Below, piece by piece: positions 1 to 42,396 of a DNA stretch of 42,396 nt; position 1 is the stretch's first letter; each line of letters starts with the position of its first letter. The notes beneath the pieces are model-generated. The model was not told the origin of the DNA. It did no database searches and saw only the letters and a program-made list of their open reading frames with translations. Both the position numbers and the translations under genes were made by a program. Location of the stretch: IMG/VR virus record IMGVR_UViG_3300035199_000242, positions 1 to 42,396 of that record; one strand, given 5' to 3'. This stretch comes from a virus.

Positions 1-1
1 A

Positions 2-39
2 CGTATCTAACATTGTTTGCCGTATCTAACATTGTTTGC
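2..39. repeat. 19-bp tandem repeat, two copies
   Basis: Positions 2-20 and 21-39 are the same 19-bp unit (cgtatctaacattgtttgc) in direct tandem, followed by a partial echo (cttgtttgc). If the molecule is circular, this repeat lies in the divergent intergenic region between the leftward gene ending the window and the first rightward gene. That would be a natural place for operator sites. No gene is supported in positions 1-244. Confidence 0.8.
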
Positions 40-124
40 CTTGTTTGCGATTGCGTGCGTTTGCCATGGTCCTGGATTCCGTACAACGCTATATTTTCGC
101 CTTTCCTTATAGGCGCGCGGAATT

Positions 125-150
125 CCCCGCCAAATGGCACAAAAGAAAAC
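125..150 (+). repeat. 26-bp promoter-upstream element, copy A
   Basis: This 26-bp stretch (CCCCGCCAAATGG followed by an A-rich half) recurs exactly at 1392-1417. In both places exactly 22 nt separate its end from a TTGAC -35 hexamer. An UP-like or activator-binding role is inferred from the fixed spacing. Confidence 0.8.
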
Positions 151-172
151 TGCAGATATTGTGCGCTATTTG

Positions 173-200
173 TTGACACGTGCTCCGGTGCTGGTATTCT
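173..200 (+). promoter_or_regulatory. Sigma70-like early promoter P1
   Basis: TTGACA at 173-178 and TATTCT at 195-200 are separated by 16 nt. The predicted start of transcription lies about 40 nt before the ATG at 245. Copy A of the 26-bp element sits immediately upstream. It would drive the first two genes. Confidence 0.65.
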
Positions 201-244
201 GTAACACGTAATCAGACACACACACACAACCGGAGACAAAAAAC

Positions 245-430
245 ATGATACACACACACGGCACAATACCAGGCGGGGAAATAGAATTCCCGCACACGCA
301 CACAATCGCACGTGGCGCACTAGCAGATAGGTTTTCAATTTTCCTATCGTGCGCCGATAATGGGAAAGGCGGGGATAAAACCAATGGCGGCTCGCCTTTG
401 CCTACCTTTGACCAATGGCTGAACCGGTAA
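245..430 (+). CDS. Small hypothetical early protein (61 aa)
   Basis: A 61-residue ORF starts at an ATG preceded by GGAGACAAAAAAC, a good Shine-Dalgarno sequence of the type used throughout the early region. The first third is rich in His and Thr (HTHGT, HTHT) because the DNA is a CA-rich repeat, and the C-terminal half is Gly/Asp rich. There is no membrane segment or recognisable domain. It lies about 40 nt downstream of promoter P1, so it is probably the first product of that transcript. Its composition could partly be an artefact of simple-sequence DNA, hence the moderate confidence. Confidence 0.5.
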   Translation: MIHTHGTIPGGEIEFPHTHTIARGALADRFSIFLSCADNGKGGDKTNGGSPLPTFDQWLNR

Positions 431-452
431 CACACACACACACACACACACA
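430..452. repeat. CA dinucleotide microsatellite
   Basis: About eleven uninterrupted AC/CA units fill the gap between the 61-aa ORF and the Gp88-like gene, directly upstream of its GGAGACACAAA ribosome binding site. A shorter CA run occurs at about 217-230. Such tracts can vary in length by slippage and could keep the leader unstructured. Confidence 0.85.
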
Positions 453-466
453 TACGGAGACACAAA

Positions 467-1084
467 ATGCTCAAAAAACATGCAACTAAACTAGTCGGCG
501 GTTTATCCAGTCCGGGGAAAATGCCGTGCAGGTCATACGGGATCAGCGCGAAAAAATGCAACATCGGAAGCAAGTTGCGAACGGTGAAAGGTTCGACGTG
601 TTCGACCTGTTATGCGCTAAAAGGGCAGTACGTTTTCGCGAACGTTGCCGCTGCACACGCGCGCCGCTTGGAATCGTTGAACGATCCGCAATGGGTCGAT
701 GCAATGGTGACACTTATCGACGGTATGCCATATTTCCGGTGGCATGATTCCGGTGACGTTCAAAGCTTGCATCACTTGTGCATGATTGCGGACGTGTGCA
801 GGCGCACGCCCAAGACGCGGCACTGGCTACCAACTCGCGAAAAGCAGGTCCTGGCGAAATATGCGCGCACGTTCGGAGCACTGCCGCCGAACTTAGTTGC
901 GCGAGTGTCGGCGGCAATGATCGACGGTGCACCACCTAGCGCACACGCGCACACGTCAACGGTTCATAAGACTCGCGACGCAATCGGCCAAGGTTGTCCA
1001 GCATATACGCAGGACGGTTTCTGCGGAGATTGTCGGGCATGCTGGGACTCGGACGTGCCGAACGTATCTTACCCGCTACACTAG
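467..1084 (+). CDS. Phage Gp88-like (DUF7227-type) cysteine-rich protein
   Basis: This 205-aa protein matches the pattern I know for the phage 'gene product 88' family. The hallmarks are an N-terminal GKMPCRSYG segment, a CSTCYALKGQY cysteine motif near residue 45, FRWHDSGDVQS around residue 87, HWLPTRE around residue 118, and a C-terminal cluster GFCGDCRACWD. The Cys pairs suggest a metal or Fe-S site. The biochemical role of the family is not established as far as I know. The ATG follows ACGGAGACACAAA. The gene is the second of the P1 transcript and is followed by a large repeat region with no coding potential. Length and motif order agree with a complete family member. Confidence 0.75.
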   Translation: MLKKHATKLVGGLSSPGKMPCRSYGISAKKCNIGSKLRTVKGSTCSTCYALKGQYVFANVAAAHARRLESLNDPQWVDAMVTLIDGMPYFRWHDSGDVQSLHHLCMIADVCRRTPKTRHWLPTREKQVLAKYARTFGALPPNLVARVSAAMIDGAPPSAHAHTSTVHKTRDAIGQGCPAYTQDGFCGDCRACWDSDVPNVSYPLH

Positions 1085-1094
1085 TAGCGCACGC

Positions 1095-1276
1095 GGCGCG
1101 CCTGGATTGTGACCGGTGCCGGTGCCGGTGCCGGTGCCGGTGTGACCGGTGCCCGTAGACCGCGCGCGCCTGGATTGTGACCGGTGCCGGTGCCGGTGCC
1201 GGTGCCGGTGTGACCGGTGCCCGTAGACCGCGCGCGCCTGGATTGTGACCGGTGCCGGTGTGACCGGTGCCGGTGT
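1095..1276. repeat. GC-rich 68-bp tandem repeat with CCGGTG sub-repeats
   Basis: The unit begins GGCGCGCCTGGATTGTGACC and repeats with a 68-bp period: CCTGGATTG recurs at 1101, 1169 and 1237. There are two full copies and one truncated copy. Each contains several consecutive CCGGTG hexamers. Long ORFs across it on both strands are low-complexity artefacts. The block forms most of the non-coding stretch 1085-1523. A shortened copy of its start (GGCGCGCCTGGAC) appears at 3008. Confidence 0.9.
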
Positions 1277-1315
1277 GGCCGTCGCCAGACCTGGACCGCT
1301 TGCCGATCTTGTGCA

Positions 1316-1387
1316 GAATTCCAAAGCTGTGTCGAATTCCAAAGCTGTGCAGAATTCCAAAGCTGTGTCGAATTCCAAACCATCGAA
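1316..1387. repeat. 18-bp tandem repeat containing GAATTCCAAA, four copies
   Basis: GAATTCCAAAGCTGTGYM recurs with an exact 18-bp period at 1316, 1334, 1352 and 1370. The fourth copy diverges after GAATTCCAAA. The core AATTCCAA is the same motif scattered through the early region. Together with the 68-bp block it resembles an iteron-like or protein-binding array. Confidence 0.9.
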
Positions 1388-1391
1388 AAGC

Positions 1392-1417
1392 CCCCGCCAA
1401 ATGGCACAAAAGAAAAC
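1392..1417 (+). repeat. 26-bp promoter-upstream element, copy B
   Basis: Exact copy of 125-150. It ends 22 nt before the TTGACG of promoter P2, the same spacing as copy A has to P1. Confidence 0.8.
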
Positions 1418-1439
1418 AGCATTTCGTGTGAGATAAATG

Positions 1440-1466
1440 TTGACGGCATATTCTATTCGGTATAAC
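1440..1466 (+). promoter_or_regulatory. Sigma70-like early promoter P2
   Basis: TTGACG at 1440-1445 is followed by TATAAC at 1461-1466. The 15-nt spacer is short, and a TAACGT at 17 nt is an alternative. It is preceded by copy B of the 26-bp element and lies upstream of the run of small genes starting at 1524. Confidence 0.55.
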
Positions 1467-1523
1467 GTATCCCCGATGATCGATATTTCACAACGAAACA
1501 CAACGCAAACCAGGAGACACACG

Positions 1524-1748
1524 ATGCTAAACCATCACCATCGCGCAATCGCGCAGGCAATCGACATGAACACCGAATGCGGTACGAACGAGGTGGACCG
1601 GACGGGACTGGTCGAGGACTTGGTAGAGATCCTGATCCCGCAAACGATGACCAGGGACGAAGCGGCGCAGGCAGGACGCATCGAGCAGTTCGATTCCGTC
1701 GAAGCGAAACGCCAGGACTTCGTCGCCCTTTGCAGCGACTGCAACTGA
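1524..1748 (+). CDS. Small acidic hypothetical protein (74 aa)
   Basis: The ATG at 1524 follows CCAGGAGACACACG, a leader shared almost letter for letter with the next genes, so it is preferred over an upstream in-frame ATG at 1437 that overlaps promoter P2. The product begins MLNHHHRAIAQAIDM, has an acidic middle (EVDRTGLVEDLVEI) and ends CSDCN. No domain is recognised. It is the first of five short genes (1524-2952) with near-identical leaders. Such blocks in phages often encode host-takeover proteins, but that is inference from position only. Confidence 0.65.
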   Translation: MLNHHHRAIAQAIDMNTECGTNEVDRTGLVEDLVEILIPQTMTRDEAAQAGRIEQFDSVEAKRQDFVALCSDCN

Positions 1749-1776
1749 CCCGCACGCGCGCCGGTCGCGCAACACC

Positions 1777-1843
1777 GGCACCAATTTAGAATCACCAAAC
1801 GAGACACACGCTGCCGAGACGCAGCACAACCAGGAGACACACG
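1777..1843 (+). promoter_or_regulatory. Repeated gene leader, copy 1, with hairpin
   Basis: GGCACCAATTTAGAATCACC leads into ACGAGACACA, a 5-bp hairpin GCTGC (1810-1814)/GCAGC (1821-1825) with loop CGAGAC, and then AACCAGGAGACACACG before the ATG at 1844. Related leaders lie at 2387 and 2709. Confidence 0.7.
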
Positions 1844-2032
1844 ATGAAAGACTACCGCACACGCAAACTCAAAATCATCTGGACACGCAATGGTGCTGGA
1901 GACCTGATTCCGGCATCGGAACACGGCATCGTCCTGGACCGACGACGATGGCGGGATGACTGGACTGGCGACGCGGCAGACATTGCCGCTGCCGAGGCAG
2001 AGATGGCGCACGCGATCCAGGGGTGCAGATAA
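1844..2032 (+). CDS. Small hypothetical protein (62 aa)
   Basis: A 62-residue ORF (MKDYRTRKLKIIWTRNG at the start) follows leader copy 1 and its AGGAGACACACG site. It has a basic N-terminus, a Trp-rich central part (RRRWRDDWTGD) and an Ala-rich helix at the end. No family is recognised. The stop overlaps an AATTCCAAAC motif that lies in the 30-nt gap before the next gene. The strong ribosome binding site and the repeated leader argue that it is translated. Confidence 0.65.
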   Translation: MKDYRTRKLKIIWTRNGAGDLIPASEHGIVLDRRRWRDDWTGDAADIAAAEAEMAHAIQGCR

Positions 2033-2062
2033 TTCCAAACCCCGAAAAGAGGAGACACACAC

Positions 2063-2359
2063 ATGACGCTGCACCCAGACAACAGAACGAATCCGCGCTT
2101 CGACGAGGATGGTGACTGGTACGGACGGAAGGTGATAATGGAGCGTGACGGGGTCGAGGTCGTCGCCACGATCCGGCGCATATCTATGACGACCCCACGC
2201 ACCGCATACAGCGTGTCGTGGGATGCCGTTGACAACCCGCACGCTGACTTCGTGTTCGAGGGAGTCGAGGAAATCGGGTTCGATAGCGTGGCGCACTTCT
2301 CTCAGATCCTGCGCCTTGCCGACTCGCAGTCCTGCGCCATGCCCACAGATAATTCCTAA
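2063..2359 (+). CDS. Small hypothetical protein (98 aa)
   Basis: A 98-aa ORF starts at an ATG preceded by AGAGGAGACACACAC. The sequence has alternating beta-like segments (WYGRKVIMERDGVEVVATIRRI, then TAYSVSWDAV) followed by an acidic helix, suggesting a compact beta-rich fold. No known domain is seen. It lies 30 nt after the 62-aa gene. The intergenic AATTCCAAAC at 2031 and the AATTCCTAAC at 2351 within its last codons bracket it, a pattern repeated along this cluster. Confidence 0.65.
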   Translation: MTLHPDNRTNPRFDEDGDWYGRKVIMERDGVEVVATIRRISMTTPRTAYSVSWDAVDNPHADFVFEGVEEIGFDSVAHFSQILRLADSQSCAMPTDNS

Positions 2360-2386
2360 CCCGACTATACGCCGCACTAGTCACGC

Positions 2387-2440
2387 GGCACCAATTTACG
2401 ATCACCAAACGAGACACAACACACAACCAGGAGACACACG
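2387..2440 (+). promoter_or_regulatory. Repeated gene leader, copy 2
   Basis: GGCACCAATTTACGATCACC, an ACGAGACACA segment and AACCAGGAGACACACG immediately precede the ATG at 2441. It lacks the hairpin seen in copies 1 and 3. The rest is nearly identical. Confidence 0.7.
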
Positions 2441-2674
2441 ATGACAATAGATCACTCAGAAGAGGTTCGGCGCGGCATGGTCGCAGATGAAAACGTGAGA
2501 GCGGACGACGAGATCGAGGGTCAAGCGTGGACGACCGACCAACTGACCGAGGACTTCACGGTGCAGGGGTTCATGGCACCCTTCGTGATGGTCAAGCGCA
2601 GGTCGGACGGGGTCACGGGCACCCTGATGTTCCGGCACAACCCGCGCATCTACTACGGTTTCGCCGCTGAGTAG
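2441..2674 (+). CDS. Small hypothetical protein (77 aa)
   Basis: A 77-aa ORF follows leader copy 2. The first half is acidic and helical (NVRADDEIEGQAWTTDQL). The second half looks like a small beta sheet (MAPFVMVKRRSDG, then TLMFRHNPRIYYGF). I cannot assign a family. Translation is well supported by AGGAGACACACG 1 nt before the ATG. It sits in the same small-gene block as the 74-, 62-, 98- and 58-aa ORFs. Confidence 0.65.
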   Translation: MTIDHSEEVRRGMVADENVRADDEIEGQAWTTDQLTEDFTVQGFMAPFVMVKRRSDGVTGTLMFRHNPRIYYGFAAE

Positions 2675-2708
2675 CCGACCCGACCCGTGCCGCTGGTCAC
2701 GCCTACCA

Positions 2709-2775
2709 GCACCAATTTACGATCACCAAGTAGACACACAATGCCGTAGAGACACGGCAAACACGGAGACACACG
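2709..2775 (+). promoter_or_regulatory. Repeated gene leader, copy 3, with hairpin
   Basis: GCACCAATTTACGATCACC, then TAGACACACA, a 5-bp hairpin TGCCG (2742-2746)/CGGCA (2755-2759) with loop TAGAGACA, then ACACGGAGACACACG before the ATG at 2776. The stem sequence differs from copy 1, but pairing and position are kept. Confidence 0.7.
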
Positions 2776-2952
2776 ATGAAAGCACACGACGACGCATCCC
2801 TCGGTCGCTATTGGACTGCCAGGGCAAAACGCATCAAATACGAGTTGGTAGTCGAGGCCGTAACCGTGCATACCATGCGCGCTTTCGGATACACGTACCT
2901 GCTCGGAGGATACGGCATCCTGGTGTTCGCAGCACTACGGACGTTTAGGTGA
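2776..2952 (+). CDS. Small hypothetical protein (58 aa)
   Basis: This ORF follows leader copy 3 and a GGAGACACACG site. It begins MKAHDDASLGRYWTARAKR, has a central basic helix and ends in a hydrophobic stretch (YLLGGYGILVFAALRTF) that could be a short membrane-associated helix. No family is recognised. The identical leader and spacing to its neighbours are the main evidence that it is a gene. It closes the small-gene block before a 269-nt non-coding stretch that contains promoter P3. Confidence 0.6.
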   Translation: MKAHDDASLGRYWTARAKRIKYELVVEAVTVHTMRAFGYTYLLGGYGILVFAALRTFR

Positions 2953-3161
2953 TACCCACATGACCGCACATAATTCCAACCCGATCCCGTGCGTGCGTGC
3001 GCCAGTCGGCGCGCCTGGACCGTGCCCCGATCCAGACAGAATTCCAACCTTGTGCATAATTCCAAACCCTTGTGGAATTCCAAAGCGGTATGAAAATGTA
3101 TGATTATCTTCCGAAGTGCCGAAGCACAATTTCCGAATCACCAGTTAGACGAAAATAAAAG
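2953..3161. other. Non-coding stretch with AATTCC motifs and leader remnant
   Basis: It contains a GGCGCGCCTGGAC echo of the 68-bp repeat (3008), AATTCC motifs at 2972, 3040, 3058 and 3075, a small hairpin GTGC-CGAA-GCAC near 3117, and a degenerate leader remnant (CAATTTCCGAATCACC near 3127) just upstream of promoter P3. No ORF is supported. Confidence 0.7.
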
Positions 3162-3190
3162 TTGACGCAGTAGATCCTATTGCGTACAAC
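3162..3190 (+). promoter_or_regulatory. Sigma70-like early promoter P3
   Basis: TTGACG at 3162-3167 and TACAAC at 3185-3190 have an optimal 17-nt spacer, with an A-rich GAAAATAAAA directly upstream of the -35. It precedes the MoxR/DUF3150/VWA operon. Confidence 0.7.
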
Positions 3191-3221
3191 GTAAATAGAC
3201 ACACACAAGGAGACACACAAG

Positions 3222-4313
3222 ATGACACCAGCAGGCACATCAAACAGCAATGTCGAATTCATCAACCCTGATCAGGGCAAACGGATTCTGGCATTGTGCT
3301 ACGCAGCAAAGGTGCCGACATTTTTCGTCGGTGGACCCGCGACCGCGAAGACGACCATCCATGCGGATTTCGTTGACTGGTTGAACGAGACCCTCCCAAA
3401 GGGTGCCAAGCAGTTCGGTTTCTGGCCGTACAGCATGGCCGCGAGCGACCCGACATCGTTCGCGTATCCTGTCGCCGACAAGGAGAAGGGTCATGTGCGG
3501 GAGTTGCCGCCCGAATCCCTGCCGTTCAACCAACCGGATGCGCGTGGCATGATCTTCCTGGACGAGGCAGACGACCTCGAAGCGGACAACATGCAGGCGA
3601 CGATGATGAACCTCGCGCACGACCAGAAGTTCTGCGGCAACACCCTGTCAGACGGGGTCTTGACCAGCATGGCAGGCAACGGGTCGAGCGATAGCGGCAC
3701 CATCGAGATGCGTGAGGCACTGATCTCGCGCATGTGCGTGCTCTACGTCTCGGCGCATTCCGCAGGGTTCGAGGAGTCGTGGCAGCAGTGGGCTATGGCC
3801 GAAGGGGTTGATACTGCGGTGCGGACGTTCCGTCGCCTGTCGTCGGACCTGATCCAGAGGCATGAGGACTACGAGGAAATGAGCGTGTGCAATGATCGCA
3901 CGCTCGCAATGGCAGACCGGATTTTACAAGCGAGTCGGTCTGTGAAATTCCAAACGGATGACATCCTGCTGCCAGCAATCGCTGGGTGCATTGGGAAGGC
4001 GGCAGCGGTCAAACTGTTCGCCACGATCGAGTTGCAGGAGAAGGCACCGTCGATCGAGGAGATCGTCGCCGATCCCGAAGGTACGCCAGTGCCTGCCGAA
4101 ACGTCGATCCAGTGTGGTCTCGCCATGCAGATCGTGGACGGGTGCAAGGTGCGGGAGCAGCAGGGTGCGCTGATGACGTACCTGTTGCGGCTCAACACGG
4201 AGATCACCGTGTTCGGGCTTACGTTCGCCAAGCAGGATTCTGCCGAGGTGTTCGGATTGCCGCACGTTCTCGCATGGATGAACGCGCCGGAACAGAAAGG
4301 CATAATGCTCTGA
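3222..4313 (+). CDS. MoxR-type AAA+ ATPase
   Basis: This 363-aa ATPase has a Walker A motif GGPATAKTT with the catalytic lysine at residue 43, and a Walker B motif MIFLDEADD with D114/E115. A sensor-like region (MAGNGSSDSGTIEMREALISRM) and a C-terminal helical lid follow. The arrangement is that of MoxR-family AAA+ proteins, which remodel or load partner proteins and usually work with a von Willebrand factor A protein encoded nearby. That partner is present here at 5418, with a DUF3150-like gene between. The start follows AAGGAGACACACAAG, 30 nt downstream of promoter P3. An in-gene AATTCCAAAC occurs at 3946. Family assignment is secure. The substrate in phage infection is unknown. Confidence 0.88.
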   Translation: MTPAGTSNSNVEFINPDQGKRILALCYAAKVPTFFVGGPATAKTTIHADFVDWLNETLPKGAKQFGFWPYSMAASDPTSFAYPVADKEKGHVRELPPESLPFNQPDARGMIFLDEADDLEADNMQATMMNLAHDQKFCGNTLSDGVLTSMAGNGSSDSGTIEMREALISRMCVLYVSAHSAGFEESWQQWAMAEGVDTAVRTFRRLSSDLIQRHEDYEEMSVCNDRTLAMADRILQASRSVKFQTDDILLPAIAGCIGKAAAVKLFATIELQEKAPSIEEIVADPEGTPVPAETSIQCGLAMQIVDGCKVREQQGALMTYLLRLNTEITVFGLTFAKQDSAEVFGLPHVLAWMNAPEQKGIML

Positions 4314-4325
4314 GGGGATACGACG

Positions 4326-4499
4326 ATGAAGATAACAAACCCAGAAACAGGTGCCGTGCATGACATGGACAAGGCAGCTTTCGCTGAATTGCGGGAGTCC
4401 GTGAAGCAGGCACAGGATGACGGGCATAGCGAGGTGGTGTTTCGCGCCATGCGCTTAGACCGTATCCAGGCCGAACGACTGCTGATCGCTGACGTATAA
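4326..4499 (+). CDS. Small hypothetical protein (57 aa)
   Basis: A 57-residue ORF runs from the ATG at 4326 (preceded by GAGGGGATACGACG) to the TAA at 4497. It starts MKITNPETGAVHDMDKAAF and is charged and probably all-helical (ELRESVKQAQDDGHSEVVF). It lies 12 nt after the AAA+ gene and 27 nt before the DUF3150-like gene, so it belongs to the operon. No family is recognised. Confidence 0.6.
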   Translation: MKITNPETGAVHDMDKAAFAELRESVKQAQDDGHSEVVFRAMRLDRIQAERLLIADV

Positions 4500-4526
4500 A
4501 CCGAGACGTAAACAAGGAGACATAAA

Positions 4527-5414
4527 ATGGCAAAGAAAACGAAACCCGAATTGACCGAGGACGAGGTGCTACGCAGTCTGGTCTGCGTGCAGCTAACCTT
4601 TTCGCAGTGGGATGGCACCGTAGCCGCACCTCAAGTATCGAAGGAGACCGAGGAGCGGCATGGCGCGGAGAAGGGCACGACCCGCGTGACGATTGCACAC
4701 CTGCCGAAAGAGGTGCTGTCGAAGCTGCGCGCACGGGCACACGCACTCAGGTCGTTGTGGAATTCCAAAACGCTACCGTGGGGAGACGGTGGACTGCGCG
4801 TCGTGCGTGCTGACGAGTACCTCGGTCTGTTCGAGGTCATCAGCGAGGCGAAGCGTGAACTACAGGAACTGCACGAAGACATCTGCGTCAGTCTGCCTGC
4901 GATGAAAGCGGATGCGAAGAAGAGGCTGAACGGGTTGTACCAGGAGCGTGCGTTCCCGACTGCCGACGAGATCCGCGACAGGTTCTGCATCGAGATTCAC
5001 TCCAGTCCCGTGCCGCTGACCGATCAGCGCGTGGAGGGATTGAGTGCTGGCGCGCAGTCCCTGGTCGAGAAGAGCGTGAGAAAGCAGATCGCAGACTCGC
5101 TGAACGCAGCACTGTCTGACATACACAAGCAGTTGTTGGATCTGATCGCAGATGTGTGCAGGCGCGTGTCGAAGGATGACCAGAAGGGTGTGCGCTACGG
5201 TGGGATGATGAAGTCCATCGTGAGCGTGTGCGACTCGCTCGCACATTGCAACATCACCGACGACAAGCGACTCGCGGCCATGCTGGAAAAGACTCGGTCG
5301 AAGCTGACCGCGTTCGATCCGATTGCGCTTCGGGACGACGCTGCGGAGCGTCGCAAAGTGAAGAAAGTGTGCTCGGACCTGCAAGGGGATCTGGGCGCGA
5401 TATTCGGAGACTGA
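4527..5414 (+). CDS. DUF3150-like protein
   Basis: This 295-aa, largely alpha-helical protein sits between the MoxR ATPase and the metallopeptidase/VWA gene, the usual place of DUF3150 proteins in phages. Sequence features match that family as I know it: an N-terminal LVCVQLTFSQWDG segment, a KLRARAHALRSLW helix, then DEYLGLFEVISEAKRELQ and a long helical C-terminus that would suit a partner-binding or scaffold role. The ATG is preceded by AAGGAGACATAAA. The stop lies 3 nt before the next ATG, indicating translational coupling. Catalytic motifs are absent. Function is inferred only from the conserved neighbourhood. Confidence 0.7.
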   Translation: MAKKTKPELTEDEVLRSLVCVQLTFSQWDGTVAAPQVSKETEERHGAEKGTTRVTIAHLPKEVLSKLRARAHALRSLWNSKTLPWGDGGLRVVRADEYLGLFEVISEAKRELQELHEDICVSLPAMKADAKKRLNGLYQERAFPTADEIRDRFCIEIHSSPVPLTDQRVEGLSAGAQSLVEKSVRKQIADSLNAALSDIHKQLLDLIADVCRRVSKDDQKGVRYGGMMKSIVSVCDSLAHCNITDDKRLAAMLEKTRSKLTAFDPIALRDDAAERRKVKKVCSDLQGDLGAIFGD

Positions 5415-5417
5415 CAA

Positions 5418-6854
5418 ATGGCAAGACACACAAATACAGCGCGTGAGCGAGTCTCGCGTGCGCTCATAAAGCAGATGCGCGACGACATCGTGTTCGCGGC
5501 AATAATGTGTCGGCACGCGATCGTTGAGGACGAGAGCGTCGGCACGATGTGCATCAATGGAGTGGAGTGCCGCTATAATCCCAAGTTCGTCGAGACGAGG
5601 ACTGACGACGGATTGCAGCGTGTGCTCGATCACGAAGCGTGCCACATCCTGCTGGGGCATCACCTGCGTGCGGAACCGCTGCGCGCTATCGCTATGCTCG
5701 AAGCGGGAGAGCAGGGAGCACAACGAATGTGGGACAACTGGCAGAGTGCCACGGACTGCGCGGTCAACGAACTGCTCCTCGACAAGAAGGGGTTTCCCGA
5801 CGACGCGACGACCGCTGATAAGTTGTCCCTGCCGCGTGACCTCGCTGCGGAGGCATACCAGCACCTGCTCAAGGAGCGTCAGGACGAGGAGGACCAGGAC
5901 GAGGAAGGCGACGAGACCGCGACCCAGTCGCCCTCAGATCCCTCGAATGACGAAGACTCCCCAGCGGGTGACTCTGGAGATTCGAGCAGCGAGAGCGACG
6001 ATGAGAGCGATTCTGATCCGTCTGAAGACGGAGATGGTGACGGCAGTGGCGAAGGGTCCGATGGTGAACAGCAAGAGGAAGGCACCAGCAGCAGTGAGGG
6101 TGGCGACTCCGAAGGTGAACCCGATGCCGTGGACAATTCCAAACCCGCACCGTCGTCGTCGATGGGCGACGTTGCACCGCATCCCGAATCCACTGGCGAC
6201 GAGGCAAGTGATCGGATGCTGGAGCGGCAATGGGAAACGATGATCGCTTCTGCTGTCATGCAGGCGAAAGCGTGCGGCAAGCTGGAGGGATGGATGGAAG
6301 AGTTGGTCGATACGATGCTGACCCCCGCGCAGATCCCGTGGCAGCAAAAGCTGCGTCGGTTCGCACGGAAGTTCGTGAAGATGGGTGTGTCGTACACGCG
6401 ACCCAACAGGTTGCACTCGTCGCGACGTGACGGGGTGCTGCTTCCGAGTCGTGGATCGTACGCGATGGACCGTGGAGTGTTCATCGTGGACACCAGCGGC
6501 AGCATGTCGGCGAACGAATGCAATGCGGTTCTGGGCGAACTGAAGAGCGTCCTCAAGTCGTTCCGCAGCAGCGTCCTGACCGTTCTGCAATGCGATACCC
6601 GCGTGACTGACGAGCGTGAGTTCAAGGGTCGCGACAGGTTCGACATCAAGGACTGGTCGCTCAAGGGGCGCAAGGGCACGCACATGCACCCTGCCTTCGA
6701 CCGTGCGATGGAACTGAAGCCGCAGTTCATCGTGTGCCTCACCGATGGGTATATGTCCTGGCCCGAACCGACTAAGGTTCCGGTAATGTGGCTCATCACG
6801 AACGATACACAGATCCCGCCGCACGGAGACCACTCCGTGATCACGGTGGACTAA
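5418..6854 (+). CDS. Metallopeptidase-like / VWA domain protein (DUF2201 type)
   Basis: This 478-aa protein has three parts. The N-terminal domain contains a zinc-protease motif HEACH at residues 72-76 and a downstream NWQSATDCAVNELLL helix typical of the DUF2201 N-terminal putative metallopeptidase. Residues about 153-236 are a very acidic, Ser/Glu/Asp-rich linker (for example DEEDQDEEGDE). The C-terminal VWA-like domain carries the MIDAS sequence DTSGSMS starting at D358. Such proteins are partners of MoxR ATPases, and all three genes are in one operon. Whether the HExxH is catalytically active is unknown. The gene starts 3 nt after the DUF3150-like stop. Long ORFs antisense to it are composition artefacts of the acidic linker. 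Confidence 0.82.
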   Translation: MARHTNTARERVSRALIKQMRDDIVFAAIMCRHAIVEDESVGTMCINGVECRYNPKFVETRTDDGLQRVLDHEACHILLGHHLRAEPLRAIAMLEAGEQGAQRMWDNWQSATDCAVNELLLDKKGFPDDATTADKLSLPRDLAAEAYQHLLKERQDEEDQDEEGDETATQSPSDPSNDEDSPAGDSGDSSSESDDESDSDPSEDGDGDGSGEGSDGEQQEEGTSSSEGGDSEGEPDAVDNSKPAPSSSMGDVAPHPESTGDEASDRMLERQWETMIASAVMQAKACGKLEGWMEELVDTMLTPAQIPWQQKLRRFARKFVKMGVSYTRPNRLHSSRRDGVLLPSRGSYAMDRGVFIVDTSGSMSANECNAVLGELKSVLKSFRSSVLTVLQCDTRVTDEREFKGRDRFDIKDWSLKGRKGTHMHPAFDRAMELKPQFIVCLTDGYMSWPEPTKVPVMWLITNDTQIPPHGDHSVITVD

Positions 6855-6862
6855 CTACAAAT

Positions 6863-6890
6863 GGCGCGCTGCGGGTGACCGTGGCGCGCC
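6863..6890 (+). other. GC-rich hairpin after the MoxR/VWA operon
   Basis: GGCGCGC (6863-6869) pairs with GCGCGCC (6884-6890) around a 14-nt loop in the gap between the VWA gene and the 82-aa gene. There is no T-run, so it is not a classical terminator. It may act on mRNA processing or readthrough. Confidence 0.5.
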
Positions 6891-6910
6891 GGAAGGAGAG
6901 ACGGAAAGAG

Positions 6911-7159
6911 ATGATAACGATAATCATAGATAGCCTGACGCCGCAAAACGCTGCTGCGCTGTTAGCGGTTCTCGACGATGCCTCGCGAGGTGGCAAGGTA
7001 GATGCGTTCAACGCCAGCGTGGATGAACACGCGCCCAACGCGGATCTGGAGAAACTGGTCGAGGACCAGAGTCGCACGATCACTAAGTTGCGCGAAGAGA
7101 ACCAGCGTCTGCAACTCAGGTTAGCTAACATCCTGTGGGGTGAGGATCTCAATGCGTAA
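6911..7159 (+). CDS. Small coiled-coil protein (82 aa)
   Basis: The ATG at 6911 follows AAGGAGAGACGGAAAGAG. Upstream in-frame starts would overlap the VWA gene, so this start is chosen. The first part (MITIIIDSLTPQNAAALLAVLDD) is a compact helix-strand. Residues about 45-75 form a heptad-type coiled coil (LEKLVEDQSRTITKLREENQRLQLRL). Its end overlaps the next gene by 8 nt. No family is recognised. Confidence 0.65.
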   Translation: MITIIIDSLTPQNAAALLAVLDDASRGGKVDAFNASVDEHAPNADLEKLVEDQSRTITKLREENQRLQLRLANILWGEDLNA

Positions 7160-7412
7160 ACTGATCACCGCACGTATCGGAATAATTCGCACCGCTCGAA
7201 TCACGGGACCACTGCTGGAGCGCATTCGGGTCGCCATTGAAAACGCAGACGATGTGATCGGTGGGGTCGAGGTCGTAGCGCAACATATCCCCGTCACGTT
7301 GGACGAGCGCATAAACGCAAACGAGTCGAAGCGACTCGACGTAATTACGGAGTTGAAGCAGTTGCGAAAAGAGGTTCGCGAGGCAGACAAAAACACGGGG
7401 TTCATCCCCTGA
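7152..7412 (+). CDS. Small helical hypothetical protein (86 aa)
   Basis: The ATG at 7152 has GAGG 6 nt upstream and overlaps the previous stop by 8 nt. A GTG at 7140 is an alternative. The protein is mainly helical and ends in charged helices (KRLDVITELKQLRKEVREAD). With the 82-aa coiled-coil protein it forms a translationally coupled pair that may act together. No family is recognised. Confidence 0.6.
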   Translation: MRKLITARIGIIRTARITGPLLERIRVAIENADDVIGGVEVVAQHIPVTLDERINANESKRLDVITELKQLRKEVREADKNTGFIP

Positions 7413-7425
7413 GAGGAGACAGCAG

Positions 7426-7662
7426 ATGACGCTAGGGAAACATAATACGCGAGGGATCAGCACGGTCGGACGCACTGCGGGGACGATGCCGATGAATGAG
7501 ATGCCACGCGAGAAGCGTCGTGGAATTCCAAGTCCAGGCGAGCGTGCGCGGCGCGTGCTGTCCGAATCCAGACGGGCGCGTGAGCAGAGGGATCGGCGCG
7601 ACGACATCCGCACCGCAATCCACATGATGTACGTGCAGGGACACATCTGGTGGAGACCGTAA
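7426..7662 (+). CDS. Small Arg-rich hypothetical protein (78 aa)
   Basis: This ORF follows GAGAGGAGACAGCAG and lies 13 nt after the 86-aa gene. It is strongly basic (GERARRVLSESRRAREQRDRR), suggesting nucleic-acid or membrane-surface binding, and ends HMMYVQGHIWWRP. An in-frame GGAATTCC motif occurs at 7522. No known domain is seen. The good ribosome binding site supports translation. Confidence 0.55.
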   Translation: MTLGKHNTRGISTVGRTAGTMPMNEMPREKRRGIPSPGERARRVLSESRRAREQRDRRDDIRTAIHMMYVQGHIWWRP

Positions 7663-7673
7663 CGAAGATGGGT

Positions 7674-7702
7674 GGCACGGGTATCGCTACGGTGCCCGTG
7701 CC
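7674..7702 (+). other. Hairpin, possible weak terminator
   Basis: GGCACGGG (7674-7681) pairs perfectly with CCCGTGCC (7695-7702) around a 13-nt loop. A run of seven T follows, but 35 nt downstream, so efficient intrinsic termination is doubtful. It lies right after the 78-aa gene and before promoter P4. Confidence 0.5.
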
Positions 7703-7819
7703 CCTGCGCGGCGAAAAGTGAAAACATGAGTCAAGCGATTTTTTTCCGAACGAGTTTGTTAGCAACGCGGGTCGGGTGCGTGCCCATATCGGCCCGATCC
7801 GCGATTTCCCAAAACCCCG

Positions 7820-7830
7820 TTTGGTATAAT
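7820..7830 (+). promoter_or_regulatory. Extended -10 promoter P4
   Basis: A consensus TATAAT at 7825-7830 is preceded by TTTGG, giving an extended -10 (TGG) context. No good -35 hexamer is visible. The ATG of the next gene is 44 nt downstream, after AAGGAGATACACA. Confidence 0.6.
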
Positions 7831-7873
7831 GGTGGTTCACAAGAGACAAAACCAACCACGAAGGAGATACACA

Positions 7874-8074
7874 ATGGCAACCAAGATGACCAGAACGATC
7901 GAGCGGGAGATGGACGTGCAGGTATGCGGCAAGACCGTCATCGTCGCCCTGGAGTGCGGGGGTGTGATCAGTTTCCGCGAGAAGGGCACGCTCAAAAAGA
8001 ACGCGCCGTTCGTCGGACTCGGTCAGTGCATGAGACTCGCAATCGAAGAGACACGCAAGAGGAACAGACAATGA
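7874..8074 (+). CDS. Small hypothetical protein (66 aa)
   Basis: The ATG at 7874 follows AAGGAGATACACA, about 40 nt after promoter P4. An in-frame ATG at 7829 lies inside the promoter and is rejected. The product has beta-like segments (MDVQVCGKTVIVALECGGVISF) and a basic C-terminus. The stop overlaps, as ATGA, a 9-codon mini-ORF (8071-8100) whose own stop overlaps the methyltransferase GTG. Translation of this gene may therefore be coupled to the methyltransferase. No family is recognised. Confidence 0.65.
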   Translation: MATKMTRTIEREMDVQVCGKTVIVALECGGVISFREKGTLKKNAPFVGLGQCMRLAIEETRKRNRQ

Positions 8075-8096
8075 AGTTACCCAAGAGCATAGGGAA

Positions 8097-8828
8097 GTGA
8101 ATGAGTTGGCACTATTTGCAGGAGCAGGAGGTGGACTCCTCGGAAGTTTGTTGCACGGGTGGCGAACCGTTGCCGCTGTTGAGATCGAAGATTACCCACG
8201 CAGAGTTCTATTGCAACGGCAGGCTGACGGAATCCTACCTAGATTCCCTATCTGGGACGACGTTTGCACCTTCGACGGTAACCCCTGGCGAGGAAAGGTC
8301 GATGTCGTCAGCGGAGGGTTCCCATGCACAGACATTAGCCCAGCACGTTCAAACAATAATGTCTCTGGACGCTTGGACGGACTGGACGGACGTTCTAGTG
8401 GACTTTGGCGAGAGAATCGCCGCATTATCGGAGAGGTTCGGCCTACGTTTACGTGGACCGAAAACGTACCTCTCTTACGCACTCGCGGACTTGTCACCAT
8501 CCTCCAGGATCTTGGACTGTTGGGGTATAATGCGCGATGGGGAGTGCTTGAATCTCGCTGGTTCGGCGCAGATCACACCAGAGCGCGCATGTTTATTGCC
8601 GGAACCCTTGCAGACTCCGACACGACACAACTCAAAAGAGGTAGCGTGTCCTGGCGAATACAGAAGGCATACCCCGACATTGGCGGCACAAGTTGGCGGG
8701 AAGATCAACCCGTGCTGGAACGAACAGCGTATGGGGTGGCCCATCAAATGGACCGACTTGCGGCCATTGGCAATGGTCAAGACCCGCGAGTCTGTGCGCT
8801 CGCATGGGATATGCTCCGACACCCGTAA
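8097..8828 (+). CDS. DNA cytosine-C5 methyltransferase 1
   Basis: This 243-aa protein begins with motif I (LALFAGAGGG) only four residues from the start, has the catalytic loop GGFPCTDIS with nucleophile C77, a motif VI-like TWTENV, a motif VIII-like RARMFIAG, and motif X (RLAAIGNGQDP) near the end. It would methylate C5 of cytosine using S-adenosylmethionine, presumably to protect phage DNA from host restriction. It starts at GTG. The product MNELALFAGAGGG matches the usual N-terminus of these small phage enzymes. AGGGA (8091-8095) lies too close to this GTG and is better placed for the ATG at 8101 in the +1 frame. The whole gene is overlapped by that second long ORF. Confidence 0.88.
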   Translation: MNELALFAGAGGGLLGSLLHGWRTVAAVEIEDYPRRVLLQRQADGILPRFPIWDDVCTFDGNPWRGKVDVVSGGFPCTDISPARSNNNVSGRLDGLDGRSSGLWRENRRIIGEVRPTFTWTENVPLLRTRGLVTILQDLGLLGYNARWGVLESRWFGADHTRARMFIAGTLADSDTTQLKRGSVSWRIQKAYPDIGGTSWREDQPVLERTAYGVAHQMDRLAAIGNGQDPRVCALAWDMLRHP

Positions 8829-8886
8829 AACAACCACAAGTAACCCGCAAGAAAATGCCCGAAACAAAGGAGACGACAATGGTTGA
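8101..8886 (+). CDS. Overprinted +1-frame ORF on methyltransferase 1
   Basis: A 261-codon ORF in the +1 frame covers nearly the whole methyltransferase gene and runs 58 nt past its stop, into the next gene. Its ATG at 8101 has AGGGA 5 nt upstream. An internal ATG at 8302 has AGGAAAGG just upstream. Notable segments are ESYLDSLSGTTF, SAEGSHAQTLAQ, CWGIMRDGECL, LLPEPLQTPT and NPCWNEQRMGWPIKWTDLRPL. These resemble segments I recall from proteins annotated beside phage Dcm genes (SHART, WGMMRDGE, LPTPT, LMGWPxGWTDL). Function is unknown. Part of the similarity could be a by-product of the conserved methyltransferase frame. Confidence 0.5.
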   Translation: MSWHYLQEQEVDSSEVCCTGGEPLPLLRSKITHAEFYCNGRLTESYLDSLSGTTFAPSTVTPGEERSMSSAEGSHAQTLAQHVQTIMSLDAWTDWTDVLVDFGERIAALSERFGLRLRGPKTYLSYALADLSPSSRILDCWGIMRDGECLNLAGSAQITPERACLLPEPLQTPTRHNSKEVACPGEYRRHTPTLAAQVGGKINPCWNEQRMGWPIKWTDLRPLAMVKTRESVRSHGICSDTRKTTTSNPQENARNKGDDNG

Positions 8887-9262
8887 GACACAACAAGAGT
8901 TATTGCTCAAGGCAGCGAAGGATACAGAGGTCGTGCGCGGTCGTGCGCTCGCCGAGGATCTGCTCGGAGACCTGACCACGAACGGTTGCGGACAATGGGT
9001 TACCCGTGCGGAGTTGCGTATGTTGGGCTGGAGCGAGCGGGACATCCGTCAGGCGCGCCAGTACAGCAACGGCAGGATCATCTTCGGGCAGCGAGGGTAT
9101 CGCGCAGCGTGGGCAGCGGAGATCAGCGAGATCGAAGCGTGCGCCCGTGACCTGCGTGCCCGTGCCGACAAAATGATCACGGCAAGCAACGAGGTCTACT
9201 CGATGGTTCACATCCAGAAACACAATCGCGAACAGGAAACAAACAAAGGAGAGAGACAATGA
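8879..9262 (+). CDS. Winged-helix-like hypothetical protein (127 aa)
   Basis: The ATG at 8879 follows AAAGGAGACGACA and is preferred to in-frame starts inside the methyltransferase. The middle, TRAELRMLGWSERDIRQARQYSNGRIIFGQRGYR, looks like a helix-turn-helix with a small wing, followed by a helical C-terminus. Phage replication/recombination blocks often carry such small proteins upstream of the annealing protein, as here: the stop overlaps the next gene's ATG by 4 nt. DNA binding is likely but not proven, and no specific family is assigned. Confidence 0.65.
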   Translation: MVETQQELLLKAAKDTEVVRGRALAEDLLGDLTTNGCGQWVTRAELRMLGWSERDIRQARQYSNGRIIFGQRGYRAAWAAEISEIEACARDLRARADKMITASNEVYSMVHIQKHNREQETNKGERQ

Positions 9263-10128
9263 CGAACGAGAACGAGAACGGAAAGAGTGTCGTGCCTGTG
9301 CGGGTTCCGCAGGGCATGGAAATGGAGAGTGCGGTCCAGGCAATGGAACACCGCATCAAAGTCGTGGAGCGCGCACAGTTGCTGATCCAGCAGCGCATCA
9401 ACCCCGTGACCGACATCAAGAAGTTCGGGGACAAATGGCGACGCACGATCAACTTCGCACGCAAGTGCTACCGGATCGTCGGCGGCAACCTGCTGTGGCA
9501 GCGGTTCGGGACCAACCAGTTGCCGTACCTGCGTGAGGAGCGCAGCGACGATGCGGGTGGTTACTATGCGTACACGCACGTATGCACGTGGCAACTGCCG
9601 TGGGGCGAGACGATCGAGGGGTCCAGCATGATCACGTCCCGCGAACCCTTCTTCGGCATCGAGGAGGAAAAGCCGAAGGCATTGAGTGCTGTCGATGAGC
9701 ACGACATCTGTGAGATGGGCAAGAGCGAGGCAATCAAAAACGCAGTCTTCACGGGACTGGGACTCGGCAAGGATGTCGATGCGACGGAACTCCAGCAGTA
9801 CGGAGTCGATGGGTCATCGAGCACAGGTCACAACTTCGACGCAGCACGGGGTGCCCGTGGTGGCAGCGGAGCGACGGATGCCGATGATCAGGCGAAGCGT
9901 GATGCGTGCCGCAATCTCTGCCGACAGTTGATGGACGCAGGGTGGAAACCTGAGAGCGGTGCCGAGATGACAAGTCCCGAAGACGTGCTGAAGGCAGTCA
10001 CTGCCAATCCCGATAAGAATTGGGACGGGTGGGGTTCCTTCAAGCCGCAGAAACTGGGACCGCAGCTAGACCGCATCATCGAGCAGTTGACCAAGATCCT
10101 CGACGATGCGTCGGGACTGCCTGTGTAA
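9259..10128 (+). CDS. Putative single-strand annealing-type recombination protein
   Basis: This 289-aa protein starts after AAAGGAGAGAGACA. It shows the layout of a phage family I associate with Rad52/Erf-like annealing proteins: a first segment (VTDIKKFGDKWRRTINFARKCYRIVGG), a strand-rich part (YYAYTHVCTWQLPWGETIEGSSMITSREPFFG), a helix with the repeated-Ala/Asn pattern (EMGKSEAIKNAVFTGLGLGK), and a Gly-rich linker before a C-terminal helical domain. It lies directly upstream of a Cas4-like nuclease, and annealing protein plus exonuclease is a common phage recombination pair. The assignment rests on pattern and context. A profile search would be needed to fix the superfamily. Confidence 0.5.
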   Translation: MTNENENGKSVVPVRVPQGMEMESAVQAMEHRIKVVERAQLLIQQRINPVTDIKKFGDKWRRTINFARKCYRIVGGNLLWQRFGTNQLPYLREERSDDAGGYYAYTHVCTWQLPWGETIEGSSMITSREPFFGIEEEKPKALSAVDEHDICEMGKSEAIKNAVFTGLGLGKDVDATELQQYGVDGSSSTGHNFDAARGARGGSGATDADDQAKRDACRNLCRQLMDAGWKPESGAEMTSPEDVLKAVTANPDKNWDGWGSFKPQKLGPQLDRIIEQLTKILDDASGLPV

Positions 10129-10170
10129 TATGGCGCAATGCGACCACGGCAAGATGAGTATATGATCTGC

Positions 10171-10199
10171 GTCCCACCCCTTGTGGTGCAAGGTGGGAC
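10171..10199 (+). other. Perfect 8-bp hairpin before the small membrane protein
   Basis: GTCCCACC (10171-10178) pairs with GGTGGGAC (10192-10199) around a 13-nt loop, followed by ATTTATTA. It lies between the annealing protein and the 42-aa membrane protein. It may be a weak terminator or an mRNA stability element. Confidence 0.6.
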
Positions 10200-10215
10200 A
10201 TTTATTAGGAGAAGA

Positions 10216-10344
10216 ATGAAGAAGCTAAACATTGATCAGGAAGGCGAAGATCAGGCGCGCCGGATGGTGACGGTATGGGTACTGACGTTGTTGGTATCAT
10301 GTGCGGTAGGTATAACTTTCGCGATCATTGCTGGAGGATCATGA
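10216..10344 (+). CDS. Small single-pass membrane protein (42 aa)
   Basis: The ATG at 10216 follows TTAGGAGAAGA. The product has a charged cytoplasmic start (MKKLNIDQEGEDQARRM) and one hydrophobic helix (VTVWVLTLLVSCAVGITFAI), ending in AGGS. Its stop overlaps the nuclease start as ATGA, so the two are translationally coupled. Short single-pass proteins are common phage accessory products. The role is unknown. Confidence 0.7.
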   Translation: MKKLNIDQEGEDQARRMVTVWVLTLLVSCAVGITFAIIAGGS

Positions 10345-11441
10345 CAATGACTGAAAACCTTCCCGACATACCCGCTGCCTGTGACGCGCACTTCGACGCG
10401 AAGCGTTCGACACGTGCGGCGCGAAGCGTCCACGCATCCAACATCGGGCACCCGTGCGAGCGGTCGCTCGTCTACGACCAGTTGCTCGTCGGCAAGAAAC
10501 CGAGCGTTTACCTGCAACGGATCTTCCACGCTGGCGAACTGTATCATCGCAACATCGTTAAACTCCTGATGGAGGTTTACGAGGACACCGATGTCGAGGT
10601 GCTGCTGCAAGAGGACGAGATGCCCTCGAACCCGTATGGGATCGGCGGCAGGATTGACATCTCCATCTCGTACTACGTTGACGGCACCCGCGTTCGTGTC
10701 CCCATCGAGATCAAGTCCTGCAACCCGTTTGTCTTCGCACGGCTCAAGACGCTCGACGACATCAAGAACTCTCCGATGGTTCACACCCGCAAATGGCCCG
10801 ATCAACTTTTGACCTACCTGGAGTTGAAGGACATCGACGTTGGTCTGCTGCTGTTGGTGGACAAGAGCAGTTTTGAGATCCGCACAATCGTCGTCAGGCG
10901 CAAGGGACACAAGGGGCACATCAAGGCATTGCTTTCCAAAGCAAAGCGCGTCACGGCTCTTGTGGGTGCCCTCCAGAAGCGAATCTATGCCAGTGAGTCA
11001 CGGACGAAGGGACTGGAGTCGATCGAGGGTGATCTGCCAGAGAGGATCAAGTACACGCAGGCGATTTGCGGCAGGTGCGACCACAAGGACCGTTGTGTGC
11101 CCGACCTCCTGGAGAAGGGATTCATCGAGCACCGCATGTGGGATGTCGAACTCGAAGCGTGGGTCATGATGCGGGAGAAGGCGCAGGAGTCTCGCGACAC
11201 GTGGGAGGAAGCAGACAAGAGGATCAAGGGACACTGCAAGAGCGTTCTCGAAGAAGCAGGCGACGAGGTCGGTCACGGGGACGAGCGCGTGATCATGCTC
11301 GACGATTATTCGATCACCGTCAAGCGATCCAGCGGTGCGACCTACGACATCCCTGCCAAGATCAAGGAGAAGTACAAGCGCACGACCGAACGGACGCTGG
11401 TCAAGATCGTGAAAAACGGCGAAGAAGACAAGGACGCTTGA
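10341..11441 (+). CDS. Cas4/RecB-like PD-(D/E)XK exonuclease with Fe-S cysteines
   Basis: This 366-aa nuclease shows the Cas4-type arrangement: C39 near the N-terminus (IGHPCERSLVYDQL), H63 (IFHAGE), D106 (GGRIDIS), E123 and K125 (PIEIKSC), Q155 (PDQLLTYL), and a C-terminal cysteine triplet C243, C246, C252 (CGRCDHKDRC) that with C39 would bind a [4Fe-4S] cluster. The enzyme would resect DNA ends and supply single strands for the annealing protein encoded just upstream. The ATG follows GGAGGATC and overlaps the previous stop. A helical C-terminal extension of about 100 residues follows the cysteines. Promoter P5 lies at its stop codon. Confidence 0.85.
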   Translation: MTMTENLPDIPAACDAHFDAKRSTRAARSVHASNIGHPCERSLVYDQLLVGKKPSVYLQRIFHAGELYHRNIVKLLMEVYEDTDVEVLLQEDEMPSNPYGIGGRIDISISYYVDGTRVRVPIEIKSCNPFVFARLKTLDDIKNSPMVHTRKWPDQLLTYLELKDIDVGLLLLVDKSSFEIRTIVVRRKGHKGHIKALLSKAKRVTALVGALQKRIYASESRTKGLESIEGDLPERIKYTQAICGRCDHKDRCVPDLLEKGFIEHRMWDVELEAWVMMREKAQESRDTWEEADKRIKGHCKSVLEEAGDEVGHGDERVIMLDDYSITVKRSSGATYDIPAKIKEKYKRTTERTLVKIVKNGEEDKDA

Positions 11442-11467
11442 CTGCGGATAACAGGGTTGTGTATAAC
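11438..11467 (+). promoter_or_regulatory. Sigma70-like promoter P5
   Basis: TTGACT (11438-11443), overlapping the nuclease stop codon, and TATAAC (11462-11467) have an 18-nt spacer. It precedes a 200-nt stretch with no convincing gene and then the small membrane protein/glycosyltransferase cassette, which would give that cassette its own promoter. Confidence 0.6.
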
Positions 11468-11581
11468 AAGAATTTCATGCGCGCATTCCGCTATGGGTCG
11501 CCTCTGCGAAAGCACGGGCAAGAGGGCATCGTGTGTCGCTCTCTAGTCTCACCCTACCGTGGGGTGCGCGCTTTACTTTAT

Positions 11582-11615
11582 GAGAGACGATGACCACCCG
11601 AAAGAAAGCGATCAA
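11582..11615. repeat. 34-bp direct repeat, left copy
   Basis: Matches 12854-12887 at 33 of 34 positions (difference G11608 versus C12880). The right copy contains the start region of the DUF1064-like gene (MTTRKK). The left copy therefore holds a relic of the same start, which opens an 18-codon ORF (11590-11646). Confidence 0.9.
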
Positions 11616-11646
11616 TACAATGGATGACATTCTGGAGCAGACATGA
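11590..11646 (+). pseudogene. Relic of the DUF1064-like gene start (18 codons)
   Basis: ATG at 11590 encodes MTTRKKAINTMDDILEQT and then a stop. The first six residues equal those of the nuclease gene at 12862, and the surrounding 34 bp are duplicated. The tail after AI has no counterpart in the intact gene. It is best read as a leftover of duplication at an insertion boundary, not a functional gene. Its last bases supply the GGAG site and overlap the ATG of the next small ORF. Confidence 0.55.
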
Positions 11647-11753
11647 TGGAAGACCCTTATACATGGAAGGATTATGTGCGATGGATAATCGCGTTCATCC
11701 TATGGACCGCTCCGATATGGGCATGGTCGTGGGTATTTCGGGGTAAAGTATGA
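11643..11753 (+). CDS. Small membrane protein upstream of glycosyltransferase (36 aa)
   Basis: This 36-residue ORF begins MMEDPYTWKDYVRW and continues into a Trp-rich hydrophobic helix (IIAFILWTAPIWAWSWVF) ending in RGKV. GGAG lies 5 nt before the ATG, and its stop overlaps the glycosyltransferase ATG (ATGA). The one-helix topology and the coupling suggest it could be a membrane partner of the glycosyltransferase. That is inference only. Confidence 0.6.
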   Translation: MMEDPYTWKDYVRWIIAFILWTAPIWAWSWVFRGKV

Positions 11754-12865
11754 AGAAGATTGTGCATGTTAAGTTCGGGGTGTCGGTTGGGTATCCACGT
11801 GGTGGGGTAGTTCGCGATTTGTACGCGATGGCGCATGGTGCGTCTCCGCATCTCAACGCTTTCCACTCGTTCTATGATACGGTTGAATGGTTCAAGGAAA
11901 TGGATATGGACGTTGAGGGTTACGACACATTCCAGCGTCCACGACGGGCGCAATGGGTCCAGTTGATACGTGCCATGACTCGCGCTCGCCCCAGCGTGGA
12001 CCCGTTTGTCGCTCCTGATGTGGTTGCCGCGAGAAACCATTTTCCGTGGGACTTGGTTCCCGCCGCGAGATTGGCGAGGCACCATCAGGTTCCACTCGTC
12101 ACTTGGATACATTCCGGCCCTCTGGCGCGTCTGGGCGCGGTCCAGGCACATCGCTTCCCCATCATCGCATCGCTTCGTCTAATTGGATTGGTCATGGCAA
12201 TTAAGAGGTCCGACGCTATCGCCATCGTTGGGGCGCATACTGCGGACACCATCCGTCGCGTTGCTGATAAGTTTAACGGGGGCAAGTGTCCCCGAATCTA
12301 CGTCTGCCCAAACGGGTTCGACTATCAAGCCGCTGAACAGGCGCGCACATTTGACCCACCCGAAGATGATCGTCGCTTCGTCGGATACGTCGGGCAGGCA
12401 ATCAGCGAAAAGGGGTTTGGGAAACTCAAGCAAGCCTTCAACTTGGTTTCGTTCCGAAATCCATCTGCACGACTTCGGATCATCGGGCACGGGTTCGGGG
12501 GGCAAGGAGTTTGGGGGAATCACAAGGCAGGGCAAATGGACCCCACTGATCCTGTAGCTATGATGCGCGAAATCCGGCGATGTACTATCATGGTCAACCT
12601 GTCGCCAGATGAAACATTCGGATCGTCTGTACTAGAATCGACCGCTGCGGGACGATGCACGATCACGCGGGATATTCCAGCGTTCCGAAACATGGCCGGA
12701 ACGATCAGGATCACGGGGTCCGTCGAAGATTATGCGGGTGCGATTCTGGGCGCGCTGGATCGCCCTCCTGTATGCCCTGATTTGGAAGACCTTAGACCTA
12801 TGTCTTGGGACCGCGTTCTGAAGAATGAAGTCGATATGTATTCCGATCTTTGCGAGAGACGATGA
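11750..12865 (+). CDS. GT4-type (GT-B fold) glycosyltransferase
   Basis: This 371-aa protein has the GT-B pattern. The N-terminal Rossmann half includes PRGGVVRDLYAMAHG and a central IVCPNG-like element (YVCPNGFD). The C-terminal half includes YVGQAISEKGFGKL and the nucleotide-sugar motif DETFGSSVLESTAAG, an E-x7-E arrangement typical of family GT4. It would transfer a sugar from a nucleotide donor. In phages the acceptor may be DNA, virion protein or host surface glycan, and nothing in the sequence decides. It interrupts an otherwise nucleic-acid-processing operon, is bracketed by a 34-bp direct repeat, and its stop overlaps the next ATG. Confidence 0.85.
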   Translation: MKKIVHVKFGVSVGYPRGGVVRDLYAMAHGASPHLNAFHSFYDTVEWFKEMDMDVEGYDTFQRPRRAQWVQLIRAMTRARPSVDPFVAPDVVAARNHFPWDLVPAARLARHHQVPLVTWIHSGPLARLGAVQAHRFPIIASLRLIGLVMAIKRSDAIAIVGAHTADTIRRVADKFNGGKCPRIYVCPNGFDYQAAEQARTFDPPEDDRRFVGYVGQAISEKGFGKLKQAFNLVSFRNPSARLRIIGHGFGGQGVWGNHKAGQMDPTDPVAMMREIRRCTIMVNLSPDETFGSSVLESTAAGRCTITRDIPAFRNMAGTIRITGSVEDYAGAILGALDRPPVCPDLEDLRPMSWDRVLKNEVDMYSDLCERR

Positions 12866-12887
12866 CCACCCGAAAGAAACCGATCAA
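12854..12887. repeat. 34-bp direct repeat, right copy
   Basis: Right copy of the repeat at 11582-11615, 1272 bp apart. It covers the last codons of the glycosyltransferase and the first codons of the DUF1064-like gene. Confidence 0.9.
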
Positions 12888-13278
12888 GCGGTCGCCGCTG
12901 AAGCGCAGGAACAAGTTCGGCGCGAAACCTGTGTACGACATCGACGGGCAACGCTGCCACGACTCGCAGGGTGAGGCGAGGTACTGGGCGCACCTTGAGA
13001 TGCTGGAGCGCGGCAAGGTCATCTCCGACTTGATCCATCAACCGCTAGTGCTCCTGATCGAGGACTACCCCCCGATCTCATGGAGGCTAGACGCATCGTT
13101 CGTCGAGGAGGGGCGCGTCGTCTATGTAGACTATAAGCCGCGACCCATCACGGGGCGCGAGGTGCTACTGATTCGCCTGTGGCGGCACTTTGCCCCGTCC
13201 ATTTTGCGGATCATCGCAGAACCGACACGCGGACGCTTCACGGTGCGCCGCACCATCGTTCCCAACGCATTGCAATGA
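12862..13278 (+). CDS. DUF1064-like PD-(D/E)XK nuclease
   Basis: This 138-aa protein has the DUF1064 pattern: a basic N-terminus, NKFGAKPVYDIDG, the helix SQGEARYWAHLEMLERGKVISDL with its acidic residue, a glutamine segment (HQPLVLL), and the catalytic-type strand RLDASFVEEGRVVYVDYKP carrying D and D-x-K. This is a small PD-(D/E)XK nuclease family of phages, possibly a Holliday-junction or structure-specific endonuclease. The ATG at 12862 overlaps the glycosyltransferase stop and is chosen because the duplicated copy at 11590 shares exactly this start. It ends the operon. A hairpin and promoter P6 follow. Confidence 0.7.
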   Translation: MTTRKKPIKRSPLKRRNKFGAKPVYDIDGQRCHDSQGEARYWAHLEMLERGKVISDLIHQPLVLLIEDYPPISWRLDASFVEEGRVVYVDYKPRPITGREVLLIRLWRHFAPSILRIIAEPTRGRFTVRRTIVPNALQ

Positions 13279-13306
13279 AGGGGTCTATATGCGCCTGTAA
13301 GCGACG

Positions 13307-13351
13307 ATCGTTCTGACGCGACCCATATCCCTCGTGACGGGAAAGAACGAT
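13307..13351 (+). other. Inverted repeat around promoter P6
   Basis: ATCGTTCT (13307-13314) pairs exactly with AGAACGAT (13344-13351) across 29 nt. The right arm lies inside the spacer of promoter P6. It could be an operator half-site pair or a long-loop hairpin ending the preceding transcript. Confidence 0.5.
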
Positions 13352-13361
13352 TTAATATAAA
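13334..13361 (+). promoter_or_regulatory. Sigma70-like promoter P6
   Basis: GTGACG (13334-13339) and TATAAA (13356-13361) are 16 nt apart in an AT-rich tract (TTTAATATAAATTTAATA) that is unusual for this genome. It lies about 40 nt upstream of the winged-helix replication-type gene. Confidence 0.55.
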
Positions 13362-13402
13362 TTTAATAGCCCGACACAGAGACACCAACGGAGACACCCA
13401 AA

Positions 13403-14299
13403 ATGAAAAAACAACTGCTCATGCTCGACACACGCGCATGGTTGACCGATCTCGATCTACGCGCCTGCCTCCCCGAAGACCGCTCGCACCTGCTGGACCT
13501 GATGTGCATCGCCGAGGATGGCAAGCCGAAGGGGTTCGTCACGCTCGGAAACGGTACTGCCGTGCCCGATGGACAGATCGCGAGGATGATGAACATCGAC
13601 GAGGATGCCTGGATGGCCGCACGGGATCGCCTGATTGCCTCCAAGCGCATTCATCGCACGGAGAGTGGCTCGATCTACATCGCTCGCATGGTGCGGGATG
13701 CGGAGATTGCCGCCAGCGCAAAAGAGGGTGGCGCACGCGGAGGTAACCCGAACATTGTCACTGGACGCAAAGCACCACGCGCCAAAGCGATCACCCTCAA
13801 GTTCTACTTGTCCCAGTTGCCCGACTCTCTCGCAGACGATGCGGACGTGAGAGACGCGGTCGGCGAGTGGCTGGAGTACCGTGACCGCAAACGATTTGTC
13901 CTAACAACGGATGCCGTGGACCGACAGGTATCAAAGCTGCGGCACCTCAAGCCCGAACAAGCTGCGATGTGGTTACGGTGTGCCGTTGACAAGCAATGGC
14001 GCGGACTGTACCCACCACCCGCGCAGTATATGGAGGAGATCGACGAGAAGGCGCGGAGCGAGGCAACGAAAGCAGGGATAAAAAAGGCGAAAGAGGAACA
14101 GGTGCGAAAGCGGCGCGCACACGAACAGCGGCAGCGTGCTATCGAGGAAGCAGTGGATCAGGTCAGCGCATTACGCACAAAGTCAGACCGTGCGCGACTG
14201 TACACCAAGTTGCGTGACCAGCATGGCAAGAAGTTCGCTGATCAGGTCGCGGATCTCGTTGCGTTCCGTGCGGAGATGGCGAAGAAGCATGGAACATGA
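13403..14299 (+). CDS. Winged-helix replication-initiation-type protein
   Basis: This 298-aa protein starts after CGGAGACACCCAAA. Residues 1-100 (LDTRAWLTDLDLRACLPEDR, then QIARMMNIDEDAWMAARDRLIASKRIHRTESGSIYI) resemble the winged-helix domain of phage replication organisers that bind the origin. A basic hinge (GGARGGNPNIVTGRKAPRAK) and a second helical domain (YLSQLPDSLADDADVRDAVGEWLEYR) follow, and the C-terminus is a long charged coiled coil. It may recruit host helicase. No phage helicase or polymerase is visible in the window, so replication likely depends on the host. It is the last rightward gene, converging on the leftward array. Confidence 0.6.
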   Translation: MKKQLLMLDTRAWLTDLDLRACLPEDRSHLLDLMCIAEDGKPKGFVTLGNGTAVPDGQIARMMNIDEDAWMAARDRLIASKRIHRTESGSIYIARMVRDAEIAASAKEGGARGGNPNIVTGRKAPRAKAITLKFYLSQLPDSLADDADVRDAVGEWLEYRDRKRFVLTTDAVDRQVSKLRHLKPEQAAMWLRCAVDKQWRGLYPPPAQYMEEIDEKARSEATKAGIKKAKEEQVRKRRAHEQRQRAIEEAVDQVSALRTKSDRARLYTKLRDQHGKKFADQVADLVAFRAEMAKKHGT

Positions 14300-14315
14300 A
14301 GGGGGATGCGTGGGG

Positions 14316-14441
14316 TTAGGTGGAATTCCTAGCTGCCCTTTTTTTCTTTCGTCGTTCGCTCTTCTTGGTCGCTATTGCTGCGGCACGCTCGGCACGTTTC
14401 GCTGCCTTGACTTCTCGTAGATTGCCCGTGTGATTGCCCAT
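14316..14441 (-). CDS. Small Arg/Lys-rich protein (41 aa), last leftward gene
   Basis: Reading leftwards from the ATG at 14441, three bases after the preceding stop, a 41-residue ORF encodes MGNHTGNLREVKAAKR, an alanine-rich helix and a very basic tail (KKSERRKKKRAAR). The composition suggests nucleic-acid binding. The ribosome binding site is weak (AAGTAGGGC). Its coding strand includes the A-run that reads as TTTTTTT on the plus strand. It is the terminal gene of the leftward array. Confidence 0.45.
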   Translation of the reverse strand: MGNHTGNLREVKAAKRAERAAAIATKKSERRKKKRAARNST

Positions 14442-14444
14442 GCC

Positions 14445-14708
14445 CTACTTCTGTTTTATCCGATAATGGGGGATGCGATAGAGTCTGCCGTCTGCCTTGC
14501 CGACTGTTCGGACCATCACGGTATCGACGCGCCCGTCGTCAATCAACTTCTTGATCCGGTCGAATGCTGTTCGGCGTGCTATCCCCCACAGTTTCGCAAG
14601 TTCTCTGGTGGTCATGGCATCATTTGGCGGCTCTTCGGAAACCTGTTGAACGGCAGACTGGAACGCATCCAGCGTCTTCTTATCGAGGTTCCTGCCTAGA
14701 TTATCCAT
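14445..14708 (-). CDS. Winged helix-turn-helix DNA-binding protein (87 aa)
   Basis: The 87-aa product contains a clear helix-turn-helix: MTTRELAKLWGIARRTAFDRIKKLIDDGRVDTVMVRT, followed by a wing ending GRLYRIPHYRI. The region before it is a helical arm. This is the layout of small MarR/GntR-like transcription regulators. Its start overlaps the end of the metallophosphoesterase gene by 13 nt. Being at the distal end of the late array, it could act late in infection or as feedback on the convergent early transcripts. Its targets are unknown. Confidence 0.75.
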   Translation of the reverse strand: MDNLGRNLDKKTLDAFQSAVQQVSEEPPNDAMTTRELAKLWGIARRTAFDRIKKLIDDGRVDTVMVRTVGKADGRLYRIPHYRIKQK

Positions 14709-15436
14709 GCCCCGTCTTTATCCTCTGCTTGGTTCACTTTCCAGGCACCCGTGCGCTCGTTGTAATACCCCCAGATCCATCCATTACCCCAGCGGAACTG
14801 ACCTGTCTTGTCGCCTATGTAATCCATGTGCTCGATGTCGCCCAACCATCCCGCCGAATGGCATATTGCCCCGTCGTCTCTGGCGGCAGTAGACGTTTCA
14901 ATCCGATGGATGTGCCCGATGATACAGTTGCCGTATACCTGCGCGTGCTTGTGGCAAGCGTGCATATTGGCATGGTATCCGTGCATAGCTGCCAACCGAC
15001 CCTTGCCCGTGGTGATTTCGTATACCCCGTCACGCGCATGATATGGTAGCCACTCAGCCTTGAGTCCCTTGATCATGAAGCTGATAATATCATCAACCAG
15101 ATGCTGTGCGTATTCGGATACAAGTGCGCGGGGGGAGTCGATCAGTTTCCACAGTCGCCGTTCGTGGTTGCCCATCAGCACTACGTTGGGACGCAGTTCC
15201 TCCAGAAACCGCTTCGCCGCGATCCAGTCGTCGCCGAAGGAAACCCCCTGCTCCGCTTCGCTGGCACCATGCCGAAGACAGGTCGCATCAATGAAGTCAC
15301 CCAGATGGATTGTCTTGTGCGGCTTGAAGTCCTTCTTGAACTCAATGCACTTGGCAGCATTCTTCTGGTGTATGAACTGACCGTGGGTATCGGGGACAAC
15401 GAGAAACCGCTTCCAGCCTTTCGGTGTAGGTCTCAT
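14696..15436 (-). CDS. Calcineurin-like metallophosphoesterase
   Basis: This 246-aa protein has all five metal-binding motifs in order: PDTHGQ (D-x-H), LGDFIDA (GD-x2-D), MGNHERR (GNH), a histidine in AAMHGYHAN, and GHIHR (GH-x-H). It would hydrolyse phosphoester bonds using two metal ions. Phage members act on nucleic acids, nucleotides or phosphoproteins, and the substrate is not evident here. The start at 15436 is chosen over the ATG at 15451 because it overlaps the preceding stop (ATGA) and has GGAGG 8 nt upstream. Confidence 0.88.
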   Translation of the reverse strand: MRPTPKGWKRFLVVPDTHGQFIHQKNAAKCIEFKKDFKPHKTIHLGDFIDATCLRHGASEAEQGVSFGDDWIAAKRFLEELRPNVVLMGNHERRLWKLIDSPRALVSEYAQHLVDDIISFMIKGLKAEWLPYHARDGVYEITTGKGRLAAMHGYHANMHACHKHAQVYGNCIIGHIHRIETSTAARDDGAICHSAGWLGDIEHMDYIGDKTGQFRWGNGWIWGYYNERTGAWKVNQAEDKDGAWII

Positions 15437-15699
15437 TTGAAAATCCTCCATCCGGTGATAACGGAATGGGGCAGGACCGTCTTGTCGCGCTTCGTATCGT
15501 GTTCCTTGTCATACCACCCACCACTTTCGAGTACCGTGCGCTTGACCCCATCCTTATCCTTTTTATTCCACTCGGCGACTACCCCGATCGCCCATGCGGT
15601 CGCAAGTCCATCGGTGGGTGACATGCTGCCCGAAACTATATCAACCCATTCGACCCGAACAGTATCCCCGACCTTTGGATGCTTCAGTGGTTTAGCCAT
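15433..15699 (-). CDS. Small hypothetical protein, SH3-like pattern (88 aa)
   Basis: This 88-aa protein starts MAKPLKHPKVGDTVRVEWVDIVSG. The VGDTVRVEW turn, alternating strands (AIGVVAEWNKKDKDG, TVLESGGWYD) and a closing strand (PHSVITGWRIF) suggest a small beta barrel of SH3-like type. No specific family is recognised. Its stop overlaps the metallophosphoesterase start as ATGA, so the two are probably co-translated. Confidence 0.6.
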   Translation of the reverse strand: MAKPLKHPKVGDTVRVEWVDIVSGSMSPTDGLATAWAIGVVAEWNKKDKDGVKRTVLESGGWYDKEHDTKRDKTVLPHSVITGWRIFK

Positions 15700-15714
15700 A
15701 TCAGATAGATCGTG

Positions 15715-16197
15715 TTACGCCGCGAGAAGTTCATCCCTCTCGTCCTCGTCAAGCTGCCCTTCCTTCATCTTCCGCAAAAGATAGATGGGATAGGTAGCGT
15801 CCCCGTCCTCCTTCATGCTGTTTTCCGCTCTTTGCCATGCACGTCCACCCATGCGGGTGAGTGCCCAGTGGTGGAGGGCGGCAATTTTTTTGTACCCCCG
15901 CATAGCAATCACATCACGGTAGATCGCGTCACGCTCGGCGCGTGTCAATCGTTCGGTGAAAGAGCCTTCCAGCCGCCCGTACCAGTACAACCAGTCGTGG
16001 ATGCGCGCAGCGCGATAGATCACCGCTTGCTGTTTACCGTTGTAGATGACTCCGTACAGGAATCGGAACGGGCTGGAAGGTCCATTATCAATGAAGCAGG
16101 ATGGAATGCGCTGCTCGATCTTACGCCAGTCGAGGATTCTGACCGGATTACATATCGTTGCTGGCAAGAACTGCTCCGTATAAAAATTGCTCGTCAA
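15715..16197 (-). CDS. DUF1353-like phage protein (160 aa)
   Basis: The product fits the DUF1353 pattern of phage late regions: an FIDNGPSSPFRFLYG segment, AARIHDWLYWYGRL with the conserved His-Asp-Trp-Leu-Tyr, RAERDAIYRDVIAMRG with the conserved Arg/Asp helix, and ALTRMGGRAWQRAE at the end. The family is common near lysis and tail genes, and a membrane or cell-wall role has been proposed, but to my knowledge it is not settled. It overlaps the end of the papain-like protease gene by 50 nt in another frame. Confidence 0.7.
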   Translation of the reverse strand: MTSNFYTEQFLPATICNPVRILDWRKIEQRIPSCFIDNGPSSPFRFLYGVIYNGKQQAVIYRAARIHDWLYWYGRLEGSFTERLTRAERDAIYRDVIAMRGYKKIAALHHWALTRMGGRAWQRAENSMKEDGDATYPIYLLRKMKEGQLDEDERDELLAA

Positions 16198-16810
16198 ACT
16201 GATCCCACGTCATGCGCCCAAACCCCTTGTATCCCCAGTCGGTGCCTGCCCATTGATTCTGAAACCCGAACCCACTGTCACGGGCGATGTCGTCGTACCA
16301 GCATCCTAGCACGGCATGTCCCCCTATCCCTTTCCCCGTGCGCCCGATCCTGCCAGTTATTTTATTGCAGTCGTTCCACCCCTCCGTAATGTGAAACGCA
16401 CAGACCACGACGCGATGCGTGTGGATGGCAAATCGGATGTCAGCGGCATCAATCCTCCGAAGACGCAATGCGCGGGAACATATTCCCATCTGCGCCGCTG
16501 CCTCAAACGCTGCTTCCAGTGTGGACCCGTCCCCATCCGGCCATCGGTCAAGACCTGCCGACTTGATCGTGTCGTAGATAGCTTGCCCGTCAATCTGGAG
16601 CGGCAGATGTGTGGTCAACCAGTTTTGGACTTCCAAGTAACCCGCAACAGCATATCCCGTGCATGAGGGATTGGTTCCCTGATCGCTCGCGGTGAGGCAG
16701 TAGTCCCGACTGTCTAGTCTGCGCGGCGCAGTAAACTGGTCAGGGGCACAGAGACGTGGTGCCTGTAGAATCGCATTCGATCCGTCGAGCCGCAGTCCTC
16801 CAGCTTTCAC
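16148..16810 (-). CDS. Papain-like (C1A) cysteine peptidase
   Basis: This 220-aa protein has the papain catalytic set. The oxyanion glutamine Q44 and nucleophile C50 lie in DQGTNPSCTGYAVAGYLE, the histidine H165 in GIGGHAVLG, and the asparagine N185 in GFQNQWAGTDWGYKGFGRM, the NSWGxxWGxxG equivalent. It lacks a signal peptide and a pro-domain, so it is a bare catalytic domain. Translation starts at a GTG whose GTGA overlaps the preceding small lipoprotein's stop. In the lysis region, with no other endolysin recognisable, it could digest envelope proteins or process phage or host proteins late. The fold assignment is firm, the role inferred. Confidence 0.85.
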   Translation of the reverse strand: MKAGGLRLDGSNAILQAPRLCAPDQFTAPRRLDSRDYCLTASDQGTNPSCTGYAVAGYLEVQNWLTTHLPLQIDGQAIYDTIKSAGLDRWPDGDGSTLEAAFEAAAQMGICSRALRLRRIDAADIRFAIHTHRVVVCAFHITEGWNDCNKITGRIGRTGKGIGGHAVLGCWYDDIARDSGFGFQNQWAGTDWGYKGFGRMTWDQFDEQFLYGAVLASNDM

Positions 16811-16956
16811 TGCTCACCCCACCCCCACGCTTGCCATGCTCCGTTGTCTTTCTCGCCATGCGTCGTCGCACACCCTGCGAGTAGCGCAACAAGAAGCGCG
16901 AGGACTGCACAATAGACTGTCGGTACGCCGCACTGTCTGGCGCGAGAATCACTCAT
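16807..16956 (-). CDS. Rz1-like small lipoprotein (49 aa)
   Basis: A 49-residue ORF starts at an ATG overlapping the HNH gene's stop (ATGA). It begins MSDSRARQCGVP, followed by a hydrophobic helix (VYCAVLALLVALLAGC) with a textbook lipobox LLAGC, so the mature lipoprotein would be about 21 residues (CATTHGEKDNGAWQAWGWGE and one more). Size, lipobox and position in the lysis cluster are those of an outer-membrane spanin subunit, except that the tail is not proline-rich. The stop overlaps the peptidase GTG. A competing 70-aa reading frame over the same bases has no such features and is rejected. Confidence 0.75.
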   Translation of the reverse strand: MSDSRARQCGVPTVYCAVLALLVALLAGCATTHGEKDNGAWQAWGWGEQ

Positions 16957-17443
16957 CTGAGTGCTTCCGCTCGAACTCGATCATGGCTCGCTCTTGCCAC
17001 GCTTCGCCTATGTTCCGCATTTCCAAAGACATGTGCAGCGCGTAAGGATTGTATCGTGACCAGTTGGAAAGGTGGCAGTACGAAAAGTGGCAGAACCGAC
17101 ACGCGGTAAGTAGGTTATCAGGGGTCGCTCCGAGATCAGGACGGAATGAAATCGGCACCAGATGATGAACGTCGTTGCGGTGTCCGTTGACGATATTGCT
17201 CTTGATGCCGCAGAACGCACAACGAGGATTCTTCTCGATGTGCTCGCGCTTCGCTCGACGGACGGACGACGCATTATGCTGCGATGCCTGTGCGCGTAGC
17301 ATCGTGGGAGAGGGAGAGTCAAATGCCGCGTGTTCGTGCGGCAGCGGTGTAGCACAACCCGTGAACAGCGCGACGACAATCAGTATCAGTCCCGATAGTC
17401 CGATCCACTCTCCCCTGCGTTCGTGTGCGGAAATCCGTTTCAT
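16949..17443 (-). CDS. HNH endonuclease domain with lipoprotein signal peptide
   Basis: This 164-aa protein joins two unlikely parts. Residues 1-30 form a basic n-region (MKRISAHERRG), a hydrophobic helix (LSGLILIVVALFTGC) and a lipobox LFTGC with C30 as the lipidation site. Residues about 66-135 are an HNH domain: CAFC at 75-78, HH at 93-94 in DVHHLVPISF, N110 in ATPDNLLTACRFC, and a second zinc pair C115/C118. As encoded, the nuclease would be exported and membrane-anchored. GGAG lies 8 nt upstream of the ATG, which overlaps the previous stop, so the N-terminus is well supported. All zinc-binding and catalytic positions look intact. Confidence 0.8.
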   Translation of the reverse strand: MKRISAHERRGEWIGLSGLILIVVALFTGCATPLPHEHAAFDSPSPTMLRAQASQHNASSVRRAKREHIEKNPRCAFCGIKSNIVNGHRNDVHHLVPISFRPDLGATPDNLLTACRFCHFSYCHLSNWSRYNPYALHMSLEMRNIGEAWQERAMIEFERKHSDE

Positions 17444-17994
17444 TCAGAGAACTCCAGAATCAAGTTGCGCCAATGTCCGTCGAACGATCTTCCCCGCGAC
17501 TGCGTGCCACCGACCATCAGCGTTCTCGGTCGCCCAGTCAGCGGCGCGGCGAACCATACCTTGCCGTCAATGGCGACAGCTATGCTGCTTCCGTCCCATG
17601 CCCACACGACCACTGCTGTCTCGTCGCTCGGTTGCTTGAGGTCTTTGCCCTTCTTCCAAGTCTTGTACCAATTTCCTTCATCATCCACGAACCCGCGCAT
17701 ACGCCTGCCTTCGCCCATGTTCATAATCCAGACGCGATCAAATCCGTCGCCCTTCAACTCTCCGAATACATGCTCCAGCCCTCCATTGTCCGCACGACGG
17801 GGATCGCGACGCAACCCATTGACTTCGTACTCGACCACCCAGTTGCTTGCTGGCAGTTGAACCGTCAGGGGATTCTTCGTCCACGCTTGAGGCGCAACGG
17901 GTTCTGTATCGGGCTTGGCCCAAAACTTGGGGAAGGTATATGTGCATCCTGCGATCAGGGGCACGGCAATCAATATGGTCAGTATCCGTGTCAT
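17440..17994 (-). CDS. Lipoprotein with jelly-roll-like C-terminal domain (184 aa)
   Basis: MTRILTILIAVPLIAGC is a lipoprotein signal peptide with lipobox LIAGC. After a linker, the mature part contains WVVEYEVNGLRRD, FDRVWIMNMGEG, then TAVVVWAWDGSSIAVAIDGKVWFAAPLTGRPRTLMVGG and WRNLILE, the strand pattern of a concanavalin A/LamG-like jelly roll, so a glycan-binding role is possible. It is the first of three consecutive lipoproteins. The ATG follows GGAG and overlaps the previous stop (ATGA). Surface display could serve superinfection exclusion or lysis. The sequence does not decide. Confidence 0.7.
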   Translation of the reverse strand: MTRILTILIAVPLIAGCTYTFPKFWAKPDTEPVAPQAWTKNPLTVQLPASNWVVEYEVNGLRRDPRRADNGGLEHVFGELKGDGFDRVWIMNMGEGRRMRGFVDDEGNWYKTWKKGKDLKQPSDETAVVVWAWDGSSIAVAIDGKVWFAAPLTGRPRTLMVGGTQSRGRSFDGHWRNLILEFSE

Positions 17995-18179
17995 GCGATC
18001 TCCGTTGTCTGTTCGTGTTCTGCGATCGTGCGGTACTCATCCCAGTAGTTGCTGAAAGCGTGTTTCAGCTTGGCGAGATTCTCCGAGTCTGCGACCGATG
18101 CCAATTCTGCAAGTTTCTTGATGAACCCACCACCGTAGGTCGTCATCGCTTCCAGCACCTGTATATCATCGGAGATCAT
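17991..18179 (-). CDS. Small hypothetical late protein (62 aa)
   Basis: This 62-aa protein contains TTYGGGFIKKLAELASVADSENLAKLKHAFSNYWDEY, a pattern I have seen in short phage proteins near lysis genes (YGGSF followed by an Asp-Glu-Asn and an aromatic helix). Function is unknown. AAGG lies 6 nt before the ATG. It has no membrane segment. It sits between the holin-like gene and the lipoprotein cluster and overlaps the following start. Confidence 0.65.
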   Translation of the reverse strand: MISDDIQVLEAMTTYGGGFIKKLAELASVADSENLAKLKHAFSNYWDEYRTIAEHEQTTEIA

Positions 18180-18202
18180 TTAGAACCTTGATCGTTGACG
18201 TG

Positions 18203-18589
18203 TCACGGGTGGACTGTTGGAGAATGCGCTGGACGTACCCATCGTCCTGATTTGGGATCGTGGTATCCGATGTCGCGGGGGTCTGGGACGACGTTCGAGG
18301 GGTTAAGATCTGCAAATCCTTCCCATTGACGGATCGCCTGTTCGCGGTCCCATCCGTATGCGCCCTGCCCAGCGATTGCTTCTTCAAGTTTGTCAACGCG
18401 AGTGTCGAATTTGAACACGCCCCAGAGCAGCGGTACAACCAGCCCAGCGATAGTGATAGCAAACCCAAGAGGCACAACATAATTCTTGTCAACTGTCGTA
18501 TACTGTTCGCCTTCCGAACGGGAATCCGTATAGTCTTGCTCCTCGGCATCTGTTTCTCGCCTGTTACTTCCCATGTCACACGAGTCCAT
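18203..18589 (-). CDS. Holin-like single-pass membrane protein (128 aa)
   Basis: The product has a charged N-terminus, one membrane helix (YVVPLGFAITIAGLVVPLLWGVF), and then an amphipathic coiled-coil start (KFDTRVDKLEEAIAG) and a soluble tail. That topology and its place upstream of the lipoproteins suggest a holin or an inner-membrane spanin-like component. The start is uncertain: ATG at 18589 or ATG at 18574 (MGSNRRET), neither with a good Shine-Dalgarno. A competing ORF on the same strand (18166-18606) has a better start site but a poorer protein sequence. Confidence 0.55.
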   Translation of the reverse strand: MDSCDMGSNRRETDAEEQDYTDSRSEGEQYTTVDKNYVVPLGFAITIAGLVVPLLWGVFKFDTRVDKLEEAIAGQGAYGWDREQAIRQWEGFADLNPSNVVPDPRDIGYHDPKSGRWVRPAHSPTVHP

Positions 18590-18615
18590 TCATACGGCGT
18601 ATGCATCTCTGCATC

Positions 18616-19185
18616 CTATGGCGTGACGACGTTGAAGATGTCGCCACCGTTCTCGCTGTAAAATTCCTTGTAACTGAGCATCGTGGTGCCGTCCCCGACG
18701 ACGTTCAAAACCCGCATTACGTCGTTGCTTGCGGTCGCGTCTGCGCGTTCAGCTTGCATGGCGGCAGCAACATCGGCCCACGGGACAGGCTGGTTCGTTA
18801 CGCCATAAGACGCGGCAAGCGCGACGATATTGGAAGCGGCATTATTTTGCACGGCTATTGACCAGCCGTTTCTGGCGTATTCAATAACCTTTGCTGTCGT
18901 CCTGCGTATCGCCTCACCACGCAATGCATCCCCCGCATTGAACTGCGATAGTGTCGGATTATCGGACGGATCTCCCTTCCATGTTCCACTAAATACACCG
19001 TGGCCGTCGTCGGTGAAGCTCCACGGATAGTCATCGTAATCAACAGGGTGGTTTGTGCTGATACTTGTGTCGAAGTAATCAACCAGTTTAGCTCCGTAGT
19101 CTCGGTTTGTGGTGACGAATCCCATTGGGTCAGCGTTAGCTATTGTAGCCACTAGCGTCAGAATAATCATGGTTCTTGTAATCAT
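18616..19185 (-). CDS. Secreted-type tail-region protein (189 aa)
   Basis: MITRTMIILTLVATIANAD reads as a Sec signal peptide with cleavage after ANA. The mature part includes GFVTTNRDYGAKLVDYFDTS, a Trp-rich strand region (WSFTDDGHGVFSGTW) and an Ala-rich helix (IVALAASYGVTNQPVPWADVAAAMQAE). It follows the large fibre-like gene and precedes the lysis cluster, so it may be a fibre chaperone, a tip accessory or a periplasmic protein. The start has AGGTAAGGTAAAAAA upstream. No family is assigned. Confidence 0.6.
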   Translation of the reverse strand: MITRTMIILTLVATIANADPMGFVTTNRDYGAKLVDYFDTSISTNHPVDYDDYPWSFTDDGHGVFSGTWKGDPSDNPTLSQFNAGDALRGEAIRRTTAKVIEYARNGWSIAVQNNAASNIVALAASYGVTNQPVPWADVAAAMQAERADATASNDVMRVLNVVGDGTTMLSYKEFYSENGGDIFNVVTP

Positions 19186-19194
19186 TTTTTTACC

Positions 19195-21543
19195 TTACCT
19201 GATGATCTTGTGTCCGGTTATGACAAGGCGGTTGACATGGATTAAGTCGGGGTAGAGCACATCAGACGTATCCAGCAGGGATTTGAACACCACCATATAC
19301 TTGTCATTTGTATTTGGGTTAAAGGATACATGACCATCTATAAGAGGATTTGACTGTGCATACTTGTCTTGCTTCACGAATACAAAAGTCGCACCAACCG
19401 CATTCGTAGCCACGCGCCATTCGCCCATCCTGCTGGCAACCATGTCCACAAGAATCATGAGGTCTATCGTTACCCATAGGTCTGCGTCGGCAAAGGTAAA
19501 GTAATTGCTTGCGTGGTTCCATGTCCATTGGGATGTGGTGACGTTCTGGTATCCTGTGCCGATGTTTGTCCATGTTGTCTTGGTTTCGGTGGAAGAAGTG
19601 AAAGTCTGAGCGAGCTTGCCCAGTTGTTCTCCCCATAGATGTATTCCTCCACCACCGGAATGGTCTTGCAGTCCAACCAAGTCCCTGACCCACTTTGTCG
19701 TAGCGGCGTTGTTGTTGCTCGATGCCGCTGCGGGATTGGGCACGTTGTTCGTCAGTCCACTTACGGTCGAGAACGTGCGCGGCCCTGCCCAGTCGCCTAC
19801 GATTGCGCCAGCGGTGTCAGTAAGCTGCCGTTCATGCAACCTGATCGAGTTGGTGCCGTCAATGTCCTTGAGGAAACCAAGCTGCGGGTTGTATGCGATC
19901 TTGTCGCTTCCGCTCTTGAGCACCGACGCATGAAGCATCTTGATCGACCCCGAAACGGAATGCGTCTCGGCCCAAAGCGTGTGGTTCGTGGACGTGCCTG
20001 ATTCGTAGCCCAGCGCAACGGCAGCGGCGGCAGCAATAATCGCTGCGTTCGTGGCATCGGTAAATGTTGCCTCGTTCGTGTATTCACCCTGCGCGGATCG
20101 GTACACCAACGAATCACCATCCGACTTGGACGACTGATTGATCGTGAACGAATTGGTCCAATGATCTTTCGCCGCATTGTAAGTCATCACCGACCCGTCC
20201 GCAGGTGTGTCTTCGGGTTTCAAGCTGAATGCGTGCGCGGGTGATCCGATGAACGTCACCTCGTTCAACTCCAGAACGTGCGCGATCCGGCTATTGCCCT
20301 GCGTCGTGTCGAGCGCATAACTCGCGCTGCCCATCTTGACGCGGTTGGTGTTCCCTAGTCGCCCAACATCCAGCGCAATGCTATTCGCCCCATGTGCGCC
20401 ACGAACGAACATGGATGCGGTTGGCGATTCGATGTATAGCGGCGCGGTAGACGATAACAGTTCGCCCTTTCCGAGTGTGCTTTCAATAATCAACCCGTCG
20501 CCTGAGTCAGTAGCGATCTTCGCGACCACTCCACCCGTTTGATTACTTGCCCATATCGCGGCATTCAACTGTCCCGCGCCAATCTTGACGACGGTATGAT
20601 CTCCAGCGTTCTGCGTGTTCTCAAATCGGGCCGCGTAATCGTTCCCCCCATCACTCGCAAACTCCACCAGTCGCAAGCCATTGGTGTACCTGCTGCCCGT
20701 TGCCGTTGCGCTTGTCTCGCCAACTGACTGCAAGGTCGGCGCATTGCTTACCGCGACCAGCGCATTGATGTCCGCTTCAAACGTATTACTCGCTGCATTG
20801 AGCGCGATGATGGACGTGTTGAGTGCGTTGGTTATCGACGCTGCCGCACCCTGTATCGCTGCCGTCGTCAATCCGATGGTGTTCGACCCGCTGCGGCCCG
20901 TGCCTGCGAGCGTCAGGTTCCCGCCCGATACGGCGACCCAGTTGGTATACGCCGCGCTGATGGCAGAAGAGTTAATCGTGACCGCGCCGTTGCCCGTCAG
21001 TCCGAATGAGATGTTCGTCCCTGCGCGATACGGCCCATTCGACAACGTGTTCGCGTAAATGCCGACGCTTGCCCAATCTATATTTGTCGAGGTAACAAAC
21101 GCTGCCGCAGTCGTCGATGCGCCCCAGTCCCTCTCGATTGTTAGTGTCCCAAACCCGAACGCGAGGGTCTTTCCAGCCCCATCGTCGATCGCCTCAACTC
21201 GCCACCGGAAAGACCCGTTTGTGTTCAACTGCGCTGGCGTAAACGGAACGAGGATCTGCCCGTTGGTGGCGAGGAAGACGCTACCCGTGACGGTCGATGT
21301 CCACGACAGGTTGGTCGTTGAAAAGTCGAACAGCACCCGATCGACATCGGTCAGGTCTTTGGCGACGCGGTTCTCGTTGAACTTGAAGAGATATTCCCAG
21401 CTTGATAGCTGGACCGCTTTCAGTTGCGTCGGCTTTTGCTGCTGGTTGACATCAAATGTATACCTTTGCCGTGGCGCGACGGCAGCGTGCGAGATAAGCG
21501 CAACGGCAGTGCATAGTAATGAGATGTATACGCCGATTTTCAT
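19195..21543 (-). CDS. Large fibre-like structural protein with signal peptide
   Basis: From the ATG at 21543 (a TTG at 21555 in frame is an alternative) this 782-aa protein begins with a Sec-type signal MKIGVYISLLCTAVALISHA. The next ~120 residues look like an Ig-like/fibronectin-like strand domain (SSWEYLFKFNENRVAKDL, FRWRVEAIDDG). The body is rich in Ala, Thr, Ser and Asn with trimeric-fibre-like repeats (TNALNTSIIALNAASNTFEADINALVAVSNAP). The C-terminal ~170 residues (GGGIHLWGEQLGKLAQTFTSST onward) form a separate beta domain that could bind receptors. It is the likely receptor-binding fibre. The signal peptide is unusual for a virion protein. Confidence 0.7.
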   Translation of the reverse strand: MKIGVYISLLCTAVALISHAAVAPRQRYTFDVNQQQKPTQLKAVQLSSWEYLFKFNENRVAKDLTDVDRVLFDFSTTNLSWTSTVTGSVFLATNGQILVPFTPAQLNTNGSFRWRVEAIDDGAGKTLAFGFGTLTIERDWGASTTAAAFVTSTNIDWASVGIYANTLSNGPYRAGTNISFGLTGNGAVTINSSAISAAYTNWVAVSGGNLTLAGTGRSGSNTIGLTTAAIQGAAASITNALNTSIIALNAASNTFEADINALVAVSNAPTLQSVGETSATATGSRYTNGLRLVEFASDGGNDYAARFENTQNAGDHTVVKIGAGQLNAAIWASNQTGGVVAKIATDSGDGLIIESTLGKGELLSSTAPLYIESPTASMFVRGAHGANSIALDVGRLGNTNRVKMGSASYALDTTQGNSRIAHVLELNEVTFIGSPAHAFSLKPEDTPADGSVMTYNAAKDHWTNSFTINQSSKSDGDSLVYRSAQGEYTNEATFTDATNAAIIAAAAAVALGYESGTSTNHTLWAETHSVSGSIKMLHASVLKSGSDKIAYNPQLGFLKDIDGTNSIRLHERQLTDTAGAIVGDWAGPRTFSTVSGLTNNVPNPAAASSNNNAATTKWVRDLVGLQDHSGGGGIHLWGEQLGKLAQTFTSSTETKTTWTNIGTGYQNVTTSQWTWNHASNYFTFADADLWVTIDLMILVDMVASRMGEWRVATNAVGATFVFVKQDKYAQSNPLIDGHVSFNPNTNDKYMVVFKSLLDTSDVLYPDLIHVNRLVITGHKIIR

Positions 21544-21612
21544 ACGAGCGCGCAAAGTGCGGTTCTTGTTGTCCTCTTTTTCCGTCGATTCTGCAACCTT
21601 CTCCTCGCTATC

Positions 21613-23772
21613 CTATAGCGGATCTTTGCATCTGGTGAACGTAAAGTGCAGTACGCCAGTTGCGATACCCAACTTCCTCCCGAAAAACAGCAGCGACGTT
21701 CCCGTGTGGGATATATGCGTTCTTGCTCTTCCAGAGAAGGAGATGTTTAGGAATGGGTTCTCGATTGGACCGTGGCGATTCGCAGGATCTGTCGCGCTCG
21801 GTCCCGATTGGAACCCTTGACCATTTGTTTGGCCGAGCGCGTTCGTTGACCACCTCCCATATACGTTGGACGACAGGATCGACGGGATGCCCACAGAGTA
21901 GTTGCTCAGTGAGTTTGTGTGCGACACGAACTCCATCTGTCCCGTGCTAGACCCCAGCGTGCGCCACTGCACACCTGTCCACGTGTACGCCGAGGAGTCG
22001 AAATTCGTCCGGTCGTACCACTTGCCGTAATAATCTGCATTGACCACCACCCCTGTCAGGTCGGCGTTGATCACGACACCCACATCACTGTGTGCGATAG
22101 CCGTGTGCGACGTATCAATGGAGGGGATGAGCGGGTGATGATACCTCTGGTATCCGTCGAAGATGTCGAAGTTGCCACGACTGGAAAGGTTTGTGTCAAA
22201 TCGCAGAAACGAATCGAGTTCAAAATGAAACTGCCAAGCGTACTCCCAGCGTGGCACGCTCGCATCTACGTTTGTGGAGACGGCACCGACGAACGATCCA
22301 TCAAACGTGCGCGACGGAAACCAGTTTGTGTAGAAGAACTGGTGCCCGAACGTGGTCTGCGGTAGCCACGGGTCTATCCTGAGCGGAACCCACCCTTCGG
22401 GTATAAAGTCACCCGACGCATTTGTAATCCACGCATCTACGAATGGTTCGGGGGTGTCGTTGCTGTTGTAAGGTTGCGATGAGACAAAATGAAAGTTGTC
22501 GATGGTCGTATAAACGACGTTCGACACGGCATTGGACACGACCGTCTCAAGCGCACTCGCCTGCCCCACAACAGTCGTGAGTGCGTGCAGGATCTTATAC
22601 CGCTCGATCAGGTTGGTCTCATGCAGACGGAACCCGACACCACCGTAGATGGGGATGCCGCTTGTTACATAACTGGTGAATCGGTTGGTGCCGTCGCCGA
22701 TGTCTAGCCTGTCGAACAGTCCTGTAGCAGTGTGATAGACGGGTCCGTTCGTCATGTGCCAGTAATCGACGAAACTCGGAACCAGTGACGTGATGGCAAC
22801 GTCGAACGCATTCCACCAGTTCGTGTCTGGGGTCTGCATCGGCAGCACGTTCTGCCGCACCTCTGAGAAGTACACGGTCGCTGCGCGGATCTCATTCGTA
22901 TCGAGCGAGGCATCGACAGCAGTTACCTCTCCGGCAGGCGAAGGGTAAGTTTGCTCTCTATACCAGTTTGTCGTGCCCTTGAACGTGTTCCACCCATCAG
23001 CATAATATCTTTTCAATCCGCTAAAAATAAGACCAATTACTCCGGTCGGGTAGTCCCATTCCCAGACAGGGTCGATGTTGGTGACGACGGTGTTGGCGAG
23101 AACCTGCGTCGAGAAGGTGACAAACAAATTTTGTATCCTCCACGTGTCAGCTTTCTCGTAGTGCCATGATGGATCGCCATCTACCACCTTACGGTCCTTG
23201 TTCCGAACGTCAAGCAAGACCCAGTTCGTTGACCCTGCGGTCGCTGCGACCGCGCTATTCGTGTAGTAGCCGATGTGCCCGAACAGGGAACCGATCGTGG
23301 TGACAGGAACATTGGTGTGGTCTGCGTACCCTGCGAGCACATAGGTGTTGTTTATACTGCTATCGGAGAACCCCGATGCGGTCAGGTTCGACCATCCTGC
23401 CCAGATGATCTTGCCCGTGTTCATCGTCTCCGTCGTCGAGTAGACGAACGCGAGTGCCGTGTTGGTGACTACAAGGTCGGTCGTGCCAGCATCCTCAAGG
23501 AAGGGAACCATCGTCGGGGGGTTGGTTCCGTTGGGCACGGCATACGTCGTCGAGATGTTGGTGAAGTGCCTGACGGTCAGGGTGGAGATGTTGAGCGTGG
23601 TTGCTGACGCATACTGGATGGCACGGGCGCGCTCCTGCAACCCCTCCGTCAACTCCTGTACGTCAATCGACTGCACGTTGATGCGTGTCGAAACGTAGAT
23701 CGTGGTGCCCGTGATGATCGCGCCACTGGCGACGAGCGTACCGTATCGCAGTTGCTTCCAGTTGATTGCCAT
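21613..23772 (-). CDS. Tail tip/appendage protein with N-terminal membrane helix (719 aa)
   Basis: The 719-aa product begins MAINWKQLRYGTLVASGAIITGTTIYVSTRINVQ, a hydrophobic N-terminal segment that could be a signal anchor. The remainder is beta-rich, with many Thr, Asn, Trp and Tyr residues (TNWYREQTYPSPAGEV, NADLTGVVVNADYYGKWYDR) and no catalytic motif I can recognise. It starts at a TAATG overlap with the previous gene. Position after the tape measure and before the fibre-like gene suggests a tail tip or adhesion protein. No known hub or baseplate signature is seen. Confidence 0.6.
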   Translation of the reverse strand: MAINWKQLRYGTLVASGAIITGTTIYVSTRINVQSIDVQELTEGLQERARAIQYASATTLNISTLTVRHFTNISTTYAVPNGTNPPTMVPFLEDAGTTDLVVTNTALAFVYSTTETMNTGKIIWAGWSNLTASGFSDSSINNTYVLAGYADHTNVPVTTIGSLFGHIGYYTNSAVAATAGSTNWVLLDVRNKDRKVVDGDPSWHYEKADTWRIQNLFVTFSTQVLANTVVTNIDPVWEWDYPTGVIGLIFSGLKRYYADGWNTFKGTTNWYREQTYPSPAGEVTAVDASLDTNEIRAATVYFSEVRQNVLPMQTPDTNWWNAFDVAITSLVPSFVDYWHMTNGPVYHTATGLFDRLDIGDGTNRFTSYVTSGIPIYGGVGFRLHETNLIERYKILHALTTVVGQASALETVVSNAVSNVVYTTIDNFHFVSSQPYNSNDTPEPFVDAWITNASGDFIPEGWVPLRIDPWLPQTTFGHQFFYTNWFPSRTFDGSFVGAVSTNVDASVPRWEYAWQFHFELDSFLRFDTNLSSRGNFDIFDGYQRYHHPLIPSIDTSHTAIAHSDVGVVINADLTGVVVNADYYGKWYDRTNFDSSAYTWTGVQWRTLGSSTGQMEFVSHTNSLSNYSVGIPSILSSNVYGRWSTNALGQTNGQGFQSGPSATDPANRHGPIENPFLNISFSGRARTHISHTGTSLLFFGRKLGIATGVLHFTFTRCKDPL

Positions 23773-24293
23773 TATCCGAGGATCGCGTTGAGATCCCCCA
23801 CGTTAAATGGCTTTGCCTTTGTGAGCGTAATCGCGTCTGTTGCACTGCGCGTAAACTGATACAACCACTGTCGGTACGTCGTTGAATCACTTTTGAACGT
23901 GTCGCGGTCGGTATCGGCGGCAGGAATCGTGAGTGCGGTGCCATTGAACTCGACCCCGATATAGTAGTCATCGGCAGCAGCGGGTAGGGTCACGTTCTGG
24001 TCGGCGAGGTCGAAGTACCCGTTTGCACCCCACTGGACCTCGATGTTCTTGATCGTGACTACATCAGGAGGTGTCCGCGTGTATCCGAACACAAACTTGC
24101 CCCACGGCAGTCCGTCTGGCTCCATCAGCAACCCGTCCTGCGTCAACCACGATTGCCCCCCCGCTACAAACTGCGTGTTATTGAGGATGTGACACAAGCG
24201 GTTGACCACTTGGACGAGCGGTCTCAGTCCCCTCCCGATGGGTCCACCCACCTTCAGTGACGGCAACAGGTATGGTGTGCCGTGTACGCTCAT
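23772..24293 (-). CDS. Tail-tip-region protein (173 aa)
   Basis: A 173-aa protein with an N-terminal Gly/Leu-rich helix (SLKVGGPIGRGLRPLVQVVNRLCHIL) and a beta-rich C-terminal part (VTIKNIEVQWGANGYFDLADQNVTL, DDYYIGVEFNG). It is coupled to its neighbours at both ends by 1-nt stop/start overlaps (TGATG and TAATG). It probably belongs to the distal tail or baseplate. I recognise no family. Confidence 0.55.
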   Translation of the reverse strand: MSVHGTPYLLPSLKVGGPIGRGLRPLVQVVNRLCHILNNTQFVAGGQSWLTQDGLLMEPDGLPWGKFVFGYTRTPPDVVTIKNIEVQWGANGYFDLADQNVTLPAAADDYYIGVEFNGTALTIPAADTDRDTFKSDSTTYRQWLYQFTRSATDAITLTKAKPFNVGDLNAILG

Positions 24294-24706
24294 CAGGAAT
24301 TAACTTCAACAGTGGTCGGGTCAAATGCGTAGCTTGCTTGTACCGACTGCCACGTTTGCGCCTGTCGCACGAAGTCGGTATACGGTGCGTCAACCGCGAT
24401 CTCATCCTGTATGCAAACAAATGGTCGTTGTGTGTCTTCACCCGTACCGTAAAATTCGGTCCACCACTCTGCCCATCGTTCGTAAGTCCCAGTAAAAGCC
24501 CCAATGTCCTCACCCGCTCGGACTGACCCAAGTTCGTCCCCTTGGAGCGGACCAAAGTCGTTGGCAATCAACCTGTGCCGCTTGAAGGTGTACGTCTTCT
24601 GTGCGCGATCCGTTGTCGCTAAAGCGGCATCGCTCTTAAAAAACCGTATCGTGGGAGTTGCTCCCGCGAACTCCCATTTTCCCTCTAGGTAGTCGTCATC
24701 TGCCAT
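24293..24706 (-). CDS. Distal-tail-region protein (137 aa)
   Basis: This 137-aa protein lies directly after the tape measure gene, where siphoviruses encode the distal tail protein. It contains a beta-rich segment (GKWEFAGATPTIRFFKSD, KTYTFKRHRLIANDFGPLQGDELG) and a Trp-rich helix (TGTYERWAEWWTEFYGTG) followed by strands ending AYDFD-like (SYAFDPTTVEV). The family is not recognised. The distal-tail role is inferred from gene order alone. Confidence 0.5.
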   Translation of the reverse strand: MADDDYLEGKWEFAGATPTIRFFKSDAALATTDRAQKTYTFKRHRLIANDFGPLQGDELGSVRAGEDIGAFTGTYERWAEWWTEFYGTGEDTQRPFVCIQDEIAVDAPYTDFVRQAQTWQSVQASYAFDPTTVEVNS

Positions 24707-24721
24707 TATGCCATTCCTTCA

Positions 24722-26626
24722 CTAACGTACAACGGACGAACTGGCCTCCGTTATTGTGACCCCCGACTCTTCAATCTTCACGTAAATCTCATCACCCTTC
24801 GCTCCTGTCGGCTTTTTATTTGCACCCGTCAGCACGTCGCCGAACGCACGATTAAATATCTCGGCCAAGTCCGTTGACTGGAACTTGCCTCCTAGCGCAC
24901 CACCAGCAGTAATACCGTACTGGGCTAATCCCCCCGCAGCTTTACCCCCGTCCGCTTGTCCCTGCGCTTTTCGTGCGGCTAAAATTTGGCGCAGCTTCGG
25001 CGCGAGAGGGCTTTCTCCTTCTATGGCAAGAGCGGTGTTTTTTACCAACTTCCCCCAGTTTTTCAATGCGTCTATAGTCGTATCCGTTTTCATTCCTGCT
25101 GCCAACTCATCCCCGCGCCCCTGCAATTCACGCTTGAGGTTCTCTGCCTCTCTGCGGTCGATTCTCGACTGCTCCAGCTTTCTTTCGTGGATGCCAGAGG
25201 GACCAGTAATTGAGATCCTTTTTTCGCCACGCAATTCGCGCATTGCCTCACGTCTAGCACCTCCCAACGACCACGCTTTTTTCCACCCTTCCGCAATAAG
25301 AAACCCGACAAGCATGGCCCCACGGTATAGCACTTGGAGTAACGCATTCCCCGCATCTCTCCACATTGCGCTCAGAACAACGCTGAATCCACCAAGCACC
25401 ATCTCCCTTTGCGCCTCATCCCCAAAGCGCATCACCTTGATAAAGCCCTCGGTGGCAGTGGCAAACTCTCTCAGCTTGCCCGTCCATCCCGCCAGTCGCT
25501 TGTCAAACCTGTCGCTCTCTGCGAACCCCGCGATTGCTGCTGCCATTCGCGTAATGGCAGGCATGACCGCTACATTCACGACATCGCCCAACCGAACGAG
25601 CACGTTGTGTGCCGATTGAAACAACTTACTCCAGCCGCGAATTTTGTCTACCTTGCCAAAAGCCTTCATCATTTCGTCCACTGACTTTTCCACGAACTCC
25701 ATAGCATCGGCAGTAATGTCGGCACTCTTGCCAGTCAATGCCAATACCGCTGGCAATGCGCGGATGTTCTGGATGAATGCGCTGATCATATCAATGTTCC
25801 CGCCTGCCGCCTCTTCGATCAGCTTGAGCGACTCGACCAATCCGTGTCGCTTTAGCATCTCCCCACCCGTTACCCCCATCTTTTCGTAGAGTGCGGCGAG
25901 TTCGGTGCTTGGGCGCAGCAGGTTGACGATCGCCTGCCGCAGTCCGACCACTGCCTTGTCGGTCTGGATACCCTGCTTTGCGACCGAGGCTATCGCGCCA
26001 CCCAACTCCTCGAATGAGATTCCTGCCTTCGCTGCGAGACCAGTCAACTGACCGATGAACTGCGATAACTCTGGGAACGTCGTCTTGCCCTTATAGATGG
26101 TCGCAAACATGATGTCAGATGCGCGCTGCACGCTCAGATTTGCTCGTCCATACGCATTGGTGACGGTCGTCAAACCGTCCACTGCGGTCTCCACATCCGT
26201 TACGCCAGCAACCGCTGCGCGGGAGGCTACCGTCAGGAATTCGATTGCGTTCTCCCGTGGTACACCTGCCGACAGGACTTGATACAGTCCCCGTGCGAGT
26301 TCGTCTTTCGTCAGTCCGAGTTCCGCACTCAACTCGCGCACATCCTCCGTAAAGGCTGAGATGTCCCCCTTCTGGAGCATTGTGTGGACACGTGCCATCT
26401 GGAGCGCAAAATTCTGCGACTGCTTTACGGTCGCAACCAGACCCGCAACAATCCCGCCACCCGCGAGCATGGAGCGGACGCTGAACATGTGCTTGAACAT
26501 GCCCTTGATCGCTCCGCTTGCCCCCAGCGCGAGTTTCTTGATGCGGCCAAATGCCCTGCTGATCCCATCAAAAGCCTTCTTGTATTTCGACAAGGCTTGA
26601 ATTTTGATTTTAACGCTGCCTGCCAT
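24722..26626 (-). CDS. Tail tape measure protein (TP901-like)
   Basis: This 634-aa protein shows the TP901 tape-measure core: residues ~75-300 include FALQMARVHTMLQKG, VRELSAELGLTKDELARGLYQVLSAGVP, FLTVASRAAVAGVTDVETAVDGLTTVTNAYG, FATIYKGKTTFPELSQFIGQL and GQ-type repeats ending at a QAIVNLL helix. An N-terminal helix with a GASGAIKGMF hydrophobic patch and later hydrophobic helices (AMLVGFLIAEGWKKAW) fit its role in setting tail length and forming the DNA channel. Its modest length predicts a rather short siphovirus tail (roughly 90-100 nm by the usual 1.5 angstrom per residue rule). It lies downstream of tail tube and chaperone-position genes, as expected. Confidence 0.88.
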   Translation of the reverse strand: MAGSVKIKIQALSKYKKAFDGISRAFGRIKKLALGASGAIKGMFKHMFSVRSMLAGGGIVAGLVATVKQSQNFALQMARVHTMLQKGDISAFTEDVRELSAELGLTKDELARGLYQVLSAGVPRENAIEFLTVASRAAVAGVTDVETAVDGLTTVTNAYGRANLSVQRASDIMFATIYKGKTTFPELSQFIGQLTGLAAKAGISFEELGGAIASVAKQGIQTDKAVVGLRQAIVNLLRPSTELAALYEKMGVTGGEMLKRHGLVESLKLIEEAAGGNIDMISAFIQNIRALPAVLALTGKSADITADAMEFVEKSVDEMMKAFGKVDKIRGWSKLFQSAHNVLVRLGDVVNVAVMPAITRMAAAIAGFAESDRFDKRLAGWTGKLREFATATEGFIKVMRFGDEAQREMVLGGFSVVLSAMWRDAGNALLQVLYRGAMLVGFLIAEGWKKAWSLGGARREAMRELRGEKRISITGPSGIHERKLEQSRIDRREAENLKRELQGRGDELAAGMKTDTTIDALKNWGKLVKNTALAIEGESPLAPKLRQILAARKAQGQADGGKAAGGLAQYGITAGGALGGKFQSTDLAEIFNRAFGDVLTGANKKPTGAKGDEIYVKIEESGVTITEASSSVVR

Positions 26627-26629
26627 TGC

Positions 26630-27502
26630 CTACTTCTCTTCCTCGGTCGGTCCCCAGTCCTTCAGCAGTCGGTTGCGGAGGTCGCGCATCTGCTTAATCG
26701 CTGCGATTTTGCGCTGGGATGCTGATGTCGAATGGATCACCTTTTTTCCCGTGTTGCGTGTCATCTGCATCTGTGCGTCTGCTGCTTGGAATTGTCGCTC
26801 GACGAAGTCATCTATCATCGCTGAACACAACCCGATGTCGGCATCCCACATCCAGTATTCGGGACTGTTCCCGTATTCCCTGACAAGGAGACCGACGACC
26901 TCCCCAAACTCGCCAGATGCTCGCGTCGCCTGACACTCTGGGTCGGGGATACAAAGCTGGACGGCATCCATGAGATCGTTCGCGCTGATTTTCAGCCTGC
27001 GTCGCCACTTGTGCATCTTGCTCTCGAACGTCGTCTGGGCACTGATCGAGAGAAGTTCCTCATGGCGATCCGCGCCAAAGGTCAGCGCGAACGCGAGCGC
27101 GCACTGTCGCATGAAGTCGTCGTCTTCGCCGTACCAGTCGGACGGGTAGTCATCGTACCACTGCCCGACACCAATCGTTATTGGGTACAGGGTTACGTCC
27201 CCCGCGACGACGGGCAGCGAAAGCAACCCACCCCCGTCGCGAACGTGCGACTCCGTTTGTAGCTTCGCCAGTTCGTGCGCGTTAAATAACTCGCCGAAGT
27301 CGTCGAGACAAAGGCTATGCCCCGTCTCCTCCAGAACCGTCTCCAGCATCTGCTGCGCTATCGGGTGCAACTGATTTGCGACCACCGCTGCTGGTCTGTT
27401 TGGCGACGTATTCTTCGTATCTCTTTCGGGCGCGCTCGCGGTTTGCTTCGACTCGTTTTCTGCTTTGCTTTCGCCGTTCGTCTTGTCTATTCGGGATTCC
27501 AC
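26630..27502 (-). CDS. Tail-assembly-chaperone-position protein (290 aa)
   Basis: A 290-aa ORF lies between tail tube and tape measure. It starts at GTG 27502 with AAGGGG 9 nt upstream. A TAG lies just before in this frame. Residues 1-60 are disordered-looking, rich in Lys, Ser, Asn and Pro, and are encoded on bases that also encode the 78-aa ORF in another frame. From residue ~45 a folded helical protein follows (HPIAQQMLETVLEETGHSLCLDDFGELF, then DDYPSDWYGEDDDFMRQCALAFALTFG), with a C-terminal basic region (KRKIAAIKQM-like). The position equals lambda G/T, but I see no sequence match to those proteins. Confidence 0.65.
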   Translation of the reverse strand: MESRIDKTNGESKAENESKQTASAPERDTKNTSPNRPAAVVANQLHPIAQQMLETVLEETGHSLCLDDFGELFNAHELAKLQTESHVRDGGGLLSLPVVAGDVTLYPITIGVGQWYDDYPSDWYGEDDDFMRQCALAFALTFGADRHEELLSISAQTTFESKMHKWRRRLKISANDLMDAVQLCIPDPECQATRASGEFGEVVGLLVREYGNSPEYWMWDADIGLCSAMIDDFVERQFQAADAQMQMTRNTGKKVIHSTSASQRKIAAIKQMRDLRNRLLKDWGPTEEEK

Positions 27503-27551
27503 TATGCGCTACCCCTTCTCTGGCTTTAATCTCTTTTATTTTCGTTGCCAT
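27315..27551 (-). CDS. Basic overlapping protein in chaperone position (78 aa)
   Basis: The ATG at 27551 has a strong site (CAGGAGCAACGAC). The product is very basic and helical for ~50 residues (RQDERRKQSRKRVEANRERARKRYEEYVAK) and ends in a Gly/Asp tail (ADAGDGSGGDGA). Its last 188 nt overlap the start of the 290-aa gene on the same strand in a different frame. Moving from this frame into that one would need a +1 or -2 shift. No clear slippery sequence is visible. It may be a separate protein or the N-terminal part of a frameshifted chaperone. Confidence 0.6.
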   Translation of the reverse strand: MATKIKEIKAREGVAHSGIPNRQDERRKQSRKRVEANRERARKRYEEYVAKQTSSGGRKSVAPDSAADAGDGSGGDGA

Positions 27552-27609
27552 GTCGTTGCTCCTGTGGCCGATGGGTTTATCACGATGTCGCTGGTTATGA
27601 AATGAGCAA

Positions 27610-28308
27610 CTACGGCGTCAGATCTATATAGCGATGTGCCGTGATCGCGTAAGAGTCGGGATCGTCGATGGAGTCGCTTGGTCCTTCGGAGTCAATCGTC
27701 CACCCCGTCAACGCGATGACGGAAGGTAAGCCGATGAATTCCAGCGTCAGTTCCGCTTTCGGTGTCAGGTTGCGCCCGACAAAGTGATCTCCACCTTCAT
27801 CCATACGGTCCAGATGCTCCATCGTGCAGGTCAGCGCAGCACTGACTGGGGTGCTGTTTGTCCCCAGCGTCATGCCTGCCCACGTCGGAACCCCGAAACC
27901 AGCGGGTGACGGAATCAAGTCGCCCGTGCCACTGGTCATGTCAGCAGAATCCTGTACGGTGTGCGCGTTCTCTGCGTGATTGTGACCCGTCACATCGACT
28001 GTGGCGTATTCCCCAGCAGAAAAGTTCACCGCGATCTGCGTGATGACCTTTGACGATTCAATTCCCCCAAACGTGGTCAAAAACCCACCGAGCGCGGGTT
28101 CGATGTCAGGCGACGCGGCACAATAATGGTACGACCCCTGATGCTCCGTCGTTGTGTTCAGTCCGCTCGCCTCGCACTGGACATTGCCCTGTGCGTCGCG
28201 TGCCATCGCGCTTTCATGCGATGTGATGCTGCTCGAACTCTGCTCGTGAAAATCAGAACCCAGTCCGAATAGATCACTCGGTTCCCATCCTACTGTTGCG
28301 TCAGCCAT
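27610..28308 (-). CDS. Putative major tail tube protein (232 aa)
   Basis: A 232-aa beta-rich protein without membrane segments (AVNFSAGEYATVDVTGHNHAEN, VSAALTCTMEHLDRMDEGGDHF, KAELTLEFIGLPSVIALTGWTIDSEG), located two genes upstream of the tape measure. It starts after CAGGAGTAGATACA. The run ALTCTMEHL...LTPKAELTLEFIG followed by a C-terminal strand is consistent with a tube-protein beta barrel. Assignment is from gene order and composition, not from a recognised signature. Confidence 0.6.
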   Translation of the reverse strand: MADATVGWEPSDLFGLGSDFHEQSSSSITSHESAMARDAQGNVQCEASGLNTTTEHQGSYHYCAASPDIEPALGGFLTTFGGIESSKVITQIAVNFSAGEYATVDVTGHNHAENAHTVQDSADMTSGTGDLIPSPAGFGVPTWAGMTLGTNSTPVSAALTCTMEHLDRMDEGGDHFVGRNLTPKAELTLEFIGLPSVIALTGWTIDSEGPSDSIDDPDSYAITAHRYIDLTP

Positions 28309-28330
28309 TGTATCTACTCCTGTTCAGTTG

Positions 28331-28849
28331 TTATGCACTTGTACCAATGAGAATGATGTCGTAGGTCGCCGCTGCGCCACTGTTATTGTTTAGCACGCGG
28401 ATCAGGTCGCCTGTTCCCGCCGAGACCGCAATCCCAGTGGCATCTGGTGCTGTCCAGACAAACAGACCACCCGCTCGGACGTAAATAAAGTCTGCCACCG
28501 CACCGAAGACCGGAACGTGATTCGAGACACCACCGAACGACATCGTGTCGCCATTCGCTGCTGCCGCAGAAAAATAAATTGCCTTCAGCTTCACAAACAC
28601 AAGTGTCTGACCGTAAGGGTCCGTCAGTCCACCACCATTCAGATCGAGCGATTCGCCCGTGCTCGCGGCGAGCGTGCGCTGGTCTACAAACGCGAGATCC
28701 GCTTGATTTGCTCCTGTTCCCGCTGCGATCGTCCACGAATTTGTATTTGATCCAGCCAATAGCTTGATGCTGCCCGTGCTCAACTCCAGCGTGTTAGTCA
28801 GTTGCGCTGAAACTTGTGCCCCGATGTCGCCTGTCAATGTTACTGCCAT
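28331..28849 (-). CDS. Putative tail/virion structural protein (172 aa)
   Basis: A 172-aa beta-rich, Ala/Gly/Thr-rich protein (TLTGDIGAQVSAQLTNTLELSTGSIKLLAG, GQTLVFVKLKAIYFSAAAANGDTMSF, IYVRAGGLFVWTAPDATGIAV, LNNNSGAAATYDIILIG) with the look of phage structural beta-sandwich proteins. It starts after GGAGCAGTAGATT and lies between the tail-completion protein and the tail tube. It could be a minor tail or decoration protein, or even the tube subunit itself. The two candidates cannot be separated by eye. Confidence 0.6.
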   Translation of the reverse strand: MAVTLTGDIGAQVSAQLTNTLELSTGSIKLLAGSNTNSWTIAAGTGANQADLAFVDQRTLAASTGESLDLNGGGLTDPYGQTLVFVKLKAIYFSAAAANGDTMSFGGVSNHVPVFGAVADFIYVRAGGLFVWTAPDATGIAVSAGTGDLIRVLNNNSGAAATYDIILIGTSA

Positions 28850-28852
28850 AAT

Positions 28853-29365
28853 CTACTGCTCCACGTTATTGAAAACACAGTCCATTTGAACCTCAAGTCG
28901 CCACGCTTCAATGGCACCACCTTCTCTGCCCGTTTCCCTGTCCAGTTCGATCTCTTCAAACGTCGGCATACTCATCCATCTGAAACTCTGGACGTTGATC
29001 AGTTTGTCGTCGGTGTCTGCGCTGGCAGGTGTAGCTGTCAGGATAATGCCTGCCATGCGCTGCAAGAACTTGCGCGACGTGCTCAGTCCGATGAACTGAA
29101 CACCCATTGCCCAGCAGTTGTTGGGTGCCTGATTCGGGCGCACATGAACGCTTGTGCGGTCCCCGTCGCCAGACATACGCAATGCCCACATCCTGTCCTC
29201 AGAGTCGTCTGGTGCCTGCTGGTCCGTGACCTTGAGTCGGCGATTGAAGCGACCGATGAACGCATCGACACCCTCCTCGCCACCTATCTTGTCCAGCAGG
29301 TAGTCGAAGAGACGACGCTCGATCGTCTCTAGCGTTGTACCGAGATCGGGCCAAGTGCTTGCCAT
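28853..29365 (-). CDS. Putative tail terminator/completion protein (170 aa)
   Basis: A 170-aa protein with an N-terminal helix (LETIERRLFDYLLDKIGG), central strands (MWALRMSGDGDRTSVHVRP, CWAMGVQFIGLS) and C-terminal strands (EAWRLEVQMDCVFNN). Size, helix-then-sheet layout and position just before the tail tube resemble tail terminator proteins. The start is a TAATG overlap with the preceding gene. No direct family match is recognised. Confidence 0.5.
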   Translation of the reverse strand: MASTWPDLGTTLETIERRLFDYLLDKIGGEEGVDAFIGRFNRRLKVTDQQAPDDSEDRMWALRMSGDGDRTSVHVRPNQAPNNCWAMGVQFIGLSTSRKFLQRMAGIILTATPASADTDDKLINVQSFRWMSMPTFEEIELDRETGREGGAIEAWRLEVQMDCVFNNVEQ

Positions 29366-30240
29366 TACTTGATCACCTTTGCGCTCTTGAGACGCTGCTT
29401 GTTTGCGCGCTCGATTATTTGATGGGCACGCTTCTTGACGTGCTTGTCGAGATCTCGCTGCCGTGTTCGTGCTGCGGCAACGCGGTCGGTCATAAGAAGT
29501 TTTGTCGCCGCATAGCGCACACGGTTGATAGCCTGCAATGCTCCCCTGCCATCATTCGGGTTAATGCGTCCCCACCCGTCGCCCGTTGACGCGAGCATGT
29601 TTTTGCGGACCCACTTTGGTATTCTGGGTTGCGCCCCTGACCGCTTGCAGAACACCAGATACCCTCGCGTAAACCCTGCCTTCAGCCTGCCGACACGCTC
29701 GATGGTTTTGGCTACATAGGCGCGCTTCGCAGACTTCGACACATGGGCCTTGTTGACGATCGTGTGCCCCCCTATTTTCTCACGTGGGATGCCCTTGACC
29801 CGACCGTCTTCCGGTCTGCGCCGATCTTGGTGGAGTTCGGGCAAAACGCCGAGACCTGTTGGCGAATACATGGGTGGCTCAATGTGGTATACCTTCCCCG
29901 TCGAACGATTTTCTACTCGGTACAAGATGCCGCCCGAACTCGGTCGGACCTCGTCGAATGAGTACGCGGACTCATTTACCCCAACCGCAATCTTGTTGAT
30001 GTCCAGCACGACCCGTCGCTCGCCCAACTTTTTGCCCGACTTGTCAGCCAACTTGATATTCTTGTCGCTGAACATGTCTGCCCTCTGTTTGCGCGGCTGA
30101 CTGCGGCGCACCATGTCAGCACAATAAAGGCGCATTTGGTCGTAGCAGATGAATGCGAGGTTGACACCCAGTGCTTTCGCGACGAGACCCATTTCGCGCT
30201 TCAGCTTGGCAGGATCAAAGTCTGGCTGGATCGCGATCAT
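29365..30240 (-). CDS. Head-tail/minor tail morphogenesis protein (291 aa)
   Basis: A basic 291-aa protein: helical N-terminus (DPAKLKREMGLVAKALGVNLAFICYDQMRLY), a region of conserved-looking loops (GGILYRVENRSTGKVYHIEPPMYSPTG), and a strongly basic helical C-terminus (KKRAHQIIERANKQRLKSAKVIK). The position matches the HK97 gp10-like slot, but it is about twice that family's length, so the assignment is positional. It overlaps its upstream neighbour by ATGA and its downstream neighbour by TAATG. Confidence 0.5.
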   Translation of the reverse strand: MIAIQPDFDPAKLKREMGLVAKALGVNLAFICYDQMRLYCADMVRRSQPRKQRADMFSDKNIKLADKSGKKLGERRVVLDINKIAVGVNESAYSFDEVRPSSGGILYRVENRSTGKVYHIEPPMYSPTGLGVLPELHQDRRRPEDGRVKGIPREKIGGHTIVNKAHVSKSAKRAYVAKTIERVGRLKAGFTRGYLVFCKRSGAQPRIPKWVRKNMLASTGDGWGRINPNDGRGALQAINRVRYAATKLLMTDRVAAARTRQRDLDKHVKKRAHQIIERANKQRLKSAKVIK

Positions 30241-30560
30241 GTCTCTCTTTGCAGACGCAGAATCGTGACTGCGTGCCTCGTTGTGTCCACCTCTGTGACA
30301 TAGTAGACAACCGTGCCATGCTTGACTGCATCCCGCACGGCAGGCACTCCGTTCGTGAACCTGCTGGTCTTGGTGGTGAACAGACCATCGGACTCCTCGA
30401 AAACGAATGAGTCCTCGGACGCATCGCGCAGGGAGACTCCCGACAGCAACCCGACGACAGAGTCCCCCGTCTTGACGACGGTGATTGTCTGCTTCAGATC
30501 ATCAGCATGGGCATCCTCGACGAAGTCGATTGCGTCTGACATTAAGTCGGTGATGCTCAT
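30237..30560 (-). CDS. Putative head closure protein (107 aa)
   Basis: A 107-aa protein that starts with an acidic helix (LMSDAIDFVEDAHADDLKQ) and continues as a small beta barrel (ITVVKTGDSVVGLLSGVSLRD, VVYYVTEVDTTRHAVTILRLQ). That helix-barrel layout and the position between decoration/capsid genes and tail-completion genes fit a head-tail joining or closure protein. There is no obvious Shine-Dalgarno. A strong hairpin lies just upstream in its mRNA. Confidence 0.5.
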   Translation of the reverse strand: MSITDLMSDAIDFVEDAHADDLKQTITVVKTGDSVVGLLSGVSLRDASEDSFVFEESDGLFTTKTSRFTNGVPAVRDAVKHGTVVYYVTEVDTTRHAVTILRLQRET

Positions 30561-30574
30561 GGTTGATATTAGAA

Positions 30575-30609
30575 GGGCGAGCAGACGTGCTCACACGTGC
30601 TGCTCGCCC
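30575..30609 (-). terminator. Strong two-part hairpin between decoration and head-closure genes
   Basis: GGGCGAGCA (30575-30583) pairs perfectly with TGCTCGCCC (30601-30609), and inside it ACGTG (30585-30589) pairs with CACGT (30594-30598) around a CTCA loop. On the leftward mRNA it is followed by TTCTAATATC, not a full U-run. It probably attenuates or processes the transcript after the capsid genes, lowering tail gene expression relative to capsid. Confidence 0.65.
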
Positions 30610-30636
30610 AGATGTGCGTGCGGAGAAGCGCGAGTG

Positions 30637-31161
30637 TTACGGACCCGTAGTGGTGTTCGACTTCAGCAATCCATTCACAAACACCGAGATGTTCGTTTGA
30701 GCAACAGTCCGACCCAGATTCGTGATCGTAACCGTGGTCTGACCGTCAGGTCGAAGACTCGCGTTCAGATCAATCTCGATGATGCCCTGCGTCGTAGCTG
30801 GAGACGCATTGCTCGACACGGCAAGTCCGATGAACTTGTCCGCAGTAGCGGTGGCAGTCACCGATGTCGAGGTTGCATCCCAATACATGCGCGTACCGAG
30901 CACGGTCGTCTCGTTGGTGTAGTGCCGCAGCGCATAAACGCCAGACACCGACACCACTCCCTGCGTGTTCGCGCCGATTTGACTCAACGCGACTCCGTAG
31001 CGATCGCCGAGATCGACGACATCACCAACCGCATAAGCGGTCGCCGACTTGTACCAAACCTGTCCTGCGCCGCGCACGAAGTTCATCGCAGCGAACGAAG
31101 ACACCGACACCAGAGCAGCAGCGAGAAGCACGGCTCCGATTTTCAATTTCATCTGTTTCAT
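30637..31161 (-). CDS. DUF2190-like capsid decoration protein with signal peptide
   Basis: Residues 1-24 (MKQMKLKIGAVLLAAALVSVSSFA) form a typical Sec signal peptide with cleavage after SFA. The mature part matches the DUF2190 family: NFVRGAGQVWYKSATAYAVGDVVDLGDRYGVAL, then GVVSVSGVYALRH and DKFIGLAVSSNASPATTQGIIEIDL. It then ends in a short extra C-terminal strand region (TVTITNLGRTVAQTNISVFVNG). DUF2190 proteins are small trimeric capsid-decorating or head-associated proteins encoded next to the major capsid gene, exactly as here. The ATG follows AGAGGAACCAGGAAT. The signal peptide is not expected for a cytoplasmically assembled head. Confidence 0.75.
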   Translation of the reverse strand: MKQMKLKIGAVLLAAALVSVSSFAAMNFVRGAGQVWYKSATAYAVGDVVDLGDRYGVALSQIGANTQGVVSVSGVYALRHYTNETTVLGTRMYWDATSTSVTATATADKFIGLAVSSNASPATTQGIIEIDLNASLRPDGQTTVTITNLGRTVAQTNISVFVNGLLKSNTTTGP

Positions 31162-31256
31162 ATTCCTGGTTCCTCTTTTTGTGTTTCGATGTGCGAATGA
31201 TCGTCGTCCGATCAGTGGCGCGACCTACCGCGATTGGCAGGCCGCACCCAGATCGT

Positions 31257-32888
31257 TTAGGAGACGGCAACCTCCTTGACTGCGCCACGGAAGTCGATGG
31301 CGGCAGCACCACAGTCGTGGCGAACCTTCCATACGCGACCGTCAGCAGCGGTGCCGTTGTTCTCGACCTCTTCCATGAACGGAGTCTGGTTCCCGCCGAG
31401 GAATGCGACCTCGATGACTGGGGCGACCAGTGTGCTCGCGAACAGGTAGTAACCCGTGGTCGAGTTGCCCGTGATGTTCGAGTCTTCGAGGGAAGGCTCG
31501 AAGTGAGGCTGAACGATGTTCTGCAAGGGGTTAACCCCTTCAACACCCTGACCGTAACTGGTTTCGCCCAGTACGGCGCGGACCCACTCCCACCCTGTCG
31601 AGGGGAAGAGACCAACGACGGGAGACAGGCGCAGGTTCATCTGCTCACCCGTCACATCACCGTGCTGGTACGCGGTCTGCTGCATCATAGTCGTGACGAG
31701 GTTGGCGATGCCTGCCCGTGCGGTCGCGACGGATGTCAGACCGTAGGCACTCAGGTCGTCACTGATGTTGGAGTTGCCTGACGAGAACAACGCATTACCG
31801 TTCGTCATCGTCGGGTTCGAGAGCAGGACCGTGACCGCGAGGTCATTCGGTAGCCGACCAGCGGCATGACCGAGTTTCATCGGGATCGTGGTGAACGCAT
31901 CGAGATCGTCGTTTACGATCGCCTGCCGAGACAGGTTGAATGCGTTACCATAGGTCACGACGGCAAGGGTCTCTTGCTCTTCCGCGATCTTGGTCGTCGG
32001 GTAGGTGCCGAACTCAGGAATCTCCACCAATTTGCCCACTTCGGACATCTTGATGCGCTTCTGATTCTTGAAGTCGTTGGCGTTACCGATCTTGCACCAC
32101 TCCTGGTACGTCGGGTTCGCCAGATCAGCACCCATGAGCATAGCCTTGTTCGCCGTATCCGCGAGGATCAGCGGGAAGTCGCTCGTACCGATCGTGATTG
32201 ACTCAGCGGCGCGTGTTCCCAGATCCCACGAATGGACCGCATCACCACGGAGGGCGAGCGATACGATCTGCTCACGGTTGCCCTGCTGGAACGGGATACC
32301 AGCAATCTTGAGGCACTCTTCGGCGAGACGAACGAGCGAGAGACCACCAACGGAACCCTGCGCCTCGCGCTGATCCTCGTCGCTGATGTTCTTGTGCCCT
32401 GCGCGAAGGCGCATGGCCGTGCTCGCTTGACGAGCGAACTTGTCGCGCTGGTCGGAACCGAACTCGACACGGTCGGAACCATGCGTCGGAACGCTTTGCA
32501 AGCGGGACTCGGCAACGTCAAGCAAGTGACCACGCACCTGATCAACCGTCGCTTCACTGTTAACAAAATCGGCAACGTCAGTATTGAACCGTGCGCCCAA
32601 TGCGTTGATCTCGCTGCAACGAACCCGCTCGGCGACAATCAGTCGCGACGCGATCTGTTCCGGCGTTTCGGTCGTCTGTGCAGTGAGTTCTGGGGCGGGA
32701 GCAGCGGCACGCGGGACGGATTCGACTTCCGTGCGGGTCACTGGTTCGTCTGCGACAATTTCCGCGATCGGAGCGTCGCCACTTGTCAGTGCTGCGACTT
32801 CGCGCTCATCGACCTCGATGATGTCGCCTGCATTGTACTGACGGACACCCATAAGGTGATCGAGCAGCAAGCGTAGTTTCTTCTTCAT
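31257..32888 (-). CDS. Internal start: capsid precursor without protease (543 aa)
   Basis: The ATG at 32888 lies in the same frame as the fusion ORF, behind GACGAGGAAATACAACG. The peptide that follows (MKKKLRLLLDHLMGVRQYNAGDIIEVDEREV) looks like a genuine N-terminus placed after a Gln/Arg-rich linker (TQQRRGNTT). Initiation here would allow many capsid subunits per protease copy, as assembly needs. This is an inferred second product, not a separate gene. Confidence 0.5.
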   Translation of the reverse strand: MKKKLRLLLDHLMGVRQYNAGDIIEVDEREVAALTSGDAPIAEIVADEPVTRTEVESVPRAAAPAPELTAQTTETPEQIASRLIVAERVRCSEINALGARFNTDVADFVNSEATVDQVRGHLLDVAESRLQSVPTHGSDRVEFGSDQRDKFARQASTAMRLRAGHKNISDEDQREAQGSVGGLSLVRLAEECLKIAGIPFQQGNREQIVSLALRGDAVHSWDLGTRAAESITIGTSDFPLILADTANKAMLMGADLANPTYQEWCKIGNANDFKNQKRIKMSEVGKLVEIPEFGTYPTTKIAEEQETLAVVTYGNAFNLSRQAIVNDDLDAFTTIPMKLGHAAGRLPNDLAVTVLLSNPTMTNGNALFSSGNSNISDDLSAYGLTSVATARAGIANLVTTMMQQTAYQHGDVTGEQMNLRLSPVVGLFPSTGWEWVRAVLGETSYGQGVEGVNPLQNIVQPHFEPSLEDSNITGNSTTGYYLFASTLVAPVIEVAFLGGNQTPFMEEVENNGTAADGRVWKVRHDCGAAAIDFRGAVKEVAVS

Positions 32889-33578
32889 CGTTGTATTTCC
32901 TCGTCTTTGTTGTGTTCTGTTTACGCCGACACTTGGGTCGGCAGGTATCGGCGTTAGCGATGCTTCGAGTATGTCTGTATCGAGTCCAATCCACGCTGGG
33001 CCAGAGATACGGTCGTTAAATTTAATGGACTCATCTTCGAGCCACAACCAGCGTCGGGTGAGGAATCCACCGGATACTCCTCGCAGGGTCTTATCGACAA
33101 GAACTTCATGCTTTGCTGTTTGCGCTTCGGGTGTTGTCCCAAATCTGATGAGAGCCTTAGTCTTTCTCGTCTCTTCGTCAAGCCAGACTCGTTCTGGGAC
33201 CGCTACTATCTGGCGCGGGTCGTGGTTCTTGAGAATAGCACCCACCTCCATCAGTCGATTGAGTCGCATGTCACGCGGGTCATGGGAGATGATTTCACGC
33301 TCGCCGAAAGCGTCTATCACTGGGTATTCGCTGGTGATCGAAATCTCCACCAAGTCGTCTCCGTCGTTCTCGACAGCACGTGCATCGGCGTTGATGTGAA
33401 CGTCCAGCCTGTCGGGATTGGGATCGACGAACTCGCGGATGCCGTCTTCACGGGTCTCCTGCTCCACCAGTCGTCCGCGCCACTCCTCGGCCACACGCTG
33501 CGCGTGCGATTGTGCCGTGCGAGATCCGGCTCCATCACGCTGCACGAATGAGGTCTGCAAAGGGTTGTGTTCGCTCAT
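31257..33578 (-). CDS. Fused prohead protease - major capsid protein
   Basis: The 773-aa ORF joins two head proteins. Residues ~55-220 form an S78-type prohead protease: H119 in LKNHDPRQ, S169 in RGVSGGF, and the closing LEASLTPIPADPSV. Residues ~330-773 form the major capsid protein, with a scaffold-like helical stretch between (residues ~290-420) and a capsid core including FNLSRQAIVNDDLDAF, LLSNPTMTNGNALFSS, LGETSYGQGVEGVNPLQNI and IEVAFLGG. An in-frame ATG at residue 231 (position 32888, MKKKLRLLLD) has AGGA about 9 nt upstream and could give free capsid precursor. The layout matches Mu-like/lambda-like phages in which protease, scaffold and capsid are linked. Confidence 0.82.
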   Translation of the reverse strand: MSEHNPLQTSFVQRDGAGSRTAQSHAQRVAEEWRGRLVEQETREDGIREFVDPNPDRLDVHINADARAVENDGDDLVEISITSEYPVIDAFGEREIISHDPRDMRLNRLMEVGAILKNHDPRQIVAVPERVWLDEETRKTKALIRFGTTPEAQTAKHEVLVDKTLRGVSGGFLTRRWLWLEDESIKFNDRISGPAWIGLDTDILEASLTPIPADPSVGVNRTQQRRGNTTMKKKLRLLLDHLMGVRQYNAGDIIEVDEREVAALTSGDAPIAEIVADEPVTRTEVESVPRAAAPAPELTAQTTETPEQIASRLIVAERVRCSEINALGARFNTDVADFVNSEATVDQVRGHLLDVAESRLQSVPTHGSDRVEFGSDQRDKFARQASTAMRLRAGHKNISDEDQREAQGSVGGLSLVRLAEECLKIAGIPFQQGNREQIVSLALRGDAVHSWDLGTRAAESITIGTSDFPLILADTANKAMLMGADLANPTYQEWCKIGNANDFKNQKRIKMSEVGKLVEIPEFGTYPTTKIAEEQETLAVVTYGNAFNLSRQAIVNDDLDAFTTIPMKLGHAAGRLPNDLAVTVLLSNPTMTNGNALFSSGNSNISDDLSAYGLTSVATARAGIANLVTTMMQQTAYQHGDVTGEQMNLRLSPVVGLFPSTGWEWVRAVLGETSYGQGVEGVNPLQNIVQPHFEPSLEDSNITGNSTTGYYLFASTLVAPVIEVAFLGGNQTPFMEEVENNGTAADGRVWKVRHDCGAAAIDFRGAVKEVAVS

Positions 33579-35239
33579 GTGTCATCTCCCTGTGTTGACG
33601 TTGCTGGTTGCATCTCTGCCTCCACCGCTGGGTCATCGTCTGACTCACCAAGTTTAGCAAGTGCCTCTGCGGTTCCGTCGAGTTCGTTCGGCAGACCAGC
33701 GTCCTGTTTCATCTTTTCAATTCTTGCGCGTTTCGAGATTTGCATCTTCGCGTCGTAACCGAGCGCGGACGCTTCATCGTCAAGCGTCGTGATGCCGCTT
33801 TGCATCGACTTCTCGCTTGCGTTCACCTGTTGCAACGGGTTGATGCCGCGATCCCATCCGGCAGGCATCCATGTGTGCCTGCGCCACCGACGAGGGTTCA
33901 CCTCGTAATCGACCACATTCACTGTTATTGCCCCACTCATTACTCCCGCATCGAACCAGTTGCGGAAAATTGCAGAGAGTGACTTCTTCGCGAAGTGCTT
34001 CATCAGGGGTCGATACCCTTGAAAGTCATGGTTCTCCTGCTGTCTGCCGCCAGCAAAGGTCGTGTCGCTTGTGTCACGGGTCAGTCCGATATACGACATC
34101 CCCCCTTCATAGCCCGATCCAATAGCCTGCAAGTTAGATCCGAGAAACATTTTGTATGCAGACTCAGGTGTGGTCTTTTCGATGACGTGCGCCTTAAACC
34201 CGTCAGGCACCTTGAGGATCGCACCCGTGGCGAGGTTTGTTATTCGATTGCCATTGGCATCCGTGGGAAACCCCTCTGCGGTCGTAGGGGTATCTGCCGC
34301 TCCACCGTCGAACCCGTCTCCAGCCTCGTCGCCCATGCCTTCCAGCATGACCGAGAAGAATGCCGCGATCTTGTTACGGATCAACTGGGCATCGTTGTAC
34401 TGCTCGACCTGATAGAGTTTGTCGGCGACTGGTGTGACAAACGGGATGCCGCGCACTTGGAACGGGAACCGCTTTTTGAACAGGTGGATGACGTTCTCGG
34501 CAGGAATGCGCCGCGACTCTACGCGAGAAGGTCGGCGCGGGTCGAGTACATCGGTCGTGTGCATCCAGTAGGCGACGGGTTTCCACGTTGTCGCGTTAAG
34601 TTCGATGCCCATGATAACGGGGTTGCCATTATACTCCGTGCGGTTGTAATCGACGAAGTCGGCATCGACAACCTGCATCGCGAATGGGACGACATCGACC
34701 GCACGCGAGACTTGGTGAACGATAAAAACCTCACCGTCCTCGACCCAGCGGCGAAACATGAGGGGTTGCATCTCCCAGAACTCGTCAGGCGACCCGTCGC
34801 TGCTAGTGAGCGTCACCTGTTCGCTCCACTCGCGAAACAAGTCTTCCACAAAGTCGTTGAACTCATCACGTGGTTTGGCGACCGTAGTGCCATCTGCCTG
34901 ACGCTCGAAGCGTCGTGCCTCCATGTGCAAATCAAACCCTGTGCCAACACAAAAATTAACGAGCGTATTGACAGCACTCGATCCGTAGGGATTGTTTGCG
35001 GCCAACCAGCGTGAACGCGCACGCAACTTGCGTAGTTCGCGCACCAGGATCACATTGATGTCTTCGAGGGATGTGTTCCAGTTGAAGTTGAGTCGGTTGC
35101 TTTCCGCGCTCTTGAAGGCAGCACGGTTCATTCGCTCAATGAACTCAAACGCTTCACTGCGCTCGCTTTGTGACTTTGCCTCGAAGTGCAGTTGGTGCCC
35201 GTTCGGGCCGTACAGCAATGTTTCTTCAGTCGCACTCAT
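33575..35239 (-). CDS. Portal protein (lambda family)
   Basis: This 554-aa protein carries the lambda-type portal signature near its start: VRELRKLRARSRWLAANNPYGSSAVNTLVNFCVGTGF. Then follow a MQVVDADFVDYNR strand, GIELNATTWKPVAYWMHTTD, IPAENVIHLFKKRFPFQVRGIPFV and QYNDAQLIRNKIAAFFSVML, the usual stem and crown-forming regions. Twelve copies form the DNA entry channel at one head vertex and dock terminase. It starts overlapping the gpW-like gene and its stop overlaps the protease/capsid start. Confidence 0.9.
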   Translation of the reverse strand: MSATEETLLYGPNGHQLHFEAKSQSERSEAFEFIERMNRAAFKSAESNRLNFNWNTSLEDINVILVRELRKLRARSRWLAANNPYGSSAVNTLVNFCVGTGFDLHMEARRFERQADGTTVAKPRDEFNDFVEDLFREWSEQVTLTSSDGSPDEFWEMQPLMFRRWVEDGEVFIVHQVSRAVDVVPFAMQVVDADFVDYNRTEYNGNPVIMGIELNATTWKPVAYWMHTTDVLDPRRPSRVESRRIPAENVIHLFKKRFPFQVRGIPFVTPVADKLYQVEQYNDAQLIRNKIAAFFSVMLEGMGDEAGDGFDGGAADTPTTAEGFPTDANGNRITNLATGAILKVPDGFKAHVIEKTTPESAYKMFLGSNLQAIGSGYEGGMSYIGLTRDTSDTTFAGGRQQENHDFQGYRPLMKHFAKKSLSAIFRNWFDAGVMSGAITVNVVDYEVNPRRWRRHTWMPAGWDRGINPLQQVNASEKSMQSGITTLDDEASALGYDAKMQISKRARIEKMKQDAGLPNELDGTAEALAKLGESDDDPAVEAEMQPATSTQGDDT

Positions 35240-35454
35240 GCGTTTATGAACCGGACCAGCGAATATGCACGCGAGTTGGGTGTCAACGAGGCAATTTGCT
35301 GGCGCACATACTTCAGCACCTCTAACTGCTCCGACAGTGAACGATAGCTAACAGTGATGTTAGACAACGAGTGCGACCCGATGTTTACACCCTTCTGCCA
35401 GTCGGTGACGATCTTCGTTTCGAGCGTCTCCCAGTCAGTCTTGCTGAGTGCCAT
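35236..35454 (-). CDS. gpW-like head-tail joining protein (72 aa)
   Basis: From the ATG at 35454 the product is 72 residues: MALSKTDWETLETKIVTDWQKGVNIGSH as helix, a beta hairpin (ITVSYRSL), and a second helix (SEQLEVLKYVRQQIASL). Size, helix-hairpin-helix layout and location between terminase and portal genes match lambda gpW, which joins head and tail. A TTG at 35490 would add 12 residues and is less likely. It overlaps the portal start by 4 nt. Confidence 0.65.
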   Translation of the reverse strand: MALSKTDWETLETKIVTDWQKGVNIGSHSLSNITVSYRSLSEQLEVLKYVRQQIASLTPNSRAYSLVRFINA

Positions 35455-35501
35455 CTTGCGACGATGCCGTATCTGGCAACCGTGCGTCAAGCGGGGGTCC
35501 G

Positions 35502-35768
35502 CTAATGACTAGCGAGACCAGCGATCGAGTCCACGTGGTGCGGAAGATCAACGACCGATACCCGCTCATGCCGCTCATGCGTCATGCCGCACCTGTCGCA
35601 GCGGCGAACACGCTTGATTGTCTTCTCGTCGTAGTGCTCGGTCTTGTACACCTTCACCCTATTGCTGCCGCAGTCTGGGCAGGGGTTCTTGTTCTCGTCC
35701 AGGACTGTAGCCCAGCGCGGATACGCCTTCTGCCCGTTCGTGGGCACTTCCTTCCTGTCGGTTGTCAT
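35502..35768 (-). CDS. Zinc-ribbon protein (88 aa)
   Basis: An 88-aa protein with two CxxC knuckles (PCPDCGS and RRCDRCGMTHE) 19 residues apart, a classic zinc ribbon, after a Lys/Pro-rich N-terminus. It lies between the large terminase and the gpW-like gene. Such proteins can bind nucleic acid or assist DNA packaging, but the role here is unknown. Its start overlaps the stop of the preceding 108-aa gene. Confidence 0.65.
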   Translation of the reverse strand: MTTDRKEVPTNGQKAYPRWATVLDENKNPCPDCGSNRVKVYKTEHYDEKTIKRVRRCDRCGMTHERHERVSVVDLPHHVDSIAGLASH

Positions 35769-36091
35769 GCGGAGGCAGGGGTCTTCGCTTTGACCGTGAT
35801 GCCATCGGCAGCAAATGTGATCGTGACCGCTTGCCCCACGACTGCCTGCGGCAACGGCATTTTCAGCGCGCCCAGCGACGGATTGTCCATGCTATGCACC
35901 GTGGCGACACGTGTCCGCTGGTCACCTGTTCCGACGTTCGCGACGCTTGTCACCCGTCCGTTCAGCGTCTTCGACGCGGGACGTTTTTTCGCTGCGGGTG
36001 GCGGCTCGGTGGATGGTGTTGTCGGTGTTTCCTTTTTGCCCGTAGCTTTCTTTTCGTCCGTAGCTTTCTTTTTGTCCTTCTTCGGTGGCAT
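35765..36091 (-). CDS. Lys/Pro-rich hypothetical protein (108 aa)
   Basis: The first 40 residues are disordered-looking Lys/Thr/Pro/Ala sequence (MPPKKDKKKATDEKKATGKK), and the last 65 form a probable small beta barrel (TLNGRVTSVANVGTGDQRTRVATVHSM, QAVVGQAVTITFAADGITVKAK). The layout of charged tail plus barrel suggests a DNA- or capsid-associated accessory. No family is recognised. It lies 15 nt after terminase. Confidence 0.55.
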   Translation of the reverse strand: MPPKKDKKKATDEKKATGKKETPTTPSTEPPPAAKKRPASKTLNGRVTSVANVGTGDQRTRVATVHSMDNPSLGALKMPLPQAVVGQAVTITFAADGITVKAKTPASA

Positions 36092-36105
36092 GAGTTTTTC
36101 CTTTG

Positions 36106-38007
36106 TTATGTCAGGGACACAGATTCGGGATCGACAGAAAGGTCGTCCATTATGCCGATGCCTGCTGCCTGTGCCTCTGGGGTTTCCTCGGTTGAGGGAG
36201 TATCGTTTCCTGCTTTTTCCTGCAAATCAAGTTCGCGGCGTTTCGTGGTCATCCGGTCCAGCTTCATCAGGGTGTTCTGGGCGAGATGTCGTGCGGCGAA
36301 TGAATACTGCCCACAGTCGAAGTCGTCCTGCGGTCGGCGCACGACCTCCCAGTACAACTCGGTCTTGCCGTATTTGTCTGGTTTCGTTTCCTTGAGCACC
36401 TCGCCAGTCATCTGCTTCATAAACTCACTGTCGATCCCCTTGTGAAAGAATATCCCTACCTCGCCGCTTGAGTTGATCGCAGAACTGAGTTGGTCCTTAA
36501 AAAAGTGCGGGTGGATATGGAAGAGGGTCAGTGAACGCTTCCCGCCGAATAGTTTCCCGTTCGGAAAACTCTCGATGCGAGACGGAGCGACGGGTTTCGT
36601 CTGCCGTGTCTTACTGCCCTTCTCACCCTTGATCGGCATGATGTATGGATGCCTGAGAGCGTACTCGTATGCCTTCATCGTGTCATATCCAGTGTCAAGC
36701 AGCACTTTCGTCACGAACAGTTCGCGACCAGCGTCGTCGATGTAGCTTCGCTGCATAAGTTGCTCGTCGATGTCGTCTATCACCGCGAGGTATCCGTTGT
36801 CGATAAGGTAGTGCGCCCGAAGCGTCAATGCGTAGACGTGGAAGACCAGATGCGACTGCTGTATATCTGTTGTGCCCAACAATACGCAGTCGTCGGAAGT
36901 AGGCACAACCCCCTGCGCGTAGACGTGCTTGGTCTGTCTGTCCCTGATCGCTGCGAGCGAGATCTCTTTCTTCGGTGGTTCTCGCCACCAGTCCCCGCAA
37001 GTCGAGTTGACAAAGTTTTGAAGTCGGGACGGATCGTCCTTCGACTGCAAGAAGTTCTGCACGACCTGTGCGATCGTCACCCACTTGGCATACCATGACG
37101 GCAGCTTGAAGGTCGCGTGTTTCGGGTCTATTGTCTTTGCCTCGGCAACCCACTTGCCGTCGTCAACCATTCTTTCCTTGTCGTCGTCGTTGAGTTTCTT
37201 GTTGCACGACGGGCACTCGATAAAGGCATCGCGAGCGATCTCATCGACCCGCTTGCTCTTGACTTTGGTGTTGAACTTGAAGTCACGCTTGAAGTCGATC
37301 ACAAACGGTTTGCCGCAGCGAGCACACGGCACATTGTACTGGCGACGGTCCCCTTCGAGGTAACTCTGCGAGATATGCCCGTGCTCCGCAACAGGGGTGG
37401 AGGTTTCGAGCACCTTCATAAAGTCCTCGAACGTCTTCGCTCGCTCCAGTGCCAACCAGACGGCACCCGCTTCATCCTTCACGTTGACAGGATACTTTTC
37501 GGTCTCATCCAGAAGTAGATAGCGCGATGCTCGCGACGCAAGGTTTGCTGGAGAGTTCGCACCGATCCAGTTGACCGCACAACGGCGCAGGATGTACTCG
37601 CTTTTCTTGAAGTCGTCGGGGTCGGTTGTCAACTGCGCTGCCACGTTCGGCGAGTCCTCGATAAGCGGCATCATGTTCTGTTGACTTTTTGAGCGTGCTA
37701 TGTCGGCATTCGGCATGACGATCAGGACTGGATCAGGATCTTGGGATATGCAATAGCACACCCAGCAGTACCCAAGCAGGGTCAGACCAAGCTGGGCACC
37801 CTTGACGACTGTCACCCGTGTGAGTGACGGGTCTTCCAGGGCATCGAAGATGCCGCGTGCGTAAGGCACCATGTCGGTGCGGTAGTAACCGTATGATCCC
37901 CGTGCCACGGGTTGCCGCAGGGAGAGCACGATGTTCTGCTCAACCCACTCCCATAGGGGCAATCTCGGCGGCTGGATGTACGGGGTCTCTATGTTGATGC
38001 TGATCAT
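36106..38007 (-). CDS. Terminase large subunit (GpA family)
   Basis: This 633-aa protein follows the GpA pattern: an N-terminal WVEQNIVLSLRQPVARGSYGYYRTDMVPYARGIFDAL segment, the ATP-binding VTVVKGAQLGLTLLGY (Walker A variant), IVMPNADIARSKSQQNMMPLIEDS, a Walker B-like RYLLLDETEKYP, a zinc pair region (PCARCGKPF, then ECPSCNKKLNDDD), and the nuclease half including LLGTTDIQQSHLVFHVYAL (D-type metal site) and KVLLDTGYDTMKAYEYAL. It cuts and pumps DNA into heads. GpA-type enzymes belong to lambda-like cos packaging systems, so a cos site would be expected near the TerS end. I could not identify one. Confidence 0.92.
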   Translation of the reverse strand: MISINIETPYIQPPRLPLWEWVEQNIVLSLRQPVARGSYGYYRTDMVPYARGIFDALEDPSLTRVTVVKGAQLGLTLLGYCWVCYCISQDPDPVLIVMPNADIARSKSQQNMMPLIEDSPNVAAQLTTDPDDFKKSEYILRRCAVNWIGANSPANLASRASRYLLLDETEKYPVNVKDEAGAVWLALERAKTFEDFMKVLETSTPVAEHGHISQSYLEGDRRQYNVPCARCGKPFVIDFKRDFKFNTKVKSKRVDEIARDAFIECPSCNKKLNDDDKERMVDDGKWVAEAKTIDPKHATFKLPSWYAKWVTIAQVVQNFLQSKDDPSRLQNFVNSTCGDWWREPPKKEISLAAIRDRQTKHVYAQGVVPTSDDCVLLGTTDIQQSHLVFHVYALTLRAHYLIDNGYLAVIDDIDEQLMQRSYIDDAGRELFVTKVLLDTGYDTMKAYEYALRHPYIMPIKGEKGSKTRQTKPVAPSRIESFPNGKLFGGKRSLTLFHIHPHFFKDQLSSAINSSGEVGIFFHKGIDSEFMKQMTGEVLKETKPDKYGKTELYWEVVRRPQDDFDCGQYSFAARHLAQNTLMKLDRMTTKRRELDLQEKAGNDTPSTEETPEAQAAGIGIMDDLSVDPESVSLT

Positions 38008-38014
38008 TGTGTTC

Positions 38015-38689
38015 TCACCCTGCCTCCTTCAGTGTCCGCAATGCGCCGACAATGTGTCGCAGCACCCTGTCAACCTCGATGTCGATGACCTTGACGCATT
38101 CTGCTTTGGATCGCTTCGATGCCACGGCAGGCCCAAGTCGCTTTGCAAAAGATCGGAGTTCCCCCTCAACGGCACCGTGGGCAAGCATGTAGATCCGTTC
38201 AGCCTCCTTGAGGGAAACGACCTCGCCACGCTGCTTTTCGATGAGCGCAGAGTCTTTCTCGACTCGGCGCAGGGTGTCCATTGCCTTCTCCCACGTCCTG
38301 TACATTGATGCGGCACGGGCATCATCCTGCTGGTTGACTGCCTTGACCCATTCGTTGTGGACGAACCTTTCTGCCGTGCGACACCTTTCGAGTGCCATAG
38401 ACCAAGTGTGGGGCGACTCGGTTGGTTTCGTGGGAACGGGATCAGATTTTTCCTCACTCTCCTTCTTGCTTCCAATATGGGCAAGTTTTGCAGAATCCGC
38501 TCGGACGTTCTCGGCGTACCACTTCCGCACCGCATCGAGATCAAACAGGTTCTTGTGGTGCCCCGCGTGCGGTTTTCGCGCCGCGACAGGCAGTCCCCTC
38601 TTGATATGTCGCGATAGGGTGCTTTTTGTCTTAATCCCAAGAGCGTCGAGGACGGCCCTAGAATCGACGAGGTCTTCTTTGTTTTCCAT
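38015..38689 (-). CDS. Terminase small subunit (Nu1-like)
   Basis: This 224-aa protein begins with a helix-turn-helix (EDLVDSRAVLDALGIKTKSTLSRHIKRGLPVAARKPHAGHHKNLFDLDAVRKWY), the MerR/Nu1-type DNA-binding domain that recognises packaging sites. A helical oligomerisation region follows (WSMALERCRTAERFVHNEWVKAVNQ, LIEKQRGEVVSLKEAERIYMLAHGAVEGELRSF). It lies 7 nt upstream of the large subunit, its usual partner. An out-of-frame ORF on the same strand (38029-38706) is rejected. Confidence 0.82.
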   Translation of the reverse strand: MENKEDLVDSRAVLDALGIKTKSTLSRHIKRGLPVAARKPHAGHHKNLFDLDAVRKWYAENVRADSAKLAHIGSKKESEEKSDPVPTKPTESPHTWSMALERCRTAERFVHNEWVKAVNQQDDARAASMYRTWEKAMDTLRRVEKDSALIEKQRGEVVSLKEAERIYMLAHGAVEGELRSFAKRLGPAVASKRSKAECVKVIDIEVDRVLRHIVGALRTLKEAG

Positions 38690-38724
38690 GCCATGCCATC
38701 TCTCACGTGCGGGGTGTTCTGTGT

Positions 38725-39834
38725 TTATTCATGGTCTAGCCTTGCGCCTTCTGCTGCTTCGATGAACGCTTTCGCGACTTGCGGGACGATTGCATTGCCC
38801 GCTCCCCGCAGCAGGCCCACTCGTCCGGGTATCCCATCAGCCAAAGGGAAAAGCGCGGGTTCAACTTCCAGCCTGCCATGTCTGTCGTCTTGCCGTGCCT
38901 CGGTGTCGCCCAGCCCGCCGTATGCGTCTGCTGCGCTTGATCCGCGAGGTTCATGGCATAGTCTTCCCCTGACTTCCGCAAGACCCTCCCCGCTGGCGTC
39001 AGGTTGCCGCTCCCCAAGTTGTCCGGCATTACTACGCGAGGAGTCGCCCACCCAGCGGGCAGGCACTCGCCTTGCTTTCCCGTCTCGGCAGGGCCACCAG
39101 ACTGTGCGGGTCCAGTCAACAGATAGTTCTCTGCTATGCGGTCTAGAGTGTCGTTCCGCTCTCTCCCGTTGTCTGGCCTGATCGTTGCGTCCTTTGGTGC
39201 GCCTTTGTGATCCCGACTTGTCGCCGTGGGCCATCCCGCCAGAAGCGCAGCCCCGCCCGGAGTCAGCCCGTGTGTCTTCCCCTCGCTCGGCGCCACTCGG
39301 CCCTGCCGATACGAGTGATCGTTCCGTGGACTCGGCCACCCACCAGAGCCTCTGCCGGATGTGGGGCGCCCCGAAGCCCGCAGCGCACATATCTGCAACC
39401 CCGCAAACATATCCCATTGCCTCCAAATCAGCGTGTACTCCGGCGACCCATTCACGTCCGTCGCGGCTTGCAACCTGTTCGCCAAAGACGCTTGGAGGTC
39501 TACGCTGGGCGATAAGCCACCGAAAAGCGGGCCAGCAATGTCTCTCGTCAGTAATCCCTCCACCCTTTCCGGCAACAGAAAATGGCTGACATGGACAAGA
39601 GCCTGTCCAGGCTGGTCGGTCGTCGGGCCAATTAGCCATCCGCAATGCGAGAGGCCATCCGCCAATGCCTGCGAAAAAGTGACATTGCGTAAATCCGTCG
39701 AGGTCGGCTGGGGCGATGTCTCGGATGTCCCGCTCATCGACTACCCCGTCCGCTATCAATCCGTCCGCTATCAATTCCCGTAACCATTGCGCTGCTCCCT
39801 TGTCGTGTTCGTTGTAGAATGCGCCGCCGCTCAT
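38725..39834 (-). CDS. DNA cytosine-C5 methyltransferase 2
   Basis: This 369-aa enzyme has a ~50-residue N-terminal extension (YNEHDKGAAQWLRELIADGLIADGVVDERDI), then motif I FAGIGGW (54-60), the catalytic loop GSCPCQPFS with C82, FGEQV (119-121, the phage variant of ENV), IRQRLWWVA (motif VIII), and motif IX-X near the end (GLLRGAGNAIVPQVAKAF). It is a different subtype from methyltransferase 1. The target recognition region between VIII and IX is Arg/Ser/Gly-rich. It starts after AAGGCGAGGC. It is overlapped along most of its length by a +1-frame ORF. The neighbouring ParB-like and PD-(D/E)XK-like genes suggest a DNA-modification module. Confidence 0.87.
   Translation of the reverse strand: MSGGAFYNEHDKGAAQWLRELIADGLIADGVVDERDIRDIAPADLDGFTQCHFFAGIGGWPLALRMANWPDDRPAWTGSCPCQPFSVAGKGGGITDERHCWPAFRWLIAQRRPPSVFGEQVASRDGREWVAGVHADLEAMGYVCGVADMCAAGFGAPHIRQRLWWVAESTERSLVSAGPSGAERGEDTRADSGRGCASGGMAHGDKSGSQRRTKGRNDQARQRERAERHSRPHSRELSVDWTRTVWWPCRDGKARRVPARWVGDSSRSNAGQLGERQPDASGEGLAEVRGRLCHEPRGSSAADAYGGLGDTEARQDDRHGRLEVEPALFPLADGIPGRVGLLRGAGNAIVPQVAKAFIEAAEGARLDHE
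38736..39737 (-). CDS. Overprinted +1-frame ORF on methyltransferase 2
   Basis: A 333-codon ORF begins 97 nt inside the methyltransferase gene in the +1 frame and ends 11 nt before its stop. Segments include LPERVEGLLTRDIAGPLFGGLS, LQASLANRLQAATDVNGSPEYTLIWRQWDMF, the repeated GWPTATSRDHKG/AGWATPR motifs, and NPRFSLWLMGYPDEW near the end. I recall closely similar phage proteins (GSPEYxLxWKxWDM, GWPTPxxxD, LNPxFxxWLMGYPxEW) annotated next to this type of Dcm. The end motif matches that of the overprinted ORF on methyltransferase 1 (NP...MGWPxxW). Initiation signals are weak. Function is unknown. Confidence 0.55.
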   Translation of the reverse strand: MSGTSETSPQPTSTDLRNVTFSQALADGLSHCGWLIGPTTDQPGQALVHVSHFLLPERVEGLLTRDIAGPLFGGLSPSVDLQASLANRLQAATDVNGSPEYTLIWRQWDMFAGLQICALRASGRPTSGRGSGGWPSPRNDHSYRQGRVAPSEGKTHGLTPGGAALLAGWPTATSRDHKGAPKDATIRPDNGRERNDTLDRIAENYLLTGPAQSGGPAETGKQGECLPAGWATPRVVMPDNLGSGNLTPAGRVLRKSGEDYAMNLADQAQQTHTAGWATPRHGKTTDMAGWKLNPRFSLWLMGYPDEWACCGERAMQSSRKSRKRSSKQQKAQG

Positions 39835-39867
39835 GCCTCGCCTTATGCCGAATTAGTTTTTAATAAA

Positions 39868-40470
39868 TCACAGCAACAGTCTTAACGTATCAATCGCGAG
39901 GTCGCACTCGATCTTTGTCCCAGACGCGCCAAATATCTTCTTCAACTCGTTCATCTGCTCGTCGGTTCGGCACAGGATGCGAAACGCCCTTACATCGGGT
40001 TCCTCGTCCTCTGGGTCTGGTGGTGGTGGTGGAGAGGTGCTCGCCATGAGAGCATGGAGGGTTTCGGTATCGAATCCCGTAAGCTGGAGATCGACCGCGC
40101 CCGTGTCCACCAACTCGATCATATCCTTTGCCAGGGTCAGGTCCAGTGATGACAATTCTGCTATCTGGTTGTCGGCGAGAACATCGGCAAACTCTAGTTC
40201 GTCGCTGGCGTAATCTTGCCTATCGACTGGAACCTCGCTCCACTTCATGTGCTTCGCCGCGAGAAGACGACCGTGTCCCTTTGTCATCAATCCGCTTCGA
40301 GTGGACACCACAATCGGCATTCGCCATCCCGTGACGCTAATGATCTTCGCGAGCAACTCGATCTGATCCTGCGGGTGCATATTCGGGTTGTTCGGTCGCG
40401 GCTTGAGCGAGTTTGTCTGGACGATCTCGTCGTGCGCGCAGTGGACATCTATGCCGTCTTTGGTGGTCAT
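39868..40470 (-). CDS. ParB-like nuclease-domain protein (200 aa)
   Basis: From the ATG at 40470 (overlapping the previous stop as ATGA) this 200-aa protein shows the ParB/Srx-type core: LKPRPNNPNMHPQDQIELLAKIISVTGWRMPIVVS, TKGHGRLLAAKHMKWSEVPVDRQD, and ADNQIAELSSLDLTLAKDMI. GHGRLLAA is the GxxR motif variant. A Pro-rich linker (SPPPPPDPEDEEPDV) and a C-terminal alpha-beta region (AFRILCRTDEQMNELKKIFG) follow. In phages such proteins commonly accompany DNA methyltransferases, as here. An upstream alternative start at 40554 would overlap the neighbour by 88 nt and is not favoured. Confidence 0.78.
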   Translation of the reverse strand: MTTKDGIDVHCAHDEIVQTNSLKPRPNNPNMHPQDQIELLAKIISVTGWRMPIVVSTRSGLMTKGHGRLLAAKHMKWSEVPVDRQDYASDELEFADVLADNQIAELSSLDLTLAKDMIELVDTGAVDLQLTGFDTETLHALMASTSPPPPPDPEDEEPDVRAFRILCRTDEQMNELKKIFGASGTKIECDLAIDTLRLLL

Positions 40471-40955
40471 GCTACGCGCCTGTGCTCCGCTATTTCCATC
40501 GGGCAGTCGCGCAGCATCCACTCGCGGTAGGTCGCTCGGTCCAACCGATACCACCCTCCCCCGCTCGTAGCGTTGTAGATCCAGAACCTGTTGCCGATAC
40601 TAACGTCCATTGCGGCGAGTTGATTTGTCGGTGGACCTCCTTCCAACTCGAACACCACGATCCACAACGGGACTTCGAGTGCCCCCGCTACGTAGTGCAG
40701 GTGCTGTCCCTGCGGAGAGTCTACGTTGTATCGGGCGACGACCTTTGGCAGGTATGCCTGTGGGCAAATCACAGTGTGGTCGGGTCGGGTCAGTTCCATC
40801 ACGGCAATAGGGTACATCTTCCTCGTCGTGTGATCGCGTCGCCACTCGATGTGATCAACGTCGAAGCAGTACGCGCTGCCACCGAATGTCCATCTCCACA
40901 TTCGGTATATGAGTGCCCTGTCCTCCGTGTCTTCTCTGTTATGAACCTTTGCCAT
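40467..40955 (-). CDS. Putative PD-(D/E)XK-like protein (162 aa)
   Basis: A 162-aa protein with AYCFDVDHIEWRRDHTTRKMYPIAVMELTRPD, where D (in DVDHIEWR) and E (VMELT) are spaced as in small PD-(D/E)XK nucleases, although the usual lysine after E is replaced (ELT). Later strands (LWIVVFEL, RFWIYNATSGGGWYRLD) complete an alpha-beta fold. It is coupled to the ParB-like gene by an ATGA overlap. It may bind or cut DNA as part of the methyltransferase/ParB module. Catalysis is uncertain. Confidence 0.5.
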   Translation of the reverse strand: MAKVHNREDTEDRALIYRMWRWTFGGSAYCFDVDHIEWRRDHTTRKMYPIAVMELTRPDHTVICPQAYLPKVVARYNVDSPQGQHLHYVAGALEVPLWIVVFELEGGPPTNQLAAMDVSIGNRFWIYNATSGGGWYRLDRATYREWMLRDCPMEIAEHRRVA

Positions 40956-41102
40956 CAGGAAGACGTGTCCTCTGGGTTCATTGCTTTTCTCCTTTCAAGC
41001 GGAGGGGTTAACCCTTCCCCGCGAAACGCCTATATGTATTGATTCTCTACTCTCTCTATAAGACTTAATAGATACATACATAAGGCGGTTCGTTTGCTGG
41101 GG
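40956..41102 (-). promoter_or_regulatory. Candidate late-array control region with GGGTTAACCC palindromes
   Basis: This 147-nt gap is the largest non-coding stretch in the leftward array. GGGTTAACCC (41005-41014) and GGGGTTAACCCC (41099-41110) flank an AT-rich core (TATGTATTGATTCTCTACTC and a following TCTATAAG and TTAATAGATACATACATAAG). The palindromes look like operator sites. A leftward promoter in the core is likely, but no clean -35/-10 pair could be fixed. Confidence 0.5.
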
Positions 41103-41492
41103 TTAACCCCTACTGTCAGCGATGTCATCTATCGCGGTCGATATGTTTGTCAACGTGTTCCGACACGTATCGCACCCGCAGTTCAAAAACAGTAGTCGGG
41201 CAGCTTCAACGACAGCTACCGCTGATCGAAACATATCCCGCTGCGCGGTGGTTACAGCGAGTATGGCCGCACGCTCGCGCTCCTGCTGCTGCTCGTCACG
41301 GAACTCTTGCAACTCAGGGGAAACGTCTTCGAGGTCACTATGGTGTGCTACGACGAACGGATGTTCAGCAAGGTATTGACGGAGTTCTTCGTTAAACTCC
41401 ATCGCGCTTTCCTGCCACGCTGCAATCGCGCCAGAATCGTGGACACTCGCTGGCGGCTTGATCTGTATCTTGAGATTGAGTTCTATGCTCAC
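41103..41492 (-). CDS. Hypothetical protein with coiled coil and cysteines (129 aa)
   Basis: The GTG at 41492 is chosen because GAGGAGG lies 5 nt upstream and GTGA overlaps the previous stop. The protein begins MSIELNLKIQIKPPAS, contains a charged helix (ELQEFRDEQQQERERAAILAVTTAQRDMFRSAVAVVEAARLLF) and ends with CGCDTCRNTL, a C-x-C-x2-C cluster. No family is recognised. It precedes the control region at 40956-41102. The second palindrome overlaps its stop codon. Confidence 0.6.
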   Translation of the reverse strand: MSIELNLKIQIKPPASVHDSGAIAAWQESAMEFNEELRQYLAEHPFVVAHHSDLEDVSPELQEFRDEQQQERERAAILAVTTAQRDMFRSAVAVVEAARLLFLNCGCDTCRNTLTNISTAIDDIADSRG

Positions 41493-41680
41493 CTCGTCCT
41501 CCTCGTATCCTCGACCCGCTTGCGCCGATGTTGATCCCTGGTCCACGGGTACTTGAGTGCGCCGTTGACCATAGCCTTTGCCGTTGTGCGTGAGATGCCC
41601 ACTGCCATCAATGCCTCGATCCGCGACTCTTCATCGTCGAGATCCATGTCCTTGCCGTTGATTTTGTGAATATCGCTCAT
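41489..41680 (-). CDS. Small hypothetical regulator-like protein (63 aa)
   Basis: This 63-aa protein has an acidic N-terminus and a possible helix-turn-helix (RIEALMAVGISRTTAKAMVNGALKYPW) followed by a basic tail (RDQHRRKRVEDTRRTR). The GISRTTAKAMV segment could be a recognition helix, suggesting a DNA-binding role. No family is assigned. It overlaps the next gene's GTG. Confidence 0.55.
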   Translation of the reverse strand: MSDIHKINGKDMDLDDEESRIEALMAVGISRTTAKAMVNGALKYPWTRDQHRRKRVEDTRRTR

Positions 41681-41683
41681 TCG

Positions 41684-41866
41684 TCAGTGCATCTCCTCCG
41701 ACAGGGAGAAAACGTGGTCGAGCCAGCAAACGTGGTCCCGCTCATGCCGCTCAACGGCACGGTACACACGCATACGCAACACATGCCGCTGGAACGCTCG
41801 GACTGCCTTGCGCTGCCTGTCGCGACGCTGCGCCTCATGCAAAAGTTGGTTCGTCACGGGAACCAT
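41684..41866 (-). CDS. Small basic hypothetical protein (60 aa)
   Basis: A 60-aa ORF (MVPVTNQLLHEAQRRDRQRKAVRAFQRH...) fills the space between its neighbours with 3-nt and 7-nt gaps. It is Arg- and His-rich, perhaps nucleic-acid binding (CWLDHVFSLSEEMH at the end). The ribosome binding site is weak, and support comes mostly from tight packing in the array. Confidence 0.45.
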   Translation of the reverse strand: MVPVTNQLLHEAQRRDRQRKAVRAFQRHVLRMRVYRAVERHERDHVCWLDHVFSLSEEMH

Positions 41867-41873
41867 ACGACTG

Positions 41874-42164
41874 TTACCGATAGTACCGCACTTTCCAGTG
41901 GTGAACTAGATCGCGCATGTTCTCAATGCTCTGGAGCGACATCAGGGACAAATACCTCGCCCTCCATCCGGTCGGCAGGAACCCCGCCACCCAGATCAGT
42001 CGTGGGTTCCGCAGGGTAAACGCAATGTGTGATGCCTCCCTCTCGATCAGGCTTTTTAGCTGGACTGCCTGTTTGTTCATTTCCTCAAGCTGCGCCGCCA
42101 GATCCTTCTCCCCCTCCTTGAGAACCTTTAGCCTGGATCGCACGCTATCTGCCCTACCGCTCAT
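41874..42164 (-). CDS. Coiled-coil hypothetical protein (96 aa)
   Basis: The ATG at 42164 follows GAGAGGCATAGA, a strong site inside the end of the previous gene. Upstream in-frame starts are rejected. Residues 8-45 form a coiled coil (SRLKVLKEGEKDLAAQLEEMNKQAVQLKSLIERE). The rest, with NPRLIWVAGFLPTGWRARYLSLMSLQ, is moderately hydrophobic. No family is recognised. Confidence 0.6.
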   Translation of the reverse strand: MSGRADSVRSRLKVLKEGEKDLAAQLEEMNKQAVQLKSLIEREASHIAFTLRNPRLIWVAGFLPTGWRARYLSLMSLQSIENMRDLVHHWKVRYYR

Positions 42165-42165
42165 T

Positions 42166-42369
42166 CTATGCCTCTCTGGGTTTTGGTTTGGGACCAGTCT
42201 TCTCTCGGATGCCAACAGCAGTCTCGACGGACAAATGATCGCGTAGTGCCTCCTCGACAACGTGCCCACGGGTTGCATCGCGCCGCTTCATGCGCGCACG
42301 GCTCTCCACCTCAGTGTCTATAGCGTGAGCGTAGTCCTCATGTACGCGACATGTGAGCAGTATCCTCAT
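42166..42369 (-). CDS. Ribbon-helix-helix-like DNA-binding protein (67 aa)
   Basis: The 67-aa product starts MRILLTCRVHEDYAHAIDTEVESRARMKRRDATRGHVVEEALRDHL: a short strand followed by two helices in the spacing of CopG/Arc ribbon-helix-helix repressors, then a basic tail (EKTGPKPKPREA). The ATG follows AAGGGTGAT. As the first leftward gene within the window, next to the divergent end, it is a candidate repressor of the phage promoters. Only 27 nt of upstream sequence are visible, so a longer N-terminus cannot be excluded. Confidence 0.6.
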   Translation of the reverse strand: MRILLTCRVHEDYAHAIDTEVESRARMKRRDATRGHVVEEALRDHLSVETAVGIREKTGPKPKPREA

Positions 42370-42396
42370 ATCACCCTTGTTAAGGCCGCACAGGGC

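Follow-up and report, generated by a model that had tools for sequence, protein, structure and literature searches.

A C5-cytosine methyltransferase gene of this virus carries a second long open reading frame nested in its +1 frame, and the locus very probably encodes a two-subunit enzyme of the M.EcoHK31I kind, made up of a catalytic alpha subunit and a nested beta subunit. The window, that is, the whole stretch of DNA that was analysed, comprises the 42,396 bases of a virus record and has 56% G+C. On its minus strand the main frame (frame 0) holds a methyltransferase ORF of 369 amino acids (alpha-2), and the ORF list of the window contains an ATG-initiated ORF of 333 codons (beta-2) in the +1 frame of alpha-2. 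The positions quoted in an earlier note on this DNA, 38725-39834, are those of the main-frame gene; the +1 ORF occupies 38736-39737. We infer the following division of labour: frame 0 would yield alpha, the catalytic large domain with motifs I-VIII and X, and the nested ORF would yield beta, translated independently from its own ATG and supplying a PTP-repeat region in the target-recognition position as well as motif IX. As a heterodimer, alpha and beta would form one active enzyme that methylates the phage DNA, probably as a defence against host restriction, and beta would most likely be the missing DNA-recognition half of the methyltransferase. The features of this locus (MT2) and of a second locus at 8.1-8.9 kb (MT1), which has the same layout of a methyltransferase with a nested +1 ORF, are collected in Table 1.

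Table 1. Features of the two methyltransferase loci, in positions of the window.
Feature	Position	Strand	Basis or remark
alpha-1, second C5 methyltransferase catalytic frame	8097..8828	+	phrog_363 1.1e-44; PF00145 5-168 only
beta-1, nested +1-frame ORF, 261 aa	8101..8886	+	ATG 4 nt after alpha-1 start
Motif IX (putative), KINPCWNEQRMGWPIKWTDL, beta-1 frame	8701..8760	+	motif location in sequence
Motif X, GNGQDPRV, alpha-1 frame	8769..8792	+	motif location in sequence
alpha-2, putative catalytic subunit frame	38725..39834	-	motifs I, IV, VI, VIII, X; without motif IX
beta-2, nested +1-frame ORF, 333 aa	38736..39737	-	PTP-repeat region and putative motif IX; phrog_1008, shuffle and constraint tests
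Motif IV (catalytic Cys), SCPCQPFS, alpha-2 frame	39577..39600	-	motif location in sequence
Motif VIII, APHIRQRLW, alpha-2 frame	39343..39369	-	motif location in sequence
Motif X, GAGNAIVPQ, alpha-2 frame	38779..38805	-	conserved in alpha alignment
Motif IX (putative), KLNPRFSLWLMGYPDEW, beta-2 frame	38817..38867	-	+1 identity over block; hhalign register (weak by itself)
Four W-P/A-T-P repeats, beta-2 frame	38898..39341	-	target-recognition position between VIII and IX
Ordered hairpin, GSPEYTLIWRQWDMFAGLQICALRAS, beta-2 frame	39372..39449	-	overlies alpha stretch just before motif VIII

Along the DNA of MT2, the frame-0 motif VIII precedes the PTP repeats and motif IX of the +1 frame, after which motif X comes, again in frame 0; this is the canonical order of motifs I-VIII, recognition region, IX and X with the middle piece in the other frame. 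The repeats of beta-2 read GWPSP at residues 133-137, GWPTA at 168 and GWATP at 229 and 275, and its most conserved block is KLNPRFSLWLMGYPDEW at residues 291-307. The locus lies, on the minus strand, directly upstream of an ORF assigned by eye as a putative terminase small subunit (38015-38689) and of a TerL-like ORF (36106-38007) whose best phage match has 32% identity; just upstream of MT2 lies the minus-strand ORF 39868-40554, which, going by eye, resembles a ParB-like N-terminal domain protein (KPRPNNPNMHPQDQIELLAKII...). A megablast search of window positions 1-24000 against phage records returned no match.

Motifs I, IV (PCQ), VI, VIII and X and the large-domain fold place alpha-2 among the C5-cytosine DNA methyltransferases, and phrog_363 is matched almost end to end (1.7e-70). 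It does not pass as a canonical single-chain enzyme, since PF00145 (5e-11) aligns only at profile positions 66-165 of 324, up to motif VIII, and since the only IX-like block is found in the +1 frame. Beta-2 matches phrog_1008, a family labelled 'DNA methyltransferase', over residues 50-310 (3.2e-17). Searches with beta gave no family in Pfam (up to E=1), NCBIfam or PADLOC; its relatives had no Pfam match up to E=10, and beta sequence profiles had none in the PDB. In form and position, KLNPRFSLWLMGYPDEW appears to be the C5-methyltransferase motif IX that is absent from the main frame, with E. coli Dcm as a yardstick, where RRLTPRECARLMGFEAPG ahead of motif X is motif IX. Both beta families align with the canonical C5 profile in the exact motif IX register in hhalign, although with P of about 0.3-0.4 the alignment is not significant, and the case for motif IX therefore rests on single-ORF intermediates. 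In gp50 of Propionibacterium phage B22, PF00145 aligns through position 321 of the profile within one ORF, and RLSARFVEWMMGLPDGWV is followed by GNGVVPQ in the same frame. The single ORF gp54 of Mycobacterium phage Babsiella matches phrog_363 at 1-219 and phrog_1008 at 426-614, so that it joins the alpha and beta families in one polypeptide. Staggered two-ORF versions occur in LHTSCC (gp81/gp80), Smooch (gp7/gp6) and HumptyDumpty (gp80/gp81), where the second ORF carries the PTP repeats, the NP..MG block and motif X. Beta is homologous to the C-terminal half of the single-ORF actinophage methyltransferases. Two of these relatives hold further elements: in B22 gp50 the PC of motif IV is the site of an intein-like insert that matches Hint and LAGLIDADG in Pfam, and Babsiella gp54 contains the annotated ORF gp55, 'DNA methylase domain protein' (L259 863-1171), around the linker between VIII and the PTP repeats, which may be an out-of-frame element like that of ShiLan.

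Long unused ORFs are common in this window with its 56% G+C, and it has to be asked whether the +1 ORF is spurious and stays open through G+C content and conservation of the methyltransferase frame. When the synonymous codons of each window gene were shuffled 20,000 times with the main-frame protein kept, the +1 frame was open over at least 334 codons in only two shuffles of the MT2 gene (p=1e-4 for this gene alone) and over at least 242 codons in 42 shuffles of the MT1 gene, and frames other than +1 were of ordinary length in both genes. The 333-codon ORF that the earlier note had pointed out in the +1 frame of methyltransferase 2 is thus real and beyond chance. The same conclusion is reached across the family. 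In 82 non-redundant main-frame genes of the MT2 group (200 shuffles, alpha protein fixed), the +1 frame contains 313 stops against 567 expected (55%), with 533 in the lowest shuffle, whereas stops in the third frame are not depleted; as the shuffles treat sequences as independent, z-scores from these comparisons overstate significance, and it is safer to rely on how the frames differ from each other. Column identity in the +1 frame was 0.344 against a null of 0.223, and was 0.78 against 0.27 over the motif IX block (alpha codons 325-336) and 0.50 against 0.20-0.25 at the GSPEYTLIWRQWDMFAGLQICALRAS hairpin. Identity is raised in the third frame too, which follows from shared nucleotides and would also be compatible with a spurious ORF.

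The reverse test, in which the beta protein was fixed in 120 non-redundant genes, gave 10 main-frame stops against 980 expected, with strong constraint on the main frame over motifs I-VIII and X. Across most of VIII-X the main frame stays close to its beta-fixed null (e.g. 0.09 vs 0.08), and over the PTP-repeat region the +1 frame is constrained and the alpha frame near null. Between VIII and X the main frame is therefore kept open with little sequence constraint, and it is the +1 frame that is constrained there. Two regions are constrained in both frames, a short piece of the main frame immediately ahead of X and the +1 hairpin just upstream of VIII, and the latter would be a truly double-coded core. 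The MT1 group shows the same pattern as the MT2 group in both constraint tests. In addition, four loci (L051, L123, L134 and L217) have an in-frame stop in alpha with beta intact. Such a stop, the depletion of +1 stops and the conservation of the +1 frame where alpha is free all speak against a spurious ORF, an explanation that is hardly credible. The codon-level analysis that the earlier note had suggested yields a strong selection signature and supports the +1 ORF as a real gene under selection that goes with the methyltransferase.

The AlphaFold model of alpha-2 is confident at residues 1-172 and 351-368 and has pLDDT<50 at 173-346, so that the protein is predicted to consist of a catalytic domain (I-VIII) and a motif X helix with a disordered linker between them; this linker overlies the stretch where the +1 frame encodes the PTP repeats and motif IX. 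Foldseek matched the alpha-2 model to the large domain of M.HaeIII (1dct_A, E=8e-8) and of M.HhaI. Confidence in the beta-2 model is low (pLDDT 57.6 overall); ordered parts are confined to a helix-hairpin (77-123) and to the surroundings of motif IX (294-314), and the GSPEYTLIWRQWDMFAGLQICALRAS hairpin has a pLDDT of about 62-82. Its fold had no match in the PDB and only four at E<=0.001 among viral models, all of them phage proteins, the named ones being a protein of Xanthomonas FoX4 and a methyltransferase of Edwardsiella eiDWF. A poor model would be expected if beta folds only with its partner, and is no proof of that.

Beta-1, the nested ORF of the MT1 locus, has homologues in 13 phage records. 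The pattern NP-x6-MG-[WY]-P-x2-W is common to beta-1 and beta-2, and these are its only two occurrences in the six frames of the window; it had been reported earlier for both +1 ORFs, where it is indeed present, with a spacing of four to six residues that has to be narrowed to six. The two loci had been considered unrelated at that point and the arrangement a recurrent partnership. This does not hold, since both alphas match phrog_363 and since, in a tree built from motifs I-VIII of the methyltransferases, the window genes share one side of a 100/100 branch with the other nested, the staggered and the single-ORF actinophage types, opposite the canonical enzymes. MT1 and MT2 would accordingly be members of one clade that share an ancestral arrangement by common descent, which also accounts for the motif common to beta-1 and beta-2; separate origins of the two window loci are not favoured, as the tree puts both in one clade. 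Alpha-1 seems to have diverged further than its relatives: SNNNVSGRLDG stands in place of the usual AGKGAGI...G after motif IV, motif X reads GNGQDP where relatives have GNGQVP, and the protein sits on a long branch of the tree. In beta-1, motif IX reads NEQRMGWPIKW, the usual form being VEWLMGWPIGW. Alpha-1 may be decaying or specialised.

Searches seeded with the +1 proteins retrieved 160 viral loci; in every one of these, as well as in 8 annotated phage loci and the 2 window loci, the ORF lies in the +1 frame of a methyltransferase, and 80 loci from bacterial genomes show the same +1 nesting. Conversely, the alpha-seeded search found the +1 partner in 160 of 160 viral loci. In this set as in the others, the loci are best-scoring matches, some of them on the same contigs, and hence not a random or wholly independent sample. 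No +1 partner accompanies the canonical full-length C5 methyltransferases of bacterial genomes. Homologues of beta outside the nested position, for which the earlier note had proposed to search, are present as the C-terminal half of the single-ORF actinophage enzymes and, in mycobacteriophages, as the second gene of the staggered pairs; with these and the selection signature, the note's claim withstands the refutation criteria that it had set itself. None of the 170 beta-seeded, 80 bacterial-genome and 160 alpha-seeded loci held a free-standing copy of beta apart from a methyltransferase. In three loci (L055, L056 and L137) the +1 ORF extends far beyond the ends of the alpha gene (479, 471 and 551 codons, respectively); these might be fusions or simply longer open frames. 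The arrangement is very widespread and mostly unannotated, and two-part enzymes of such kind are already known; the literature searched contained no paper on the nested phage family, whose breadth and division of labour seem undescribed there.

The distribution also bears on the suggestion that beta is an unrelated accessory protein, such as a regulator, an anti-restriction protein or a homing endonuclease, overprinted on the methyltransferase. The earlier note had thought of an accessory protein as well, yet the +1 ORF carries a motif IX and a PTP-repeat region that appear to be those of the methyltransferase itself, and it is homologous to the C-terminal half of single-ORF methyltransferases. 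Moreover, beta is present in every alpha locus retrieved, unlike a mobile insert, and matches no Pfam, NCBIfam or PADLOC family. An unrelated accessory is therefore improbable, and a homing endonuclease or known-defence identity was rejected for want of any family match.

The canonical motif order along the DNA and the single ORFs of the actinophage relatives would also fit ribosomes that slip out of frame 0 into +1 once motif VIII has been read, and so make a fused single-chain methyltransferase with no separate beta start. However, the shifted product would be without motif X, which is back in frame 0 in the nested type, and constraint on the +1 frame extends far upstream of motif VIII, which is what one would expect if beta had its own start. 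In the MT1 group the beta ATG lies exactly 4 nt after the alpha start in 111 of 176 loci. In the MT2 group, AGGA, GGAG or GAGG is found at SD distance from 44% (159/358) of the N-terminal beta ATGs and from 11% (176/1608) of the internal ones, a fourfold difference in frequency. The beta-2 start in the window has only GGGG, which is not a typical SD sequence and counts against an independent start. Because of the SD-like motifs at N-terminal ATGs and the loss of motif X from a shifted product, an independent start of beta is favoured and frameshifting considered unlikely. Beyond the window, we lean slightly towards a broader view of the two-subunit enzyme, in which a large clade of phage C5 methyltransferases would consist of two mutually nested genes, the main-frame stretch from VIII to X would be a passive read-through linker and the actinophage enzymes would be un-nested or re-fused. 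On this same, narrowly preferred view, the hosts of the phages in the clade would include Proteobacteria, Bacillota, Bacteroidota and others, with the recognition half read in the +1 frame.

Most such genes bear only one annotation, 'DNA methyltransferase'. Should beta prove necessary, alpha cloned alone would give an inactive enzyme, and predictions of the recognition site would examine the wrong frame. If the two nested genes do encode two halves of one enzyme, +1 codons could alter specificity and leave catalysis almost untouched, and the recognition domain would not lie, as is usually assumed, in the large subunit. The locus is a clean, naturally occurring case of one enzyme shared out between two overlapping frames, with constraint measurable frame by frame, and the origin of the nested genes by split, extension or re-fusion is testable across the living variants.

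Among known systems the nearest match is M.EcoHK31I, likened here by motif distribution and layout alone, with motif IX on a second polypeptide, which for the window locus is a predicted one. The gene of its small polypeptide, which has 176 amino acids, was reportedly found by Lee et al. in 1995 to be nested in an alternative frame of the large gene, a layout that the window locus shares with its nested +1 ORF. At 333 and 261 amino acids, the betas of the window are longer than this polypeptide, and next to the window locus, which in contrast to M.EcoHK31I belongs to a phage, no restriction enzyme was seen. The large subunit of M.EcoHK31I (YGGCCR) carries motifs I-VIII and X, only motif IX is on the small polypeptide, and it is in the large subunit, not the small one, that the recognition domain was predicted to lie (PMC3404938); this speaks against the division proposed here, in which the window beta carries a recognition-like PTP-repeat region. 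M.AquI (CYCGRG) is split into alpha and beta between VIII and IX, with IX and X on the small one, and two-polypeptide C5 methyltransferases, natural and artificial, are active (PMC3404938). LHTSCC gp81/gp80 resembles M.AquI in being two polypeptides split between VIII and IX, but the window locus is not of this type, as motif X remains in the alpha frame and the whole of beta is nested. Among phage annotations, PHROG 363 and PHROG 1008 hold alpha and beta, respectively, with labels that are silent on 1008 as the nested partner of 363. The annotated pairs of K1ind2 ('Mte8-like' ORF28), Paenibacillus phage Shelly ('g55 internal gene') and Xanthomonas phage PhiXhv-5 have the same nested layout in records that give no function or subunit relation. 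Finally, ShiLan has an out-of-frame HNH ORF inside a phage methylase gene (PMC11855218); this is a mobile insertion, whereas the window beta is without HNH (no Pfam match up to E=1) and appears to be the enzyme's own domain.
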